This document shows positions 1 to 57,908 of a stretch of 57,908 nucleotides of DNA, in pieces (position 1 is the stretch's first letter; every line of letters starts with the position of its first letter). Origin of the DNA: Mariprofundaceae bacterium (lineage in GTDB: Bacteria > Pseudomonadota > Zetaproteobacteria > Mariprofundales > Mariprofundaceae); the NCBI GenBank assembly GCA_015488115.1, contig WFOK01000069.1, forward strand, positions 1 to 57,908, in the 5' to 3' direction. The notes below the pieces were generated by a model, which was given only the letters and a program-made list of their open reading frames with translations, did no database searches and was not told where the DNA came from. The position numbers were made by a program, and so were the translations under genes.

Positions 1-1
1 C

Positions 2-151
2 GAGGGCACGGAGATGGTGATGCCTGGCGACAACGTGTCGATGGAGGTTGAGCTGATCACGCCGATCGCGATGGACAAGGAGTTGCGCTTCGCGATCCGC
101 GAGGGTGGTCGTACCGTCGGCGCAGGCGTCGTCACCGAGATCATCGAGTAA
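2..151 (+). CDS. tuf: Elongation factor Tu, C-terminal 49 residues (partial)
   Basis: The window opens inside the last domain of EF-Tu, the GTPase that carries aminoacyl-tRNA to the ribosome. The visible end contains the hallmark segments [30 protein letters not shown] and the terminal motif TEIIE before a TAA stop. This is domain 3, which contacts tRNA and EF-Ts. The gene is cut by the window edge, not broken. It lies about 70 bp upstream of rpmG and ahead of tRNA-Trp, secE and nusG, so it is the tufB-like copy that precedes the secE operon rather than the copy next to fusA. Identity is certain from the end motif. Confidence 0.97.
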
Positions 152-222
152 GAGCAACGAAACAGCCTGGGGCGGTGGCGGTTCTTTCCGCTGCCGCCTT
201 GGCGTCACTGGAGAAGAAAGAC

Positions 223-378
223 ATGCGCGATTTGTTGGCTTTGGCATGCGAGGAATGCAAGCGTCGGAACTACACGACGAACAAGAACAAGCGTACGACG
301 ACCGACAAGCTGGTGTTGCGAAAGTACTGCCGGTTCTGCCGCAAGCATACGCCGCACAAGGAAACAAAGATTTCCTAG
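223..378 (+). CDS. rpmG: Large-subunit ribosomal protein bL33
   Basis: A 51-residue bL33, the usual length for this 50S subunit protein. It is the zinc-binding (C+) type: two pairs of cysteines are visible, CEEC near residue 9 and CRFC near residue 36, enclosing [12 protein letters not shown] chose the ATG at 223 because it gives the family N-terminus ([13 protein letters not shown]) and has a purine-rich site (GGAGAAGAAAG) just upstream; an in-frame GTG at 175 would add 16 unrelated residues. It sits between tuf and tRNA-Trp, away from its common partner rpmB. Confidence 0.95.
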
Positions 379-400
379 GTAGATATGACCAGCAGGGTAT

Positions 401-476
401 AGGCCAGTAGTTCAATTGGTAGAGCACCGGTCTCCAAAACCGGGGGTTGGGGGTTCGAGTCCCTCCTGGCCTGCCA
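401..476 (+). tRNA. trnW: tRNA-Trp (CCA)
   Basis: A 76-nt cloverleaf. The seven-base acceptor arms are AGGCCAG and CTGGCCT, followed by discriminator G and an encoded CCA. The D arm carries TTCAATTGGTAGAGC, the anticodon loop is CTCCAAA with anticodon CCA, and the T loop is GGTTCGAGTCC. It lies between rpmG and secE, in the same place as in many beta- and gammaproteobacteria, and is probably cotranscribed with tuf and secE. Confidence 0.97.
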
Positions 477-506
477 TTTTTGGCGGATGAACGGACGAGG
501 TGGCGA

Positions 507-695
507 ATGAGTCGATTGTCGGACATGCAGAAATTCATTGCGGAGGTGAAGGTCGAGGCCAAGAAGGTGACTTGGCCGGACCGCAAGGAAACCATTCAGG
601 CGACGATCATGGTGCTGGTCATGGTCGTCTTTGTCGCATTGTTCCTGTGGGCGGTCGACTCGATTCTAAGCTGGCTCGTGCAGAAGGTGATCTGA
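507..695 (+). CDS. secE: Protein translocase subunit SecE
   Basis: A 62-residue short-form SecE, the small clamp subunit of the SecYEG protein-export channel in the inner membrane. It has the amphipathic surface helix with the conserved KVEAKKVTWPDRKE stretch (about residues 14-28), followed by one transmembrane helix (about 30-55). Escherichia coli SecE has three helices and about 127 residues; the single-span form is the common one in other bacteria. The start at 507 gives the standard N-terminus; a longer reading would run into the tRNA. Its stop overlaps the nusG start (TGATG). Confidence 0.96.
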   Translation: MSRLSDMQKFIAEVKVEAKKVTWPDRKETIQATIMVLVMVVFVALFLWAVDSILSWLVQKVI

Positions 696-1225
696 TGGCA
701 AAGCGTTGGTATGTGGTTCAGGTTCATTCGAGCTTCGAGGACAAGGTAGCCAAGGCCCTGGAGGAGAATATCCGCCGTTGCGGCATGCAGGACCAGTTTG
801 GCGAGATTCTCGTGCCTCGGGAGGAAGTGGTCGAGCTCAAGGGTGGGCAGAAGGTGACCAGCAAGCGCAAGTTCTTTCCAGGCTACATCCTTGTCGAGAT
901 GGAGATGAACGACGAGACTTGGCACGTGGTCAAGGATACCCCGCATGTGGCCGGCTTCCTTGGCTCGGCCAACAAGCCGCGACCGATGCCTCCGCACGAG
1001 GTTGAGGCCTTGCGCCGTCAGATCGAGGAAGGCATTGAGCACCCGAAGCCGAAGGTCATGTTCGATGTCGGCGATACCGTGCGCGTCATCGATGGCCCCT
1101 TCGCCTCGTTCAACGGTGTCGTGGAAGAGGTGTTGGAAGACAAGGCCAAGTTGAAGGTCAGCGTTTCGATCTTCGGTCGCCCCACGCCGGTCGAGCTTGA
1201 TTATGTGCAGGTGGAGAAAAGCTGA
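695..1225 (+). CDS. nusG: Transcription termination/antitermination factor NusG
   Basis: A 176-residue NusG. The N-terminal NGN domain begins MAKRWYVVQVHS and contains KRKFFPGYILVEM, the RNA polymerase-binding face. The C-terminal KOW domain (about residues 125-176) contains VGDTVRVIDGPFASFNGVVEEV, which in other bacteria contacts Rho or ribosomal protein S10. The length is normal. The ATG at 695 overlaps the secE stop by one base, so the pair is translationally coupled. rplK follows after a 118-bp structured leader. Confidence 0.97.
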   Translation: MAKRWYVVQVHSSFEDKVAKALEENIRRCGMQDQFGEILVPREEVVELKGGQKVTSKRKFFPGYILVEMEMNDETWHVVKDTPHVAGFLGSANKPRPMPPHEVEALRRQIEEGIEHPKPKVMFDVGDTVRVIDGPFASFNGVVEEVLEDKAKLKVSVSIFGRPTPVELDYVQVEKS

Positions 1226-1252
1226 CGGAGACGACCAAGGGCTGACCCGTTC

Positions 1253-1330
1253 AACGGTTACCGCATTGCGCGGGAGCATGGCCGGCGTCGGCCGGCATGC
1301 GAAAAACGGCTCTCCTGGGAGCCGGATGGA
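1253..1330 (+). promoter_or_regulatory. Structured leader upstream of rplK (possible L1-type autoregulatory RNA)
   Basis: The 118-bp gap between nusG and rplK holds two adjacent hairpins. The first, around 1275-1299, pairs GCATG-G-CCGGC with GCCGG-CATGC, a ten-pair stem with one bulged G and a GTCG loop. The second, around 1307-1324, pairs CGGCTC with GAGCCG. Neither has a following T-run, so they do not look like terminators. In E. coli the rplK-rplA message is repressed by L1 binding near the rplK start; a similar role here is an inference from position, and I did not match the L1 consensus base by base. Confidence 0.4.
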
Positions 1331-1343
1331 GTGAAAGAAAGAA

Positions 1344-1772
1344 ATGGCAAAGAAACTTGAAAAGATCGTCAAGCTGCAAGTGCCTGCGGGAGCGGCGAAT
1401 CCGGCGCCTCCGGTCGGACCCGCACTAGGTCAGGCTGGCGTCAACATCATGGAGTTCTGCAAGGCCTTCAATGCAAGGACACAGGAGATGGAGAAGGGCA
1501 TGCCCCTGCCCGTGGTCATTTCCGTGTATCAGGACCGCTCCTTTGATTTCGTCATCAAGACGCCACCGGCAGCCGTGCTGCTGAAAAAGGCGGCCAAGAT
1601 CGACAAGGGGAGCGCAGAGCCCAACAAGAAGAAGGTGGGCAAGGTGACCCGCGAGCAGATCCGCGAAATCGCCGAGACAAAGATGCCCGATCTGAACTGT
1701 TATGACATTGATGCCGCCATGCGCATCGTGGAAGGCACGGCCCGCTCCATGGGTCTGGAAGTCGAAGGTTAA
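1344..1772 (+). CDS. rplK: Large-subunit ribosomal protein uL11
   Basis: A 142-residue uL11, full length. It carries the N-terminal [21 protein letters not shown] signature, the loop [13 protein letters not shown], and the C-terminal rRNA-binding end with [22 protein letters not shown]. The protein forms the base of the L7/L12 stalk and binds the GTPase-associated region of 23S rRNA. It is followed ten bases later by rplA with a clear AAGGAGG site overlapping its stop codon, so the two are one cotranscribed and coupled pair. Confidence 0.97.
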
Positions 1773-1782
1773 GGAGGCGGCA

Positions 1783-2469
1783 ATGGCAAAATTGACGAAA
1801 CGCTTGAAGGCCTGCGCCGAGCATGTTCCGGCCGAGCCCGTGACCATTGAAGAGGCCGTGAAGGCCGTGCTCGCCCAGCCTGCAGCCAAGTTTGACGAAT
1901 CCATCGATGTGGCCATCAAACTGGGCGTTGATCCGCGTCATGCCGATCAGATGGTTCGCGGCTCGATCAGTCTTCCCCACGGCACGGGCAAGACCGTGCG
2001 CGTGGCCGTGTTCGCCAAGGGGCCGAAGGCAGAGGAGGCCAAGGAGGCCGGGGCCGATATCGTTGGTGCCGAGGACCTGGTCGAAAAGGTCCAGAACGGG
2101 TTCCTCGATTTTGATCGTGTCGTGGCCACGCCCGACATGATGGCCCAGGTGGGTCGGCTTGGCCGCATCCTCGGACCGCGCGGTCTGATGCCCAATCCGA
2201 AGCTGGGAACGGTGACCATGGATGTGAAAAAGGCCGTTTCGGCCATCAAGGCCGGACAGATCGAGGTGCGCGTGGACAAGGCGGGCGTCATCCACGCTCC
2301 GGTTGGGCGCCGTTCGTTCAGCGAGGAGAAGATCGTGGAAAACATACGCGCACTCATCGCCGAGCTGAACCGCATGAAGCCGGCGGCCGCCAAGGGTCGC
2401 TACATGCAGCGCATGTCGGTTTCGAGCACCATGGGCCTTGGCGTGCGTGTGGACGAGACCACGCTGTAG
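1783..2469 (+). CDS. rplA: Large-subunit ribosomal protein uL1
   Basis: A 228-residue uL1, the L1-stalk protein that helps release deacylated tRNA and, in many bacteria, represses its own operon. Family motifs visible: [38 protein letters not shown], and the end [10 protein letters not shown]. The ATG at 1783 follows an AAGGAGG site by seven bases and gives the family N-terminus MAKLTKRLK; an upstream in-frame start would run through rplK. Confidence 0.97.
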
Positions 2470-2599
2470 ACCAGATGACCCGGTCGCCGCAGGCATCAAT
2501 GCCGCGGTGCCCGGGCGTGGCGCAAGGCGCCGATAGATTCGGCGGACAACCGACAGCTCCATGAGCCTGCTGGTTTCCGCCGGAAAGACGATCCGTCCA

Positions 2600-2650
2600 A
2601 GACTGCAGGAGCACGTTTTCGTGCTTAATCGGGCAACCGTCCTGCATAGA
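2600..2650 (+). promoter_or_regulatory. Putative L10 leader RNA upstream of rplJ
   Basis: The 226-bp interval between rplA and rplJ contains a long-range stem, TGCAGGA (2604-2610) with TCCTGCA (2640-2646). It encloses a perfect GCACG/CGTGC hairpin with a TTTT loop (2611-2624) and an unpaired TTAATCGGGCAACCG segment. A basal stem with an inner hairpin and an asymmetric internal loop is the general layout of the L10(L12)4-binding leader that autoregulates rplJL. The assignment rests on position and fold. A covariance search with the Rfam L10 leader model would decide it. Confidence 0.6.
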
Positions 2651-2695
2651 TGGGGTGTAAGCTCACTTGCACGGGTCGAAAGCAAGGGGGTAGAA

Positions 2696-3214
2696 GTGAA
2701 CAGACAAGACAAGCAGCGCATTGTCGAAGAGCTGCATGCAGCCTGGTCTGAGTCCTCTGCCGGTGTTGTGGCACAATATCGTGGCTTGACGGTTGCGGAG
2801 ATGGGACTGCTCCGCCGCCGCCTTCACGAGCAGAATGTGTCGCTTCAGGTGGTCAAGAACACCTTGGCCCGCCGCGCCGCAGAGGGCACCGGATTCAAGG
2901 CGGCAGAAGAGCTGTTTACCGGCCCGGTTGCCATTGCGTATGGCAATGATCCGGTAGAAATGGCCAAGGCCATCGCTGATTTCGCCAAGGAGCACAAGGC
3001 TCTGGAAATCAAGGGTGGCGTGCTCGACGGCAAGATGATGGACGCAGCCGGAGTGATTGCTCTGGCCAAGCTTCCGCCACGCGAGGTCTTGCTGGCCAAG
3101 TTGCTGGGCAGCATGCAATCGCCGATCAGCGGTTTTGTTCGTGTACTGGCAGAAGTTCCAGCTTCGTTCGTGCGGACGCTGGCAGCCATTCGCGATCAGA
3201 AACAGGCTGCATAA
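2696..3214 (+). CDS. rplJ: Large-subunit ribosomal protein uL10
   Basis: A 172-residue uL10, which anchors L7/L12 dimers to the ribosome. Conserved segments include VVAQYRGLTVAEMGLLRR, LQVVKNTLARRA and the C-terminal helix GFVRVLAEVPASFVRTLAAI that binds L7/L12. The start is a GTG at 2696 preceded by an AAGGGGG site; this gives the family N-terminus (NRQDKQRIVEEL). A GTG start and the structured leader just upstream both fit a gene under translational feedback control. Confidence 0.96.
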   Translation: MNRQDKQRIVEELHAAWSESSAGVVAQYRGLTVAEMGLLRRRLHEQNVSLQVVKNTLARRAAEGTGFKAAEELFTGPVAIAYGNDPVEMAKAIADFAKEHKALEIKGGVLDGKMMDAAGVIALAKLPPREVLLAKLLGSMQSPISGFVRVLAEVPASFVRTLAAIRDQKQAA

Positions 3215-3254
3215 ATCTTTCATATAAATACCAAAGCAAGAGGAGCTTATTACC

Positions 3255-3635
3255 ATGGCAATTTCAAAAGAAGAACTGATCGAAGCAATTGAAAACATGA
3301 CGGTGCTGGAACTGTCCGAGCTTGTTTCCGCGCTCGAGGACAAGTTTGGCGTATCCGCGGCGGCTCCGGTTGCCGTTGCAGCCGCTCCGGCGGCAGGTGG
3401 CGGCGAGGCTGCTGCAGAGGAAAAGACCGAGTTTGACGTCGTGCTGGCCAGCGTCGGCGACAAGAAGATTCAGGTCATCAAGGCCGTCCGCGAGATCACG
3501 GGGCTTGGCCTGAAGGAGGCCAAGGAGCTCGTCGAAAGCGCGCCGAAGGCCGTCAAGGAAGGCGTGTCCAAGGACGAGGCCGAAGAGCTGAAGACGAAGC
3601 TGGAAGAGGCTGGCGCATCCGTCGAGATCAAGTAA
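3255..3635 (+). CDS. rplL: Large-subunit ribosomal protein bL12 (L7/L12)
   Basis: A 126-residue bL12, the acidic stalk protein that recruits translation factors. It has the N-terminal dimerisation helix ([16 protein letters not shown]), an Ala/Gly-rich hinge around residues 36-55, and the C-terminal factor-binding domain with [20 protein letters not shown] and [16 protein letters not shown]. Length is normal. It is followed by an attenuator hairpin before rpoB, which would lower polymerase subunit synthesis relative to L12. Confidence 0.97.
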
Positions 3636-3680
3636 ACACGCTTGACGTTTTTGAGCACGCAGACGTTTCGTCCGGTCAAT

Positions 3681-3717
3681 CCCCGATGACTTCGGTCATC
3701 GGGGTTTGGCCTTTTTC
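3681..3717 (+). terminator. Attenuator between rplL and rpoB
   Basis: A perfect ten-pair stem, CCCCGATGAC with GTCATCGGGG, closed by a stable TTCG tetraloop (3681-3704). It is followed by TTTGG and a CTTTTT run (to about 3716). It lies 46 bases after the rplL stop and 37 before the rpoB start. In E. coli a partial terminator at the same place lets only a fraction of transcripts reach rpoBC; the same role is likely here. Confidence 0.85.
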
Positions 3718-3753
3718 GCTTTGAACATTTGAAAATCAAGGATTGAGGGCATC

Positions 3754-6700
3754 ATGGCTAATCACGCATCATCCAAACGCATTCGCAAAAACTTTGGCAC
3801 CATCAAATCTCCAATCAGCATGCCAAACATCCTGCAGTTGCAGACGCAGTCCTTCCAGGAGGTTGTGGGCAAGGGCGAGGACATCAACGAGTCGCGCCTG
3901 GCCAATGTCTTTCAGGGCATTTTTCCCATCCGTGACTATGGGGGAGCGGCTGAGCTGGAGTTCCTGGGGCTGGAGTATAGCCCTCCGCGCTATGATCTGG
4001 ATGAGTGCCGCCGTCGGGATCTTACCTATGCCCTGCCCATCAAGGTCAAGCTGCGACTGAAGATCTTTGACACCGAGGGTGAAAAGCGCAGCCGCAAGGT
4101 GCGCGAGGTGCGCGACCAGTCCGTTTACATGGGTGAAATCCCCCAGATGACCGAGCATGGCTCGTTCATCATCAATGGCACCGAGCGTGTCATCGTTTCG
4201 CAGATGCATCGCTCGCCGGGCGTGTTTTTCGGACATGATGCAGGCAAGACGCATGCCTCGGGCAAGTACCTGTTCAATGCCCGCCTGATCCCCTACCGCG
4301 GATCCTGGCTGGACTTCGAGTTCGATGCCAAGGACAAGGTCAATTTCCGCATCGACCTCCGGCGCAAGATGCCGGTCGGCATTCTGCTCAAGGCGCTGGG
4401 CCTGAGTACCCAGGACATCCTCGACCGCTTCTATGCGCGGCGCACTTATCGCTTCACGAAGAAGGGTATTCAGGTCAAGTTCGACCCGGAAACCTTCCTT
4501 GGCACCCGGGCGGCCACGAACATCGTTGTCGATGGACGCCGCATCCTCGCCGAGGGCAAGAAGTTCACGCGCCTGGCCATCAAGCGCCTTAGCGAAGCCG
4601 GCGTCAAGTGGCTGGACGTGCCACGCGAGGCGGTCATTGGCGAGGTCACGGCCGAACCGATCATGATCGAGGGCGGCGAGATCCTGATCGATCATAATCA
4701 GGAGCTGACTGAGGAATCCCTCTCCGCGCTGGAAGGCGCCGGCGTCAAGAAGTTCGACTGCCTGTTGATCGACAGCGCCGTTCGCGGCCCTTGGCTTGCG
4801 GAAACCCTGCGCCTTGACATGGTCCAGTCCAAGGAAGAGGCACAGGTCGAGATCTACCGCATGATGCGCCCTGGCGAGCCACCGACCGTGGAGACCGCGC
4901 GTGCGCTTTTTGAGTCTCTGTTCTTTGATCCAAGCCGGTACGATCTCTCGCGCGTGGGCCGCATGAAGCTGAACAGCCGCCTCGGCATCAGCAATGACGA
5001 GGTGCCGCTGGAGCATGGAACGCTGCGCGTCGAGGACATCCTGCTGACGCTGGATACGCTGCTGTCCCTGCGTGACGGCATCGGCGAGGTCGACGACATT
5101 GATCACCTTGGCAACCGGCGCCTGCGCTCCGTCGGAGAGCTGCTCGAGAACCAGATCCGTCTGGGGCTCGTGCGCATGGAGCGCGCCATCCGCGAACGCC
5201 TGAGCTCCGGCGACCTGACGGAAATGATGCCCTCGGACCTGGTCAATGCCAAGCCGCTGATCGCGGCCGTTCGCGAGTTCTTCGGCTCCTCACAGCTTTC
5301 CCAGTTCATGGACCAGACGAACCCGTTGTCTGAGGTCACACACAAGCGACGGCTGTCCGCGCTGGGTCCGGGTGGCCTTTCCCGCGAACGGGCCGGCTTC
5401 GAGGTGCGCGACGTGCATCCGACGCATTATGGTCGCTTGTGTCCGATCGAAACCCCGGAGGGTCCGAACATCGGGTTGATCAACTCACTGGCCAGTTATG
5501 CGAAGGTCAACGAGTTCGGCTTCATCGAGACGCCTTATCGCAAGGTCGTCGACGGCCGGGTCACGGACGAGGTTGAATACCTTTCCGCCATCGACGAGGC
5601 CAAGCATGTCATCGCGCAGGCCAACGCCAAGGTTGATGAGCATGGGGCCTTTGTGGCCGAGTTCGTTCAGTGCCGCAAGGACGGCGAGTTCATTATGGCC
5701 CAGCCAAAAGAGATCGATTACATGGACGTCTCTCCGTCCCAGGTGGTCTCCATCTCTGCCGGTTTGATCCCATTCCTCGAGCACGATGACGCCAACCGAG
5801 CCTTGATGGGCTCGAACATGCAGCGTCAGGCCGTTCCGCTCATCCGCTCGGAAAAGCCGCTTGTCGGCACCGGCATGGAGGCCGTTGTCGCGCGCGACTC
5901 CGGGGTCAACATGGTTGCCCGGCGCGGTGGCGTCGTCGAGCGGGTGGATGGCAGTCGCATCGTCATCAAGGTCAATGACGATGAACAGATCGAGGGCGAG
6001 CCTGGCGTCGACATCTACCGCCTGTTCAAGTACCGCCGCTCGAACCAGAACACCTGCTTCAACCAGCGTCCCTTGGTCAAGGTCGGGCAGAAGGTCGCCA
6101 GAGGCGAGATCATTGCCGATGGACCGAACACCGATCAGGGCGAGCTGGCGCTCGGAAGAAACGCGCTCGTGGCGCTGATGCCCTGGCGGGGTTACAACTT
6201 CGAGGATGCCATCGTCATTTCCGAGAAGCTGGTCAAGGAAGACGTGTATACCTCGATTCATATTGAGGAATTCGAATGCGTGGCCCGGGAAACCAAGCTG
6301 GGCGCGGAAGAGATCACGCGCGACATTCCGAATGTCGGCGAGGAGGCCCTGCGTCACCTCGATGATTCGGGCATTGCCTACATCGGCGCCGAGGTCAAGC
6401 AGGGAGACATCCTCGTGGGCAAGATCACGCCGAAGGGCGAAACCCAGTTGTCGCCCGAAGAGAAGCTGTTACGCGCGATCTTCGGAGAGAAGGCGGCCGA
6501 TGTCCGGGATACCAGCCTGCGCGTAAAGCCCGGAGAAGAGGGCGTGGTCGTGGATGTGCAGGTGTTCACGCGTCGTGGCGATGAAAAGGACGAGCGGGCC
6601 AAGGCCATCGAAGAGGAAGAGGTCGAACAACTCTACCAGGACAAGGAAGAGGAGCGCCGCATTCTGGAGGCCAACGTGCTGGGGCGTCTGGAAGGCATCC

Positions 6701-7847
6701 TCGTTGGACAGAAGGCCGCGAAGTTCAAGGGCCTGAAGAAGGGGCAGACCATCGAGACCGAGCACGTCCGCGCCCTGAGCCTGCGCGATCTCACTGGCGT
6801 GTCCGTGCAGGATGACGAGGTGCAGGCGAGGGTCAGCGAAATCCTCGATTCCCTGGACAAGGAACGGGCCAAGCTCGAGGCCCGTTTCGAGGAAAAGGTG
6901 GCCAAGGTGCGCGAGGGGTCCGATCTTGGTCCCGGCGTGATCAAGGTCGTGAAGGTCTTTGTCGCCGTCAAGCGCAAGCTCCAACCTGGCGACAAGATGG
7001 CCGGACGCCACGGCAACAAGGGCGTGATTTCGGTCATCGTTCCCGAGGAGGACATGCCCTACATGGAGGACGGCACGCCCGTGGATATCTGCCTGAATCC
7101 GTTGGGCGTTCCCTCCCGCATGAACATCGGCCAGATTTTCGAGATCCACATGGGGTGGGCTGCTTCGGCGCTCGGTGCCCGGATCCAGGAGATGGTTCAG
7201 GCCGGTCGCAAGGCCGAAGAAATCCGCAAGTTCATGCTTGAAATCTATGAAGAGGACAAGGATGCCTGTGATCGGATCAGGGCCCTGAGCGACGAGGAAC
7301 TGCTCGAGCAGTGCGAGCTGCTCAAGGATGGCGTGCCGATTGCATCTCCGGTCTTCGACGGGGCGAAGGAAGAGCACATCCGGCGCATGCTGCGGCTTGC
7401 AGGCCTTCCCGAATCCGGCCAGGCAACCCTGTATGATGGCCGGACGGGCGAGCCCTTCGATCGCCCGGTGACCGTTGGCCACATGTACATCCTGAAGCTT
7501 CATCACCTGGTGGATGAGAAGATTCATGCCCGGTCGACGGGCCCATACTCGCTGGTCACGCAGCAGCCCCTGGGCGGCAAGGCGCAGTTTGGCGGCCAGC
7601 GGTTCGGCGAAATGGAGGTCTGGGCGCTCGAGGCTTACGGTGCGGCCTACACGCTGCAGGAGATGCTGACCGTGAAATCGGACGATGTGCAAGGGCGCAC
7701 GAAGATGTATGAGTCCATCGTGCGTGGCGACATGTCGTTCGAGGCAGGCATCCCTGAATCGTTCAACGTCATGACGAAGGAACTGAATGCGCTCGCCATT
7801 GACATCGAGATGGTGAAGAAACCTGCCGAGACGGAAGGAGACAAGTA

Positions 7848-7848
<1 letters not shown>
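3754..7848 (+). CDS. rpoB: DNA-directed RNA polymerase subunit beta
   Basis: A 1364-residue beta subunit, the usual proteobacterial length. The rifampicin-region core is intact ([33 protein letters not shown] split over about residues 510-542, with the following [11 protein letters not shown]). Later landmarks are the catalytic-side segments [23 protein letters not shown] and [16 protein letters not shown], and the C-terminal clamp segment [24 protein letters not shown]. No change is obvious at the common rifampicin-resistance positions in this stretch. The TAA stop overlaps the rpoC ATG by one base. Confidence 0.98.
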
Positions 7849-12026
<4,178 letters not shown>

Positions 12027-12050
12027 GTACGGGACAAGGGCATGACGGCG

Positions 12051-12081
12051 CGAGGGAGCCCACAATGGGCTCCCTCGTTTG
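12051..12081 (+). terminator. Intrinsic terminator after rpoC
   Basis: A perfect eleven-pair stem, CGAGGGAGCCC (12051-12061) with GGGCTCCCTCG (12067-12077), an ACAAT loop, then TTT. It ends the ribosomal protein/RNA polymerase operon 25 bases after the rpoC stop. The usual next genes rpsL, rpsG and fusA do not follow, so the str operon must be elsewhere. Confidence 0.85.
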
Positions 12082-12141
12082 CGCTCGGGCTATGTTCATG
12101 CTATGGTGATGCAAGAGTGTTTGATGCCGTGGAGGTTTGCC

Positions 12142-12879
12142 ATGCATCGTCTTGGACCGAGCCTGGCCATTGCCTTGATACTGGTCGCATGTGGAGGAAA
12201 CGAAGAGCAGGCTTCCGCGCCTGAATCTGCTCCTCATCCGGAAGCCCACGTGGCCCGGACGAGCACGATGGCCGTTGCGAAGACAGACAGCGCCGTGCCC
12301 AAGTCCTTGCCGGCCATGAAGCAGGAAGCGGCATCCATGCAGGTCGCCGACCGGACGGTGGCTTCAGAAACTGCCGCACCGCAGGCGGACGGGGTGGCCT
12401 CCGAGCGAGGTGAACAACAGGCCGGCAAGGCAAGGGCTCCAGCCTCTGATGCGATGGCCGCCAAGGAAGAGCCTCCCATGCCGAAGACCCCGGAGGCCGC
12501 GAAAACAGGGAACGCCGGCATTACTGCTTCGACGGAAAGCATCAGCCTGCTGTTGGCCGGGGACGCCAACCGCGGCAAGCGCCTGGCGGCCAAGTGCCTG
12601 GCTTGTCATCGTCTGGACGATCGCCGCAAGGTCGGGCCCGGCCTGAAGGGTATCGTGGGAAGAAACGCCGGCAAGATGCCGGACATGAAATACAGCAAGG
12701 CCCTGGCTGGAGCCCAGTGGCTATGGGATGAGCCGAAGCTTGCCGCATGGATATGCGACTCGAAACGGGCCATCAAGAAGTTCAGCGGCGATGACTCAGC
12801 CACGACGAAGATGCCGGCCCAGCGCATCTGCGAGCCCCGCGACCAGGCGGATCTGATCGCATTTCTCAAGAGTCTCTGA
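12142..12879 (+). CDS. Lipoprotein with C-terminal class I cytochrome c domain
   Basis: A 245-residue predicted lipoprotein. The signal peptide ends in a lipobox (LVAC, Cys17), so it should be tethered to a membrane on the periplasmic side. Residues 18-135 are a low-complexity Ala/Glu/Pro/Lys linker. The last ~105 residues form a mono-heme cytochrome c fold: heme site CLACH (152-156), then GPGLKGIVGR, a probable Met ligand in TTKMPAQR (Met224), and a C-terminal helix DQADLIAFLKSL. ATG 12142 is preceded by GGAGG. The long linker suggests a mobile electron shuttle on a membrane tether; its partner is unknown. It stands alone behind the rpoC terminator and converges on slyX. Confidence 0.88.
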   Translation: MHRLGPSLAIALILVACGGNEEQASAPESAPHPEAHVARTSTMAVAKTDSAVPKSLPAMKQEAASMQVADRTVASETAAPQADGVASERGEQQAGKARAPASDAMAAKEEPPMPKTPEAAKTGNAGITASTESISLLLAGDANRGKRLAAKCLACHRLDDRRKVGPGLKGIVGRNAGKMPDMKYSKALAGAQWLWDEPKLAAWICDSKRAIKKFSGDDSATTKMPAQRICEPRDQADLIAFLKSL

Positions 12880-12884
12880 TGCCG

Positions 12885-13097
12885 CTAATAGTGCGGCGGT
12901 GGCGGCTCCTCTGAAGGGGGCGGCACCGTATGGTGACCGATGAGGGATTTGAGACATGCTTCGAGGCGTTCAAGGCGCAGGCCAAGTTGTTCAAGCTCCC
13001 TGGCCTGATCCGTGAGCGCCTCATTGAGTTCTTTGATGAGATGTTCCTGATAGGCGGAGCGCATCTCGAGCTCGTTCAGCCGGCGTTCTAGATCCAT
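12885..13097 (-). CDS. slyX: SlyX family protein
   Basis: A 70-residue coiled-coil protein. It has a heptad-rich N-terminal two-thirds (DLERRLNELEMRSAYQEHL onward) and the family-specific proline-rich tail ending PPPPHY. SlyX has no settled function. The start chosen (13097) gives the family N-terminus MDLERRLNELE; the reading frame is open further upstream but only as an out-of-frame overlap with srkA. It overlaps the end of srkA by ten bases and is the last gene of the xseB-ispA-dxs-tlyA-srkA-slyX run. Confidence 0.88.
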   Translation of the reverse strand: MDLERRLNELEMRSAYQEHLIKELNEALTDQARELEQLGLRLERLEACLKSLIGHHTVPPPSEEPPPPHY

Positions 13098-14086
13098 TGC
13101 AGGGGCTCTTCGGCCATGGCACTGGCCTGTTCCCTGAGGGTTTGCAGGTGATCGTGCCAGAAACGAGGGTCGCCGAACCACGGGAAGGCTTCCCGGAACA
13201 TGGGGTCATCCCATCGCCGCGCAAGCCAGGCTGCATGGTGCATGATGCGCAGTGTGCGCAGGGGCTCGATGAGGTGCAACTGCCTGAGGTCAAAGTCATG
13301 AAATTCCGTGTAGCCCAGAAGCAGGGCCGAAAGGTCCGATTCCATATGGGCTCGCGAGCCGCTCAGGAACATCCACAAATCCTGGATTGCCGGCCCCATG
13401 CAGCAATCATCGAAATCCAGGATACGGGGGCCGACGTCCTGGTTCCACAGGATGTTACCGGCATGGCAGTCTCCATGGATGCGGATGGTCTTCTGGGCGT
13501 AGGTTGCCGAGAAACATTGTTCGATGCGCGCAAGCAGGGTGTCACAAAGCTCGGCATAGGTCCGTTCAAGCTCGCGGGGAAGCCAGCCGCGTTCGAGGAT
13601 GAAGGAACTGGATGCCCGTCCGAGACTTTCGACGGAAAGTCTGGGGCGGTGATGGAATGCTTCGGTGCATCCTACGGCATGGATGCGGCCGATGTACCTT
13701 CCCAGTTGCCGCAGTCGCGCCCGATGCTCGGGCTCGAAGGGCCTGCCCCGGCAGAGCGGATAGATGGCGAAACGGTAAATGCCGGCATGAAACAGGGTTT
13801 CATCCTGAATGCGCATGGGGGCGACGACCGGTATGTCCAGGGCGGCCAACTCAAGGGTGAACTGGTGTTCTTCCAGGATGGCGGCATCGGACCAGCGACC
13901 AGGACGGTAGAATTTGGCGATGATGGGTCCGCCGGATTCCAGGCCGACCTGATAGACCCGGTTCTCATATGAGTTCAGCGGCATCAATTGTCCATTGCAC
14001 GGCAGCCCCCGGCCTTCAATGGCCGAGATCACGGTCTCCGGTTTCAGGTGAAAGAAGGCGTGCAGCTCACGCTTTTCAACGCTCAC
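13088..14086 (-). CDS. srkA: Stress response serine/threonine kinase SrkA (YihE/RdoA family)
   Basis: A 332-residue aminoglycoside-phosphotransferase-fold kinase. Visible landmarks are the N-terminal lobe with NSYENRVYQVGLE and a following IIAKFYRPGRWS lysine region, the catalytic loop HGDCHAGNILW, and the metal-binding segment LDFDDCCMGPAIQDLWMFLSG. SrkA of E. coli phosphorylates proteins and protects against envelope and oxidative stress. Length matches the family (~328). The start overlaps the tlyA end by 11 bases, so it is translationally coupled to it. The usual downstream dsbA is not present here. Confidence 0.9.
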   Translation of the reverse strand: MSVEKRELHAFFHLKPETVISAIEGRGLPCNGQLMPLNSYENRVYQVGLESGGPIIAKFYRPGRWSDAAILEEHQFTLELAALDIPVVAPMRIQDETLFHAGIYRFAIYPLCRGRPFEPEHRARLRQLGRYIGRIHAVGCTEAFHHRPRLSVESLGRASSSFILERGWLPRELERTYAELCDTLLARIEQCFSATYAQKTIRIHGDCHAGNILWNQDVGPRILDFDDCCMGPAIQDLWMFLSGSRAHMESDLSALLLGYTEFHDFDLRQLHLIEPLRTLRIMHHAAWLARRWDDPMFREAFPWFGDPRFWHDHLQTLREQASAMAEEPLQWI

Positions 14087-14810
14087 GAAGAAGCCCCAAC
14101 AGGTATTCGATGTTGCCCTTGGGGCCCGTGATCGGGGACTGTTCCACGCCGATGACCCGACAGGCCTTGAGTGTTCCTGCCAGGCTCAGCACTCCCTCGA
14201 TGGCCTGTCGACGGATTTGTTCGTCGCGGACGACGCCCTTGCGCAGGTGTTTGGGGCCAACCTCGAATTGCGGCTTGATCAGGGCCACGCACCATCCCCC
14301 GGGCTGGAGAAAGGTCCAGGCATGGGGCAGCACCTTGGACAAGGAAATGAACGAGGTGTCGATGACGAGCGCATGCACGGGTTCGGGCACCAGCGCAGCC
14401 GTCAGATTGCGGACATGCGTGCGTTCCAGGTTGATCACACGGGGATCCTGCCGGAGGCGGTAATGCAGCTGGCCATGACCCACATCCACGGCGTACACCC
14501 GTTGCGCCCCATTTTGCAGCAGCACATCAGTGAACCCCCCGGTCGAGGCACCGACATCCAGACAGGTGCAGCCCTGCGGATCAAAGGCGAACACGTTCAG
14601 CGCCTTTTCGAGTTTCAGTCCCCCGCGGGACACATAGCGCAGGGTTTCGCGGATGATGACCTCGGCTGCGATATCGAACGAGCTACCGGCCTTGTCCGCC
14701 TTCTGGCCATTGACATAGACGAGTCCAGCCATGATCAGGCGCTGGGCCTGGCTTCGGCTTTCAACGAGCCCCCGCTCAAGGAGCAGTTGATCGAGTCGCA
14801 ACTTGGCCAT
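14076..14810 (-). CDS. tlyA: TlyA family rRNA 2'-O-methyltransferase (hemolysin A family)
   Basis: A 244-residue protein with an N-terminal S4 RNA-binding domain (LRLDQLLLERGLVESRSQA, residues 4-22) and a C-terminal FtsJ-like SAM-dependent methyltransferase fold. Motif I is LDVGASTGGFTDVLLQNGA; an acidic partner follows in VYAVDVGHGQL, and the catalytic-side Asp/Lys are in LVIDTSFIS and ALIKPQFE. TlyA enzymes methylate ribose positions in 16S and/or 23S rRNA; the historical name hemolysin is misleading. It lies directly after dxs, a common arrangement. Confidence 0.93.
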   Translation of the reverse strand: MAKLRLDQLLLERGLVESRSQAQRLIMAGLVYVNGQKADKAGSSFDIAAEVIIRETLRYVSRGGLKLEKALNVFAFDPQGCTCLDVGASTGGFTDVLLQNGAQRVYAVDVGHGQLHYRLRQDPRVINLERTHVRNLTAALVPEPVHALVIDTSFISLSKVLPHAWTFLQPGGWCVALIKPQFEVGPKHLRKGVVRDEQIRRQAIEGVLSLAGTLKACRVIGVEQSPITGPKGNIEYLLGLLRER

Positions 14811-14812
14811 GA

Positions 14813-16678
14813 TCAGCGGACCAGGGATTCAAGTGAGGACTGAATGCCGTCGCGGTCGAGTCCAAGCTGGTGCAGGATTTCATGTGCCGCGCCGTGTTCG
14901 GGAAACCGGTCAGGCATGGCCAGATGCCGGAACGGGCCACTCCAGCCCGCCTGCAGGGCCAGGGTCGCAATCTGCTCGCCAATGCCGCCGCAGGAGCATC
15001 CTTCCTCGATTATGACCAATGGCTTGTCGGGCTGCAGATGGGAAAGGATGGACGAATCATCGAGGGGCTTGAGAAAGCGAAGATTCAACAGCGTAAAGGA
15101 AGCCACCCCCTGCTGTTCCAGGTGCCTGACCGCAGACAGGGCATCATGCACCCGGCTGCCGACAGCGATGACGAGGCCCGCATCGCCCTGATGCAGCAGT
15201 TCGGAGCGACCGAAGGGCAGGCAGGCGGGCTCGCGCAGTGCAACCCCGATGCCATGCCCGCGGGGATAGCGGATGGCCACCGGCCCCTCGATCTCGAATG
15301 CCGTGGCCAACATGTCGCGCAATTCCTGTTCGTCTTTGGGCGCCAAGATGGTCATGTTTGGCAGGCAACGCATGAACGCGATATCGAACATGCCCGTGTG
15401 TGTCGCCCCGTCGGCACCCACGATGCCGGCGCGGTCCATGCAGAAGACAACAGGTAGGTTCTGGATACAGACATCGTGGATGATCTGGTCATAGGCCCGT
15501 TGCATGAATGTCGAGTAGATGGCGACGACGGGTCTGAGACCGGCAGCGGCCAGGCCAGCGGCAAACGTGACCGCATGCTGTTCCGCGATGCCAACATCCA
15601 CGAAGCGGTCGGCATGGCGTCGGCGGAAGCGGCTGAGTCCCGTTCCTCCCGGCATTGCCGCAGTGATGGCCACGATGCGGGGGTCCTCATCGGCCAGGTC
15701 GGCCAGGGTTTCGCCGAATACCTCGGTATAGCTTGGCGGTTTGCCTGTGGATGGGAGCGGCTTGCCCGTTTCAGGGTTATAGGGCCCCAGGCCGTGCCAG
15801 GTTTCCGGATCCTCTTCCGCAGGGGAGAACCCCAGCCCCTTGCGTGTCAGCACATGCAGCAGGATGGGACCATCCAGTTCGCGACAGTTACGCAATGTGG
15901 GCAGCAGGTGATCGAAGTTGTGACCGTCGATGGGACCGATGTAACGGAAGCCGAGTTCCTCGAACAGCGCGCCTGGCGGTATGATCATGCCCTTGACATG
16001 CTCCTCGAGCCGCCTGGCTGCATCCATGGCCCCGGGGATCTTTTCAAGGAGGCGCTTTGCCGTTTCCTTGGCGTTCGTGTACTGCCTGCCCGTAATGATG
16101 CGGGCCAGATAGGAGGACAGGGCGCCGACATTCGGAGCAATGGACATTTCATTATCGTTGAGGATCACGAGCAGCCGGTTTCTGTTGCCTCCCGCATGGT
16201 TAAGCGCTTCGAAGGCCATGCCCCCCGTCAAGGCCCCGTCTCCGATGACGGCTATGACGTGATGGTGTTGGTGTAGCAGATCCCTGGCCCAGGCGAAGCC
16301 ATAGGCGGCCGAGATGGATGTCGAAGCGTGACCGGCGCCGAAGGGGTCGTGCTCGGACTCGCTGCGCTTGGTGAAGCCGGACAAGCCGCCAGATTGGCGT
16401 AGGGTCGGCATGCCATCCAATCGGCCAGTCAGAATCTTGTGGGGATAGGCCTGGTGGCCGACATCCCAAATGATCTTGTCCTCGGGCGAGTCGAACAGAT
16501 AGTGCAGGGCGATTGTGAGTTCGATGACGCCCAGTCCTGCTCCGAGATGGCCACCGATCGGCGCCAGGGTTTCGACGAGGTATTGGCGCATTTCGAGCGC
16601 CAGTTCGGGCAGCCTCTCGACATCGAGTCTTTTCAGGTCCTCGGGGCTTCGGATGCTCTCAAGCAATGGATAGCCCAT
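14813..16678 (-). CDS. dxs: 1-deoxy-D-xylulose-5-phosphate synthase
   Basis: A 621-residue thiamine-diphosphate enzyme catalysing the first step of the MEP isoprenoid pathway: pyruvate plus glyceraldehyde 3-phosphate gives DXP. The ThDP motif starts GDGALTGGMAFEALNHAG and ends with NDNEMSIAPNVG. The transketolase central domain shows FVDVGIAEQHAVTFAAGLA with the catalytic Glu, and the C-terminal domain is complete. DXP also feeds thiamine and pyridoxal phosphate synthesis. The ATG shares one base with the ispA stop, so the two are coupled. ispH and the start of ispD are elsewhere in this window. Confidence 0.97.
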   Translation of the reverse strand: MGYPLLESIRSPEDLKRLDVERLPELALEMRQYLVETLAPIGGHLGAGLGVIELTIALHYLFDSPEDKIIWDVGHQAYPHKILTGRLDGMPTLRQSGGLSGFTKRSESEHDPFGAGHASTSISAAYGFAWARDLLHQHHHVIAVIGDGALTGGMAFEALNHAGGNRNRLLVILNDNEMSIAPNVGALSSYLARIITGRQYTNAKETAKRLLEKIPGAMDAARRLEEHVKGMIIPPGALFEELGFRYIGPIDGHNFDHLLPTLRNCRELDGPILLHVLTRKGLGFSPAEEDPETWHGLGPYNPETGKPLPSTGKPPSYTEVFGETLADLADEDPRIVAITAAMPGGTGLSRFRRRHADRFVDVGIAEQHAVTFAAGLAAAGLRPVVAIYSTFMQRAYDQIIHDVCIQNLPVVFCMDRAGIVGADGATHTGMFDIAFMRCLPNMTILAPKDEQELRDMLATAFEIEGPVAIRYPRGHGIGVALREPACLPFGRSELLHQGDAGLVIAVGSRVHDALSAVRHLEQQGVASFTLLNLRFLKPLDDSSILSHLQPDKPLVIIEEGCSCGGIGEQIATLALQAGWSGPFRHLAMPDRFPEHGAAHEILHQLGLDRDGIQSSLESLVR

Positions 16679-17565
16679 CAGCGATCCCGGTTTCTGACAT
16701 ATTGCGCCAGTGAGGCCAGGTGCCCATCCTTGTCACCGAGCTGACAAGCGGCCTCGAGGGCAATGGCCAGCCATTCATCGGCGAGTTCCTTTGCCCGGGG
16801 AAGGCCAAGGGCAGAAACATAGGTCGCCTTTTGCTGGTGCTGATCCTTGCCGGCGCTCTTGCCCAGGGTTTCCGTGCTGGCGGTGACATCGAGAATGTCG
16901 TCGGTCACCTGGAACAGCAGGCCCAGCGCCCTGCCGAAGCGGGCGGCATGCCTGACTTGTTCTTCGCCAGCGCTGGCCAGCAATGCGCCAGCCTCGCAAG
17001 CGTAACAGATGAGCGCGCCTGTTTTCTGAACATGGATGCGTTCAATTTCGAGTTCATTGTTGATCGAATGACGGTCGGCCTCGATGTCCAGCATCTGTCC
17101 GCCCACCATGCCCGCGCCTCCGGATGCCATGGCCAGGCGCCGGCAGAGTTCCACGCGCACATCCGCAGGCCATTCGGACTCGGCCAACAGCTGAAAGGCA
17201 AGCGTGAGTAGGGCATCGCTGGCCAGCAGCGCCGTTGCCTCATCATATTGGCAATGACAGGTCGGCTGGCCGCGCCTGAGACTGTCGTCATCCATGCAGG
17301 GAAGATCATCCTGAATCAGGGAGTAGGTGTGCACGCACTCCAGACCCACGGCTGCCGGCATGATGCTCGAGAGAGACCGGCCGCCGCAGGCTCGGTAGGT
17401 TTCCATCAACAGGACAGGTCGGATGCGTTTACCGCCGGCGAGAAGCGAGTAGCGCATGGCCTCCCATAACCGGTCCGGCATGCCGGACCGATGCTCGTTC
17501 AGCATGCGCTCCAATGAGGCATGCACCTGCCGGGCATGCTGCCGAAGAAATGTCGGGGCATTCAT
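16678..17565 (-). CDS. ispA: Polyprenyl synthetase, (2E,6E)-farnesyl diphosphate synthase
   Basis: A 295-residue short-chain trans-prenyltransferase that joins IPP to DMAPP and GPP to make farnesyl diphosphate. The first aspartate-rich motif is DDLPCMDDD (residues 86-94), followed by RRGQPTCH; the second is the TDDILD segment near residue 225. The two-residue insertion in the first motif is typical of bacterial type II FPP synthases. Bulky residues before the motif (HTYSL) fit a short-chain product. Sandwiched between xseB (4-base overlap) and dxs (1-base overlap). Confidence 0.95.
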   Translation of the reverse strand: MNAPTFLRQHARQVHASLERMLNEHRSGMPDRLWEAMRYSLLAGGKRIRPVLLMETYRACGGRSLSSIMPAAVGLECVHTYSLIQDDLPCMDDDSLRRGQPTCHCQYDEATALLASDALLTLAFQLLAESEWPADVRVELCRRLAMASGGAGMVGGQMLDIEADRHSINNELEIERIHVQKTGALICYACEAGALLASAGEEQVRHAARFGRALGLLFQVTDDILDVTASTETLGKSAGKDQHQQKATYVSALGLPRAKELADEWLAIALEAACQLGDKDGHLASLAQYVRNRDR

Positions 17566-17786
17566 TCAGCGGATCCTTCATGCTCCTTGTCACCGAGGAT
17601 CTGCAGCCGCTGCTCAGCCTCGTCCAGCAAGGCCTCGCATCGGCGGGTAAGCTGAACGCCCCGCTCGAAGGCGGCCACGCTTTCCTCCAGGGGAAGCTGG
17701 CCTGATTCAAGCTGCTCAACCAGCCGCGTCAGTTGATCGAGCGCTTCCTCGAAACTCAAGTCATCGATGTTTTTCTGTTCCGTCAT
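17562..17786 (-). CDS. xseB: Exodeoxyribonuclease VII small subunit
   Basis: A 74-residue small subunit of exonuclease VII, which degrades single-stranded DNA to oligonucleotides in repair. The conserved core LSFEEALDQLTRLVEQLESG and PLEESVAAFERGVQL is present and spans nearly the whole protein. I chose ATG 17786, which has an AGGAAAAG site; reading further upstream would add 14 residues without family support. The stop overlaps the ispA ATG by four bases. The large subunit xseA is not in the window. Confidence 0.95.
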   Translation of the reverse strand: MTEQKNIDDLSFEEALDQLTRLVEQLESGQLPLEESVAAFERGVQLTRRCEALLDEAEQRLQILGDKEHEGSAE

Positions 17787-17832
17787 GCTTTTCCTCGCGT
17801 TTATGAGGATTGTATGGTTCCGCGCCATCGGG

Positions 17833-19524
17833 TCAATTGGCGCTTGTTTCTCCCAAGATTTGCATCAAGGGCCGCAGGTGTGCCGAGTAGCGTTTCCATG
17901 AGCCGATTGACTCTGGCGTGATCGGACGCCGGACCTGCATGAAACTGGCCGTTCGCACGTTGGCTTTGACCTCGTAAAAGCGCAGACAGCGGTCATTCCA
18001 GTCAAGTCCGCAGGCCTCCAGCAACTTGCGTATCTCGCGTTCGGGGTCGGTCACGAGTATTTCATAATCTATTTCGTGCATGACGCCTTGCGGCAGAATC
18101 CTGCGCCAATGATCCATGAGCCGCTGGTACATGCGGTAGTAATACCCGAGTTCCCCCAAGCTGCTGCCAAAGTCGAAGAGCGGACCGAGCAGGTGGTGCC
18201 GGTGGATGGACCAGCAGGTATCCATCGGGTTCCGTCGCACATGAATGATGCGCGCCCGTGGCAGCGCGCAGTAAATGGCGCCGACAAACCGGATGTTGGA
18301 CAGGGTCTTGTCCGTCAGACGGGGCGAACCGTCTTCGGCGCGCAGGGCGGCCAGATAGTTTTCCCCGATGGCTTTCCACTGCTCGGACGAGAATCCTTGA
18401 ACGTCCTGGAGGGTCAGCGTACCCTGACGCTGTTCGCCAAGGCGCAGAAATGTTTCTTCCATCAGGCCGGTTTCTCCTCGGGGGCAAACGTCCGGATGGG
18501 CGGCGAGAATCTGTTCGACGAGCGTGCTTCCGCAACGTGGCATGCCGATGATGAAAATGGGGCTTTCATCCTCAAGGTTGCATGCGCGTCCGATGGTGTC
18601 CTCGTCATAGGCGTTCATGATGGCCTCCAGATGGGCCAGTTCGGTCTCCTGGTCATACGAGCTATGCCGGTGGCGGATCTCGTTGGCCTCTCGTATGCAG
18701 GCGAAGGCCTCCTCGGTTCTGTCGAGGTCATCGAGGACCTTGCCATAGGCGAAGGCCAACTTCATGCGCTGCTCGGAGCCTTCGTCCGCACGCCGGTACA
18801 TGTTCTGGATGAGCGCGGCCTCATCGTCGACTTTTCCGAAATGACGCGTATCCGCCAGCAACAGCGCGGCATCGGCATGGTCGGGATCGAGCTGCAGGGT
18901 CTTGAGCAGGGCCTCGCGCCCCTGGTCGATCTTTCCGCTTTCCAGCAAAAGCAGGCCCAGCTGGTACCAGCCATCGGCGTCATCCCGTTTCATGTCCAGC
19001 GCCTTGCGCAGCCAGGCCTCGGCCTGCTCCGTATGATCGGCATGATAATGTGCCCTGAACAGGCGCATGAGGATGTCGTGATTCTTGGGTTGTTTGCGCT
19101 GGAGCGACTCCAGAAGCCGAATGGCCTCGTCATGGCGCCGCAACTGAACAAGCGCCGTGGCCATGCCCAGCCTTGCGGGCGACAGATTGGGCTGTAGCCG
19201 GAGAGCCTGCTGGTAATGTTGTAAGGCTTCCTGGCTTTTCTGGGCAAGCAGCAGCATGCCCGCCAGATTGGCGTGAAATTCGGCGCGTCTCGGCTCCGTC
19301 TTGAGGGCCTCTGAAAACCAATGCAGGGCCTGGTCCGGCCTCCCCTGGGCACTGGCCATCAGGCCGCGCAGGTTGGATGCATCGCCATTGCCGGGATCCA
19401 GGCGTTCGATGTTCTGACAGATGCTTTCGCACATCTGGTGCTGGCCGCGCTCAAGCCATTGCCTGGCCTGTTCCAGAAGTAGATGGATCTTGCGTTTCTT
19501 GTTGTTCGAGAGTCTTGATCGCAT
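17833..19524 (-). CDS. Tetratricopeptide repeat protein with C-terminal sulfotransferase domain
   Basis: A 563-residue two-part protein. Residues ~10-260 are tandem TPR helices, for example GDASNLRGLMASAQGRPDQA and DADGWYQLGLLLLESGKIDQ. Residues ~320-550 are a sulfotransferase fold with the phosphosulfate-binding loop IIGMPRCGSTLVEQIL and the second site HVRRNPMDTCWSIH. Such enzymes move a sulfuryl group from PAPS to a sugar, peptide or small acceptor; the TPR part probably binds the acceptor. There is no signal peptide, so it is cytoplasmic. It is separate from the sulfate assimilation operon at 37.6-50.3 kb, which encodes no APS kinase to make PAPS. Acceptor unknown. Confidence 0.85.
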   Translation of the reverse strand: MRSRLSNNKKRKIHLLLEQARQWLERGQHQMCESICQNIERLDPGNGDASNLRGLMASAQGRPDQALHWFSEALKTEPRRAEFHANLAGMLLLAQKSQEALQHYQQALRLQPNLSPARLGMATALVQLRRHDEAIRLLESLQRKQPKNHDILMRLFRAHYHADHTEQAEAWLRKALDMKRDDADGWYQLGLLLLESGKIDQGREALLKTLQLDPDHADAALLLADTRHFGKVDDEAALIQNMYRRADEGSEQRMKLAFAYGKVLDDLDRTEEAFACIREANEIRHRHSSYDQETELAHLEAIMNAYDEDTIGRACNLEDESPIFIIGMPRCGSTLVEQILAAHPDVCPRGETGLMEETFLRLGEQRQGTLTLQDVQGFSSEQWKAIGENYLAALRAEDGSPRLTDKTLSNIRFVGAIYCALPRARIIHVRRNPMDTCWSIHRHHLLGPLFDFGSSLGELGYYYRMYQRLMDHWRRILPQGVMHEIDYEILVTDPEREIRKLLEACGLDWNDRCLRFYEVKANVRTASFMQVRRPITPESIGSWKRYSAHLRPLMQILGETSAN

Positions 19525-19533
19525 TGTCGTTTC

Positions 19534-20241
19534 CTATACGTGGGCAGCTACCAGGCGAAGCCAGTAACGGATCAGTATCCAGCCGTGCTCATGTTGATCC
19601 GCCTGTTGCAACTGTCCGACAAGCTCATCGACGAATTCATCCGGGATATGATAGATCGCACCGGAGCTTTCCCAGCCTTGAGGCGTTTGCAAAAGGCGCA
19701 GCCCGATGATGTCGCCATCCTCGAGCATCCGGCTTGCATACGCGTCCACGATGCTTATCGGGTCTCCGCCCTCCAGGGCCTCACAGACCGAGAAGCTTTC
19801 CCCGGGCGAACACGATGTCACGCGATACAGGCACAGGGAGCGGAGGCCAAGCTGCTCGAGAAAGTTGCGCTGTTCGTCATCCAGGTCGAGCTCATCGGCT
19901 TCGAGAATCAATTGCAGGGGGGATTTGCCGATGTCCTCGAACCTCCCTTCGGCCATCAACTGTTCCAGCAGATTGACATCATGGATGCCGCGGATACGGG
20001 CATCCGCTGTGGCAATGCCAGTGCGTTCCGCCTCGGACATCCCCGCAAGCCAGACCCGCTCCACCCAGTCGTCAATCCGGGATGCGTGGTGCTTGTTCAG
20101 CCAGCCAAGGGACTTCTGCACGCCTTCCCGTCGTCTGGCGCTGGCCATCCGGGCCTGGCGGGCCGCATGCAGACAGCATTTCTTGTATTTCCTGCCGCTG
20201 CCGCAGGGGCAGGGATCGTTTCGTTGTACCTTCAGGGACAC
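19534..20241 (-). CDS. SEC-C motif zinc-binding protein of unknown function
   Basis: A 235-residue protein with an N-terminal SEC-C zinc motif, NDPCPCGSGRKYKKCC (residues 8-23), the same metal site found at the end of SecA and in YchJ. The remainder is acidic, with no domain I recognise with confidence. It starts with a GTG at 20241 preceded by a good GAGGAGG site. It lies ten bases upstream of the TPR-sulfotransferase on the same strand, so the two probably share a transcript. SEC-C motifs often mediate ribosome or SecB contact; a function here cannot be assigned. Confidence 0.75.
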   Translation of the reverse strand: MSLKVQRNDPCPCGSGRKYKKCCLHAARQARMASARRREGVQKSLGWLNKHHASRIDDWVERVWLAGMSEAERTGIATADARIRGIHDVNLLEQLMAEGRFEDIGKSPLQLILEADELDLDDEQRNFLEQLGLRSLCLYRVTSCSPGESFSVCEALEGGDPISIVDAYASRMLEDGDIIGLRLLQTPQGWESSGAIYHIPDEFVDELVGQLQQADQHEHGWILIRYWLRLVAAHV

Positions 20242-20334
20242 AGGTCCTCCTCATTGTTTCAACAGGGCATCTCGTTACGGAGTATCCGAAAGGTTAGCGA
20301 TTGTAGGTGGTGTCGCCCTTTGGTCAATGCGAGC

Positions 20335-21603
20335 CTAGATCAGCAGGGCGCCCATGAGGCCGAGGGCGGCCATGGGCAGCAAGCCGATGGTCAGTGGCAT
20401 GCGGATGTCTCGTGCCCCAATGCCCATGGCCAGGCACCATTTCACGATGGTGTTCGACACGCTTGCGATCAGGATGGCCTGGGCGGCAAGGTCTGGTGCA
20501 AGCTCTTTCCGCACCATTTCGTTGAGCGTCAGCGTGATGGCATCCACATCGGTGAGGCCGGAGGCTGCGGCCACGCCCAGAATGCCTGTCGCGCCCAGGG
20601 TGGCATAGGCCCAGTGGCCGAACATGAGTACCAGGCCATAGAGGAGGCCGAACATCAGCGATGTTCTGAATGAAAGGGGGTTGCGATCCGGCGCGTATCC
20701 CGCATCCGGCCGGCCCGTCTCCCATCCCCGGTGCTGCCAGAGGAACAATGTCAACAGGGCAACAAACGTCACGATGAGAAGCATGGGGACGACAAGGTGA
20801 GCCGCAACATCCGGGATCAGGATGAACGACAGCAGCCAGACCCGGATGAAGACCGATCCACAGGCCCACAGTGTCGCCAGCACACAGGCCTTGGCCAGCG
20901 ATGGCGCCTTTCTTGAAATGCGTGCCATGGTCATGGTGACGGCCGTACTGGATACGATGCCTCCGAGCAGCCCGGTCAGGATCAAGCCGGCCTTGTCTCC
21001 GATCAGCTTGATGCCCGCGTAGGCGACAAAACCGATGCCGGAGATCAGCACGACCATCAGCCAGATGCGATGCGGGTTCAGTGCATGGAAGGGGCCGTAG
21101 CCCTGATCGGGGAGCAGGGGAAGGATGATCATGCTGATGACCAGGAACTGGATGGCCATTTGCATGTCCTGCTGTGACAGGGTGCGGGAGAACCTGTGCA
21201 GCATGGCCTTGAAATGAAGCAGGGCAAGCAGGGTGATGCCGATGATGCCGGCCTCCGCTCCCCGTCCGCTGCCGGTCATGACCCCGAGGATATAGCAGAT
21301 GAACAATGCGAACTCCGAGGTGATGCCCGTGTCGGCATGCCTTCCCCGGCTCGTGCGCAAATAGGAAAGGATGGCCAAGGCCACAGTGAAGCCCATGCCT
21401 GCGAGAATGGTCCATGACTGCCAGTCTGGAGGGAACCAGGTCATCAGGTTGCCGCTCAGGGCAGCCAGCGCGCAGGTACGGATGCCGATGCGCCCGGCGG
21501 CGCGAGAGCCTTCCCTGGCCTGACTGCGTTCCCTTTCGAGACCGATCAGAAGACCAATGGCCAGGGCGGTCAGGGCCTGCAGCAGGGCATCCAGGTCGGG
21601 CAT
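20335..21603 (-). CDS. MgtC/SapB-type plus DUF4010 integral membrane protein
   Basis: A 422-residue, very hydrophobic protein with roughly a dozen transmembrane helices. The first ~130 residues resemble the MgtC/SapB family (ALAIGLLIGLERERSQ, then RTCALAALSGNL). The rest matches the DUF4010 architecture, with conserved LGGIVSSTAVTMTMARIS and a late VAAASGLTDVDAITLTLNEM. Members are annotated as putative magnesium or small-solute membrane proteins, but no transport activity is established. I took ATG 21603 rather than the TTG two codons earlier. A longer open frame on the same strand overlaps it, but only this frame shows membrane helices. Confidence 0.82.
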   Translation of the reverse strand: MPDLDALLQALTALAIGLLIGLERERSQAREGSRAAGRIGIRTCALAALSGNLMTWFPPDWQSWTILAGMGFTVALAILSYLRTSRGRHADTGITSEFALFICYILGVMTGSGRGAEAGIIGITLLALLHFKAMLHRFSRTLSQQDMQMAIQFLVISMIILPLLPDQGYGPFHALNPHRIWLMVVLISGIGFVAYAGIKLIGDKAGLILTGLLGGIVSSTAVTMTMARISRKAPSLAKACVLATLWACGSVFIRVWLLSFILIPDVAAHLVVPMLLIVTFVALLTLFLWQHRGWETGRPDAGYAPDRNPLSFRTSLMFGLLYGLVLMFGHWAYATLGATGILGVAAASGLTDVDAITLTLNEMVRKELAPDLAAQAILIASVSNTIVKWCLAMGIGARDIRMPLTIGLLPMAALGLMGALLI

Positions 21604-21695
21604 CGTCAAAATATAGCATCTTCTCCGGCTGGAGCGAAACGGGGTCGTGTCCGATCACAGGTGCATGAGGCGTCGTCCATCCGTAGCATGGCGGC

Positions 21696-22322
21696 ATGGA
21701 TGTCATCCGTCACGACTGCATGCCCTACCCGGATGGCGTGGCCGAGCAAGAGCGCCTGGTGGCCGATGTGCTGACCGGCAGGCGCAGCGGATGCCTGGTT
21801 CTGACCGAGCATCCGCCCGTCTACACCATTGGAACCTCCGGATCCAGGGAGCATGTTCTGACGAGCAGCATTGGTGGCCAGCATATTGATGTGTTCCATA
21901 CCGGGCGCGGGGGGGAGGTTACATACCATGGACCCGGCCAGCTCGTGTGCTATGTTATCGCGGACCTGAGACGGGAACGGGATCTTCATCGTCATGTCTG
22001 GCGGTTGGAGGAGATGATCATTCGCACGCTGGCGGATTTCGGTATTTCGGCGCGACGCGATGCCCGTGGTATCGGGGTTTGGGTGCATGGCCTGAAGATC
22101 GCGGCTGTCGGTGTCCGTTGCCGGCGCTGGGTGACCTATCACGGCATTGCCCTGAACATGGATCCGGATATGCGTCATTTCGAGGGCATCGTCACCTGCG
22201 GTATGTCCGATCGGCCGGTCACCTCGATGGCGCGGGAGGGGGTTCGGGCTGAAAGGAAGGATGTGGAGCACTGCCTCCTTGTGCATGCCAGGGCGCTGTT
22301 TTTCACCGGGACATGCACGTGA
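21696..22322 (+). CDS. lipB: Octanoyl-[acyl-carrier-protein]:protein N-octanoyltransferase
   Basis: A 208-residue LipB, which moves octanoate from acyl carrier protein to a lysine of lipoate-dependent enzymes (pyruvate and 2-oxoglutarate dehydrogenases, glycine cleavage H). Family marks: LTEHPPVYTIGTSG, the RGGEVTYHGPGQLVCYVI substrate loop, the catalytic lysine in GLKIAAVGVRC, and the catalytic cysteine in IVTCGMSDRPVTSM. Length is normal. lipA is not in the window. It is divergent from the DUF4010 gene and converges on the CDGSH gene 26 bases away. Confidence 0.94.
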   Translation: MDVIRHDCMPYPDGVAEQERLVADVLTGRRSGCLVLTEHPPVYTIGTSGSREHVLTSSIGGQHIDVFHTGRGGEVTYHGPGQLVCYVIADLRRERDLHRHVWRLEEMIIRTLADFGISARRDARGIGVWVHGLKIAAVGVRCRRWVTYHGIALNMDPDMRHFEGIVTCGMSDRPVTSMAREGVRAERKDVEHCLLVHARALFFTGTCT

Positions 22323-22348
22323 TCGTTCGCACGCCGGTCCGCGAATGT

Positions 22349-22999
22349 TCAGGGCCGTCTGGCCGGCGGACCTTTGATGGCCGCATGCGAACCGTCACAC
22401 AAGGGTTTCATCCGTGATGAGCCGCAGCAGCAGAATGAGAGGCCATCATAATGTCCCCTTGCCTTCCCCTCGCCATCGATGAGCAGGAAGGGACCGGAAA
22501 TGCGCAAGGGACCGGGCCGGTGTGATCTGATGTCCAGTTCCCCCCGGGTTGCCTTGCCAGGCGTCGGGAGTGCCGCAGGCCGTCCGTTGTCCTCAAACAT
22601 TTGCTGTTGATGACTGCCGTCGCAAAACGGTATGGCGCGCGAGGCGCCGCAGCGGCACAGTGCGACACGGTAAGAGGGAGGCACTTGGTCGTTGATGCGC
22701 ATGCGTGCATGAATGTACAGGGGGCCGTCAGGCACGATTTGGATGCTGTTGTAGCCGGGCGGCTGATCAAGAAGCCGCCCGTCATCGAGGGAGCGGGCGC
22801 GTAGCGCACCCGTCGGGCATTGTGCGCACACCTCGGCGATGCGCCGGACATCGGCGGCATCGGGATGGATCCATCGACCTTTTCGCCGGGGGTTGAACAC
22901 CTCCGGAAGATTTCGGACACAATCGCCCGTATGGATGCAACGTTCGGCCTCGAACTCGACCAAGACATGTTCTCCCCTGTATTGGTGAATGCGTCCCAT
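22349..22999 (-). CDS. Iron-sulfur protein: ferredoxin-like domain plus two CDGSH domains
   Basis: A 216-residue protein with three predicted clusters. Residues 1-75 are a divergent mono-cluster ferredoxin domain (Cys21, Cys27, Cys58 and Cys61, in CIHTGDC and CAQCPTG). Two CDGSH [2Fe-2S] domains follow: C-x-C at 115-117 with FCDGSH ending at His130, and C-x-C at 190-192 with LCDGSH ending at His205. CDGSH clusters are three-Cys/one-His, redox and pH sensitive. ATG 22999 has an AGGAGACGG site; an in-frame extension upstream lacks family similarity. The role is probably electron or cluster transfer; no partner is evident beside it. Confidence 0.88.
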   Translation of the reverse strand: MGRIHQYRGEHVLVEFEAERCIHTGDCVRNLPEVFNPRRKGRWIHPDAADVRRIAEVCAQCPTGALRARSLDDGRLLDQPPGYNSIQIVPDGPLYIHARMRINDQVPPSYRVALCRCGASRAIPFCDGSHQQQMFEDNGRPAALPTPGKATRGELDIRSHRPGPLRISGPFLLIDGEGKARGHYDGLSFCCCGSSRMKPLCDGSHAAIKGPPARRP

Positions 23000-23109
23000 G
23001 TCCGTCTCCTCTTGTGCATGCTGCGGCTCGTGAGTTTGCTGCAAACGCCCTGGCAGCGCCACCATGTCCGGTTCATGACGCAAGCCCTCTGTTGTGGTGG
23101 AATGCGGGC

Positions 23110-24015
23110 GTGAGCGAACCGGATTTCTCCCGACTCGATCAGTTTCTTTCGGACATCCCGACGAAGGCTTGGGCTTCCGAGCTTTCCCGAGCTCTCGGCA
23201 TGCCTGCAATCGATGCCGAAAGGGCCCTGGTCAGCCTGATGAACGAGGCGCGTATCACCTGGCGCATGATCGCTTGCGTGGTGAGGCCCGGCATGCGTGT
23301 TCTGGAGGTCGGTGCGGGTCTTTGCCTGACCAGCCTATTCCTGAAGAGCGAGGGTCTGGATGTCGTTGCCCTGGAGCCGGCAAGCGGTGGCTTTGACCTC
23401 TTCCGGCTCATGCGCGAAAGGCTGCTTGAGCGGCATGCATCGCTCGGTCTTGAAGTGCTGGACTGTCCGGCGCAGGAACTGACTCCGTCCCGCCATGGCT
23501 GGTTCGATCTGGTTTTCAGCAACAATGTCATCGAGCACATTCCGGATTGGTCACGCGCCCTGGACGCGATGCTGGACGTGCTTTCGGAGCATGGGTGCAT
23601 GATGCATGCCTGTCCGAATTATCGGATTCCCTATGAACCGCATTTTGGCCTTCCCGTGCTGGGGACCCGGGGTCGCTGGACCCGACGCTGGTTTGCCTCG
23701 TCGATTGAGGGGCTTGATGCTCCATGGATAGCCGATGGCGCCGCCTTGTGGGACTCGCTCAATTTCATCACGGCAGGGGATGTGCTGCGGTATGCCGGCA
23801 CACGAGGCCTCGATGTTGCGTTTGAGCCGGGGTTGCTGTACCGATCGCTCAGGAGGCTGGAGCAGGACCCGTGGTTCCGCAGACGGCATGCGGGCTCCGG
23901 TCTGATGTGCTGCTATCGCTTGCTCAAGGCAGGAGGTATGATGTCCTTGCTACGTCGCTTGCCGCCCACCTGGACAACGCCTATGATCTTCACGATGCGG
24001 CGCAGGGAGGGATGA
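23110..24015 (+). CDS. Class I SAM-dependent methyltransferase
   Basis: A protein of about 301 residues with a Rossmann methyltransferase core. Motif I is VLEVGAGLCLTSLFLKSEG near residue 65, the acidic end of strand 2 is in VVALEPASGG, and motif IV is FDLVFSNNVIEHIPDW. The C-terminal third, with many Trp and Arg residues, does not match a family I can name. The GTG at 23110 is my best start; an upstream GTG at 23014 would overlap the promoter side of the divergent CDGSH gene. The substrate is unknown. It is followed one base later by a second methyltransferase, so the pair probably works on one pathway. Confidence 0.8.
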   Translation: MSEPDFSRLDQFLSDIPTKAWASELSRALGMPAIDAERALVSLMNEARITWRMIACVVRPGMRVLEVGAGLCLTSLFLKSEGLDVVALEPASGGFDLFRLMRERLLERHASLGLEVLDCPAQELTPSRHGWFDLVFSNNVIEHIPDWSRALDAMLDVLSEHGCMMHACPNYRIPYEPHFGLPVLGTRGRWTRRWFASSIEGLDAPWIADGAALWDSLNFITAGDVLRYAGTRGLDVAFEPGLLYRSLRRLEQDPWFRRRHAGSGLMCCYRLLKAGGMMSLLRRLPPTWTTPMIFTMRRREG

Positions 24016-24016
24016 G

Positions 24017-24652
24017 ATGGCGCAGGTGACGCACGGAATCCGGGCCATCCTTTCCTCGCCGCTTTGCTATTCCTTGTTCCAGCGCCTGGTGGGGGCGGAG
24101 CGCTTTCGAAGGCTCTTTGTCGAGCGGGAACTGCCAAAGGAGAAGGGATTGCGTCTGCTTGATATTGGCTGTGGTCCGGCTGACCTTCTGGCGCATCTTC
24201 CCGATGACTGGGCCTATTTCGGTTTCGACGCGTCAAGGGCATACATCGAGCAGGCGCGTCGCCGGTTTGGTTCGCGCGGGCATTTTCAGGCGCGGCTGAT
24301 CGACGAGGCTATCATTGGCGAGCTTGAAGGCTTTGATGTCGTTCTGGCCGTGGGACTGTTGCATCATCTGGACGATGCGCAGGCCGTGCATCTTTTTCAC
24401 CTGGCCTGGAAGGCGCTGAAGCCAGGAGGTGTTTGCATCACCGTGGATCCCGTCTGGCATGAACAACAGCATCCGCTCGCCCGCTGGATTATTGCCCGTG
24501 ATCGTGGGCAAAACGTGCGCGACGCGTCCTCGTATCGTCGGCTTGCAGAGCAGGTCTTTGATGAGGTGACGACGGTTTTGCGACAGGACATGATGCTGAT
24601 TCCTTATAGCCATCTGATCATGCGTGCGGACAAGCCTCTGAAATCAGGCTGA
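24017..24652 (+). CDS. Class I SAM-dependent methyltransferase
   Basis: A 211-residue methyltransferase. The SAM-binding motif is LLDIGCGPADLLAHLP (from about residue 48), followed by FGFDASRAYIEQARRRFG and the post-motif segment VVLAVGLLHHLDDAQAVHLF. The layout resembles small-molecule or lipid-linked sugar methyltransferases rather than rRNA enzymes, but the substrate cannot be read from sequence. The ATG starts one base after the stop of the preceding methyltransferase, with GAGGGATGAG as a possible ribosome site inside its end. The two share no obvious recent duplication. Confidence 0.84.
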   Translation: MAQVTHGIRAILSSPLCYSLFQRLVGAERFRRLFVERELPKEKGLRLLDIGCGPADLLAHLPDDWAYFGFDASRAYIEQARRRFGSRGHFQARLIDEAIIGELEGFDVVLAVGLLHHLDDAQAVHLFHLAWKALKPGGVCITVDPVWHEQQHPLARWIIARDRGQNVRDASSYRRLAEQVFDEVTTVLRQDMMLIPYSHLIMRADKPLKSG

Positions 24653-24723
24653 TTTTGCTGGACAAATTCCTTTGATGCTGCTTGAATATAGGTGGAGAAG
24701 CGCTTTTGAGGAAGGAGGGTGGC

Positions 24724-24939
24724 ATGTTTCTGAAGAACAGGGAGTCTGGTGATCTGGTTCATGTGGAGGAGCTGCTGGAGCTTGTGGACCCCCATGAAAC
24801 GAGCGTGACCGTGCGATACCAGGCTGGAGAGGAAATGGGGGATCCGGTCCGGGAGGAAAAGGCAAGGCTGGTCTTTCCGTCGGGCGAGGAATTGCCCCGT
24901 TGCTGGATGGACCCGCATTACCGGGTTTCCTTCGACTGA
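24724..24939 (+). CDS. Small acidic protein of unknown function
   Basis: A 71-residue acidic protein starting MFLKNRESGDLVHVEELLEL and ending LPRCWMDPHYRVSFD. ATG 24724 has a strong GGAGGG site seven bases upstream and the frame is closed by an intrinsic terminator, which supports a real gene. It has one cysteine, no membrane segment and no motif I recognise. Similar short proteins with a DPHY-type ending occur in other proteobacteria to my recollection, but I cannot name the family. It follows two methyltransferases. Confidence 0.7.
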   Translation: MFLKNRESGDLVHVEELLELVDPHETSVTVRYQAGEEMGDPVREEKARLVFPSGEELPRCWMDPHYRVSFD

Positions 24940-24959
24940 CGTGATCGATGAACCCTGAC

Positions 24960-24990
24960 GAGGCCGCCTTTTGGCGGCCTCCTCGCTTTC
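24960..24990 (+). terminator. Intrinsic terminator after the small acidic protein
   Basis: A perfect nine-pair stem, GAGGCCGCC (24960-24968) with GGCGGCCTC (24973-24981), a TTTT loop, then CTCGCTTTC. It closes the 23.1-24.9 kb plus-strand group just before the tRNA-Phe promoter. Confidence 0.75.
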
Positions 24991-25003
24991 TGGAAATTGA
25001 TGC

Positions 25004-25032
25004 TTGAAACGGGGGCGGTCAGCCGGAATAAT
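25004..25032 (+). promoter_or_regulatory. Sigma-70-type promoter for tRNA-Phe
   Basis: A -35 box TTGAAA (25004-25009), a 17-base spacer, and a -10 box AATAAT (25027-25032). Both boxes are close to consensus with ideal spacing. A GC-rich stretch (CCGCGCTCC) follows, typical of stringently controlled stable-RNA promoters. The start would be near 25039, about 20 bases before the mature tRNA. Confidence 0.7.
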
Positions 25033-25059
25033 CCGCGCTCCTTGATTCGGGTTCCGAGG

Positions 25060-25135
<76 letters not shown>

Positions 25136-25179
25136 TTTGTTCATGGTATGGTGGTTTTGTTGCTGAACCCGTCAATGTC

Positions 25180-25214
25180 AGAACGCCCGGTCTTTGGCCG
25201 GGCGTTCTACTTTT
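25180..25214 (+). terminator. Intrinsic terminator after tRNA-Phe
   Basis: A perfect eleven-pair stem, AGAACGCCCGG (25180-25190) with CCGGGCGTTCT (25198-25208), a seven-base loop, then ACTTTTG. It lies between tRNA-Phe and the convergent diguanylate cyclase gene and could serve both strands. Confidence 0.8.
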
Positions 25215-25247
25215 GCATCGGTTTTTTGATCCGGGCACGGAGCGGGC

Positions 25248-27119
25248 CTAGTATTTGTCTTCAGTCCACATGTCGGAAGTGAAGCGCACGACCCGGTTGC
25301 GTCCGTGCTCCTTGGCATTGTAGAGCGCGACATCGGCATATTTGACGGCCTGCCAGAAATTTTCCGCATCATCCGGATAGATGGATACGCCGATCGAAAG
25401 CGTCTTGTGAAAGATTGCGCCGGGGCCACTGAATTCGCGCGACTCCATGGAGGCGCGAATGCGCTCGGCCACCGCCAGTGCGCCTTCCTCCGTCGCATCG
25501 GGCAGCAAGGCCATGAATTCCTCGCCGCCATAGCGAACCGCTAGATCGGAAGCGCGAATGCATTGCTGGACCAGGGAGGCGACTTCCTTGAGCACCTTGT
25601 CCCCGGTTTCATGACCCATCGTGTCATTGACCTGCTTGAAGAAGTCCACATCGATCATCAGCACGCCCATCTTCTGGTCCCTGCGGGCCAGCGAGGGCAA
25701 CAGGGTTTCCAGGTACTGATCCAGAAAGCGCCGGTTGTACATGCCGGTCATGGCGTCCCGCATGGCGGTTTCATGCAGCGCCTGCATCAGTCGTTTGGCG
25801 CCGATGACCGGGGAGGCCACATCCAGGAAACCCTGAACGCCATCCATGTCCCCCAGCCGCCGCCGCAGTGCGGCGCGTTCATCGACCAGTTGGAACACGG
25901 CGCCGACGCTGCCCGACTCGAGCAAAGGAATGCATACATGCGACAGTTCCCGTTCGCGTTGCAGATGATTGCCCCAAAATGCCGGGCAGATGCCGGGGTG
26001 TTGCACATCATTGACGATCTGCCCGGTGCGAAACGCCCGGCAGGCCTCGCAAGAGATCAGCAATTCAGGGTTACACCAAATCTCGCCTTCGGCAGGTGGT
26101 CCTTCGATGATGGCCGCCTTCATGCGATTCTTGCTTGAATTCACCTCGTACAGCGTAAACGTGGGCCAGCCCAGGCGATCGGCCATCAAGGATCGCACCC
26201 TTGCATACACTTCATCGATGTTCCGGTCGTCCTCGATGGTCTTCTTGAAATGGGCCGATTGCACCATGTCGCGGATCATCCTGCGCGTCTCTTCCAGACG
26301 GTTGGATGCGGATGTTCGGAACATGGCGCGGCGGTGCAGTGACCCCACCGCCTCGATGATCTCGCCGAATGTTTGCTCCAGGCGTTCAAAAAGGCCATTG
26401 CTTGCCTCGGCGATTTCGCCCATTTCATCGTTGGAGCGTCGCTTGATGCGGCCGGAGAAGTCGCCCGTGGCCGCCTTGGTCACAGCCTCTTGCATTTCAC
26501 CCGTGGTCAGCATGATCGGTCGCAACACCTGGCGGATGCCGAACGCGAGCACGCCGCCGAACATCAACAATGTAAGGGCCAGCATGGCGATGGTTTTGAG
26601 CGCGGCCCAACGTTCGTTTGTCAGGTCCGCTTGCACATGCACGACGCCCAGGACCGTTCCCGCATCGACATGATGGCAGCTCAGGCAGTCGGTCTGCCCC
26701 GTCGTCTCGGCGATGAAGGGAACCGCCAGGCGCAGGTCGGCATGAGCCAGGTCCTCATTTAGTTGCTCCACGACATGCTTCTGCTGAATGCTCTGCCTCA
26801 TCAAGGGATCCAGGCGCCGCACATCGGGCGCAAGATGCGGAAAATCCCGCAGGATGGCCTCTGTTGGCACCAGGTCGACATGGGTCAAGCCCGGAAGCGA
26901 CTGGAAATGCCGCAGCAATTGCTCATGGCGGTCCCAGGCGCCCATGATCATTTCCTCGGTGAGCGCGGTTTGTATCAGTCCGGCCACGGTTGCGGTTCGG
27001 TGCCGCGCGGCATCCAGCGAGAAACTGCGAAATGCGAGCGTGGCGATGGCCGTGAGCACGATCGTGGACACGACCAGGGCCGCGACAATGAGCAACGTCG
27101 ACTTGGTCCGAATGCGCAT
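25248..27119 (-). CDS. Membrane diguanylate cyclase with periplasmic c-type heme motif, HAMP and GAF-like domain
   Basis: A 623-residue sensor that should make cyclic di-GMP. A transmembrane helix (about 8-30) is followed by a periplasmic region of ~145 residues containing CLSCHH, a CxxCH heme attachment site at residues 145-149. A second helix (about 174-197) leads to a HAMP linker. A GAF-like region (~270-450) includes cysteines in SCEACRAF and GICPAFW. The C-terminal cyclase has GGEEF and the inhibitory I-site RASD five residues upstream, so feedback control by c-di-GMP is expected. I prefer ATG 27119 (GAGGGG upstream) over one five codons earlier. The heme suggests a redox or gas signal; that is inference. 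Confidence 0.88.
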   Translation of the reverse strand: MRIRTKSTLLIVAALVVSTIVLTAIATLAFRSFSLDAARHRTATVAGLIQTALTEEMIMGAWDRHEQLLRHFQSLPGLTHVDLVPTEAILRDFPHLAPDVRRLDPLMRQSIQQKHVVEQLNEDLAHADLRLAVPFIAETTGQTDCLSCHHVDAGTVLGVVHVQADLTNERWAALKTIAMLALTLLMFGGVLAFGIRQVLRPIMLTTGEMQEAVTKAATGDFSGRIKRRSNDEMGEIAEASNGLFERLEQTFGEIIEAVGSLHRRAMFRTSASNRLEETRRMIRDMVQSAHFKKTIEDDRNIDEVYARVRSLMADRLGWPTFTLYEVNSSKNRMKAAIIEGPPAEGEIWCNPELLISCEACRAFRTGQIVNDVQHPGICPAFWGNHLQRERELSHVCIPLLESGSVGAVFQLVDERAALRRRLGDMDGVQGFLDVASPVIGAKRLMQALHETAMRDAMTGMYNRRFLDQYLETLLPSLARRDQKMGVLMIDVDFFKQVNDTMGHETGDKVLKEVASLVQQCIRASDLAVRYGGEEFMALLPDATEEGALAVAERIRASMESREFSGPGAIFHKTLSIGVSIYPDDAENFWQAVKYADVALYNAKEHGRNRVVRFTSDMWTEDKY

Positions 27120-27134
27120 CACCCCTCCCCTCAT

Positions 27135-27571
27135 GCGAGGATAAGCTCAGGCTACGCCATTACCATTTCCGGAACAACCGTGCCTTGACGCGGTCATGGG
27201 GTCAGGGGTTTTCGCTCAGGCCTCGACCATGATCCCGAAGCGGGGTTAACGCCGACGTACTTTGTCGGGTGATCACCGAGCCAAAAAATGGGATGCTGGA
27301 TGGTCCGTTCCGTACCTCTCCCGTATCGACATTATTGTGCCAGAATAGAAGTGTCCCCATACCATCTCTCAAAAAGGAAGCATGGGACGAACCATGAGCA
27401 AGTATAGCAAAGCTGGAAGCAGGGGAGATACAACCGGACCCTGTAGGCATGCCTTCATGTCGCTCGCCATCGCCAAGGTCATGTGGTCGCTGTTGGCCGA
27501 GGTGGCGAGATCATTTCGGTGCGATGGTGAAAAAGTTGGTCAATTCCGGTGGAGACTGTCAGTCTGTCATC
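27135..27571 (+). other. Gene-poor interval between the diguanylate cyclase and the HTH/zinc-ribbon gene
   Basis: No protein here is well supported. An ATG at 27382 with an AAAGGAAGC site opens a 74-codon frame (starting MGRTMSKYSKAG) that overlaps the next gene in another frame and resembles nothing I recognise. The segment around 27335-27420 is less GC-rich than its surroundings and contains AGAAGTGTCCCCAT, a phrase reminiscent of the ends of some insertion sequences; a decayed element is possible but unproven. The divergent promoters for the flanking genes must also lie here; none stands out. Confidence 0.35.
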
Positions 27572-27847
27572 ATGTTTCGCAAGCAGTTGACGTCCTGGCT
27601 TCTTGAGCGCGAGCTGAGCTTGCGTGAATTGAGCGACATGGCCGGAGAGAGTCTGAAATCGATGGAGAGCGACCTCCGGCACTGGGCGCGCAGCCTGAAG
27701 CATGAGGGCTATCGTCTTGTCGTGGAACCGGCAAGGTGCCGGCGGTGCGGATTCCGGTTTTCCAGGGAAAAATGGCACAAGCCTTCGCGGTGTCCATGCT
27801 GCAAGGGCGACTGGATCGACGAACCCCGTTTCCATGTCGAGGCCTAG
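27572..27847 (+). CDS. HTH domain fused to zinc ribbon, predicted transcriptional regulator
   Basis: A 91-residue protein. The N-terminal ~45 residues (MFRKQLTSWLLERELSLREL onward) look like a winged or simple helix-turn-helix. The C-terminal half has a four-cysteine zinc ribbon, CRRCGF and CPCC, 15 residues apart. This is the architecture of the COG3357-type HTH/Zn-ribbon family, more familiar from archaea and anaerobes. The start is uncertain: ATG 27572 fits the domain best, while ATG 27524 would add 16 residues, and neither has a strong ribosome site. Its target is unknown; purB follows 228 bases later and is probably independently transcribed. Confidence 0.7.
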   Translation: MFRKQLTSWLLERELSLRELSDMAGESLKSMESDLRHWARSLKHEGYRLVVEPARCRRCGFRFSREKWHKPSRCPCCKGDWIDEPRFHVEA

Positions 27848-29443
<1,596 letters not shown>

Positions 29444-29555
29444 CCCTAATTTTTCATGTAATCGTGGATGGATGGCGCCGGATGAGAGAGGTCGGGGCGC
29501 GCATGCAGGCAAGAAGCATAAGCTATCGCTTCAAAAATTCCGGCGAATGGCCATC

Positions 29556-29585
29556 ATGAAAACAAACCCGGGCTAGGCCTGGGCG
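29556..29585 (-). terminator. Possible terminator after ispH
   Basis: Read on the minus strand, CCCAGGC pairs with GCCCGGG (six of seven) around a three-base loop, followed by TTTGTTTTC. The hairpin includes the ispH stop codon. It sits in the 129-bp convergent gap between purB and ispH. Confidence 0.45.
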
Positions 29586-30541
29586 GGATTCCCGCGCATC
29601 TTCTGATCAGCTTCCGGTTTCAGCTCCTCAGGCAGTGCAAAGTGCACATGCTCATCACGCACGCGCAGCGTTCGGATTTCACATGGTGCTTGACTACCCA
29701 ACCAGTTCACAACCTCCTGGACCAGGCTTTCGGGCGCGGATGCGCCAGCGGTGACCCCAATGGTTTGGGCCTTTTCCAGCCAGCAGCGCTCGATGCAGGA
29801 TGCATCATCAATAAGGTGGGCACGGGCACCTTCCCGCTCCGCGACTTCCCGGAGCCTGTTGGAATTGGATGAGTTTTTCGAACCGATGACCAGAACGACG
29901 TCACATTGCCGGGCCAGTGCCTTGACCGCCAGTTGCCGGTTGCTCGTTGCATAGCAGATGTCGGAGCGTTTGGGACCCTGAATATGGGGGAAACGCTTGG
30001 TCAGGGCCTCGATGACTTCCCTGGTGTCATCCACGGACAAGGTCGTTTGCGTGACATAGGCCAGCTTTCCGGGATCCCGGACCTCGAGATTCATGACATC
30101 CTGCACCGTTGAAACCAGCAAGACGCTGCCTTCCGGGGCTTGTCCCATGGTCCCCTCGACCTCCGGATGGCCAGCATGGCCGATGAGGATGACCTGGTCA
30201 CCTTGTTGGTGATGGCGAAGCAGCTCCATGTGTACCTTGGTTACAAGGGGGCAGGTGGCATCGATGATGCGCAGTCCTCTAGCCTGAGCCCGCGCGCGAA
30301 CGGCCTTGCTGACGCCATGAGCGGAAAAGATCAGCAAGGCACCGTCTGGCACATCGTCCACCTCATCGACGAAGATGGCGCCCATGCTTTTCAGCCTGTG
30401 GACCACGTGCCGGTTATGGACAATTTCATGGCGGACATAGACCGGTGCGCCAAACATGTCCAGGGCTCGTTCCACGATATCAATGGCGCGATCCACACCG
30501 GCGCAGAAGCCTCGCGGTTCGGCCAGAATGACCTGATGCAT
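29573..30541 (-). CDS. ispH: 4-hydroxy-3-methylbut-2-enyl diphosphate reductase
   Basis: A 322-residue IspH (LytB), the last enzyme of the MEP pathway, which reduces HMBPP to IPP and DMAPP with a [4Fe-4S] cluster. The three cluster cysteines are visible in [12 protein letters not shown] (Cys13), [11 protein letters not shown] and [11 protein letters not shown]. The conserved ENSSNS-equivalent reads [12 protein letters not shown], and the ASAPE end motif is present. ATG 30541 has a GAGGAG site. It stands alone here, without its common neighbour fkpB (slpA), and is divergent from bcp. Confidence 0.96.
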
Positions 30542-30631
30542 CGTTTTCTCCTCGACGGAAGTCGAGCAAAGACTATCATCAAGCGCGTGGCAGAGGAAAT
30601 CTGTGCATCATGAAGGGATCAGGAGGCATCA

Positions 30632-31114
30632 ATGAGCGATTATGCCATTGGAGAAGGGGACGCGGTTCCCGCAGCCAGTGTGCCGGCATGGCCGGAAGGA
30701 GAGGTCAACCTTGCGGACATGAAGGGGCAATGGATGGTTATCTACTTTTATCCGAAGGATTCGACGCCCGGCTGCACGACGGAGTCGTGCGATTTCCGCG
30801 ATGCCCATGCGGAGTTACGGGACATGGGTGTCAGGGTGTTCGGCGTTTCGCGCGATTCCCTTCGCTCGCATCAGCGATTTGCCGAGAAACACCAATTGCC
30901 GTTTCCACTTCTTTCCGATGCGGACGAGCGCTTGTGCGAGGCCTTTGATGTCATCCGCATGAAAAACATGTACGGCCGGCAGGTGCGCGGCATCGAGCGA
31001 TCGACCTTTATCGTCGATCCACAGGGCATCATTCGTCGGGTCTGGCGCAAGGTCAAGGTCAAGGGACATGTCGATGACGTCAGGCAGGCACTTTCAGAGC
31101 TGATGAACGCATGA
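30632..31114 (+). CDS. bcp: Thioredoxin-dependent peroxiredoxin (Bcp/PrxQ type)
   Basis: A 160-residue peroxiredoxin of the Bcp/PrxQ group that reduces hydrogen and alkyl peroxides with thioredoxin. The active site is YPKDSTPGCTTESCDF: Cys48 is peroxidatic and Cys53, five residues on, is the resolving cysteine, as in the two-Cys PrxQ type. The conserved Arg is in ERSTFIVDPQG. AGGAGG precedes ATG 30632 at good spacing. The stop overlaps the coaBC start by four bases. Confidence 0.93.
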   Translation: MSDYAIGEGDAVPAASVPAWPEGEVNLADMKGQWMVIYFYPKDSTPGCTTESCDFRDAHAELRDMGVRVFGVSRDSLRSHQRFAEKHQLPFPLLSDADERLCEAFDVIRMKNMYGRQVRGIERSTFIVDPQGIIRRVWRKVKVKGHVDDVRQALSELMNA

Positions 31115-32301
31115 GTCTTTACAGACGCCGCATCCTTCTCGGGATTGCCGGCGGGATTGCGGCTTACCGGTCGGCCGAGCTTGCGCGGCTTTTGGTCAAG
31201 CAGCAGGCCGAGGTGCGCTGCGTGATGACCCGGTCTGCCAAGGAATTCATTACCCCGCTTACCCTTGAGGCCCTCACTGGAGAGACGGTTCACGATGAAC
31301 TTTTCGACCTGACCACCGAACGGGAGATGGGGCACATCAGGCTTGCGCGCTGGGCGGAGCTCATTGTGGTTGCGCCTGCAACGGCTGATGTGCTGGCGCG
31401 CCATGCCCATGGCATGGCTGACGACCTGCTGACCACGATACTCCTCGCCAGCCAGGTTCCCGTGCTCATGGCGCCGGCCATGAATCAGGCGATGTGGTCG
31501 CATCCGTCCACGCAGGCCAATGTGGCCCTGCTGAGAGAGCGCGGCATTCAGATTGTCGGTCCGGATTGCGGGGAGCTGGCCTGCGGCGAACAAGGGTCTG
31601 GTCGCATGTGCAGTCTGGAAACACTGCTGGCAGCCATGCGTCTGTGCCTGGGGGGTGGGCGCCTACGTGGAGAGCGGTGGGTCATCAATGCTGGGCCGAC
31701 CTGGGAGGCATGGGACCGGGTCCGGGTGCTGACCAACAGGGCCAGCGGTCGCCTGGGTTTTCACCTCGCCGAGGCCGCAGCTGCTGAAGGGGCCGAAACC
31801 ATTCTGGTGGCAGGCCCCGGTGTTCCCCGCTCTTCGCTGCCCATGAGACGGGTGGATGTGGAGAGCGCCCTGGAAATGCATCGCGCATGCCTGGATGCAG
31901 CCGAGGGCGCGGACGTGTTTGTTGCCACGGCAGCCGTCAGTGATTATCGCTTTGCCGAGCGCATCGAGGGGAAGCACAAGCGTGCGGGCCGCCAAACCGT
32001 GCGCGTCGAGCTTGTGGTCAATCCCGATATCGTGGCCGATGTGGCCCGTCTGCCGAGGCGTCCGGATCGCGTGATCGCGTTTGCTGCCGAATGTCGTGAG
32101 CATGTGCACAGCGCCCGGCAGAAGATGCTGGAGAAAGGCGTGGACGCCATTGTGGCCAATGATGCGGAGCGCATGGGCTCGGAGGAGGCTGGAGGCTGGT
32201 GGATCGATGAGCGCGGTGTCGTAGAGTTGTCCGCAACCAGCAAGGTGCATTTCGCGGAGCAATTGCTGGAGCGGATTGCTTGCATGGAGGATGAAGCATG
32301 A
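31111..32301 (+). CDS. coaBC: Bifunctional phosphopantothenoylcysteine decarboxylase/phosphopantothenate-cysteine ligase
   Basis: A 396-residue two-domain enzyme for coenzyme A synthesis. The N-terminal flavoprotein CoaC (about 1-185) has [18 protein letters not shown], the APAMNQAMW substrate motif and the catalytic cysteine loop [11 protein letters not shown]. The C-terminal CoaB (about 190-396) has the nucleotide-binding [18 protein letters not shown] and [11 protein letters not shown]. It conjugates cysteine to phosphopantothenate with CTP, then decarboxylates. It overlaps bcp upstream and dut downstream by four bases each; coaBC-dut is a widespread pair. Confidence 0.95.
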
Positions 32302-32750
32302 ACAAGCCCGAGATTCGCGTCCGGCGGCTGTCCCATGGCGAAGGCTTGCCCTTGCCGCATTATGCGAGCGAGCAGGCGGCGGGCATGGACCTTCGGGCCG
32401 CTGTCGAGGAAACCGTGGTGCTCGAGCCCGGTGAGCGACGGCTGATTCCCACGGGCTTTGCGATGGCGCTTCCTTCGGGCTATGAGGCCCAGGTTCGTCC
32501 GCGGTCGGGGCTTGCCCTGAAGCATGGCGTCACCGTGCTCAATGCGCCGGGTACCATTGATGCCGATTATCGGGGGGAGGTTTGCGTGATTCTGGTCAAT
32601 CACGGCGATATGCCGTTTCCGATTTCGCGCGGGGACAGGATTGCCCAGATGATCGTGGCGCCCTTCTCACAGGCAGTATGGAAAGAGTGCGAGGAGTTGC
32701 CGGAAACAGAACGCGGCAGCAGAGGTTTTGGCAGTTCGGGACACCGCTAG
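32298..32750 (+). CDS. dut: Deoxyuridine 5'-triphosphate nucleotidohydrolase
   Basis: A 150-residue trimeric dUTPase that hydrolyses dUTP to dUMP and keeps uracil out of DNA. All five motifs are visible in order: [39 protein letters not shown] and the C-terminal arm [10 protein letters not shown]. The ATG is within the coaBC stop (ATGA overlap). A uracil-DNA glycosylase gene lies at 54.9 kb, a functionally related but unlinked partner. Confidence 0.96.
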
Positions 32751-32760
32751 GGGTGATGCC

Positions 32761-33795
32761 ATGAATCAGGCCGCGGTGGAAGGCCGCTTGCGCATTTGTC
32801 CGGAGGCATGTCTGCTGTATCGGGTGATTGCGCGGGAAGAGTCCGCCGGTTCCGGATGGCTGCTCAATGCCGTGCCGGTCCCTGATCTGGCAGTGCTGGC
32901 TCCCTTGATCGATCGCTGCTGGCAACCCATGCGATACCATGTGCTGCAGTTGGAGAGCCTGGGGTTGAGGGTGGCTGAGGAGGCAGCGGGAGAACATGCC
33001 TGGGTGGGCGTGCTGCCGATGAAGAGCAAGCGGGCGACGTTGGGGATGTTGGCCCGGGCATGGTCCTGCCTGGCCAGGGGAGGAAGGCTGTGGCTTGCCG
33101 CAGCCAATCGCCATGGGGCCAGAAGTTGGCAATCCTTCCTTGAGCAGCTTGGCGAGGTGCGGGTCATGTCCAAGAACAAGTGCCGCCTGTTTTGCGTGGT
33201 CAAGCGTCTGCCGCGCCAGGAGTTGCTGTCGTCATGGCAGAAGCGGGCCGCTCCGGTGTATCTGGAGGAGAGTGGCTTGTGGAGCAAGCCCGGGCTGTTC
33301 AGTTGGGACCGCATCGACACCGGAACAAGATTGTTGCTCGAACATGTGCCGGATACGCCTGTCGAATTCTGCATGGACCTGTGTTGCGGTTATGGCGCCC
33401 TGGCAGTCGGCATGCTCGATCGCGGGATGTCCATTGCGCATTTGGCACTTGTTGACGCCGATATCCGGGCGCTGCGCCTGGCTGAGCGCAATCTGCGCAG
33501 GTTTGACGTGCCCTGTCGCGCGTATTGGCTGGATGCGGCCCGTGAGGATTTGCCCGGCTCGATGGATTTGATCGTATGCAATCCCCCGTTTCATGAAGAC
33601 CAGCATCGCGACAGCGGCCTGGGTCGGGCCGTCCTTTCCAGAGCGTGTGCCAGCCTGCGCATCGGGGGGCAGCTTTGGGCGGTTGCCAATCGGCAGCTTC
33701 CGTATGAGCGGACCTTGTACGAGGCAGCTGGCGAGGTGCACGTGGTGGCGCAGGAAAAGGGCTTCAAGGTGTTGATGGCACGGAAGGGCGGCTGA
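32761..33795 (+). CDS. RsmC-like 16S rRNA guanine-N2 methyltransferase
   Basis: A 344-residue protein with the two-domain RsmC/RlmG layout. There is a degenerate N-terminal methyltransferase-like half and a catalytic C-terminal half with DLCCGYGALAVGMLD (SAM-binding) and the target-amine motif VCNPPFHED. RsmC of E. coli makes m2G1207 in 16S rRNA. The C-terminal half matches well; the N-terminal half is divergent, so RlmG or a related specificity remains possible and I leave the symbol empty. ATG 32761 has an AGGGGTGA site. rsuA, another 16S rRNA modification gene, starts two bases after the stop. Confidence 0.8.
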   Translation: MNQAAVEGRLRICPEACLLYRVIAREESAGSGWLLNAVPVPDLAVLAPLIDRCWQPMRYHVLQLESLGLRVAEEAAGEHAWVGVLPMKSKRATLGMLARAWSCLARGGRLWLAAANRHGARSWQSFLEQLGEVRVMSKNKCRLFCVVKRLPRQELLSSWQKRAAPVYLEESGLWSKPGLFSWDRIDTGTRLLLEHVPDTPVEFCMDLCCGYGALAVGMLDRGMSIAHLALVDADIRALRLAERNLRRFDVPCRAYWLDAAREDLPGSMDLIVCNPPFHEDQHRDSGLGRAVLSRACASLRIGGQLWAVANRQLPYERTLYEAAGEVHVVAQEKGFKVLMARKGG

Positions 33796-33797
33796 TC

Positions 33798-34511
33798 GTG
33801 GAAAGACTGGACCGTCTGCTCAGTCGTCTTGGTTATGGCTCCCGCAGGCAGATCGTGCAATGGGTGCAAAACGGCTGGGTCATGGAGGATGGCAGATGCA
33901 TTCGCCGGGCTTCCGAGAAGGTGGATCCATCCCGGGTTTTTCTCCGGGGTGAGGCACTTGATCACCCGCACGGTCTGACCATCATTTATCACAAGCCGAC
34001 GGGCGCCATCTGCTCGCGCCACGAGCGCGGACGTCTGATCTACGAAGATTTCCCCGAACGCTGGAGACATCGGCGGCCGGCGTTTGCTCCAGTCGGGCGG
34101 TTGGACAAGGACACCTCGGGCTTGCTGATCGTGACGGACGACGGCGGGCTCAACCATGCGCTGACAAGCCCGCGCCACCGCATCGGCAAGCGCTACGTCG
34201 CTCGTCTGGCCCGGCCGTTGCGCGGCGACGAGCCTGCGCGGCTGTCTTCCGGCGAGCTCATGCTAAGGGGCGAGAAGCGCCCATGCCTGCCGGCCGATTG
34301 CCGCATCCGGGGGGCATACGAGGTGGAGCTTACGGTATATGAGGGTCGCTATCATCAGATAAGACGCATGTTTGCGGCACTGGGAAACCATGTCGTGGCC
34401 TTGCAGCGCACGGCCATCGGTCATCTGGAACTGGGAGATCTGTCTCCCGGCACCTATCGGGAGATCGGGACCGAGGAACTCTGGAGGCGCATCAGGGGCC
34501 TCTCCGCTTGA
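33798..34511 (+). CDS. rsuA: 16S rRNA pseudouridine synthase (RsuA/RluB/E/F family)
   Basis: A 237-residue pseudouridine synthase. It has an N-terminal S4 RNA-binding domain (MERLDRLLSRLGYGSRRQI) and a catalytic core with GRLDKDTSGLLIVTDDG, the Asp being the nucleophile. Then come KRYVARL and the late YEGRYHQIRRMFAALGNHV. Length and the GRLDxDTSGL signature fit RsuA (16S U516), though RluE-type specificity cannot be excluded. It starts at a GTG two bases after the rsmC-like stop. Its own stop codon lies in the loop of the downstream terminator hairpin. Confidence 0.86.
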   Translation: MERLDRLLSRLGYGSRRQIVQWVQNGWVMEDGRCIRRASEKVDPSRVFLRGEALDHPHGLTIIYHKPTGAICSRHERGRLIYEDFPERWRHRRPAFAPVGRLDKDTSGLLIVTDDGGLNHALTSPRHRIGKRYVARLARPLRGDEPARLSSGELMLRGEKRPCLPADCRIRGAYEVELTVYEGRYHQIRRMFAALGNHVVALQRTAIGHLELGDLSPGTYREIGTEELWRRIRGLSA

Positions 34512-34533
34512 GCGGACTGTCCCCTGATGTTTC
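34490..34533. terminator. Long hairpin between convergent rsuA and lipoprotein genes
   Basis: CATCAGGGG (34490-34498) pairs perfectly with CCCCTGATG (34521-34529). Inside, CCGC pairs with GCGG around a TTGA loop that contains part of the rsuA stop codon. A TTTCGT follows on the plus strand. The hairpin is a likely shared terminator for the two convergent genes, although the T-run is short. Confidence 0.5.
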
Positions 34534-34534
34534 G

Positions 34535-35098
34535 TCAGTCTTCGTGCTCGCGATGTTCGTGACGGTGCCGATGGTCGCGTTTTAGCTCATTTCGCTCATG
34601 ACGAACATTGTGCCTCTGCAGCCGCAAGAGATTGCGTCGTGCCGGCTCATATGAGGGGTCGATCTGGAGGGCTCTCCGGAAGTGCTGAATGGCTGCCGTC
34701 CGGTTGCCGATGCGCATGTAGGCCAGGCCGAGATCATTATGAGCAGCCGGGTTGTTCGGGCAGTAACGCAGCCCCTGCTGCATGAGCTCGATTTTCTCAT
34801 GCATGTTGTGTTCGCGTCTTGCCATGCGGAAGAAGCGATCCCCTCCGGGACACCGGGAACGGTGATAGCGGGCCTGTCCTGGGTGGATGCGATCGTCCTG
34901 GCCGATGATGGCCCCGGTCAGTCCGCCAAGCACGCCGCCAATGATGGCACCTTCGGCCGTGCGGTCGCTTTGCGAGCCGATGACGGCGCCGGCTGTGGCT
35001 CCGATGATGGCCCCCGCTGTTGTCGTGCGCTCCTGGTGAGGTGTAGCACAGGCCGTCATGAGCAGGGGGAGGGCCAACAGGATCATTCTTGTCATCAT
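34535..35098 (-). CDS. Lipoprotein with glycine-zipper, TPR repeats and His/Arg-rich tail
   Basis: A 187-residue predicted lipoprotein. The signal peptide ends in LLMTAC, with the lipid-bearing Cys at residue 17. Residues ~23-62 are a glycine-zipper (Rick_17kDa_Anti-type) segment, [14 protein letters not shown] and [17 protein letters not shown], expected to insert in or stack at the outer membrane. Residues ~100-165 hold about two TPR units ([20 protein letters not shown] and following). The last ~25 residues are rich in His, Arg and Glu ([11 protein letters not shown]), a possible metal- or polyanion-binding tail. ATG 35098 follows AAGGAGG. Function unknown; probably an envelope protein. 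Confidence 0.82.
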
Positions 35099-35200
35099 GG
35101 CTGACCTCCTTTGTCGAGGGAGTGCAGTCCCATGATACATTCCCAGGGCTCTGTTGCCTAGTGGGGATTTTTCCTCGTTTTGCGCACTGATTGCGCCATT

Positions 35201-36541
35201 TCAGAGAATGTATCTGGAAAGATCCTCGTCCATGCTGATATCGGCCAGTTGCTTGCGAACATAAGTGGCATCGACCGTGAATCGTTCGCCGCCATGGTCC
35301 GAAGCCTCAAAGCTTATGGGCTCAAGCACCCGCTCAAGCAGCGTGTGCAGGCGGCGTGCGCCGATGTTTTCGGTTTTCTCATTGACCTGGACGGCAATGC
35401 GGGCGATTTCCGCAATGGCGTCCTCGGTGAAATCAAGCTGTACACCTTCGGCTGCCAGCAGGGCGGCATACTGCTTGGTCAACGATGATTCTGGCTCGAC
35501 CAGGATGCGCTGGAACTCCTTTTCACCCAAGGACTGAAGGTTTACACGGATGGGGAAGCGTCCCTGGAGTTCTGGAATCAGATCGCTGGGCTTGGCCAGA
35601 TGAAAGGCACCTGAGGCGATGAAAAGGATGTGGTCCGTCTTCACATGACCATAACGGGTGCTGACCGTCGTTCCCTCAACCAGAGGCAGGAGATCGCGCT
35701 GTACGCCTTCGCGGGAGACATCCCCGTGATGCCCCTCGCGATGTGTGATCTTGTCCATTTCATCGAGGAAGACGATGCCGTCATTTTCGGCGCGGCTTAG
35801 CGCTTCTTCCTTGATCGCATCCATATCCAGCAGTTTGTCTGCCTCCTGCTGCTTGAGCACCTTCAGCGCCTCGGCAACAGTCATGCGCTTGGTCTTTTTG
35901 CCACCACCCATCAGTGAATTCAGCATGTCGCGCAGATCCAGCGCTTCGCCAGGCTGTCCGGCTGTCAGGGGCATCATCGCGATGTTGGTCGTGGGCTGGG
36001 TGATCTCGATTTCCACCTGTCTTTCATCAAGCTCCCCGTCTCTCAGCTTGCGCCGCATCTTCTCCCGGTTGTCGAGGCTGGATGCCGGGCCGGTTGCGGC
36101 GACAGGGCCGTTGCGGCCCACCGGATGCGGCAGCAGGATGTCCAGCATGCGTTCTTCGGCGGCTTTTTCCGCGCGCACCTGCAGGCGTGCCAGATGCTCT
36201 TCGCGGACAATCTTGATGGCCGTGTCCACCAAGTCGCGGATAATCGTTTCGACATCCCTGCCCACATAGCCGACTTCCGTGTATTTTGTCGCTTCCACCT
36301 TGACGAACGGGGCCTTGGCCAGACGGGCCAGCCGGCGCGCGATCTCGGTTTTTCCGACCCCGGTCGGGCCGATCATCAGGATGTTCTTGGGCGTGATCTC
36401 TTCCCGCATGGGAAGGGGAACCTGGCGCCTCCGCCAGCGGTTGCGCAGGGCGATGGCCACGGCCTTCTTGGCCTCTTGCTGACCAATGATGTAGCGATCC
36501 AGCTCGGAGATGATTTCGCGTGGTGTCATGGTGTCGCTCAT
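35201..36541 (-). CDS. hslU: ATP-dependent protease ATPase subunit HslU
   Basis: A 446-residue AAA+ unfoldase, partner of HslV. Walker A is [17 protein letters not shown] near residue 58, Walker B is [11 protein letters not shown], and the sensor/arginine-finger region is [10 protein letters not shown]. The I-domain between the Walker motifs is present and the C-terminal end SRYIL, which inserts into HslV to activate it, matches E. coli. Its ATG overlaps the hslV stop by four bases. Confidence 0.97.
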
Positions 36542-37092
36542 GATGCAGGGCCTCCAATTGTTTCGATGCGGATCTGGTCATTCGTGTAGATGCATATGTC
36601 GGCTGCAATCTTCATGGCCTCGCGCACGATGTCTTCTGCATCCAGTTCGCTGTGGCGCGCCAGGGCAGTGGCGGCGGCCTTGGCGTAATTTCCTCCTGAG
36701 CCGATGGCTGCGATGCCGTCATCAGGCTCAAGCACATCGCCATTCCCCGAGATGAGCAGCGTGTGTTCGGCGTCCGCGACAATCATCATGGCTTCAAGCT
36801 GTCGCAGATATTTGTCGGTGCGCCAATCCTTCGCGAGCGCCACGGCTGCGCGCAGCAGGCTCCCGCCATGTTCGTCCAGCTTGGCCTCAAAGCGCTCGAA
36901 CAGGTTCATGGCATCCGCCGTTGAGCCCGCAAACCCTGTCAGGATGCTGCCATCGCGGATGGAGCGGATCTTCCGAGCGCCGTGCTTGACCACGGCATCG
37001 CCAAGCGTGACTTGTCCGTCCCCCGCGATGGCTACCTTGCTGTTTTTGCGCACGCAGCAGATGGTGGTGCCGCGCATGCGAGACTTGTCCAT
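36538..37092 (-). CDS. hslV: ATP-dependent protease subunit HslV
   Basis: A 184-residue proteasome-like peptidase. The catalytic threonine is the first Thr of TTICCVRKN at residue 9, so the protein carries a short propeptide, MDKSRMRG, that must be removed; E. coli HslV loses only the initiator Met. The active-site lysine region [10 protein letters not shown] and the conserved [14 protein letters not shown] are present. ATG 37092 has a GGAGTG site, which favours the propeptide form over a start at the inner Met. Confidence 0.95.
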
Positions 37093-37199
37093 GGTTCACT
37101 CCGATTCTGATGATGCAGGTTTCGTTGCTCTGGCGAAGAAACGTGGCCGAAAAGGTAGATGCTTGCCCCGGGAAATGGAAGATTCGATGTATTCGGGGA

Positions 37200-37228
37200 T
37201 TGACGAGGGGCCCTCATGTCCCTATGTT
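37200..37228 (+). promoter_or_regulatory. Sigma-70-type promoter for the tRNA-Pro/Arg/His cluster
   Basis: A -35 box TTGACG (37200-37205), a 17-base spacer, and a -10 box TATGTT (37223-37228), followed by a GC-rich discriminator (CCGCCGCC). The start would be near 37235, about 22 bases before tRNA-Pro. Three tRNAs follow in 260 bp with a single terminator after the last. Confidence 0.7.
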
Positions 37229-37256
37229 CCGCCGCCATCTTACCGAACGTTTGGAG

Positions 37257-37333
<77 letters not shown>

Positions 37334-37361
37334 TGAGTCGGAAGGTGAGAGTGTCTGGCAG

Positions 37362-37438
37362 GCGCCTGTAGCTCAATTGGATAGAGCAACGGCCTTCTAA
37401 GCCGTAGGTTGCAGGTTCGAGACCTGCCAGGCGCGCCA
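37362..37438 (+). tRNA. trnR: tRNA-Arg (TCT)
   Basis: A 77-nt cloverleaf with acceptor arms GCGCCTG and CAGGCGC, discriminator G and encoded CCA. The anticodon stem ACGGC/GCCGT holds the loop CTTCTAA with anticodon TCT, reading AGA and AGG codons. Second tRNA of the cluster. Confidence 0.97.
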
Positions 37439-37442
37439 AGAT

Positions 37443-37518
37443 GGTGGATGTAGCTCAATGGTAGAGCCCCGGTTTGTGGTACCGGTGGTTGTGGGTTCGA
37501 GTCCCATCATCCACCCCA
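37443..37518 (+). tRNA. trnH: tRNA-His (GTG)
   Basis: A 76-nt cloverleaf including the extra 5' G (37443), which faces discriminator C, the identity feature of tRNA-His. Acceptor arms are GTGGATG and CATCCAC, with encoded CCA. The anticodon loop TTGTGGT carries GTG. It begins five bases after tRNA-Arg ends. Confidence 0.97.
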
Positions 37519-37529
37519 GGTCTTTGATC

Positions 37530-37557
37530 GGCGGCGCCCGTGTGCGCCGCCTTTTTT
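37530..37557 (+). terminator. Intrinsic terminator after the tRNA cluster
   Basis: GGCGGCGC (37530-37537) pairs perfectly with GCGCCGCC (37544-37551), followed by six T residues. It separates the tRNA transcript from the SAM-riboswitch operon. Confidence 0.88.
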
Positions 37558-37567
37558 CATCTTGTGC

Positions 37568-37595
37568 TTGCCTTTCATGACGTGGATGCCATACT
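37568..37595 (+). promoter_or_regulatory. Candidate promoter of the sulfur operon
   Basis: TTGCCT (37568-37573), a 16-base spacer, then CATACT (37590-37595). Each box matches four of six consensus positions. The inferred start, near 37602, is about 18 bases before the riboswitch aptamer. Moderate support only. Confidence 0.4.
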
Positions 37596-37619
37596 TCGCC
37601 AAAATTTGTTGAAGATCCG

Positions 37620-37804
37620 GCTTTATCCAGAGCGGTGGAGGGTTCAGGCCCTGAGAAGCCGCGGCAACCGGCCGATAATCGGCGTCCGGTGCCAATGCCT
37701 GCCTCCGGGGCTTCCGGGGGAGCGATGATGCGCGGGTTGGTGGTCATGGGTGCGCGCGGCGCGCCATGGATGCTCAACCTTCGCTGTTTCGCGAAGGTTT
37801 TTTT
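37620..37804 (+). promoter_or_regulatory. SAM-I (S-box) riboswitch with intrinsic terminator
   Basis: The aptamer (37620-37731) has the S-box core in order: AGAGCGGTGGAGGG, GGCCCTGAGAAGCC, GCGGCAACC and GGTGCCAATGCC. P1 pairs GCTTTATC (37620-37627) with GATGATGC (37724-37731), with one wobble and one mismatch. The expression platform is a perfect nine-pair terminator, AACCTTCGC with GCGAAGGTT (37776-37799), ending in a run of T. An alternative pairing of GGGTTG (37734-37739) with CAACCT (37775-37780) would be the antiterminator. In the known mechanism, SAM binding stabilises P1 and lets the terminator form, so the operon is off when SAM is plentiful. This points to methionine supply as the regulated output. 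Confidence 0.93.
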
Positions 37805-37843
37805 GTTTCTGGTCAGGCCGGAGCGCTGGAGAAGGAACAACCA

Positions 37844-39097
37844 ATGAGCATTGTCCGTGCCCTGAAATGTCGCGAATGCGGTCAGGAATATGCCATCGAG
37901 CCGAACCATGTGTGCGAGTTTTGTTTTGGCCCCCTGGAAATCGTCTATGATTATGATCAGCTGGAGGGGGTGTTTACCCGCGAGCTCGTTGAGTCCCGGC
38001 CGCACACGATGTGGCGTTACAAGGAACTGTTGCCTCTTGATGGCGATCCGACGGTGGGCGTCCAGAACGGTTTTACGCCATTGATTCGCGCCCGTAACCT
38101 GGAGAAGGTCCTCGGGGTTTCGGAGCTTTACATCAAGAACGACTCGGTTTGTCATCCGACGCTGTCCTTCAAGGATCGCGTGGTTTCAGTTGCGCTTTCC
38201 AAGGCGGTCGAATTTGGATTCAAGACCGTGGCCTGTGCGTCTACCGGCAATCTTGCCGGATCCGTAGCGGCCAATGCAGCAGCAGCTGGGCTTGAATCCT
38301 ATGTCTTCATTCCTCATGATCTCGAGCAGGGCAAGGTGCTTGGCGCGGGCATCTTTGGCACCAGCATCGTCGGCATCGATGGAGCCTATGATGATGTGAA
38401 CCGGCTGTGTTCGGAAGTGGCCGGAAAATACGGCTGGGCCTTTGTGAATGTCAACGTGCGGCCGTTCTATGCCGAGGGCTCGAAGACTTACGGTTACGAA
38501 ATCATGGAACAGCTTGGCTGGCGTGCGCCGAAGCACGTCGTTGTCCCCATGGCCTCCGGCTCGCTGTGCACGAAGATTGACAAGGCCATCAAGGAATTCA
38601 TCAGGCTGGGGCTTGTCGAGGATCAGGAAACGGCCATTTATGGCGCGCAGGCCACGGGCTGCTCGCCGATCTCCCAAGCGGTCAAGCAGGGATCGGATCT
38701 GATCAAGCCGGTTCAGGCGGATACGATTGCCAAGTCGTTGGCCATTGGCAATCCCGCCGATGGTTACTATGCCAGCAGGGTGATTCGTGATTCAGGTGGC
38801 TGGGCGGAAGACGTCAGTGATGAAGAGGTGGTCGATGCCATCAAGCTGCTGGCGGAGACGGAAGGCATCTTTACAGAGACGGCCGGCGGCGTCACGCTAG
38901 GGGTGACCAGGAAGCTCATTGAACAGGGTCGCATTCCTCGCGATGAGTCGATTGTCGTCTGCATCACGGGCAATGGACTGAAGACCCAGGAGGCTGTTGC
39001 AGATGCCATTGCAAGGCCCAGGGTGATCAGGCCATCCATCCATGATTTCGATGCAATGATGGCAGAAGAGCGGCCGGCGGCTGCGGCTGATGCCTGA
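37844..39097 (+). CDS. Threonine synthase-like PLP enzyme heading the SAM-controlled sulfur operon
   Basis: A 417-residue fold-type II PLP enzyme of the threonine synthase family. Residues 9-27 form a small zinc ribbon (CRECG and CEFC). The PLP lysine is Lys110 in HPTLSFKDRVV, and the phosphate loop is STGNLAGSVAANAA. By family it should act on O-phosphohomoserine. It is the first gene after a SAM-I riboswitch and is followed by a CysO-type carrier and a NIL protein. A role in homocysteine synthesis, swapping water for carrier-bound sulfur, is therefore plausible but unproven. Ordinary threonine synthase, or a cysteate synthase-like activity, are alternatives. ATG 37844 has a GAAGGAAC site. 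Confidence 0.82.
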   Translation: MSIVRALKCRECGQEYAIEPNHVCEFCFGPLEIVYDYDQLEGVFTRELVESRPHTMWRYKELLPLDGDPTVGVQNGFTPLIRARNLEKVLGVSELYIKNDSVCHPTLSFKDRVVSVALSKAVEFGFKTVACASTGNLAGSVAANAAAAGLESYVFIPHDLEQGKVLGAGIFGTSIVGIDGAYDDVNRLCSEVAGKYGWAFVNVNVRPFYAEGSKTYGYEIMEQLGWRAPKHVVVPMASGSLCTKIDKAIKEFIRLGLVEDQETAIYGAQATGCSPISQAVKQGSDLIKPVQADTIAKSLAIGNPADGYYASRVIRDSGGWAEDVSDEEVVDAIKLLAETEGIFTETAGGVTLGVTRKLIEQGRIPRDESIVVCITGNGLKTQEAVADAIARPRVIRPSIHDFDAMMAEERPAAAADA

Positions 39098-39130
39098 AGG
39101 AAAGACTGAAAGCATGAAAGGAGAATTGAA

Positions 39131-39409
39131 ATGAGCGTTACAGTCCGAATCCCGACGCCTTTGCGCAAGCTCACTGGAGGAGCTGATGAGGTTCAGGTCG
39201 AGGCCGCGACGATTGCGGAAATGATTGACCAGTTGGAGGCCGCTCATGCCGGGCTCAAGGCGCGTCTGTGCGACGAGAACGGAGAAATCCGGCGTTTCGT
39301 CAATGTGTATGTCAACGATGAGGACGTCCGTTTCCTGGACGGGAGCGAGACCAAACTCAAGGATGGCGATGAGGTTTCCATCGTTCCGGCCATTGCAGGC
39401 GGGAGCTGA
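39131..39409 (+). CDS. CysO/ThiS/MoaD-type ubiquitin-fold sulfur carrier
   Basis: A 92-residue beta-grasp protein. It resembles mycobacterial CysO in several stretches, notably RRFVNVYVNDEDVRFLDG (residues 54-71) and the end VSIVPAIAGGS. Carriers of this family are adenylated and thiocarboxylated at a C-terminal Gly-Gly. Here Gly90-Gly91 is followed by Ser92, so one residue would have to be removed before activation, as with carriers that need a Mec/HcyD-type metalloprotease. None is encoded in the operon. The adjacent MoeB/ThiF gene supplies the activating enzyme and the adjacent PLP enzymes the likely sulfur acceptors. Confidence 0.9.
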   Translation: MSVTVRIPTPLRKLTGGADEVQVEAATIAEMIDQLEAAHAGLKARLCDENGEIRRFVNVYVNDEDVRFLDGSETKLKDGDEVSIVPAIAGGS

Positions 39410-39456
39410 ATGCCGGTGGTGGATGCTCGGTCCATGCGGCTCAAGGAGGTGATGTC

Positions 39457-39696
39457 ATGAAGCTGCGGGTTTATTTGACTTTTCATGAGGATACCGTGCG
39501 CCAGCCGATCATCTGGAAGCTGGGCAAGGAGTTTGATGTCGTGACCAATATCCGAACCGCCGAGGTCAAGGATCACATGGGGCTGGTCGGGCTGGAGCTG
39601 GACGGCGATGATGACGTGATCGAGGCCGCTATTGACTGGCTCAAGGCCCAGGGCGTGCATGTCGATCCCATCGAGCAGAACATCATCGAGGGCTGA
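39457..39696 (+). CDS. Stand-alone NIL domain protein
   Basis: A 79-residue single-domain protein (start [20 protein letters not shown], then [20 protein letters not shown] and [17 protein letters not shown]). This is the NIL fold, named from the NIL tripeptide seen in some members. The domain occurs at the end of the methionine importer ATPase MetN, where it binds methionine, and fused to ferredoxins used for homocysteine synthesis in methanogens. Here it stands alone in a SAM-controlled operon, so a methionine or homocysteine-related role is likely. AAGGAGG precedes the ATG. Confidence 0.82.
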
Positions 39697-39728
39697 GTCG
39701 GTATCCTGAGTCGAACAAGGAGTTCAAC

Positions 39729-40661
39729 ATGGCGATCTATGACAACATCTCCGAGGCCATTGGCGATACACCCCTCGTGCGTCTGCACCATGTTGTGCAA
39801 GGATGCAGGGCGGAGGTGCTGGCCAAGCTCGAGTTCTTCAATCCGCTGAATTCAGTCAAGGATCGGATCGGCCGGGCCATGATTGAAGCCGCAGAGCGTG
39901 ATGGGCGGCTCAAGCCAGGGGGCATTATTGTCGAGCCGACCAGCGGCAATACGGGCATCGCGCTGGCTTTCGTCGCCCGCGCCAAGGGCTATCGCTGCAT
40001 CCTGACGATGCCCGAGTCGATGAGCCTCGAACGCCGGAAGCTTCTCAGGCTGTTGGGCGCCGAGCTGGTGTTGACGCCTGCGGAGTTGGGCATGAAAGGA
40101 GCCATTGCCAAGGCGGGCGAGATCCTGGCCCAGGAGGACAATGCATTCATGCCCCAGCAGTTCGAGAATCCGGCCAATCCCGAGGTTCACCGGAAAACGA
40201 CGGCGGAGGAGATCTGGCAGGATACGGAAGGTCGGGTTGATGGCATTGTCGCCGGCGTGGGCACCGGGGGAACGATCACGGGTGTCGCGGAGGTCATCAA
40301 GTCGCGAAATCCGGATTTCATCGCCATTGCTGTCGAACCGGCCGATTCTCCCGTGATTTCAGGAGGTCAGCCGGGCCCGCACAAGATTCAGGGCATTGGC
40401 GCGGGCTTCATCCCCAAGAACTTGAATGTCGATATTCTGGACGGAGTCGAGCAGATCACCAATGAAGAGGCCTTCACGATGGCCCGGCGCCTGGCGGACG
40501 AGGAAGGCATCCCGGGTGGGATCTCGTCCGGTGCCGCCGTGACAGCCGCAATCCGCGTGGCCAGCCGGGATGGCATGGAAGGCAAACGGATTGTCGTCAT
40601 CGTGCCATCGATGGCCGAGCGGTATCTGTCGACGGATCTGTTCAAGGGCATTGATGTCTGA
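39729..40661 (+). CDS. cysK: Cysteine synthase (O-acetylserine sulfhydrylase A type)
   Basis: A 310-residue fold-type II PLP enzyme. The PLP lysine is Lys44 in [11 protein letters not shown]. The substrate loop [19 protein letters not shown], the [11 protein letters not shown] phosphate cup and the [12 protein letters not shown] segment are those of CysK rather than CysM. It should make cysteine from O-acetylserine and sulfide. In mycobacteria a related enzyme (CysM) takes sulfur from CysO thiocarboxylate and uses phosphoserine; the neighbour carrier makes this a possibility here, but the sequence is CysK-like. AAGGAG lies just upstream of the ATG. Confidence 0.93.
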
Positions 40662-40710
40662 GGCCAGCGCCTCGATCAGCCTAACATCAGGGAAAAGGAA
40701 CAACATACCC

Positions 40711-41532
<822 letters not shown>

Positions 41533-41572
41533 GTTGGTCAGGGTCCGGAATCTTGCATGGGAGAAACTGAAG

Positions 41573-43933
41573 ATGCCGCGTTTTGAATTTGTAGCCTCAT
41601 CGGATATCGAGGAGTTTGAGCGGGGGTGGCGGGCGTTCCGTGAAGGGCGCATGAGCGAGGAGCGCTTTACCCCATTCCGCCTTCAGATGGGCATCTACGG
41701 GCAGCGCCAGGAAGGCGTGCAGATGGTGCGCGTCAAGCTGCCGGGGGGGCGGCTTTCCCCAGATCAGCTTGAGGTTATCGCTGACTGTGTCGAACAGTTC
41801 TCCGGACGCCTGCCAAGTGACGGGAGTCTGAAGGAGGCTCCGCCGAAACTGGCGCATGTGACCACGAGACAGGATATCCAGATGCATTTTGTCGCCCTGG
41901 ATGATGTTCCTGCCGTTTTGCGGCGCCTGGCTTCGGCCGGGCTGACGACGCGCGAGGCTTGCGGCAATACGGTCCGCAATGTAACCGCCTGTTTTCTTGC
42001 CGGTCGTTGCCCTGCCGAGCATGCGGACGTTTCCGTGCATGCGCGGGCGTTTGCTCAGGCCTTCCTGCGTCACCCGCTCACGCAGCAGTTTCCGCGCAAG
42101 TTCAAGGTCAACTTTTCCGGTTGCGTGACGGATTGCGGCCTTTCCGGCATGCATGACATCGGCTTCATCGCCCGCAAGAAGGACGGACGAAGGGGCTTTC
42201 AGGTATGGGCCGCTGGCGGCCTGTCGACCCAACCAATGGGGGCGATCCTGATCGAGGATTTCATCGAAGAGCACGAGATCTTCGTCGTGGGTGAGGCCCT
42301 GATGCGCATGCACTTCAAGTATTCGGACCGCAAGCGGCGGGCCCGCGCCAGGCTGAAATACGTGGCCCAGAAGCTTGGCAAAGACGGCTTTGTCGAGGAA
42401 TACCGGCGCCAGCGCGCGGCCATAGAGGCCATTCATCGCAATGACAGGCCGGTATCCGATGCCGGATGGCGAGAGCCGGATGGTGCGATGCCCTGGTCCG
42501 AGGATGGTGTTGTCCGACAGCATGATGGTCGCTTGGCCATCCTGCTCAACCTTTTCCGCGGAGACCTGACGCCCGAGCAATGCCGGGCCATAGCGACCAT
42601 TGCCAGGGATGCGGGAACCAGGACACTCATGGTGACGGCCGAGCAGGGGCTTGTGATTGCCGACATCGAACCGAAAGAGCGGGATAGGGTTCTCGGCCAG
42701 TTGCATCAGGCGGGGCTGACGACCCGCTACGCACGCGGGATTGCGGATATCGTGGCCTGTCCAGGAACCGAAACCTGCCGGCTTGGCATCACCTCAAGTC
42801 GAGGATTAGCCGAGGCGATGAAATCGGTCGTGGATGCATTGAAGACGGATCCCGCGTTGGCCGGGCTCACGGTCAAGGCGTCCGGTTGCCAGCACTCATG
42901 CGGCCGACACCATATCGCGGACCTTGGCTTTCATGGCTTGGCGAAGAAGATCGGAGGGAGGGCGGTTCCGCACTATCAGCTTCACGTGGGCGGTTCAGGT
43001 CACGCAGGCGAGCCGTTTGCCTTTGCCACCGACCCTGTTCCCGCCAAGCGGGCGCCCGAGGCCGGAGCGGTCATTCTCAAGGCCTATCAGGAAGGCCGCC
43101 ACGAGGGTGAGAGCATGCATGACTGGGCAGCCAGGATCGGTCGCGATGCAATCAATGCGTTGCTGGCCCCCTTTGCCGGCGAGCCAGGGGAGGTTGAGGG
43201 GCTTATTTACGACTGGAACGAGAACGAGGCCTTTTCCACCAAGGGCAACAAGAAGGGCGAATGCGCCGGGGCTGTGCTGTCGATGACCGATGCACTGGTC
43301 TGCGAGGCCGAGTATGAATGGATGCTGGCCCGTGCCCATGCCGATGCGATGTTTTGGGGTGAGGCCCATGCATCGCTGAAGCGGGCCTCGGTATCGCTGG
43401 CCAGGGCCTTTCTGGTTCCTTTCGGAGAGGCGCCGGAAAAAGACGAGGATGTCTGGCCGCTTTTGTTTTCGCATGCATCCTCGGATGCAGAATTGCTGCG
43501 CGGGCTCACGGTCGTGCAGGGAGCCTTGATGGCTGTTGATCTGCAAGATCCGGCTCCCGGCATCACGCGGCTGAAGCAGGCGATTGGGGACTGGCTGCAA
43601 CTGGCCAAGACACGCTTTGCTTCCGTGCCCGCATCATCCAGTGACGATGCTGCCAGCAGTCAGGCCCAGGCTGTTCCGGGGCAGACTGCGTCGAGCGATG
43701 AAGTGCCCGTGCTCGACCTGAGTGGCGTGGCCTGTCCGATGAATTTCGTGAAGACGAAAATCAGATTGACCGCCATGCCGATCGGCAGTCTGCTGGATGT
43801 CATTCTGGACGATGGGGCGCCCATCGAGAATGTGCCGCTGTCGCTTGAGGAGCAGGGCCAGGAGGTTCTCTCCAAGCAGCCATATGGCGATGGGCAGTGG
43901 AAGATTCGCATCCGGAAGACTTCGGACCTTTGA
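41573..43933 (+). CDS. Ferredoxin-type nitrite/sulfite reductase fused to a C-terminal TusA domain
   Basis: A 786-residue fusion. Residues ~30-480 are a duplicated siroheme/[4Fe-4S] reductase. The second half has the usual cluster set, C396-x5-C402 and C439-x3-C443. The first half also has one, C140-x5-C146 and C184-x3-C188, where most relatives have lost it. Residues ~565-680 are helical and I do not recognise them. A Ser/Ala linker leads to a TusA domain (~712-786) with the sulfur-carrying cysteine in VACPMNFVKTK (Cys721). Sulfide or sulfane sulfur formed by the reductase could pass straight to the TusA end. No flavoprotein subunit (CysJ) is present, so electrons probably come from ferredoxin. 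ATG 41573 chosen. Confidence 0.88.
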   Translation: MPRFEFVASSDIEEFERGWRAFREGRMSEERFTPFRLQMGIYGQRQEGVQMVRVKLPGGRLSPDQLEVIADCVEQFSGRLPSDGSLKEAPPKLAHVTTRQDIQMHFVALDDVPAVLRRLASAGLTTREACGNTVRNVTACFLAGRCPAEHADVSVHARAFAQAFLRHPLTQQFPRKFKVNFSGCVTDCGLSGMHDIGFIARKKDGRRGFQVWAAGGLSTQPMGAILIEDFIEEHEIFVVGEALMRMHFKYSDRKRRARARLKYVAQKLGKDGFVEEYRRQRAAIEAIHRNDRPVSDAGWREPDGAMPWSEDGVVRQHDGRLAILLNLFRGDLTPEQCRAIATIARDAGTRTLMVTAEQGLVIADIEPKERDRVLGQLHQAGLTTRYARGIADIVACPGTETCRLGITSSRGLAEAMKSVVDALKTDPALAGLTVKASGCQHSCGRHHIADLGFHGLAKKIGGRAVPHYQLHVGGSGHAGEPFAFATDPVPAKRAPEAGAVILKAYQEGRHEGESMHDWAARIGRDAINALLAPFAGEPGEVEGLIYDWNENEAFSTKGNKKGECAGAVLSMTDALVCEAEYEWMLARAHADAMFWGEAHASLKRASVSLARAFLVPFGEAPEKDEDVWPLLFSHASSDAELLRGLTVVQGALMAVDLQDPAPGITRLKQAIGDWLQLAKTRFASVPASSSDDAASSQAQAVPGQTASSDEVPVLDLSGVACPMNFVKTKIRLTAMPIGSLLDVILDDGAPIENVPLSLEEQGQEVLSKQPYGDGQWKIRIRKTSDL

Positions 43934-43957
43934 CGTTCTGTCTGCAGGCCGGGTTCC

Positions 43958-46597
43958 ATGAGCGAGGATAGGCATCCGTTTGCCAATCCCGGCAGAACGA
44001 AGCTTGCGCTGGTCAGCCGCGGCGTCGCCCTGCCGGATGGCTTGCCCGAGTCTTCCCGGTGGGTTTCGCAGGCCAATGCGGCGGAAACGGTTATCGACCT
44101 GCGTTTGCCCTCAGGACATTTCTGTACGGTGCCCGTCGGACAGCGCTACACCGAGAAAAGCCCGATCAGTCTAAGGGTCAGGCCGGGCACAAGCGAAGGC
44201 ATGCTCGAATGGGAAGGAGAACATCTGCCGGTACAATTGCTGCCGGCGCCCACATTCTACAGCAAGCGGACACGCTCGGGTGCCCGCATGGGCAGCTTCG
44301 CGGCGCTGCATGAACGACTGCTGATTTTGCATCCGTTTCTGGGATGCGGCTTTTTTGCCCGCAAGGGCGAGGCCTGCCAGTACTGCCTGTATGATTCCAT
44401 GCTCAATGACGAGGAGCCCCCGATGAGGGATCCGCTCGAGCTGGTCGAGGTCGTTCAGGCTGCCATGGCCGAGCGTGAAATCGATACCGTATATCTGTAC
44501 AACGGTTTTTCACCGGAGCCAGATGCCGGCTTGAGGCGGCTGGTATCGGTTATCGCGTTGCTCAGGCGCCATTTGGGGCATCGCCAGATCGCGCTTGAGA
44601 CCGTAGCTCCACGGCAGCTCTCGGTTCTGGACGACCTTTATGCTGCCGGGCTGGACATCTTCATATGCAATCTCGAGGTGTTTGATTCGCGGCGTTTTGC
44701 CGAGCTTTGTCCCGGAAAGGAAAAGCACGGCGGTCAGGACGCGGTCTGGGCCGCCCTCAGTCATGCCAGAACCGTATTCCGGCCGGGCTCGGTTGTCAGT
44801 CATCTGATTGTGGGCCTGGAGGATCCTGAGTCCACGAAGAAGGGCATGGAGGCACTGGTCGCTCAAGGCGTGGTGCCCCTTCTGGTGCCGTTCCGACCGC
44901 TCCCGGGAACCCCGCTCGCCGAACACCCGCCGGTTCCCCTGGAGCTGTTGGAGCAGACCTTTCTGCATCTCTACGGTCTTCTTGCCTCTTCGCCGTTTCC
45001 CATGCACAGGCTCAGGCACATGGGCAGGGTGTTAACGCCCATGGAAAGCCGCGTGCTCGATGGCTCCCAGGCCAGCCTCGCCGACATGTGGGCGCTTTCT
45101 CCTCTGGGACAGAAACTGGGCGGCTGGGTCAGTGCACTGCGCCGCCAGCTTCGGGCTCCGTTGAATCGGGATACGGTGCAGGCCACGGGCATGGACAGGC
45201 GCCCGATGCTTGTCCTGCTGGCGGAAAACGGGGCCCCCTTTGCAGCACTTGCTTTCCTATTCGGCGCAGCCTTTGCGCTGCTCCAGATTGATGTCCCCGC
45301 GGACCTGCGCTCAGAGGCCTGGAGCACCCTCGTCGTTTTTGGATTATGCCTCGTGCTTTGGATCACCCAATTGCTTCCTCTGTCGATCACATCGCTGCTG
45401 GGCATGGCGGCATTGCCGCTTGTCGGCGCCATGGAAGCCTCGGAGGTGTTTTCCCTGTTTGGCAACCCGGCTGTCTTCTTCATTCTCGGTTCCTTCATGC
45501 TGGCTGCCGGCTTGATGCAGACGGGTGCCTCGGAGCACTTGGCACTGAAGTTTATCGAGCATTTTGGTCGCGGCAGCCGCTCGCTTCTGGCGGCCGTGCT
45601 TCTGCTGCCAGCTTGCATGGCCATGACCATGCCGGAGCATGCCGTTGCAGCCGTTTTTTTGCCCATTGTCTGGCAGATCGTGCGCAGTCTCGGTCTGCGT
45701 GCCCGTCATCCATATGCCCAGGCGCTTTTTCTCTCGATGGCCTGGGGCGCGATTATCGGTGGAGTCACGACACTGCTGGGTGGTGCGCGTGGCCCCCTGG
45801 CTCTTGCACTGGTCGAGGAGATCAGCGGTCATGGCTTTTCATTCATGGACTGGACCCTGGCGGCACTGCCGATTGTGCTGCCGATGCTGCTGGTTGCATT
45901 GCTGGTCCAGCAGCGGTTGGCGCCCATGGATCGCGTGCACATTGAAGAAGCGCATGAATACCTTGCTCAACGAAGGCTGGAGATGGGGTCGATGCCGCTG
46001 CGCGCGCGGTTGATGCTGTTGCTCATGGCCGGAACCCTGCTGGCATGGATCAGCGCTGGTCATGTCATGGGGCTGGCCAGCATTGCACTCGTCAGTGTGG
46101 TTCTGATGTTTGTCCTGCGTCTGGTGGAATGGAAAGAGCTTGAGTCCTCGGTCAACTGGGGTGTTGTTCTGATGTATGGGGGAGCCATTGCGTTGGGAAA
46201 GGCCTTGAGTGATACGGGAGCGGCTTCCTGGTTGGCAGCCCAGCTTTTTCCCGCGGAGGGGCTAGGCGGTTTGGCACTCATGCTTCTTATCGGCCTTGTG
46301 ACGCTGCTGCTGACTGAGAGCGTGAGCAATGCCGCAGCTGTGGCCATTCTGTTGCCTATTGCGTTGCCTGTGGCCGATGCTGCAGGCATGGACCCTGTCC
46401 CGACGGCCATGGCCGTCGGGATCGTGTCCGGTTTCGCCTTCATGTTACCCATGGGAACGCCGCCGAATGCGATGGTCATTGGCACGGGCTGTGTCTCGGC
46501 GGGCATGATGTTTCGGGTGGGCCTTGTGCTTTCCATGGCTGCCATGGCGTTTTATGCCTTGTCCGTTGCCTGGATCTGGCCGATGTTGGGGATTTGA
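43958..46597 (+). CDS. Radical SAM domain fused to SLC13/DASS-type anion permease
   Basis: An 879-residue continuous reading frame with two unrelated parts. Residues ~1-400 form a radical SAM protein: cluster cysteines C130-x9-C140-x2-C143 (GCGFFARKGEACQYC), then VYLYNGFSPEPDAGLRRL, IALETVAPRQ and a late HLIVGLEDP. Residues ~415-879 are an SLC13/DASS permease with about a dozen helices, containing TESVSNAAAVAILLP and the family-specific MLPMGTPPNAMVIGTG. DASS proteins carry sulfate or dicarboxylates with sodium; within this operon sulfate is the natural guess. The C-x9-C-x2-C spacing is seen in Elp3 and YhcC-type enzymes. I know of no established fusion of these two families. The substrate of the radical SAM part is unknown. 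Confidence 0.88.
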   Translation: MSEDRHPFANPGRTKLALVSRGVALPDGLPESSRWVSQANAAETVIDLRLPSGHFCTVPVGQRYTEKSPISLRVRPGTSEGMLEWEGEHLPVQLLPAPTFYSKRTRSGARMGSFAALHERLLILHPFLGCGFFARKGEACQYCLYDSMLNDEEPPMRDPLELVEVVQAAMAEREIDTVYLYNGFSPEPDAGLRRLVSVIALLRRHLGHRQIALETVAPRQLSVLDDLYAAGLDIFICNLEVFDSRRFAELCPGKEKHGGQDAVWAALSHARTVFRPGSVVSHLIVGLEDPESTKKGMEALVAQGVVPLLVPFRPLPGTPLAEHPPVPLELLEQTFLHLYGLLASSPFPMHRLRHMGRVLTPMESRVLDGSQASLADMWALSPLGQKLGGWVSALRRQLRAPLNRDTVQATGMDRRPMLVLLAENGAPFAALAFLFGAAFALLQIDVPADLRSEAWSTLVVFGLCLVLWITQLLPLSITSLLGMAALPLVGAMEASEVFSLFGNPAVFFILGSFMLAAGLMQTGASEHLALKFIEHFGRGSRSLLAAVLLLPACMAMTMPEHAVAAVFLPIVWQIVRSLGLRARHPYAQALFLSMAWGAIIGGVTTLLGGARGPLALALVEEISGHGFSFMDWTLAALPIVLPMLLVALLVQQRLAPMDRVHIEEAHEYLAQRRLEMGSMPLRARLMLLLMAGTLLAWISAGHVMGLASIALVSVVLMFVLRLVEWKELESSVNWGVVLMYGGAIALGKALSDTGAASWLAAQLFPAEGLGGLALMLLIGLVTLLLTESVSNAAAVAILLPIALPVADAAGMDPVPTAMAVGIVSGFAFMLPMGTPPNAMVIGTGCVSAGMMFRVGLVLSMAAMAFYALSVAWIWPMLGI

Positions 46598-46617
46598 GTG
46601 TTTTGGGAGTACAAAAC

Positions 46618-47343
46618 GTGGATGAGCTGATCAAGGAAACATTGTCGATTCTGCGCATGGCCTGGGCCAAGCATGGGGATGGCCTGGTCTATCCATGCAG
46701 TTTCGGCGGCGAGAGCTCGGTTCTGCTGGATCTGATCCATCAGGCGGAGCTTCCCATTCCGGTGCTCACCCTGGATACGGGGCGCCTTCCCCAGGCGACC
46801 TATGACTTCATTGACGAGGTCAGGGCGTTCTACGGCCTGAATGTCCAGGTCGTGTTTCCGGATTGCCGCGAGGTCGAGAAGATGGTCCGGGAGCATGGCG
46901 TGAATCTGTTCCGGCAGTCGCCTGAAATGCGGCGTCTGTGTTGCGAGATTCGCAAGGTGCATCCGCTCAAGAGGGTGCTTGCAGGTAGATCGGCCTGGAT
47001 TACCGGCAGGCGACGGGAACAGTCTCCGGACAGGAAGAGCATCCAAGCCGAGGAGCATGATGCGGTTTATGGACTGACCAAATACAATCCCCTGCTGAAC
47101 TGGACTTGGGATCAGGTCAGGGCCTACATTAGTCAGCGCAAGATTCCATACAATCGGCTTATTGACCAGCATTACGTTTCCATCGGTTGCGAATGCTGTA
47201 CGCGCCCGATTACGGTGGGTGAGGATCCCCGTGCCGGCCGCTGGTGGTGGGAGTCGGAAGAGGCTGCTGCGGAGTGCGGTCTGCACATGGATCCCCTGCG
47301 CGGATATGTGGGTGGAGAAGGATTGGAAGGGGAGGGGATCTGA
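46618..47343 (+). CDS. cysH: Phosphoadenylyl/adenylyl-sulfate reductase, APS-type (CysH)
   Basis: A ~241-residue reductase. The PP-loop is SFGGESSVLLDL (28-39). Cys-Cys at 108-109 (RRLCCEIRK) and C191-x2-C194 (CECC) bind a [4Fe-4S] cluster, which marks the APS-using type rather than the PAPS type. The catalytic cysteine is in ECGLH (Cys220). It reduces activated sulfate to sulfite with thioredoxin. I chose the GTG at 46618, which has GGGAG at good spacing; a TTG at 46594 overlapping the previous stop is possible. No CysC is present, consistent with APS as substrate. The stop overlaps the next gene's ATG. Confidence 0.92.
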   Translation: MDELIKETLSILRMAWAKHGDGLVYPCSFGGESSVLLDLIHQAELPIPVLTLDTGRLPQATYDFIDEVRAFYGLNVQVVFPDCREVEKMVREHGVNLFRQSPEMRRLCCEIRKVHPLKRVLAGRSAWITGRRREQSPDRKSIQAEEHDAVYGLTKYNPLLNWTWDQVRAYISQRKIPYNRLIDQHYVSIGCECCTRPITVGEDPRAGRWWWESEEAAAECGLHMDPLRGYVGGEGLEGEGI

Positions 47344-47831
47344 TGAAGACAGAGACCATGCACGAAAAGTTGTCGATCGTGTGTTTCAGCGGCGACTATG
47401 ACAAATTGCTGGCAGCATTCACGATGGCCACGGGCGCGGCGGCGACCAACCGGCAGGTAACCATGTTCTTTACTTTCTGGGGGCTCAATGCCTTGAAGAG
47501 AAAACATGGGCGAAGCGCGCTGGGGCGCACGCCGTTGGCCAGGTTGTTCAACTGGCTCATGGGCGGCCTGAGCAATCTTCCGCTCTCCCGGCTCAATTTC
47601 GCCGGATTGAGTCCGAGACTGATGGAGGGCATGATGCGCAAGAACAATGTGGCTACGCTACAGGAGTTGATGCAGGCGGCCCGCGAACTTGGGGTCCGCA
47701 TGGTCGCCTGTGAAATGGCCATGCACATTCTGGAGCTTGAGCGCGGCGATCTCATGGATGGGGTTGAGGATATCGTCGGCGTGGCCACGTTTTTGAACGA
47801 ATCCCGTGATGCCCACATCATTTTCATCTAG
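47343..47831 (+). CDS. DsrE2-like (DsrE/DsrF/DrsH family) sulfur-relay protein
   Basis: A 162-residue protein of the DsrE2 group. It has a nucleotide-like N-terminal strand (SIVCFSGDYDKLLAAFTMA), a hydrophobic middle region (VTMFFTFWGLNAL) and the conserved active-site cysteine in VRMVACEMAMHILELERGDL. It ends GVATFLNESRDAHIIFI, a family end. DsrE2 proteins are usually found with TusA and rhodanese in sulfur-oxidising bacteria, where they bind sulfane sulfur. Here the gene sits between cysH and a TusA gene, inside an assimilatory operon. The ATG shares three bases with the cysH stop. Confidence 0.88.
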   Translation: MKTETMHEKLSIVCFSGDYDKLLAAFTMATGAAATNRQVTMFFTFWGLNALKRKHGRSALGRTPLARLFNWLMGGLSNLPLSRLNFAGLSPRLMEGMMRKNNVATLQELMQAARELGVRMVACEMAMHILELERGDLMDGVEDIVGVATFLNESRDAHIIFI

Positions 47832-47842
47832 ACTTCGCTTCC

Positions 47843-48064
47843 ATGAAACACTTTTTGGACATCACGCGTGAGACCTGCCCGATGACCTTCGTCAAGGTCA
47901 AGCTTGCCCTGTCCCGCATGGAGAAGGGTGAGGAGCTCGAGGTCATTCTGAATGAAGGCGAGCCTTTGCAGAATGTTCCCCGTTCCTGCGAGGAACAAGG
48001 CTATACGGTGATTTCGGTGGAGCCATGCGGCGGGGGACGCCATCGGGTCTGGATCCGGAAATAA
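47843..48064 (+). CDS. TusA-like sulfurtransferase
   Basis: A 73-residue TusA-family protein. The carrier cysteine is Cys12 in ETCPMTFVKVKLALSRM; the fold ends with YTVISVEPCGGGRHRVWIRK. The CPM-FVK form differs from the CPxP motif of classical E. coli TusA and is shared with the TusA domain fused to the sulfite reductase in this operon (CPMNFVKTK). The two probably have the same ancestor and related partners. It starts eleven bases after the DsrE2 stop. Confidence 0.9.
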   Translation: MKHFLDITRETCPMTFVKVKLALSRMEKGEELEVILNEGEPLQNVPRSCEEQGYTVISVEPCGGGRHRVWIRK

Positions 48065-48090
48065 AGCAATAGCAAACAGGGGACATGAAG

Positions 48091-48999
48091 ATGAGCAAGC
48101 GAAAACTGACGCAGTTGCAGGCCTTGGAGGCGGAATCGATTCACATCATCCGCGAGGTTGTCGGCACCTTTCGCAATCCGGTCATGCTGTACTCCATCGG
48201 CAAGGACTCCAGCGTGATGCTCCATCTTGCGCGCAAGGCCTTTTACCCGGCGCCGCTGCCTTTTCCCCTGCTTCATGTGGATACGGGATACAAGTTTCCG
48301 GAAATGTACGAATTCCGGGACTGGTTTGCCAAGGAGATCGGTGCTGAACTGATCGTGCACAGGAATGAGAAGGCCATTGCCCAGGGCATGAACCCGCAAG
48401 AGTACGGCGTTGCCCGTTGTTGTGGTGCCCTGAAGACCCAGGCGCTGCTGGATGCCCTGGAGGAAGGCGGTTATGACGCCGCTTTCGGCGGTGCACGTCG
48501 GGATGAGGAGCGCAGTCGAGCGAAGGAGCGCGTCTTTTCCATCCGGGATGAATTTGGCCAGTGGGATCCCAAGAATCAGCGCCCCGAGTTGTGGAACATC
48601 TATAACGGTCAGATTCACGAAGGCGAATCGGTGCGTGTTTTCCCCCTTTCCAACTGGACGGAAATGGACATATGGCTGTACATCCGTCAGGAGAACATTC
48701 CGATCGTTCCCTTGTATTATGCGAAGGAGCGGTGGGTGATCGAGCGTGGCTCGATGCTCATCCCCTTCTATGAGGGTATGGAGGATCAGCTCAGGGAAGG
48801 CGAAAAGCCCACGAAGGTCATGTGTCGTTTCCGGACCCTTGGCTGCATTCCGTGTACCGGGGCTGTGCGCTCGAGCGCCACGACCCTTGATGAAATCGTG
48901 GCCGAGGCCGCTGCTGCCCGGCGAAGCGAACGTGAGACCAGACTGATCGATCACGGTTCGAACACGATGGAAGACAAGAAAAAGGAAGGCTACTTCTGA
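48091..48999 (+). CDS. cysD: Sulfate adenylyltransferase subunit 2
   Basis: The ~302-residue ATP pyrophosphatase subunit of ATP sulfurylase, which makes APS from sulfate and ATP. The PP-loop is [18 protein letters not shown], and the conserved [15 protein letters not shown] and [19 protein letters not shown] are present. Length matches E. coli CysD. I took the second of two near ATGs (48091) because the AGGGGA site is seven bases away from it but only one from the first (48085). CysN follows 40 bases later. Confidence 0.95.
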
Positions 49000-49039
49000 G
49001 CCCAGCGTGTGAGCAGAAAAACAAACGGGGATTGCAATC

Positions 49040-50311
49040 ATGACTGAGATTGACTGGAAACTGAGCCAGGATATTCAACTGTTGCGCCTGGTGACCGTGG
49101 GAAGCGTGGATGATGGCAAGTCCACACTGATTGGCCGCCTTCTGGTGGATACCAAGGGGGCCTTCGAGGATCAGCTGCTTTCGGTGCGTCGCAAGCGCGG
49201 GCCGGCCAAGGAGTCCGAAATTGATCTGGCGATGCTGACCGACGGTCTGGCCGCCGAGCGGGAGCAGGGCATCACGATCGATGTCGCCTATCGCTACTTT
49301 GCGACCCCCAAGAGGAAGTTCATCATGGCCGATTGTCCCGGTCACGAGCAATACACGAGGAATATGGTGACCGGGGCTTCCACGGCCAATGCAGCCATCA
49401 TCCTTGTGGATGCCCGCAATGGCGTCATGCCGCAGACCAAGCGCCATTCGCATATTCTTTCCCTGCTTCAGATTCCGCATCTGATTGTGGCGATCAACAA
49501 GATGGATCTGGTGGATTACAGCGAGGAGGTGTTCAAGGGCATCCGCGACGAGCTCGGTGCTTTTTGCGCCAAGCAGGGCGTGCATGACCTGATCACGATC
49601 CCGATTTCGGCCCTGAAGGGAGACATGGTCACGGTCCGTGGTGATAACATGAACTGGTATGATGGCCCCACCCTGCTCGAGGTGCTTGAATCCCTCGAGG
49701 TTACGGATCACATCGACGAAAAGCCGTTCCGCTTTCCCGTCCAGCTCGTGAACCGTCCGCAGACGCCAGACCTTCCCGATTATCGCGGTTACATGGGGCA
49801 GATTGTGTCCGGCACGATCCGGCCCGGCGAGGAGGTCATCGCCCTGCCATCCATGCAGCGCTCCACGGTTCGGGAAATCGTGACCTACGATGGTAACTTG
49901 GAAGAGGCATTTGCGCCCCAGAGCATCACGCTGACCTTGAACGATGAAATCGATATCTCCCGGGGTGACATGATTGTCAAGCCGGATCAGATGCCGAAAA
50001 AGGAGCGGGAGTTTTCAGCCAATGTCTGCTGGATCGGGGATGAGCCGTTGTCGGTGCGGAAGAAGTACTGGATCAAGCAGACCTCGAATCTCGGCAAGGT
50101 CATGGTCAGTGGCATCGAATTCAAGACGGATATCCATACGCTTGATCGGGTCTCGACAAGCGAGCTTGCCATGAATGAGATCGGCCGCGTGTCGTTCAAG
50201 CTGCAGAAGCCAATGTTTTTCGACAGCTACGCGGAGAACAGGGCTACCGGGAGCTTCATCCTGATTGATACCTTTTCATACAATACCGTCGGCGCAGGCA
50301 TGATCGTCTAG
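49040..50311 (+). CDS. cysN: Sulfate adenylyltransferase subunit 1 (GTPase)
   Basis: A 423-residue EF-Tu-like GTPase that drives sulfate activation with CysD. The P-loop is GSVDDGKSTLIGRLL (about 21-35); G3 is DCPGHEQY and G4 is NKMD. Length matches stand-alone CysN, without the APS kinase (CysC) extension. It is the last gene of the operon and ends 26 bases from the convergent hemW; I see no clear terminator in between. Confidence 0.95.
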   Translation: MTEIDWKLSQDIQLLRLVTVGSVDDGKSTLIGRLLVDTKGAFEDQLLSVRRKRGPAKESEIDLAMLTDGLAAEREQGITIDVAYRYFATPKRKFIMADCPGHEQYTRNMVTGASTANAAIILVDARNGVMPQTKRHSHILSLLQIPHLIVAINKMDLVDYSEEVFKGIRDELGAFCAKQGVHDLITIPISALKGDMVTVRGDNMNWYDGPTLLEVLESLEVTDHIDEKPFRFPVQLVNRPQTPDLPDYRGYMGQIVSGTIRPGEEVIALPSMQRSTVREIVTYDGNLEEAFAPQSITLTLNDEIDISRGDMIVKPDQMPKKEREFSANVCWIGDEPLSVRKKYWIKQTSNLGKVMVSGIEFKTDIHTLDRVSTSELAMNEIGRVSFKLQKPMFFDSYAENRATGSFILIDTFSYNTVGAGMIV

Positions 50312-50337
50312 GAGGGGCTGAGACCGGCTGCCCGACT

Positions 50338-51528
50338 CTAATCCGCAGCGCCTGTTGCGGTCATGGCAGCCGATTGCTGCAAGACATCCGCGGCGATGTC
50401 GTCAAGAAGTGCAAGCCCCTGTTCGGTGGCCCGCAGGAAGTGCTTCCGGATTTCGAGGCTTCCCGCTTCCACATGAGGTGCCAGCGCCTTGCCGAACATG
50501 TCCATGGGGCTGTGTCCAAAGCGGCTGTCAAATCGCCGGATTTCCAGGCCCTCGGACCGCCTCAGGCCCAGCCAGACGGCCTCGGCCGCCGCCTGTTCAA
50601 TGCGGAGATATTCGTCGAAGGCTGTCGGAGGCGGGCTTTTGCGCGCCGCCCGGATGTACTGTTCCGGCGAACGCCGGTTCGTATAGCGATAGATTCCACC
50701 ATCGGACGTGTCGAACTTGCCTGACGCGCCTGCGCCAAGGCCCAGATAATCATGGTAAAGCCAGTAGCCATCATTGTGCTGGCACGCATGGCCGGGTGTC
50801 GAGAAGTTCGAGACCTCATAGGCCAGAAAGCCATGGTCGGCAAGCCGTCTTCTCGTCTCGCGCAGCATGGACAGCGCCAAGTCCTCGTCGGGAAGGGCCA
50901 ATGCGTGATGCTGATGCATGCTGGCGAGTCTGGTATGGGGCTCGACGGTGAGCTGGTAACAGGATAGGTGCTCTGGCTTCAGGGTCAGGGCTTGTTCGAG
51001 CATGTCGAGCCAGTGGTCGCAGCCCTGTCCGGGCAGGCCATACATCAGGTCCAGGTTGAGGTTGTGGAAACCGGCCTGACGAGCGTAGTCCACGGCAAGC
51101 AGGATGTCCCGGCAGGTATGGACGCGTTCAAGCCATCGCAATTGGCTATCATCCAGGCTTTGCGCGCCAAGAGAGAGGCGATTGATGCCGGCCTCCCGAA
51201 ATGCCTCGAGCTGTGCCGGGCTTACGGTTCCGGGATTGGCCTCAAGCGTGATTTCCATGTCTTTCTCGCAAGAGCACAGGCGCTGGACGGCATCAACAAG
51301 CCTTCCGATCATGGTGGGTGGGGCCAATGAAGGGGTGCCGCCGCCAAAGAACAGAGTGGTCACTCTGCGCCGGTGCAACCCGTGCCTGCGAACACGGTGT
51401 TCGAGCTCTGCGATGAGCGCCTGTTCATAGGCATCCCAGGGCGGAGAGGGACGCACATGCGAATTGAAATCGCAATAATGGCACTTGTGCGGGCAAAACG
51501 GCACGTGCACATACACATGCAGCGGCAT
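50338..51528 (-). CDS. hemW: Radical SAM family heme chaperone HemW
   Basis: A 396-residue HemW, which resembles coproporphyrinogen dehydrogenase but acts in heme delivery. The radical SAM cysteines are C12-x3-C16-x2-C19 in VPFCPHKCHYCDF. The second conserved segment is HACQHNDGYWLYHDYLGLGAGASG, the HemW hallmark near residue 250. It lacks the extra cysteine of oxygen-independent HemN. It is downstream of rng on the same strand, 11 bases away, and convergent with cysN. Confidence 0.93.
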   Translation of the reverse strand: MPLHVYVHVPFCPHKCHYCDFNSHVRPSPPWDAYEQALIAELEHRVRRHGLHRRRVTTLFFGGGTPSLAPPTMIGRLVDAVQRLCSCEKDMEITLEANPGTVSPAQLEAFREAGINRLSLGAQSLDDSQLRWLERVHTCRDILLAVDYARQAGFHNLNLDLMYGLPGQGCDHWLDMLEQALTLKPEHLSCYQLTVEPHTRLASMHQHHALALPDEDLALSMLRETRRRLADHGFLAYEVSNFSTPGHACQHNDGYWLYHDYLGLGAGASGKFDTSDGGIYRYTNRRSPEQYIRAARKSPPPTAFDEYLRIEQAAAEAVWLGLRRSEGLEIRRFDSRFGHSPMDMFGKALAPHVEAGSLEIRKHFLRATEQGLALLDDIAADVLQQSAAMTATGAAD

Positions 51529-51539
51529 TGGATCTTTGC

Positions 51540-53042
51540 TCAGAGCAGAACCACCTCGTATTTTCCAGGCTGGAACGCCTCATCGCTTTTCAGTGTGATC
51601 TGCTTTCCCAGGAACTGCTCGACCTTGGCCACATTCTCGCTTTCTTCGCCCAGCAGGCGGTCGATGATGTCCGCGTGGGCAATGACCATCAGTTTTTCGC
51701 AGGGAAAGGCACGAGCCTCGGCCACGATGTCACGGAACAGTTGATAGCAGACAGTTGTCAGGCTCTTGGTTTGGCCCGTCCCATGACAGCATGGACAATC
51801 CTCCAGCAATACCCTGCCAAGCGATTCCCGGGTGCGCTTGCGTGTCATCTCAACCAGGCCGAGACTTGAAAACTGAACGATATGGGTCTTTGCCTTGTCC
51901 CGTTCCAAGGCCTCTTCAAGGACCTCGAGAAGACGCTGGCGGTTTTCCTCCTCGTGCATGTCGATGAAGTCCACGACGATGATGCCACCCAGGTTTCTCA
52001 GCCGGAGCTGATGCACGATTTCGTGAACAGCCTCGAGGTTGGTCTTGAAGCCCGTTTCCTCAAGGTTCCGGGAGCCGACAAAGGCGCCCGAGTTGACGTC
52101 GATGGCGATCAGGGCTTCAGTCTGGTCGATGATGATGTATCCCCCGGACTTCAATGGAACGCGCCTGAGCAGCGCCCGGTTGATCGCATCCTCGACACCG
52201 TAGACGTCGAAAATGGGTCTGTTGCCTGGATAGTAGTAAAGCCGGTCAGCCACTTCTGGCATGAACTTTTCGGCAAACTTTTTCATGCCTTGGTAGGCTT
52301 CTCGTGAATCGACATGGATTTTCTCGACCTCATCGTCGACATAGTCGCGCATGATCCTGAGGTACAAAATGAGTTCCTTGTGAATCAGCGAGGCCGGGGC
52401 TGCATGCCTTGCCCGCTGTTCAATATCTTCCCATAGGCGTAGCAGGAAATCGAGGTCCTGGCGTAATTCGGCCTCGCTGTGCCCCTCGGCGACCGTTCTG
52501 ATGATGATGCTCCCTCTCTCAGGGCGAATGGACTCTCCAATGGCCAGAAGCCGCTGGCGCTCCTTGGGATCTTCAAGCCTGCGGGCGATCCCGACATGAT
52601 CGAGTTCGGGCATGTAGACCAGATAGCGGCCGGCCAGGCCGATTTGCGTGGTCAGGCGCGGTCCCTTGGAGGCGATGGGATCGCGGGAGACCTGCACGAT
52701 GATCTCCTGTCCCTCGCGCAACAGGCTTGATATCGGTGGCGTGTTTCGTCTTCCTGGGCTTTCATCCGTGGCCCCCGGCTGCTCATCCTCTTGGTCGATG
52801 ATCAGCTCATCTCCACCGGTGACGATATCCCCTGCATACAGAAAGCCGGCCTTTGCCAATCCGATATCCACGAAAGCCGCCTGAATGCCCGGCAGAACGC
52901 GTTGCACACGGCCTTTGTAGATATTGCCCTTCAAGCCGCGCTCGCGTTCACGCTCGATATAGATCTCTTCGGCCTGACCATTCTCGACCCGTGCCACGCG
53001 GGTCTCGAACGGCGTGACATTGACAAGAAGCTCGACGCTCAT
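51540..53042 (-). CDS. rng: Ribonuclease G
   Basis: A 500-residue RNase E/G family endonuclease that matures the 5' end of 16S rRNA. The N-terminal S1 domain is intact (GLKGNIYKGRVQRVLPGIQA and DIGLAKAGFLY). The catalytic core has IDVNSGAFVG and IIVVDFIDMHEEENRQ with the metal-binding Asp residues. The zinc-link CPCCHGTG near residue 420 forms the tetramer interface. It is the RNase G length with no RNase E scaffold tail. The ATG overlaps the maf stop by four bases. Confidence 0.94.
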   Translation of the reverse strand: MSVELLVNVTPFETRVARVENGQAEEIYIERERERGLKGNIYKGRVQRVLPGIQAAFVDIGLAKAGFLYAGDIVTGGDELIIDQEDEQPGATDESPGRRNTPPISSLLREGQEIIVQVSRDPIASKGPRLTTQIGLAGRYLVYMPELDHVGIARRLEDPKERQRLLAIGESIRPERGSIIIRTVAEGHSEAELRQDLDFLLRLWEDIEQRARHAAPASLIHKELILYLRIMRDYVDDEVEKIHVDSREAYQGMKKFAEKFMPEVADRLYYYPGNRPIFDVYGVEDAINRALLRRVPLKSGGYIIIDQTEALIAIDVNSGAFVGSRNLEETGFKTNLEAVHEIVHQLRLRNLGGIIVVDFIDMHEEENRQRLLEVLEEALERDKAKTHIVQFSSLGLVEMTRKRTRESLGRVLLEDCPCCHGTGQTKSLTTVCYQLFRDIVAEARAFPCEKLMVIAHADIIDRLLGEESENVAKVEQFLGKQITLKSDEAFQPGKYEVVLL

Positions 53043-53602
53043 GGTGTTTGTCCCTGCCTTATCTTCTTGAGCAGACGCAGCGTGCAGGTTGTAGGAAGGC
53101 CAATCACGTTGTCCAGTGGGCCATCCAGCCCGTCAATAAAGGCCGCTGCCCCCTGCTGGATGGCATAGGCGCCCGCCTTGTCCAGTACCTCGTTATGCGC
53201 CAGATAAACGTCGATTTCATGCCGACAGAGTTTGCGAAAGTGCACCCGAGTGATCGCGGTGTCGTGCAGGCAATGTCCACCCAAGCGGACGCATACCCCC
53301 GTGAGTACCCTGTGCCATTTGCCTGACAGGGCCAAGAGCATCTCAGCGGCTTCGCTAAGGTCGTCTGGCTGTCCCAAAGGTTGTCCATCAAGTTCCACAA
53401 GCGTGTCGGCAGCAATGATCGGCTGTCGCTTTGCAGGACAGGCATGAGCCTTGGCATGGGCCAGTCGTTCGACGAGCGCGGGCACGGACTCTCCTTGGAC
53501 CGGTGTTTCATCGATGTGCGAAGGGCGCACTTCAACAGCCAGGCCTGCAGCCTGCAGCAATTGGAGACGTCTGGGTGAACGCGAGGCCAGTATGACTTCC
53601 AT
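53039..53602 (-). CDS. Maf family nucleoside triphosphate pyrophosphatase
   Basis: A 187-residue Maf protein, which hydrolyses non-canonical or pyrimidine NTPs. Motifs: VILASRSPRRLQLL at the N-terminus, IIAADTLVELDGQPLGQPDD in the middle, and the late DKAGAYAIQQGAAAFIDGLDG. The DKAGAYAIQG-type motif fits the YhdE-like (dTTP/UTP) subgroup, which is also the usual neighbour of rng. It heads the maf-rng-hemW cluster. Confidence 0.9.
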   Translation of the reverse strand: MEVILASRSPRRLQLLQAAGLAVEVRPSHIDETPVQGESVPALVERLAHAKAHACPAKRQPIIAADTLVELDGQPLGQPDDLSEAAEMLLALSGKWHRVLTGVCVRLGGHCLHDTAITRVHFRKLCRHEIDVYLAHNEVLDKAGAYAIQQGAAAFIDGLDGPLDNVIGLPTTCTLRLLKKIRQGQTP

Positions 53603-53925
53603 GTGGCGATCTTAGCGCGCCAGCAAAAAAATGAACATGCATGAACGCAGGCAAGGCCCGATTGTTCTTGGGGAGAGGGGGAACCCTTGGCCTGAGGCGG
53701 TTCTCTGCCCGTTACGCCTTATGTGCTGTAACGAGCCAGTCGAAAAGCGCTGCTACGCTTTTGATGCTGCATCATGCATGTTGGTTCCGCCCTTGGTGGT
53801 CAGGGTGGTTTCTGGACCGGAATGAGCCTTGAGGCCCGCGAAAGGAGGCACAATCTCCTTTTTGATGGAACGAGCGGATGCTATGATCCCGGTTGAACAT
53901 CATGTGGATCAGGAGGAGAGGGACC
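53603..53925 (+). other. Intergenic region between maf and fbp
   Basis: A 323-bp divergent gap with no supported gene. Two overlapping 63-64 codon frames (around 53631-53832) lack ribosome sites and family similarity. A short inverted repeat with a T-run, GGAG-GCACAAT-CTCC then TTTTT (about 53841-53861), may be a weak terminator or regulatory hairpin. A TATGAT box at about 53879 could serve as the fbp -10 element, but its -35 (TTTTTG at 17 bases) is poor. Confidence 0.4.
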
Positions 53926-54870
53926 ATGCCGGTTACATTGAACAGCATCGCACAACAAGGGGAGAACGGTAAGGCCATGATGCCCATCATGCAGGGCGTC
54001 GGGCGCGCGGCCACCGAGATTGCCTATCTGCTGCGTGGAGCGGTCTTCCGAGGTGCGCTGGGGGCTGCCGGCGGTGAGAATGTCCAAGGCGAGCAGCAGC
54101 AGAAGCTTGACGTGCTCTCCGACGAGATCTTTCTCAGTGAGATGCGTTCGACCGGCTTCGTTTGCGCTGTGGGCTCGGAGGAACAGGAGGACCTGCAGGT
54201 CATCGAAGAGTATGCGGATGCGGACTTTCTGGTGCTCGTTGATCCCCTGGATGGCTCTTCCAATCTGGATGTCGATGGGCCGGTCGGCACGATTTTCTCC
54301 GTCGTCAGACGCAAGACTCTCAAGGATCAGCGACCGACAGAGGCCGATACGCTGCAGGCCGGACGCAATGTCATTGCAGCGGGCTATGTGCTCTATGGTC
54401 CGGCTACGATGCTGGTCTGTTCCGTCGGGCAGGGCGTGCATGGGTTTACCTACAATCCGAACAGTGCACGTTTCGAACTCAGCCATCCGGACATGCGCAT
54501 TCCTGAAAAGGGGGGCTATTACTCCGTGAACGAGGCCAATGCGGACAAATGGCTCGATCAGCTCGCCGAGAAGTTCGCGCACATGAAACGGGAGACCGGG
54601 CTTGGCATGCGTTATGTTGGCTCGATGGTTGCCGATATGCACCGGACTTTGCTCAAGGGAGGGGTCTTCCTCTATCCCGCCGACTGGAAAAACCCGAACG
54701 GCAAGCTGCGTCTGCTCTATGAGGCCATCCCGATGGGGTTTCTGGTGGAACAGGCAGGAGGCAAGGCCATGAGCCGGGGGTGTTCGGTGCTGGATATCGA
54801 ACCGGAAGGGCTGCACCAGCGTGTGCCCGTCTATCTTGGATCTTCTTCGGCGGTGGACATGCTTGTCTGA
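53926..54870 (+). CDS. fbp: Fructose-1,6-bisphosphatase class 1
   Basis: A 314-residue class 1 FBPase (fructose 1,6-bisphosphate to fructose 6-phosphate), needed for gluconeogenesis and for the Calvin cycle. The metal-binding motifs GSEEQED and VDPLDGSSNLDVDGPVGTIF are intact. The substrate region RYVGSMVADMHRTLLKGGVFLYP and the late LLYEAIPMGFLVEQAGGKA match the family. Slightly shorter at the N-terminus than E. coli Fbp (332). ATG 53926 has a strong AGGAGGAGAGG site. Whether it serves CO2 fixation cannot be judged here; no RuBisCO genes are in the window. Confidence 0.94.
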   Translation: MPVTLNSIAQQGENGKAMMPIMQGVGRAATEIAYLLRGAVFRGALGAAGGENVQGEQQQKLDVLSDEIFLSEMRSTGFVCAVGSEEQEDLQVIEEYADADFLVLVDPLDGSSNLDVDGPVGTIFSVVRRKTLKDQRPTEADTLQAGRNVIAAGYVLYGPATMLVCSVGQGVHGFTYNPNSARFELSHPDMRIPEKGGYYSVNEANADKWLDQLAEKFAHMKRETGLGMRYVGSMVADMHRTLLKGGVFLYPADWKNPNGKLRLLYEAIPMGFLVEQAGGKAMSRGCSVLDIEPEGLHQRVPVYLGSSSAVDMLV

Positions 54871-55528
54871 GAAATCGGACAAGCCGGTCGACTTCACGAC
54901 CTTCTATCTTCGCCAGATTGGCGTCCGCACGCCGGAACCAGTTGCGGGGCTCTGCACTGATGCCGGAATAGACCCCGAACAGGCCATGCGTGCACTCGCC
55001 GAACAGGCGCGCACATGCAATGCATGCAAGCTCGCCCGCACGCGCACGCAAGTCGTGTTTGGCACGGGAAGCGCGACGGCTGACTTGGTCTTTATCGGGG
55101 AGGCGCCGGGTCGAGATGAGGATCTTCAGGGCGAGCCCTTCGTTGGCCGTGCCGGCCGCCTGCTCGATCGCATGTTGGCTGCCATCGGCTTCAGGCGCGA
55201 TCAGGTCTATATCATGAACACGATCAAGTGCCGTCCGCCGAACAACAGGGATCCGGAGGCCGATGAGCTAGCTGCATGCCATGTCTGGTTCGATCGGCAG
55301 CTTTCCATTCTTTCGCCCAAGGTTATCTGCCTGCTCGGACGTGTGGCTGCCCAAAAGGTGCTCGGCACCGAGCAGCCTCTGCGTGCCCTGCGTGAGCGCT
55401 GGCATGAGCTGAACGGGATTCCCGTGCTCGTGAGCTATCATCCCGCTTATCTGTTGCGTTCGCCGCAGCAGAAGCGTTATAGCTGGCAGGACCTTTTGGC
55501 GCTCAAGCGCAGGCTTTCCACGGAATAG
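54863..55528 (+). CDS. Uracil-DNA glycosylase, family 4 type with iron-sulfur cluster
   Basis: A ~221-residue uracil-DNA glycosylase of the family 4/5 fold that removes uracil from DNA. The Fe-S cysteines start at TCNACKLARTRTQ, the active-site motif is GEAPGRDEDLQGEPFVGRAG, and the DNA-binding end is VSYHPAYLLRSPQQK. It starts inside or just at the end of fbp: I prefer the TTG at 54863 (8-base overlap, GGTGG upstream), but a GTG at 54821 is possible and would give 235 residues. It is cotranscribed with fbp. Confidence 0.88.
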   Translation: MSEKSDKPVDFTTFYLRQIGVRTPEPVAGLCTDAGIDPEQAMRALAEQARTCNACKLARTRTQVVFGTGSATADLVFIGEAPGRDEDLQGEPFVGRAGRLLDRMLAAIGFRRDQVYIMNTIKCRPPNNRDPEADELAACHVWFDRQLSILSPKVICLLGRVAAQKVLGTEQPLRALRERWHELNGIPVLVSYHPAYLLRSPQQKRYSWQDLLALKRRLSTE

Positions 55529-55541
55529 ATCGGGGGCTTTC

Positions 55542-56831
55542 TCAGTCCTCCCGTTTTTCCATTTCCGTCTGCCGTTTCATGGCGGTCAGGCGAACGCGCT
55601 GAATCCAGTCTTCCCGGATGCTCAGGATCTCGATGCGGATGCCCGCGATGACCAGGCACAGGGGGGCCTCGGGTTGGATGCCCAGGGTTTCGACGATCAG
55701 GCCGCCGATGGTGTTGGCGCCTTCTTCCGGCAAATCCCAGTCCATCGTTTGGTTGATCTCGTGCAGGCTGGCCGTGGCCGCGGCGATCAGGGAACCGTCG
55801 GGTCGCACCCACATGTCTGAATAGCGCGGACGGTCGGATTCGTCGTGGATTTCGCCGACAATCTCCTCGATGATGTCCTCCAAGGTAATCAATCCCTCGA
55901 TGTCCCCGAATTCATCAACGACGATGGCCATGTGCTGGTGTTGGGTCTGGAAGTCGAACAACTGGGCCAGTGCATTCTTCGTCGAGGGAATGAAGATCGG
56001 GGTCTGCCAGAGCATGGTTTCGGACAGCCTGCGCCGGTCGTCTTTCAGGCGGATCAATTCCCTGATATGCAGGATGCCGACGATGTTATCGGTCGTGTCG
56101 AGATAGACGGGATAACGGGAGTAGGGTTGCCGGGCAATCTGTTCGAGCACCTCCGCAATGCACAGGTGACCATCAATGAGCTGCATCGATTTTCGCGGCA
56201 CCATCAGGGCCTTGACCGGCACCTCATGCAAATGAAGGCTGCTGCTCAGCATCTGCTCCCTGGCCGCATCCAACACGCCGGATTCCGCGCTGATGTCAAT
56301 GAGCATGGACAGCTCCTTGTGCGTCAGCGGCGTTTCCACGGCCTTCGGAATACGCAGGATGCGCTTGAGTCCTTCAATCGTGTGCATGAGCAGCCAGACC
56401 AGCGGCGTCAGCAGCCACTCGATCGCGCGCATCGGTGCGGCCACCCGGCACGCGAAGCGTTCGGCGTCCGTGACGGCAATGGTTTTGGGCAGAACCTCGG
56501 CGAATATGAGCACGATCAGGGTCATGATGATCGTGGCATAGGCGATGCCGGCCTCGCCGAAGATGGAGATGCAGACGGCCGTGGCCAAGGCCGAGGCGGC
56601 GATGTTGACGAAATTGTTGCCCAGCAGAATTGTCGACAGCATGGCTTCCGGACGCTCGAGCAGCTTTAGGGCCAGTCTGGCGCCTCGATCGCCTTCGTGC
56701 GCCCGGGTGCGCATGCGGCTCTTGCGCGCCCGGGTCAGGGCGGTCTCCGAGCCGGAAAAGAAGGCCGAAAGCAGCAGCAGGACCAGCAGCGTAACGACAA
56801 GAATGGAAAGCGAGAGTTCAGACGGGTTCAT
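55542..56831 (-). CDS. HlyC/CorC family CNNM-type membrane protein with CBS pair
   Basis: A 429-residue membrane protein. Residues ~1-190 form the DUF21 (CNNM) domain with four hydrophobic helices (ILVVTLLVLLLLSAFFSGSE, then LLGNNFVNIAASALATAV). A pair of CBS domains (~205-330) follows with SRYPVYLDTTDNIVGILH and VVDEFGDIEGLITLEDIIEE. A CorC/HlyC domain (~345-420) ends the protein. Members are linked to magnesium or cobalt efflux; the hemolysin name is historical. It resembles YfjD of E. coli, and its neighbour is a YpjD-like gene, a common pairing next to ffh. Confidence 0.9.
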   Translation of the reverse strand: MNPSELSLSILVVTLLVLLLLSAFFSGSETALTRARKSRMRTRAHEGDRGARLALKLLERPEAMLSTILLGNNFVNIAASALATAVCISIFGEAGIAYATIIMTLIVLIFAEVLPKTIAVTDAERFACRVAAPMRAIEWLLTPLVWLLMHTIEGLKRILRIPKAVETPLTHKELSMLIDISAESGVLDAAREQMLSSSLHLHEVPVKALMVPRKSMQLIDGHLCIAEVLEQIARQPYSRYPVYLDTTDNIVGILHIRELIRLKDDRRRLSETMLWQTPIFIPSTKNALAQLFDFQTQHQHMAIVVDEFGDIEGLITLEDIIEEIVGEIHDESDRPRYSDMWVRPDGSLIAAATASLHEINQTMDWDLPEEGANTIGGLIVETLGIQPEAPLCLVIAGIRIEILSIREDWIQRVRLTAMKRQTEMEKRED

Positions 56832-56847
56832 GGACGCATGGGCTGCA

Positions 56848-57669
56848 TCAATGGAGCCAGGACAGGATGAATTTGACGCCGAAGTAGGCGAGTACCATCA
56901 GGCCATAGGCTGCCAGGATCACCTTGCTCGAGGTCCGGCCCGGCCACTGGTGGCGCTTGTGCTTGAGCAGCAGCAGCAACAGCACGCCGAATGAAAACAG
57001 GGCGAGCAGCACCTTGTGATTCAGCAACGCGAAATGTTCGTAACTGACCCATTGCCAGCTCAGCCCGGTCAGGATACTGATGCCGATCAGCCAGGTCGCT
57101 CCACGTACCTGCGCGTACATGTGGCGGTCGATATAGGAAAGCGGCGGCAGAGCCTGGACCAGTCCGCCAAGGCGCTTCCTCTTCAGCGCGCGATCAACAA
57201 GCAGGAACATCAGTGCATGCACGGCAGCCAGCGTAAGCACGGCATAGCCGATCATCGAGATCAGCAGATGAGTGTCCTCAAGGATCGAACGCGTCTGTAC
57301 CCAGTTTGGCGCATGTGCCTCGGGAAGCCAGGGCACGACGAGCAGCGGAAGCGCCGTCGCCGGCAGAATGAACAGACCGAGTCCCTGGATGCCATGGCGC
57401 ACAATGCCGTAGAAATGAATGAGCTGCACGATCAGCGTGGCAAGGCCGACGCTACTGGCCAAGGTCATATTGATGCCTTGGCTGGTCACCGGGTTCAGCC
57501 CGATCAGGGCGCCCATGGTCAGCAGAATGCTGCCGCCGAGAAGCAACTGCACCTGCGGCGTCTGCGCCTGCATGGTCTCAATCTCCTTCCGTAGCACAGG
57601 TCGCCAGACCAGCAGGCTGGCGATCAGGCTCAGAATCCCGGCCAGGGGAAAAAGAAATGCGATGTTCAT
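56848..57669 (-). CDS. YpjD/CcsA-like cytochrome c assembly-type membrane protein
   Basis: A 273-residue protein with about eight transmembrane helices. It belongs to the inner membrane YpjD/CcsA-like group, related to HemX and to heme-handling CcsA (conserved-looking HLLISMIGYAVLTLAAVHALMFL). The tryptophan-rich WWD motif of genuine cytochrome c synthetase is not obvious. It is 16 bases upstream of the CNNM gene on the same strand, so they form an operon. Its function is not established; a role in heme or cytochrome maturation would fit the two heme proteins in this window. Confidence 0.85.
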   Translation of the reverse strand: MNIAFLFPLAGILSLIASLLVWRPVLRKEIETMQAQTPQVQLLLGGSILLTMGALIGLNPVTSQGINMTLASSVGLATLIVQLIHFYGIVRHGIQGLGLFILPATALPLLVVPWLPEAHAPNWVQTRSILEDTHLLISMIGYAVLTLAAVHALMFLLVDRALKRKRLGGLVQALPPLSYIDRHMYAQVRGATWLIGISILTGLSWQWVSYEHFALLNHKVLLALFSFGVLLLLLLKHKRHQWPGRTSSKVILAAYGLMVLAYFGVKFILSWLH

Positions 57670-57804
57670 TTGCGCCGCTCCATGAGCGGTCTACTATAGG
57701 CGATGCTGGCATGCACTGTCATGGACTGCGGTTTATATCGGATGCCGCATGACCGTGCAACGGATATGAGTTGACCGTTGCTGAGGATGGTGCAAAATCT
57801 CCCC

Positions 57805-57908
57805 ATGAAGGTTGCCGTTCTGCTGCTTGCTGCCGGTCGCGGCTTACGTTTCGGTGGTGAACGGCCGAAGCAGTATGCCCTGCTTCGAGACAGGCCGTTG
57901 ATCGTGCA
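57805..57908 (+). CDS. ispD: 2-C-methyl-D-erythritol 4-phosphate cytidylyltransferase, N-terminal fragment
   Basis: The first 34 residues of IspD, the third enzyme of the MEP pathway, cut by the window edge. The N-terminal nucleotide-binding motif is VAVLLLAAGRGLRFGGERPKQY. The ATG at 57805 has no recognisable ribosome site; the preceding bases are AAAATCTCCCC. It is divergent from the ypjD-like gene. The fused IspDF form cannot be excluded from this fragment. Confidence 0.85.
   Translation, partial: MKVAVLLLAAGRGLRFGGERPKQYALLRDRPLIV

Follow-up and report, generated by a model that had tools for sequence, protein, structure and literature searches.

The gene at 43,958–46,597 of the window (the whole stretch of 57,908 nucleotides analysed here; all features described lie on its forward strand) raises the question of why a radical SAM (rSAM) domain should be joined to a permease, and what such a protein does among genes of sulfur assimilation. 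To our knowledge radical SAM enzymes are not known as parts of transporters, and our literature search found no described rSAM-transporter fusion. The open frame begins with an ATG at 43,958, ends with the stop codon closing at 46,597 and encodes 879 aa without an internal stop, and the first-pass annotation of one frame joining a radical SAM domain to a complete SLC13-like transporter is upheld by profile matches over cut-off to both parts and by recurrence in relatives. The rSAM domain (about residues 1-400; 43,958–45,157), delimited by its profile match, invariant columns and predicted fold, scores 172.8 bits (cut-off 125) against the NCBIfam variant_rSAM family NF045502 over residues 58-325; PF04055 gives 26.0 bits in a whole-protein scan, under its cut-off of 29.5, and 30.3 bits, above it, in a genome search. 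A linker (about residues 401-416; 45,158–45,205) is recognised by alignment, low conservation (mean identity of 33% across residues 401-436) and predicted disorder at residues 402-410, where pLDDT is below 50. The DASS/SLC13 permease half (residues 416-879; 45,203–46,594) matches TIGR00785 (266.8 bits, cut-off 198.6, residues 446-874) and PF00939 (207.6 bits, cut-off 27, residues 438-878), with a corresponding fold match, and we have very little doubt about the identity and architecture of the protein as an rSAM domain joined to a DASS permease. The frame is present as a single copy in its genome, which also encodes a second DASS protein without an rSAM part (on contig 15) and two SulP proteins, so that the fusion need not be the sole point of sulfate entry.

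When 84,980 named species genomes were scanned with two exact peptide patterns, which could miss distant relatives, 66 loci were returned, all in Zetaproteobacteria or in unclassified Proteobacteria MAGs falling among them; the isolates with the locus are Mariprofundus ferrooxydans PV-1, M. micogutta, M. erugo, Mariprofundus KV and EBB-1. Full-length relatives with 57-92% aa identity are spread through the order to which the source genome belongs, its own genus and family included, the fused state is found in three families of the order (f1, f2 and f3), and a single fused frame is present in 56 of the 63 loci in named public genomes that hold both halves. It is hardly credible that the fused frame arose as a sequencing or assembly error: two MAG loci (L110 and L097) do have a stop or frameshift within the gene, but 56 of 63 independent assemblies, isolate genomes included, carry the frame intact, and this count together with the 57-92% identity across the order excludes a missed stop, a frameshift at the junction or a chimeric contig.

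Two adjacent open reading frames replace the single frame in at least seven genomes (six of the 63 loci, and G015), and one further locus of the 63 has a stop inside the rSAM half. Where split-form junctions were read closely, the two frames overlap by 1 or 4 bases (in L063 and L066) or lie 2 bases apart; in G015 the gap is longer. In a maximum-likelihood tree the split rows are explained by two changes and, since the gene is also fused in the sister families f2 and f3, the fusion is probably ancient and the split state derived later. The halves thus remain neighbours where they are separate, the outcome expected by the Rosetta-stone reasoning of the first-pass annotation, and separate, unlinked halves were sought and not found within the order. 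The survey of relatives covered Pseudomonadota genomes and plasmids. Outside the order, the 399 Pseudomonadota genomes yielded only rSAM relatives at 25-35% identity, and the plasmid search only rSAM matches at about 26-30%; a permease relative without an rSAM part does exist outside the order. A weak rSAM match was also seen in plasmid records, 369 of them from Klebsiella and 30 from Escherichia.

The position of the gene between sulfite reductase and cysH, noted at the outset, proves to be within a sulfate-assimilation operon. To the left of the fusion there are a thrC-like PLP enzyme gene (37,844–39,097; TIGR00260 over cut-off), a MoaD/ThiS/CysO-like sulfur carrier gene (39,131–39,409) whose product we take to resemble CysO, a small NIL-domain-like ORF (39,457–39,696; assigned by eye), a cysteine synthase-like gene (cysM; 39,729–40,661), a MoeB/ThiF adenylyltransferase gene (40,714–41,532; PF00899 and NF004281 over cut-off), and a NirA-type sulfite reductase gene fused to tusA (41,570–43,933; PF01077, PF03460 and PF01206), the start codon of which is uncertain. 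To its right, cysH (46,594–47,343; NF002537 over cut-off) shares 4 bases with the fusion gene and is followed by a dsrE2-like gene (47,343–47,831; PF13686), a free-standing tusA-like gene (47,843–48,064; assigned from its sequence, a tblastn match to the TusA part and its same place in relatives), cysD (48,085–48,999) and cysN (49,040–50,311). The names of cysD, cysN, cysM, moaD and the NIL-like ORF come from reading of the sequence, by eye for cysD and cysN, together with synteny. Neighbouring genes of the window operon are separated by -4 to 52 bp. The carrier ends in AGGS, one residue beyond Gly-Gly, and a trimming protease would be needed; none is seen in the operon. The C-terminal TusA domain of the sulfite reductase, which is also present in locus L069, suggests that reduced sulfur passes directly to a carrier.

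This arrangement is widely shared. As far as the contigs reach, the genes run thrC, moaD, cysM, moeB, SiR-TusA, rSAM-DASS, (cysH), (dsrE2, tusA), cysD and cysN; the NIL-like ORF between moaD and cysM was seen in the window operon. The fusion gene is invariably flanked by sulfite reductase-TusA on one side and by cysH or cysDN on the other, with the rSAM gene always directly 3' of sulfite reductase-TusA, and cysDN is present wherever the contig extends far enough. Eight loci (L121, L123, L128, L109, L108, L142, L102 and L126) have the operon without cysH and cysH elsewhere in the genome, and with two genomes that have an operon copy, cysH is encoded in 10/10 genomes tested; M. ferrooxydans PV-1 (L119) has two copies. 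The operons without cysH had suggested cleavage of organosulfonate C-S bonds to sulfite, an idea weakened by these counts.

The operon is headed by a SAM-I riboswitch aptamer (37,620–37,731; RF00162, 78.8 bits against a gathering score of 44.4), with an intrinsic-terminator-like hairpin and T run 3' of it (37,776–37,804; hairpin 37,776–37,799), and the two sit directly upstream of thrC. A SAM-I riboswitch occupies the same place in 7/7 loci, these being the window and 6/6 others tested. The proposal that SAM acts here at the level of RNA therefore stands, and from the riboswitch class we infer that the operon is SAM-repressible.

The permease half has a predicted fold matching those of NaCT, VcINDY and NaS1, with a target-normalised TM of about 0.8-0.88 for the best matches, and its motifs comprise E560-H561 at the first site, GGAR (608-611), SNA (790-792) and GTPPNA (833-838). 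With VcINDY, NaCT and the human sulfate transporter NaS1 it has in common the family score, the predicted fold, S-N-A and GTPPNA; it differs in having the rSAM domain and in its first site, where alignment shows that Ser-Asn-Thr is replaced by Pro-Glu-His in all members (the second motif is S-N-A/T/S) and that the following loop is GGARGP in place of GTPPN/GSPPN. Because it lacks the pair of Ser-Asn-Thr motifs, we file it as a variant DASS subtype. Among 16 DASS sequences compared, GGAR is present in 8/8 with E-H and in 0/8 with S-N-T. In classic DASS proteins the two Ser-Asn-Thr motifs also build two Na+ sites, and in the LaINDY exchanger an Arg-Glu pair (Glu146/Arg159) occupies the Na1 site (PMC7553777). 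By analogy, E560 and R611 may fill the first cation site of the fusion; LaINDY-type exchangers have a charged pair in place of the first Na+ site, and E560/H561 with R611 could be its counterpart, although the charged residues are at different sequence positions in the two proteins.

As to cargo, characterised DASS proteins of bacteria include sulfate transporters (PMC5840216), and the best evidence that sulfate is carried here comes from G041 (locus L069), a member of another Pseudomonadota family, in which an E-H/GGAR DASS protein with 38% identity to the fusion's lies in a sulfate operon with no rSAM gene. That operon (L069:845-7718) contains moeB (partial in the locus), cysH, SiR-TusA, sat, the DASS gene and a lipoate-protein ligase-like gene. 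A second group of E-H/GGAR DASS proteins (L191, L192, L196, L198, L200 and L203), with the motifs GEHTVAA and GGARNAIMIGY, has no sulfate genes nearby. We consider it probable that the permease half carries a sulfate-type cargo. Of the two imports first suggested, sulfate is thus the likely one, and an organosulfur compound is less likely given cysDN in the operon and cysH in all of the genomes tested for it.

The rSAM half contains the cluster motif C130-x9-C140-x2-C143, with x9-x2 spacing in place of the canonical x3-x2, and an accessory N-terminal region (residues 1-95). The three cysteines had been named correctly by the first-pass annotation; along with C237, N238/E240 and C251 they never vary in 36 aligned rSAM domains, and most columns of the R353-E363 stretch are likewise invariant. 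N238/E240 are putative SAM-binding residues, placed where BioB-type enzymes bind SAM. An AF2 model of this half (pLDDT 85.4, pTM 0.85) has a TIM-barrel-like fold whose best PDB matches are HydE, LipA, PylB, ThiH and BioB (E 1e-10 to 1e-7), with HydE and LipA the nearest, and enzymes of these nearest folds act on small molecules or bound peptides, or insert sulfur; searching PDB sequences with the profile of this half gave no significant match. The last 50 residues of the domain reach a pLDDT of 57-69 in the full-length model, compared with 43-54 alone, and this small difference, in a model with a pTM of 0.57, gives a weak hint that the rSAM C-terminus contacts the permease.

The rSAM half belongs to variant_rSAM, a group that has been little characterised, and its predicted fold is of the HydE/LipA/BioB kind. 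The variant_rSAM match takes in part of the accessory N-terminal region, but the other members found here stand alone, at 360-390 aa, whereas the fusion's domain carries a permease, and the fusion is distinguished from the group by C-x9-C-x2-C and the additional invariant C237 and C251. Outside the class, the domain has sequence relatives in the MSMEG_0568 proteins (25-28% identity) and in one protein of G084 (30% identity), and neither kind is near sulfate genes. MSMEG_0568 rSAM proteins (TIGR04043, of the Nit1C cluster) have a homologous domain, but the fusion, at 95.5 bits, stays under their cut-off of 303.7, and they have C-x8-C-x2-C with a Cys-rich C-terminal tail where the fusion has C-x9-C-x2-C. 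In the one locus with ORFs listed, an MSMEG_0568 relative adjoins a nitrilase-like gene with no sulfate genes beside it; this Nit1C neighbourhood (nitrilase etc.) is absent around the fusion, which has sulfate-assimilation genes at all loci. Locus L075 (6539-7621) encodes a stand-alone 360-aa rSAM protein with 30% identity to the fusion's domain and the motif CGFSCQYC (C-x3-C-x2-C); it falls slightly under the variant_rSAM cut-off, and no sulfur genes are evident among its neighbours.

Purifying selection on each half is strong, as judged from sequence comparison: dN/dS is 0.02-0.09 for the rSAM half and 0.04-0.15 for the DASS half, and the rSAM half is the better conserved in 28/28 comparisons (67.5 vs 60.2%). 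The fusion is a single conserved and selected protein in which an rSAM domain of cytosolic type, its cluster residues and putative SAM-binding residues intact, is joined to a complete DASS permease. SulP permeases can carry STAS or carbonic anhydrase domains and are likewise anion transporters with a cytosolic domain, but their transporter fold and their added domains are unrelated to those of the fusion. The rSAM-permease architecture is apparently new, although its component parts are known.

We propose that the permease half imports sulfate or a similar oxyanion to feed the operon's CysDN-CysH-sulfite reductase route, a step for which there is good support, and that the rSAM domain could be held at the membrane's inner face, where its SAM-bound [4Fe-4S] state, or an rSAM reaction on the permease half or on a small pathway metabolite, might set uptake activity. 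SAM would then act twice, on synthesis through the riboswitch and on the finished transporter. The protein would most likely be a sulfate permease bearing a membrane-tethered rSAM domain, putatively able to catalyse a reaction, by which uptake is controlled or modified. That the two halves are functionally coupled is somewhat favoured, SAM- or redox-dependent control of uptake is conceivable and rather doubtful, and the specific mechanism of gating or covalent modification of the permease by its own SAM-loaded [4Fe-4S] domain, with iron or oxygen state sensed at the same cluster, is more doubtful still. The poorly conserved linker and the separate halves in some genomes indicate that physical linkage is not essential everywhere.

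Catalysis by the rSAM half is as compatible with the evidence as sensing or control. Such an enzyme, working in the way of others with the HydE/BioB/LipA fold, could act on a small pathway molecule or on a compound delivered by the permease, with fusion positioning it at the transporter exit or at the membrane; the catalytic-type residues are all invariant, C237 and C251 could be a hydrogen-atom donor, a sulfur acceptor or ligands, the closest folds are those of small-molecule and sulfur-inserting enzymes, and purifying selection on the rSAM half is as strong as that on the permease or stronger. Sulfate itself, however, is not a plausible rSAM substrate, the known steps from sulfate to cysteine are already in the operon, the neighbourhood offers no candidate substrate, and sulfonate C-S cleavage is unneeded given cysDN in the operon and cysH in all 10 genomes tested; we hold a catalytic module to be less likely than not. 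A lipoyl or biotin synthase-like biosynthetic role unrelated to sulfate is very improbable. The lipoyl and biotin synthases are among the closest folds, there is a weak similarity to LipS2, and a lipoate-protein ligase-like gene adjoins the DASS relative in G041, but the LipS2 score of 21.3 bits is far under the cut-off of 270, the operon contains no lipoate or biotin genes, and a full LipA (396.6 bits, cut-off 310) is encoded elsewhere in the same genome, on which ground we reject lipoyl synthase as the identity of the rSAM half.

The fusion could also be an operonic accident without coupling, in which the stop between overlapping genes was lost and the rSAM enzyme, merely tied to the membrane, acts elsewhere in the pathway, its targets being sulfite reductase or the TusA/DsrE2/MoaD carriers. 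In favour are the split-form junctions of a few bases, the flexible and poorly conserved linker, and the constant place of the rSAM gene immediately after sulfite reductase-TusA. Against this, the fused state has been retained in three families with only two changes on the tree needed for the split forms, fusion imposes a 1:1 stoichiometry and a membrane location on the enzyme, and prediction of the rSAM C-terminus improves when the DASS half is included; we regard an uncoupled fusion as improbable. A sulfate permease under rSAM-linked control, in a SAM-riboswitch operon, is the best explanation overall, though a tentative one, and control is placed slightly ahead of catalysis because the partner is a transporter, SAM is the end product of the pathway and no missing chemical step is evident.

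The fusion is near-universal in the Zetaproteobacteria examined, which are marine iron oxidisers, it is strongly selected and present in cultivated strains, and every other gene of the operon has a readable place in sulfur assimilation; together these make the function of the variant_rSAM group testable. The fusion is a possible case of nutrient import under end-product control by an iron-sulfur/SAM domain, through which the cell may link sulfate uptake to SAM chemistry.
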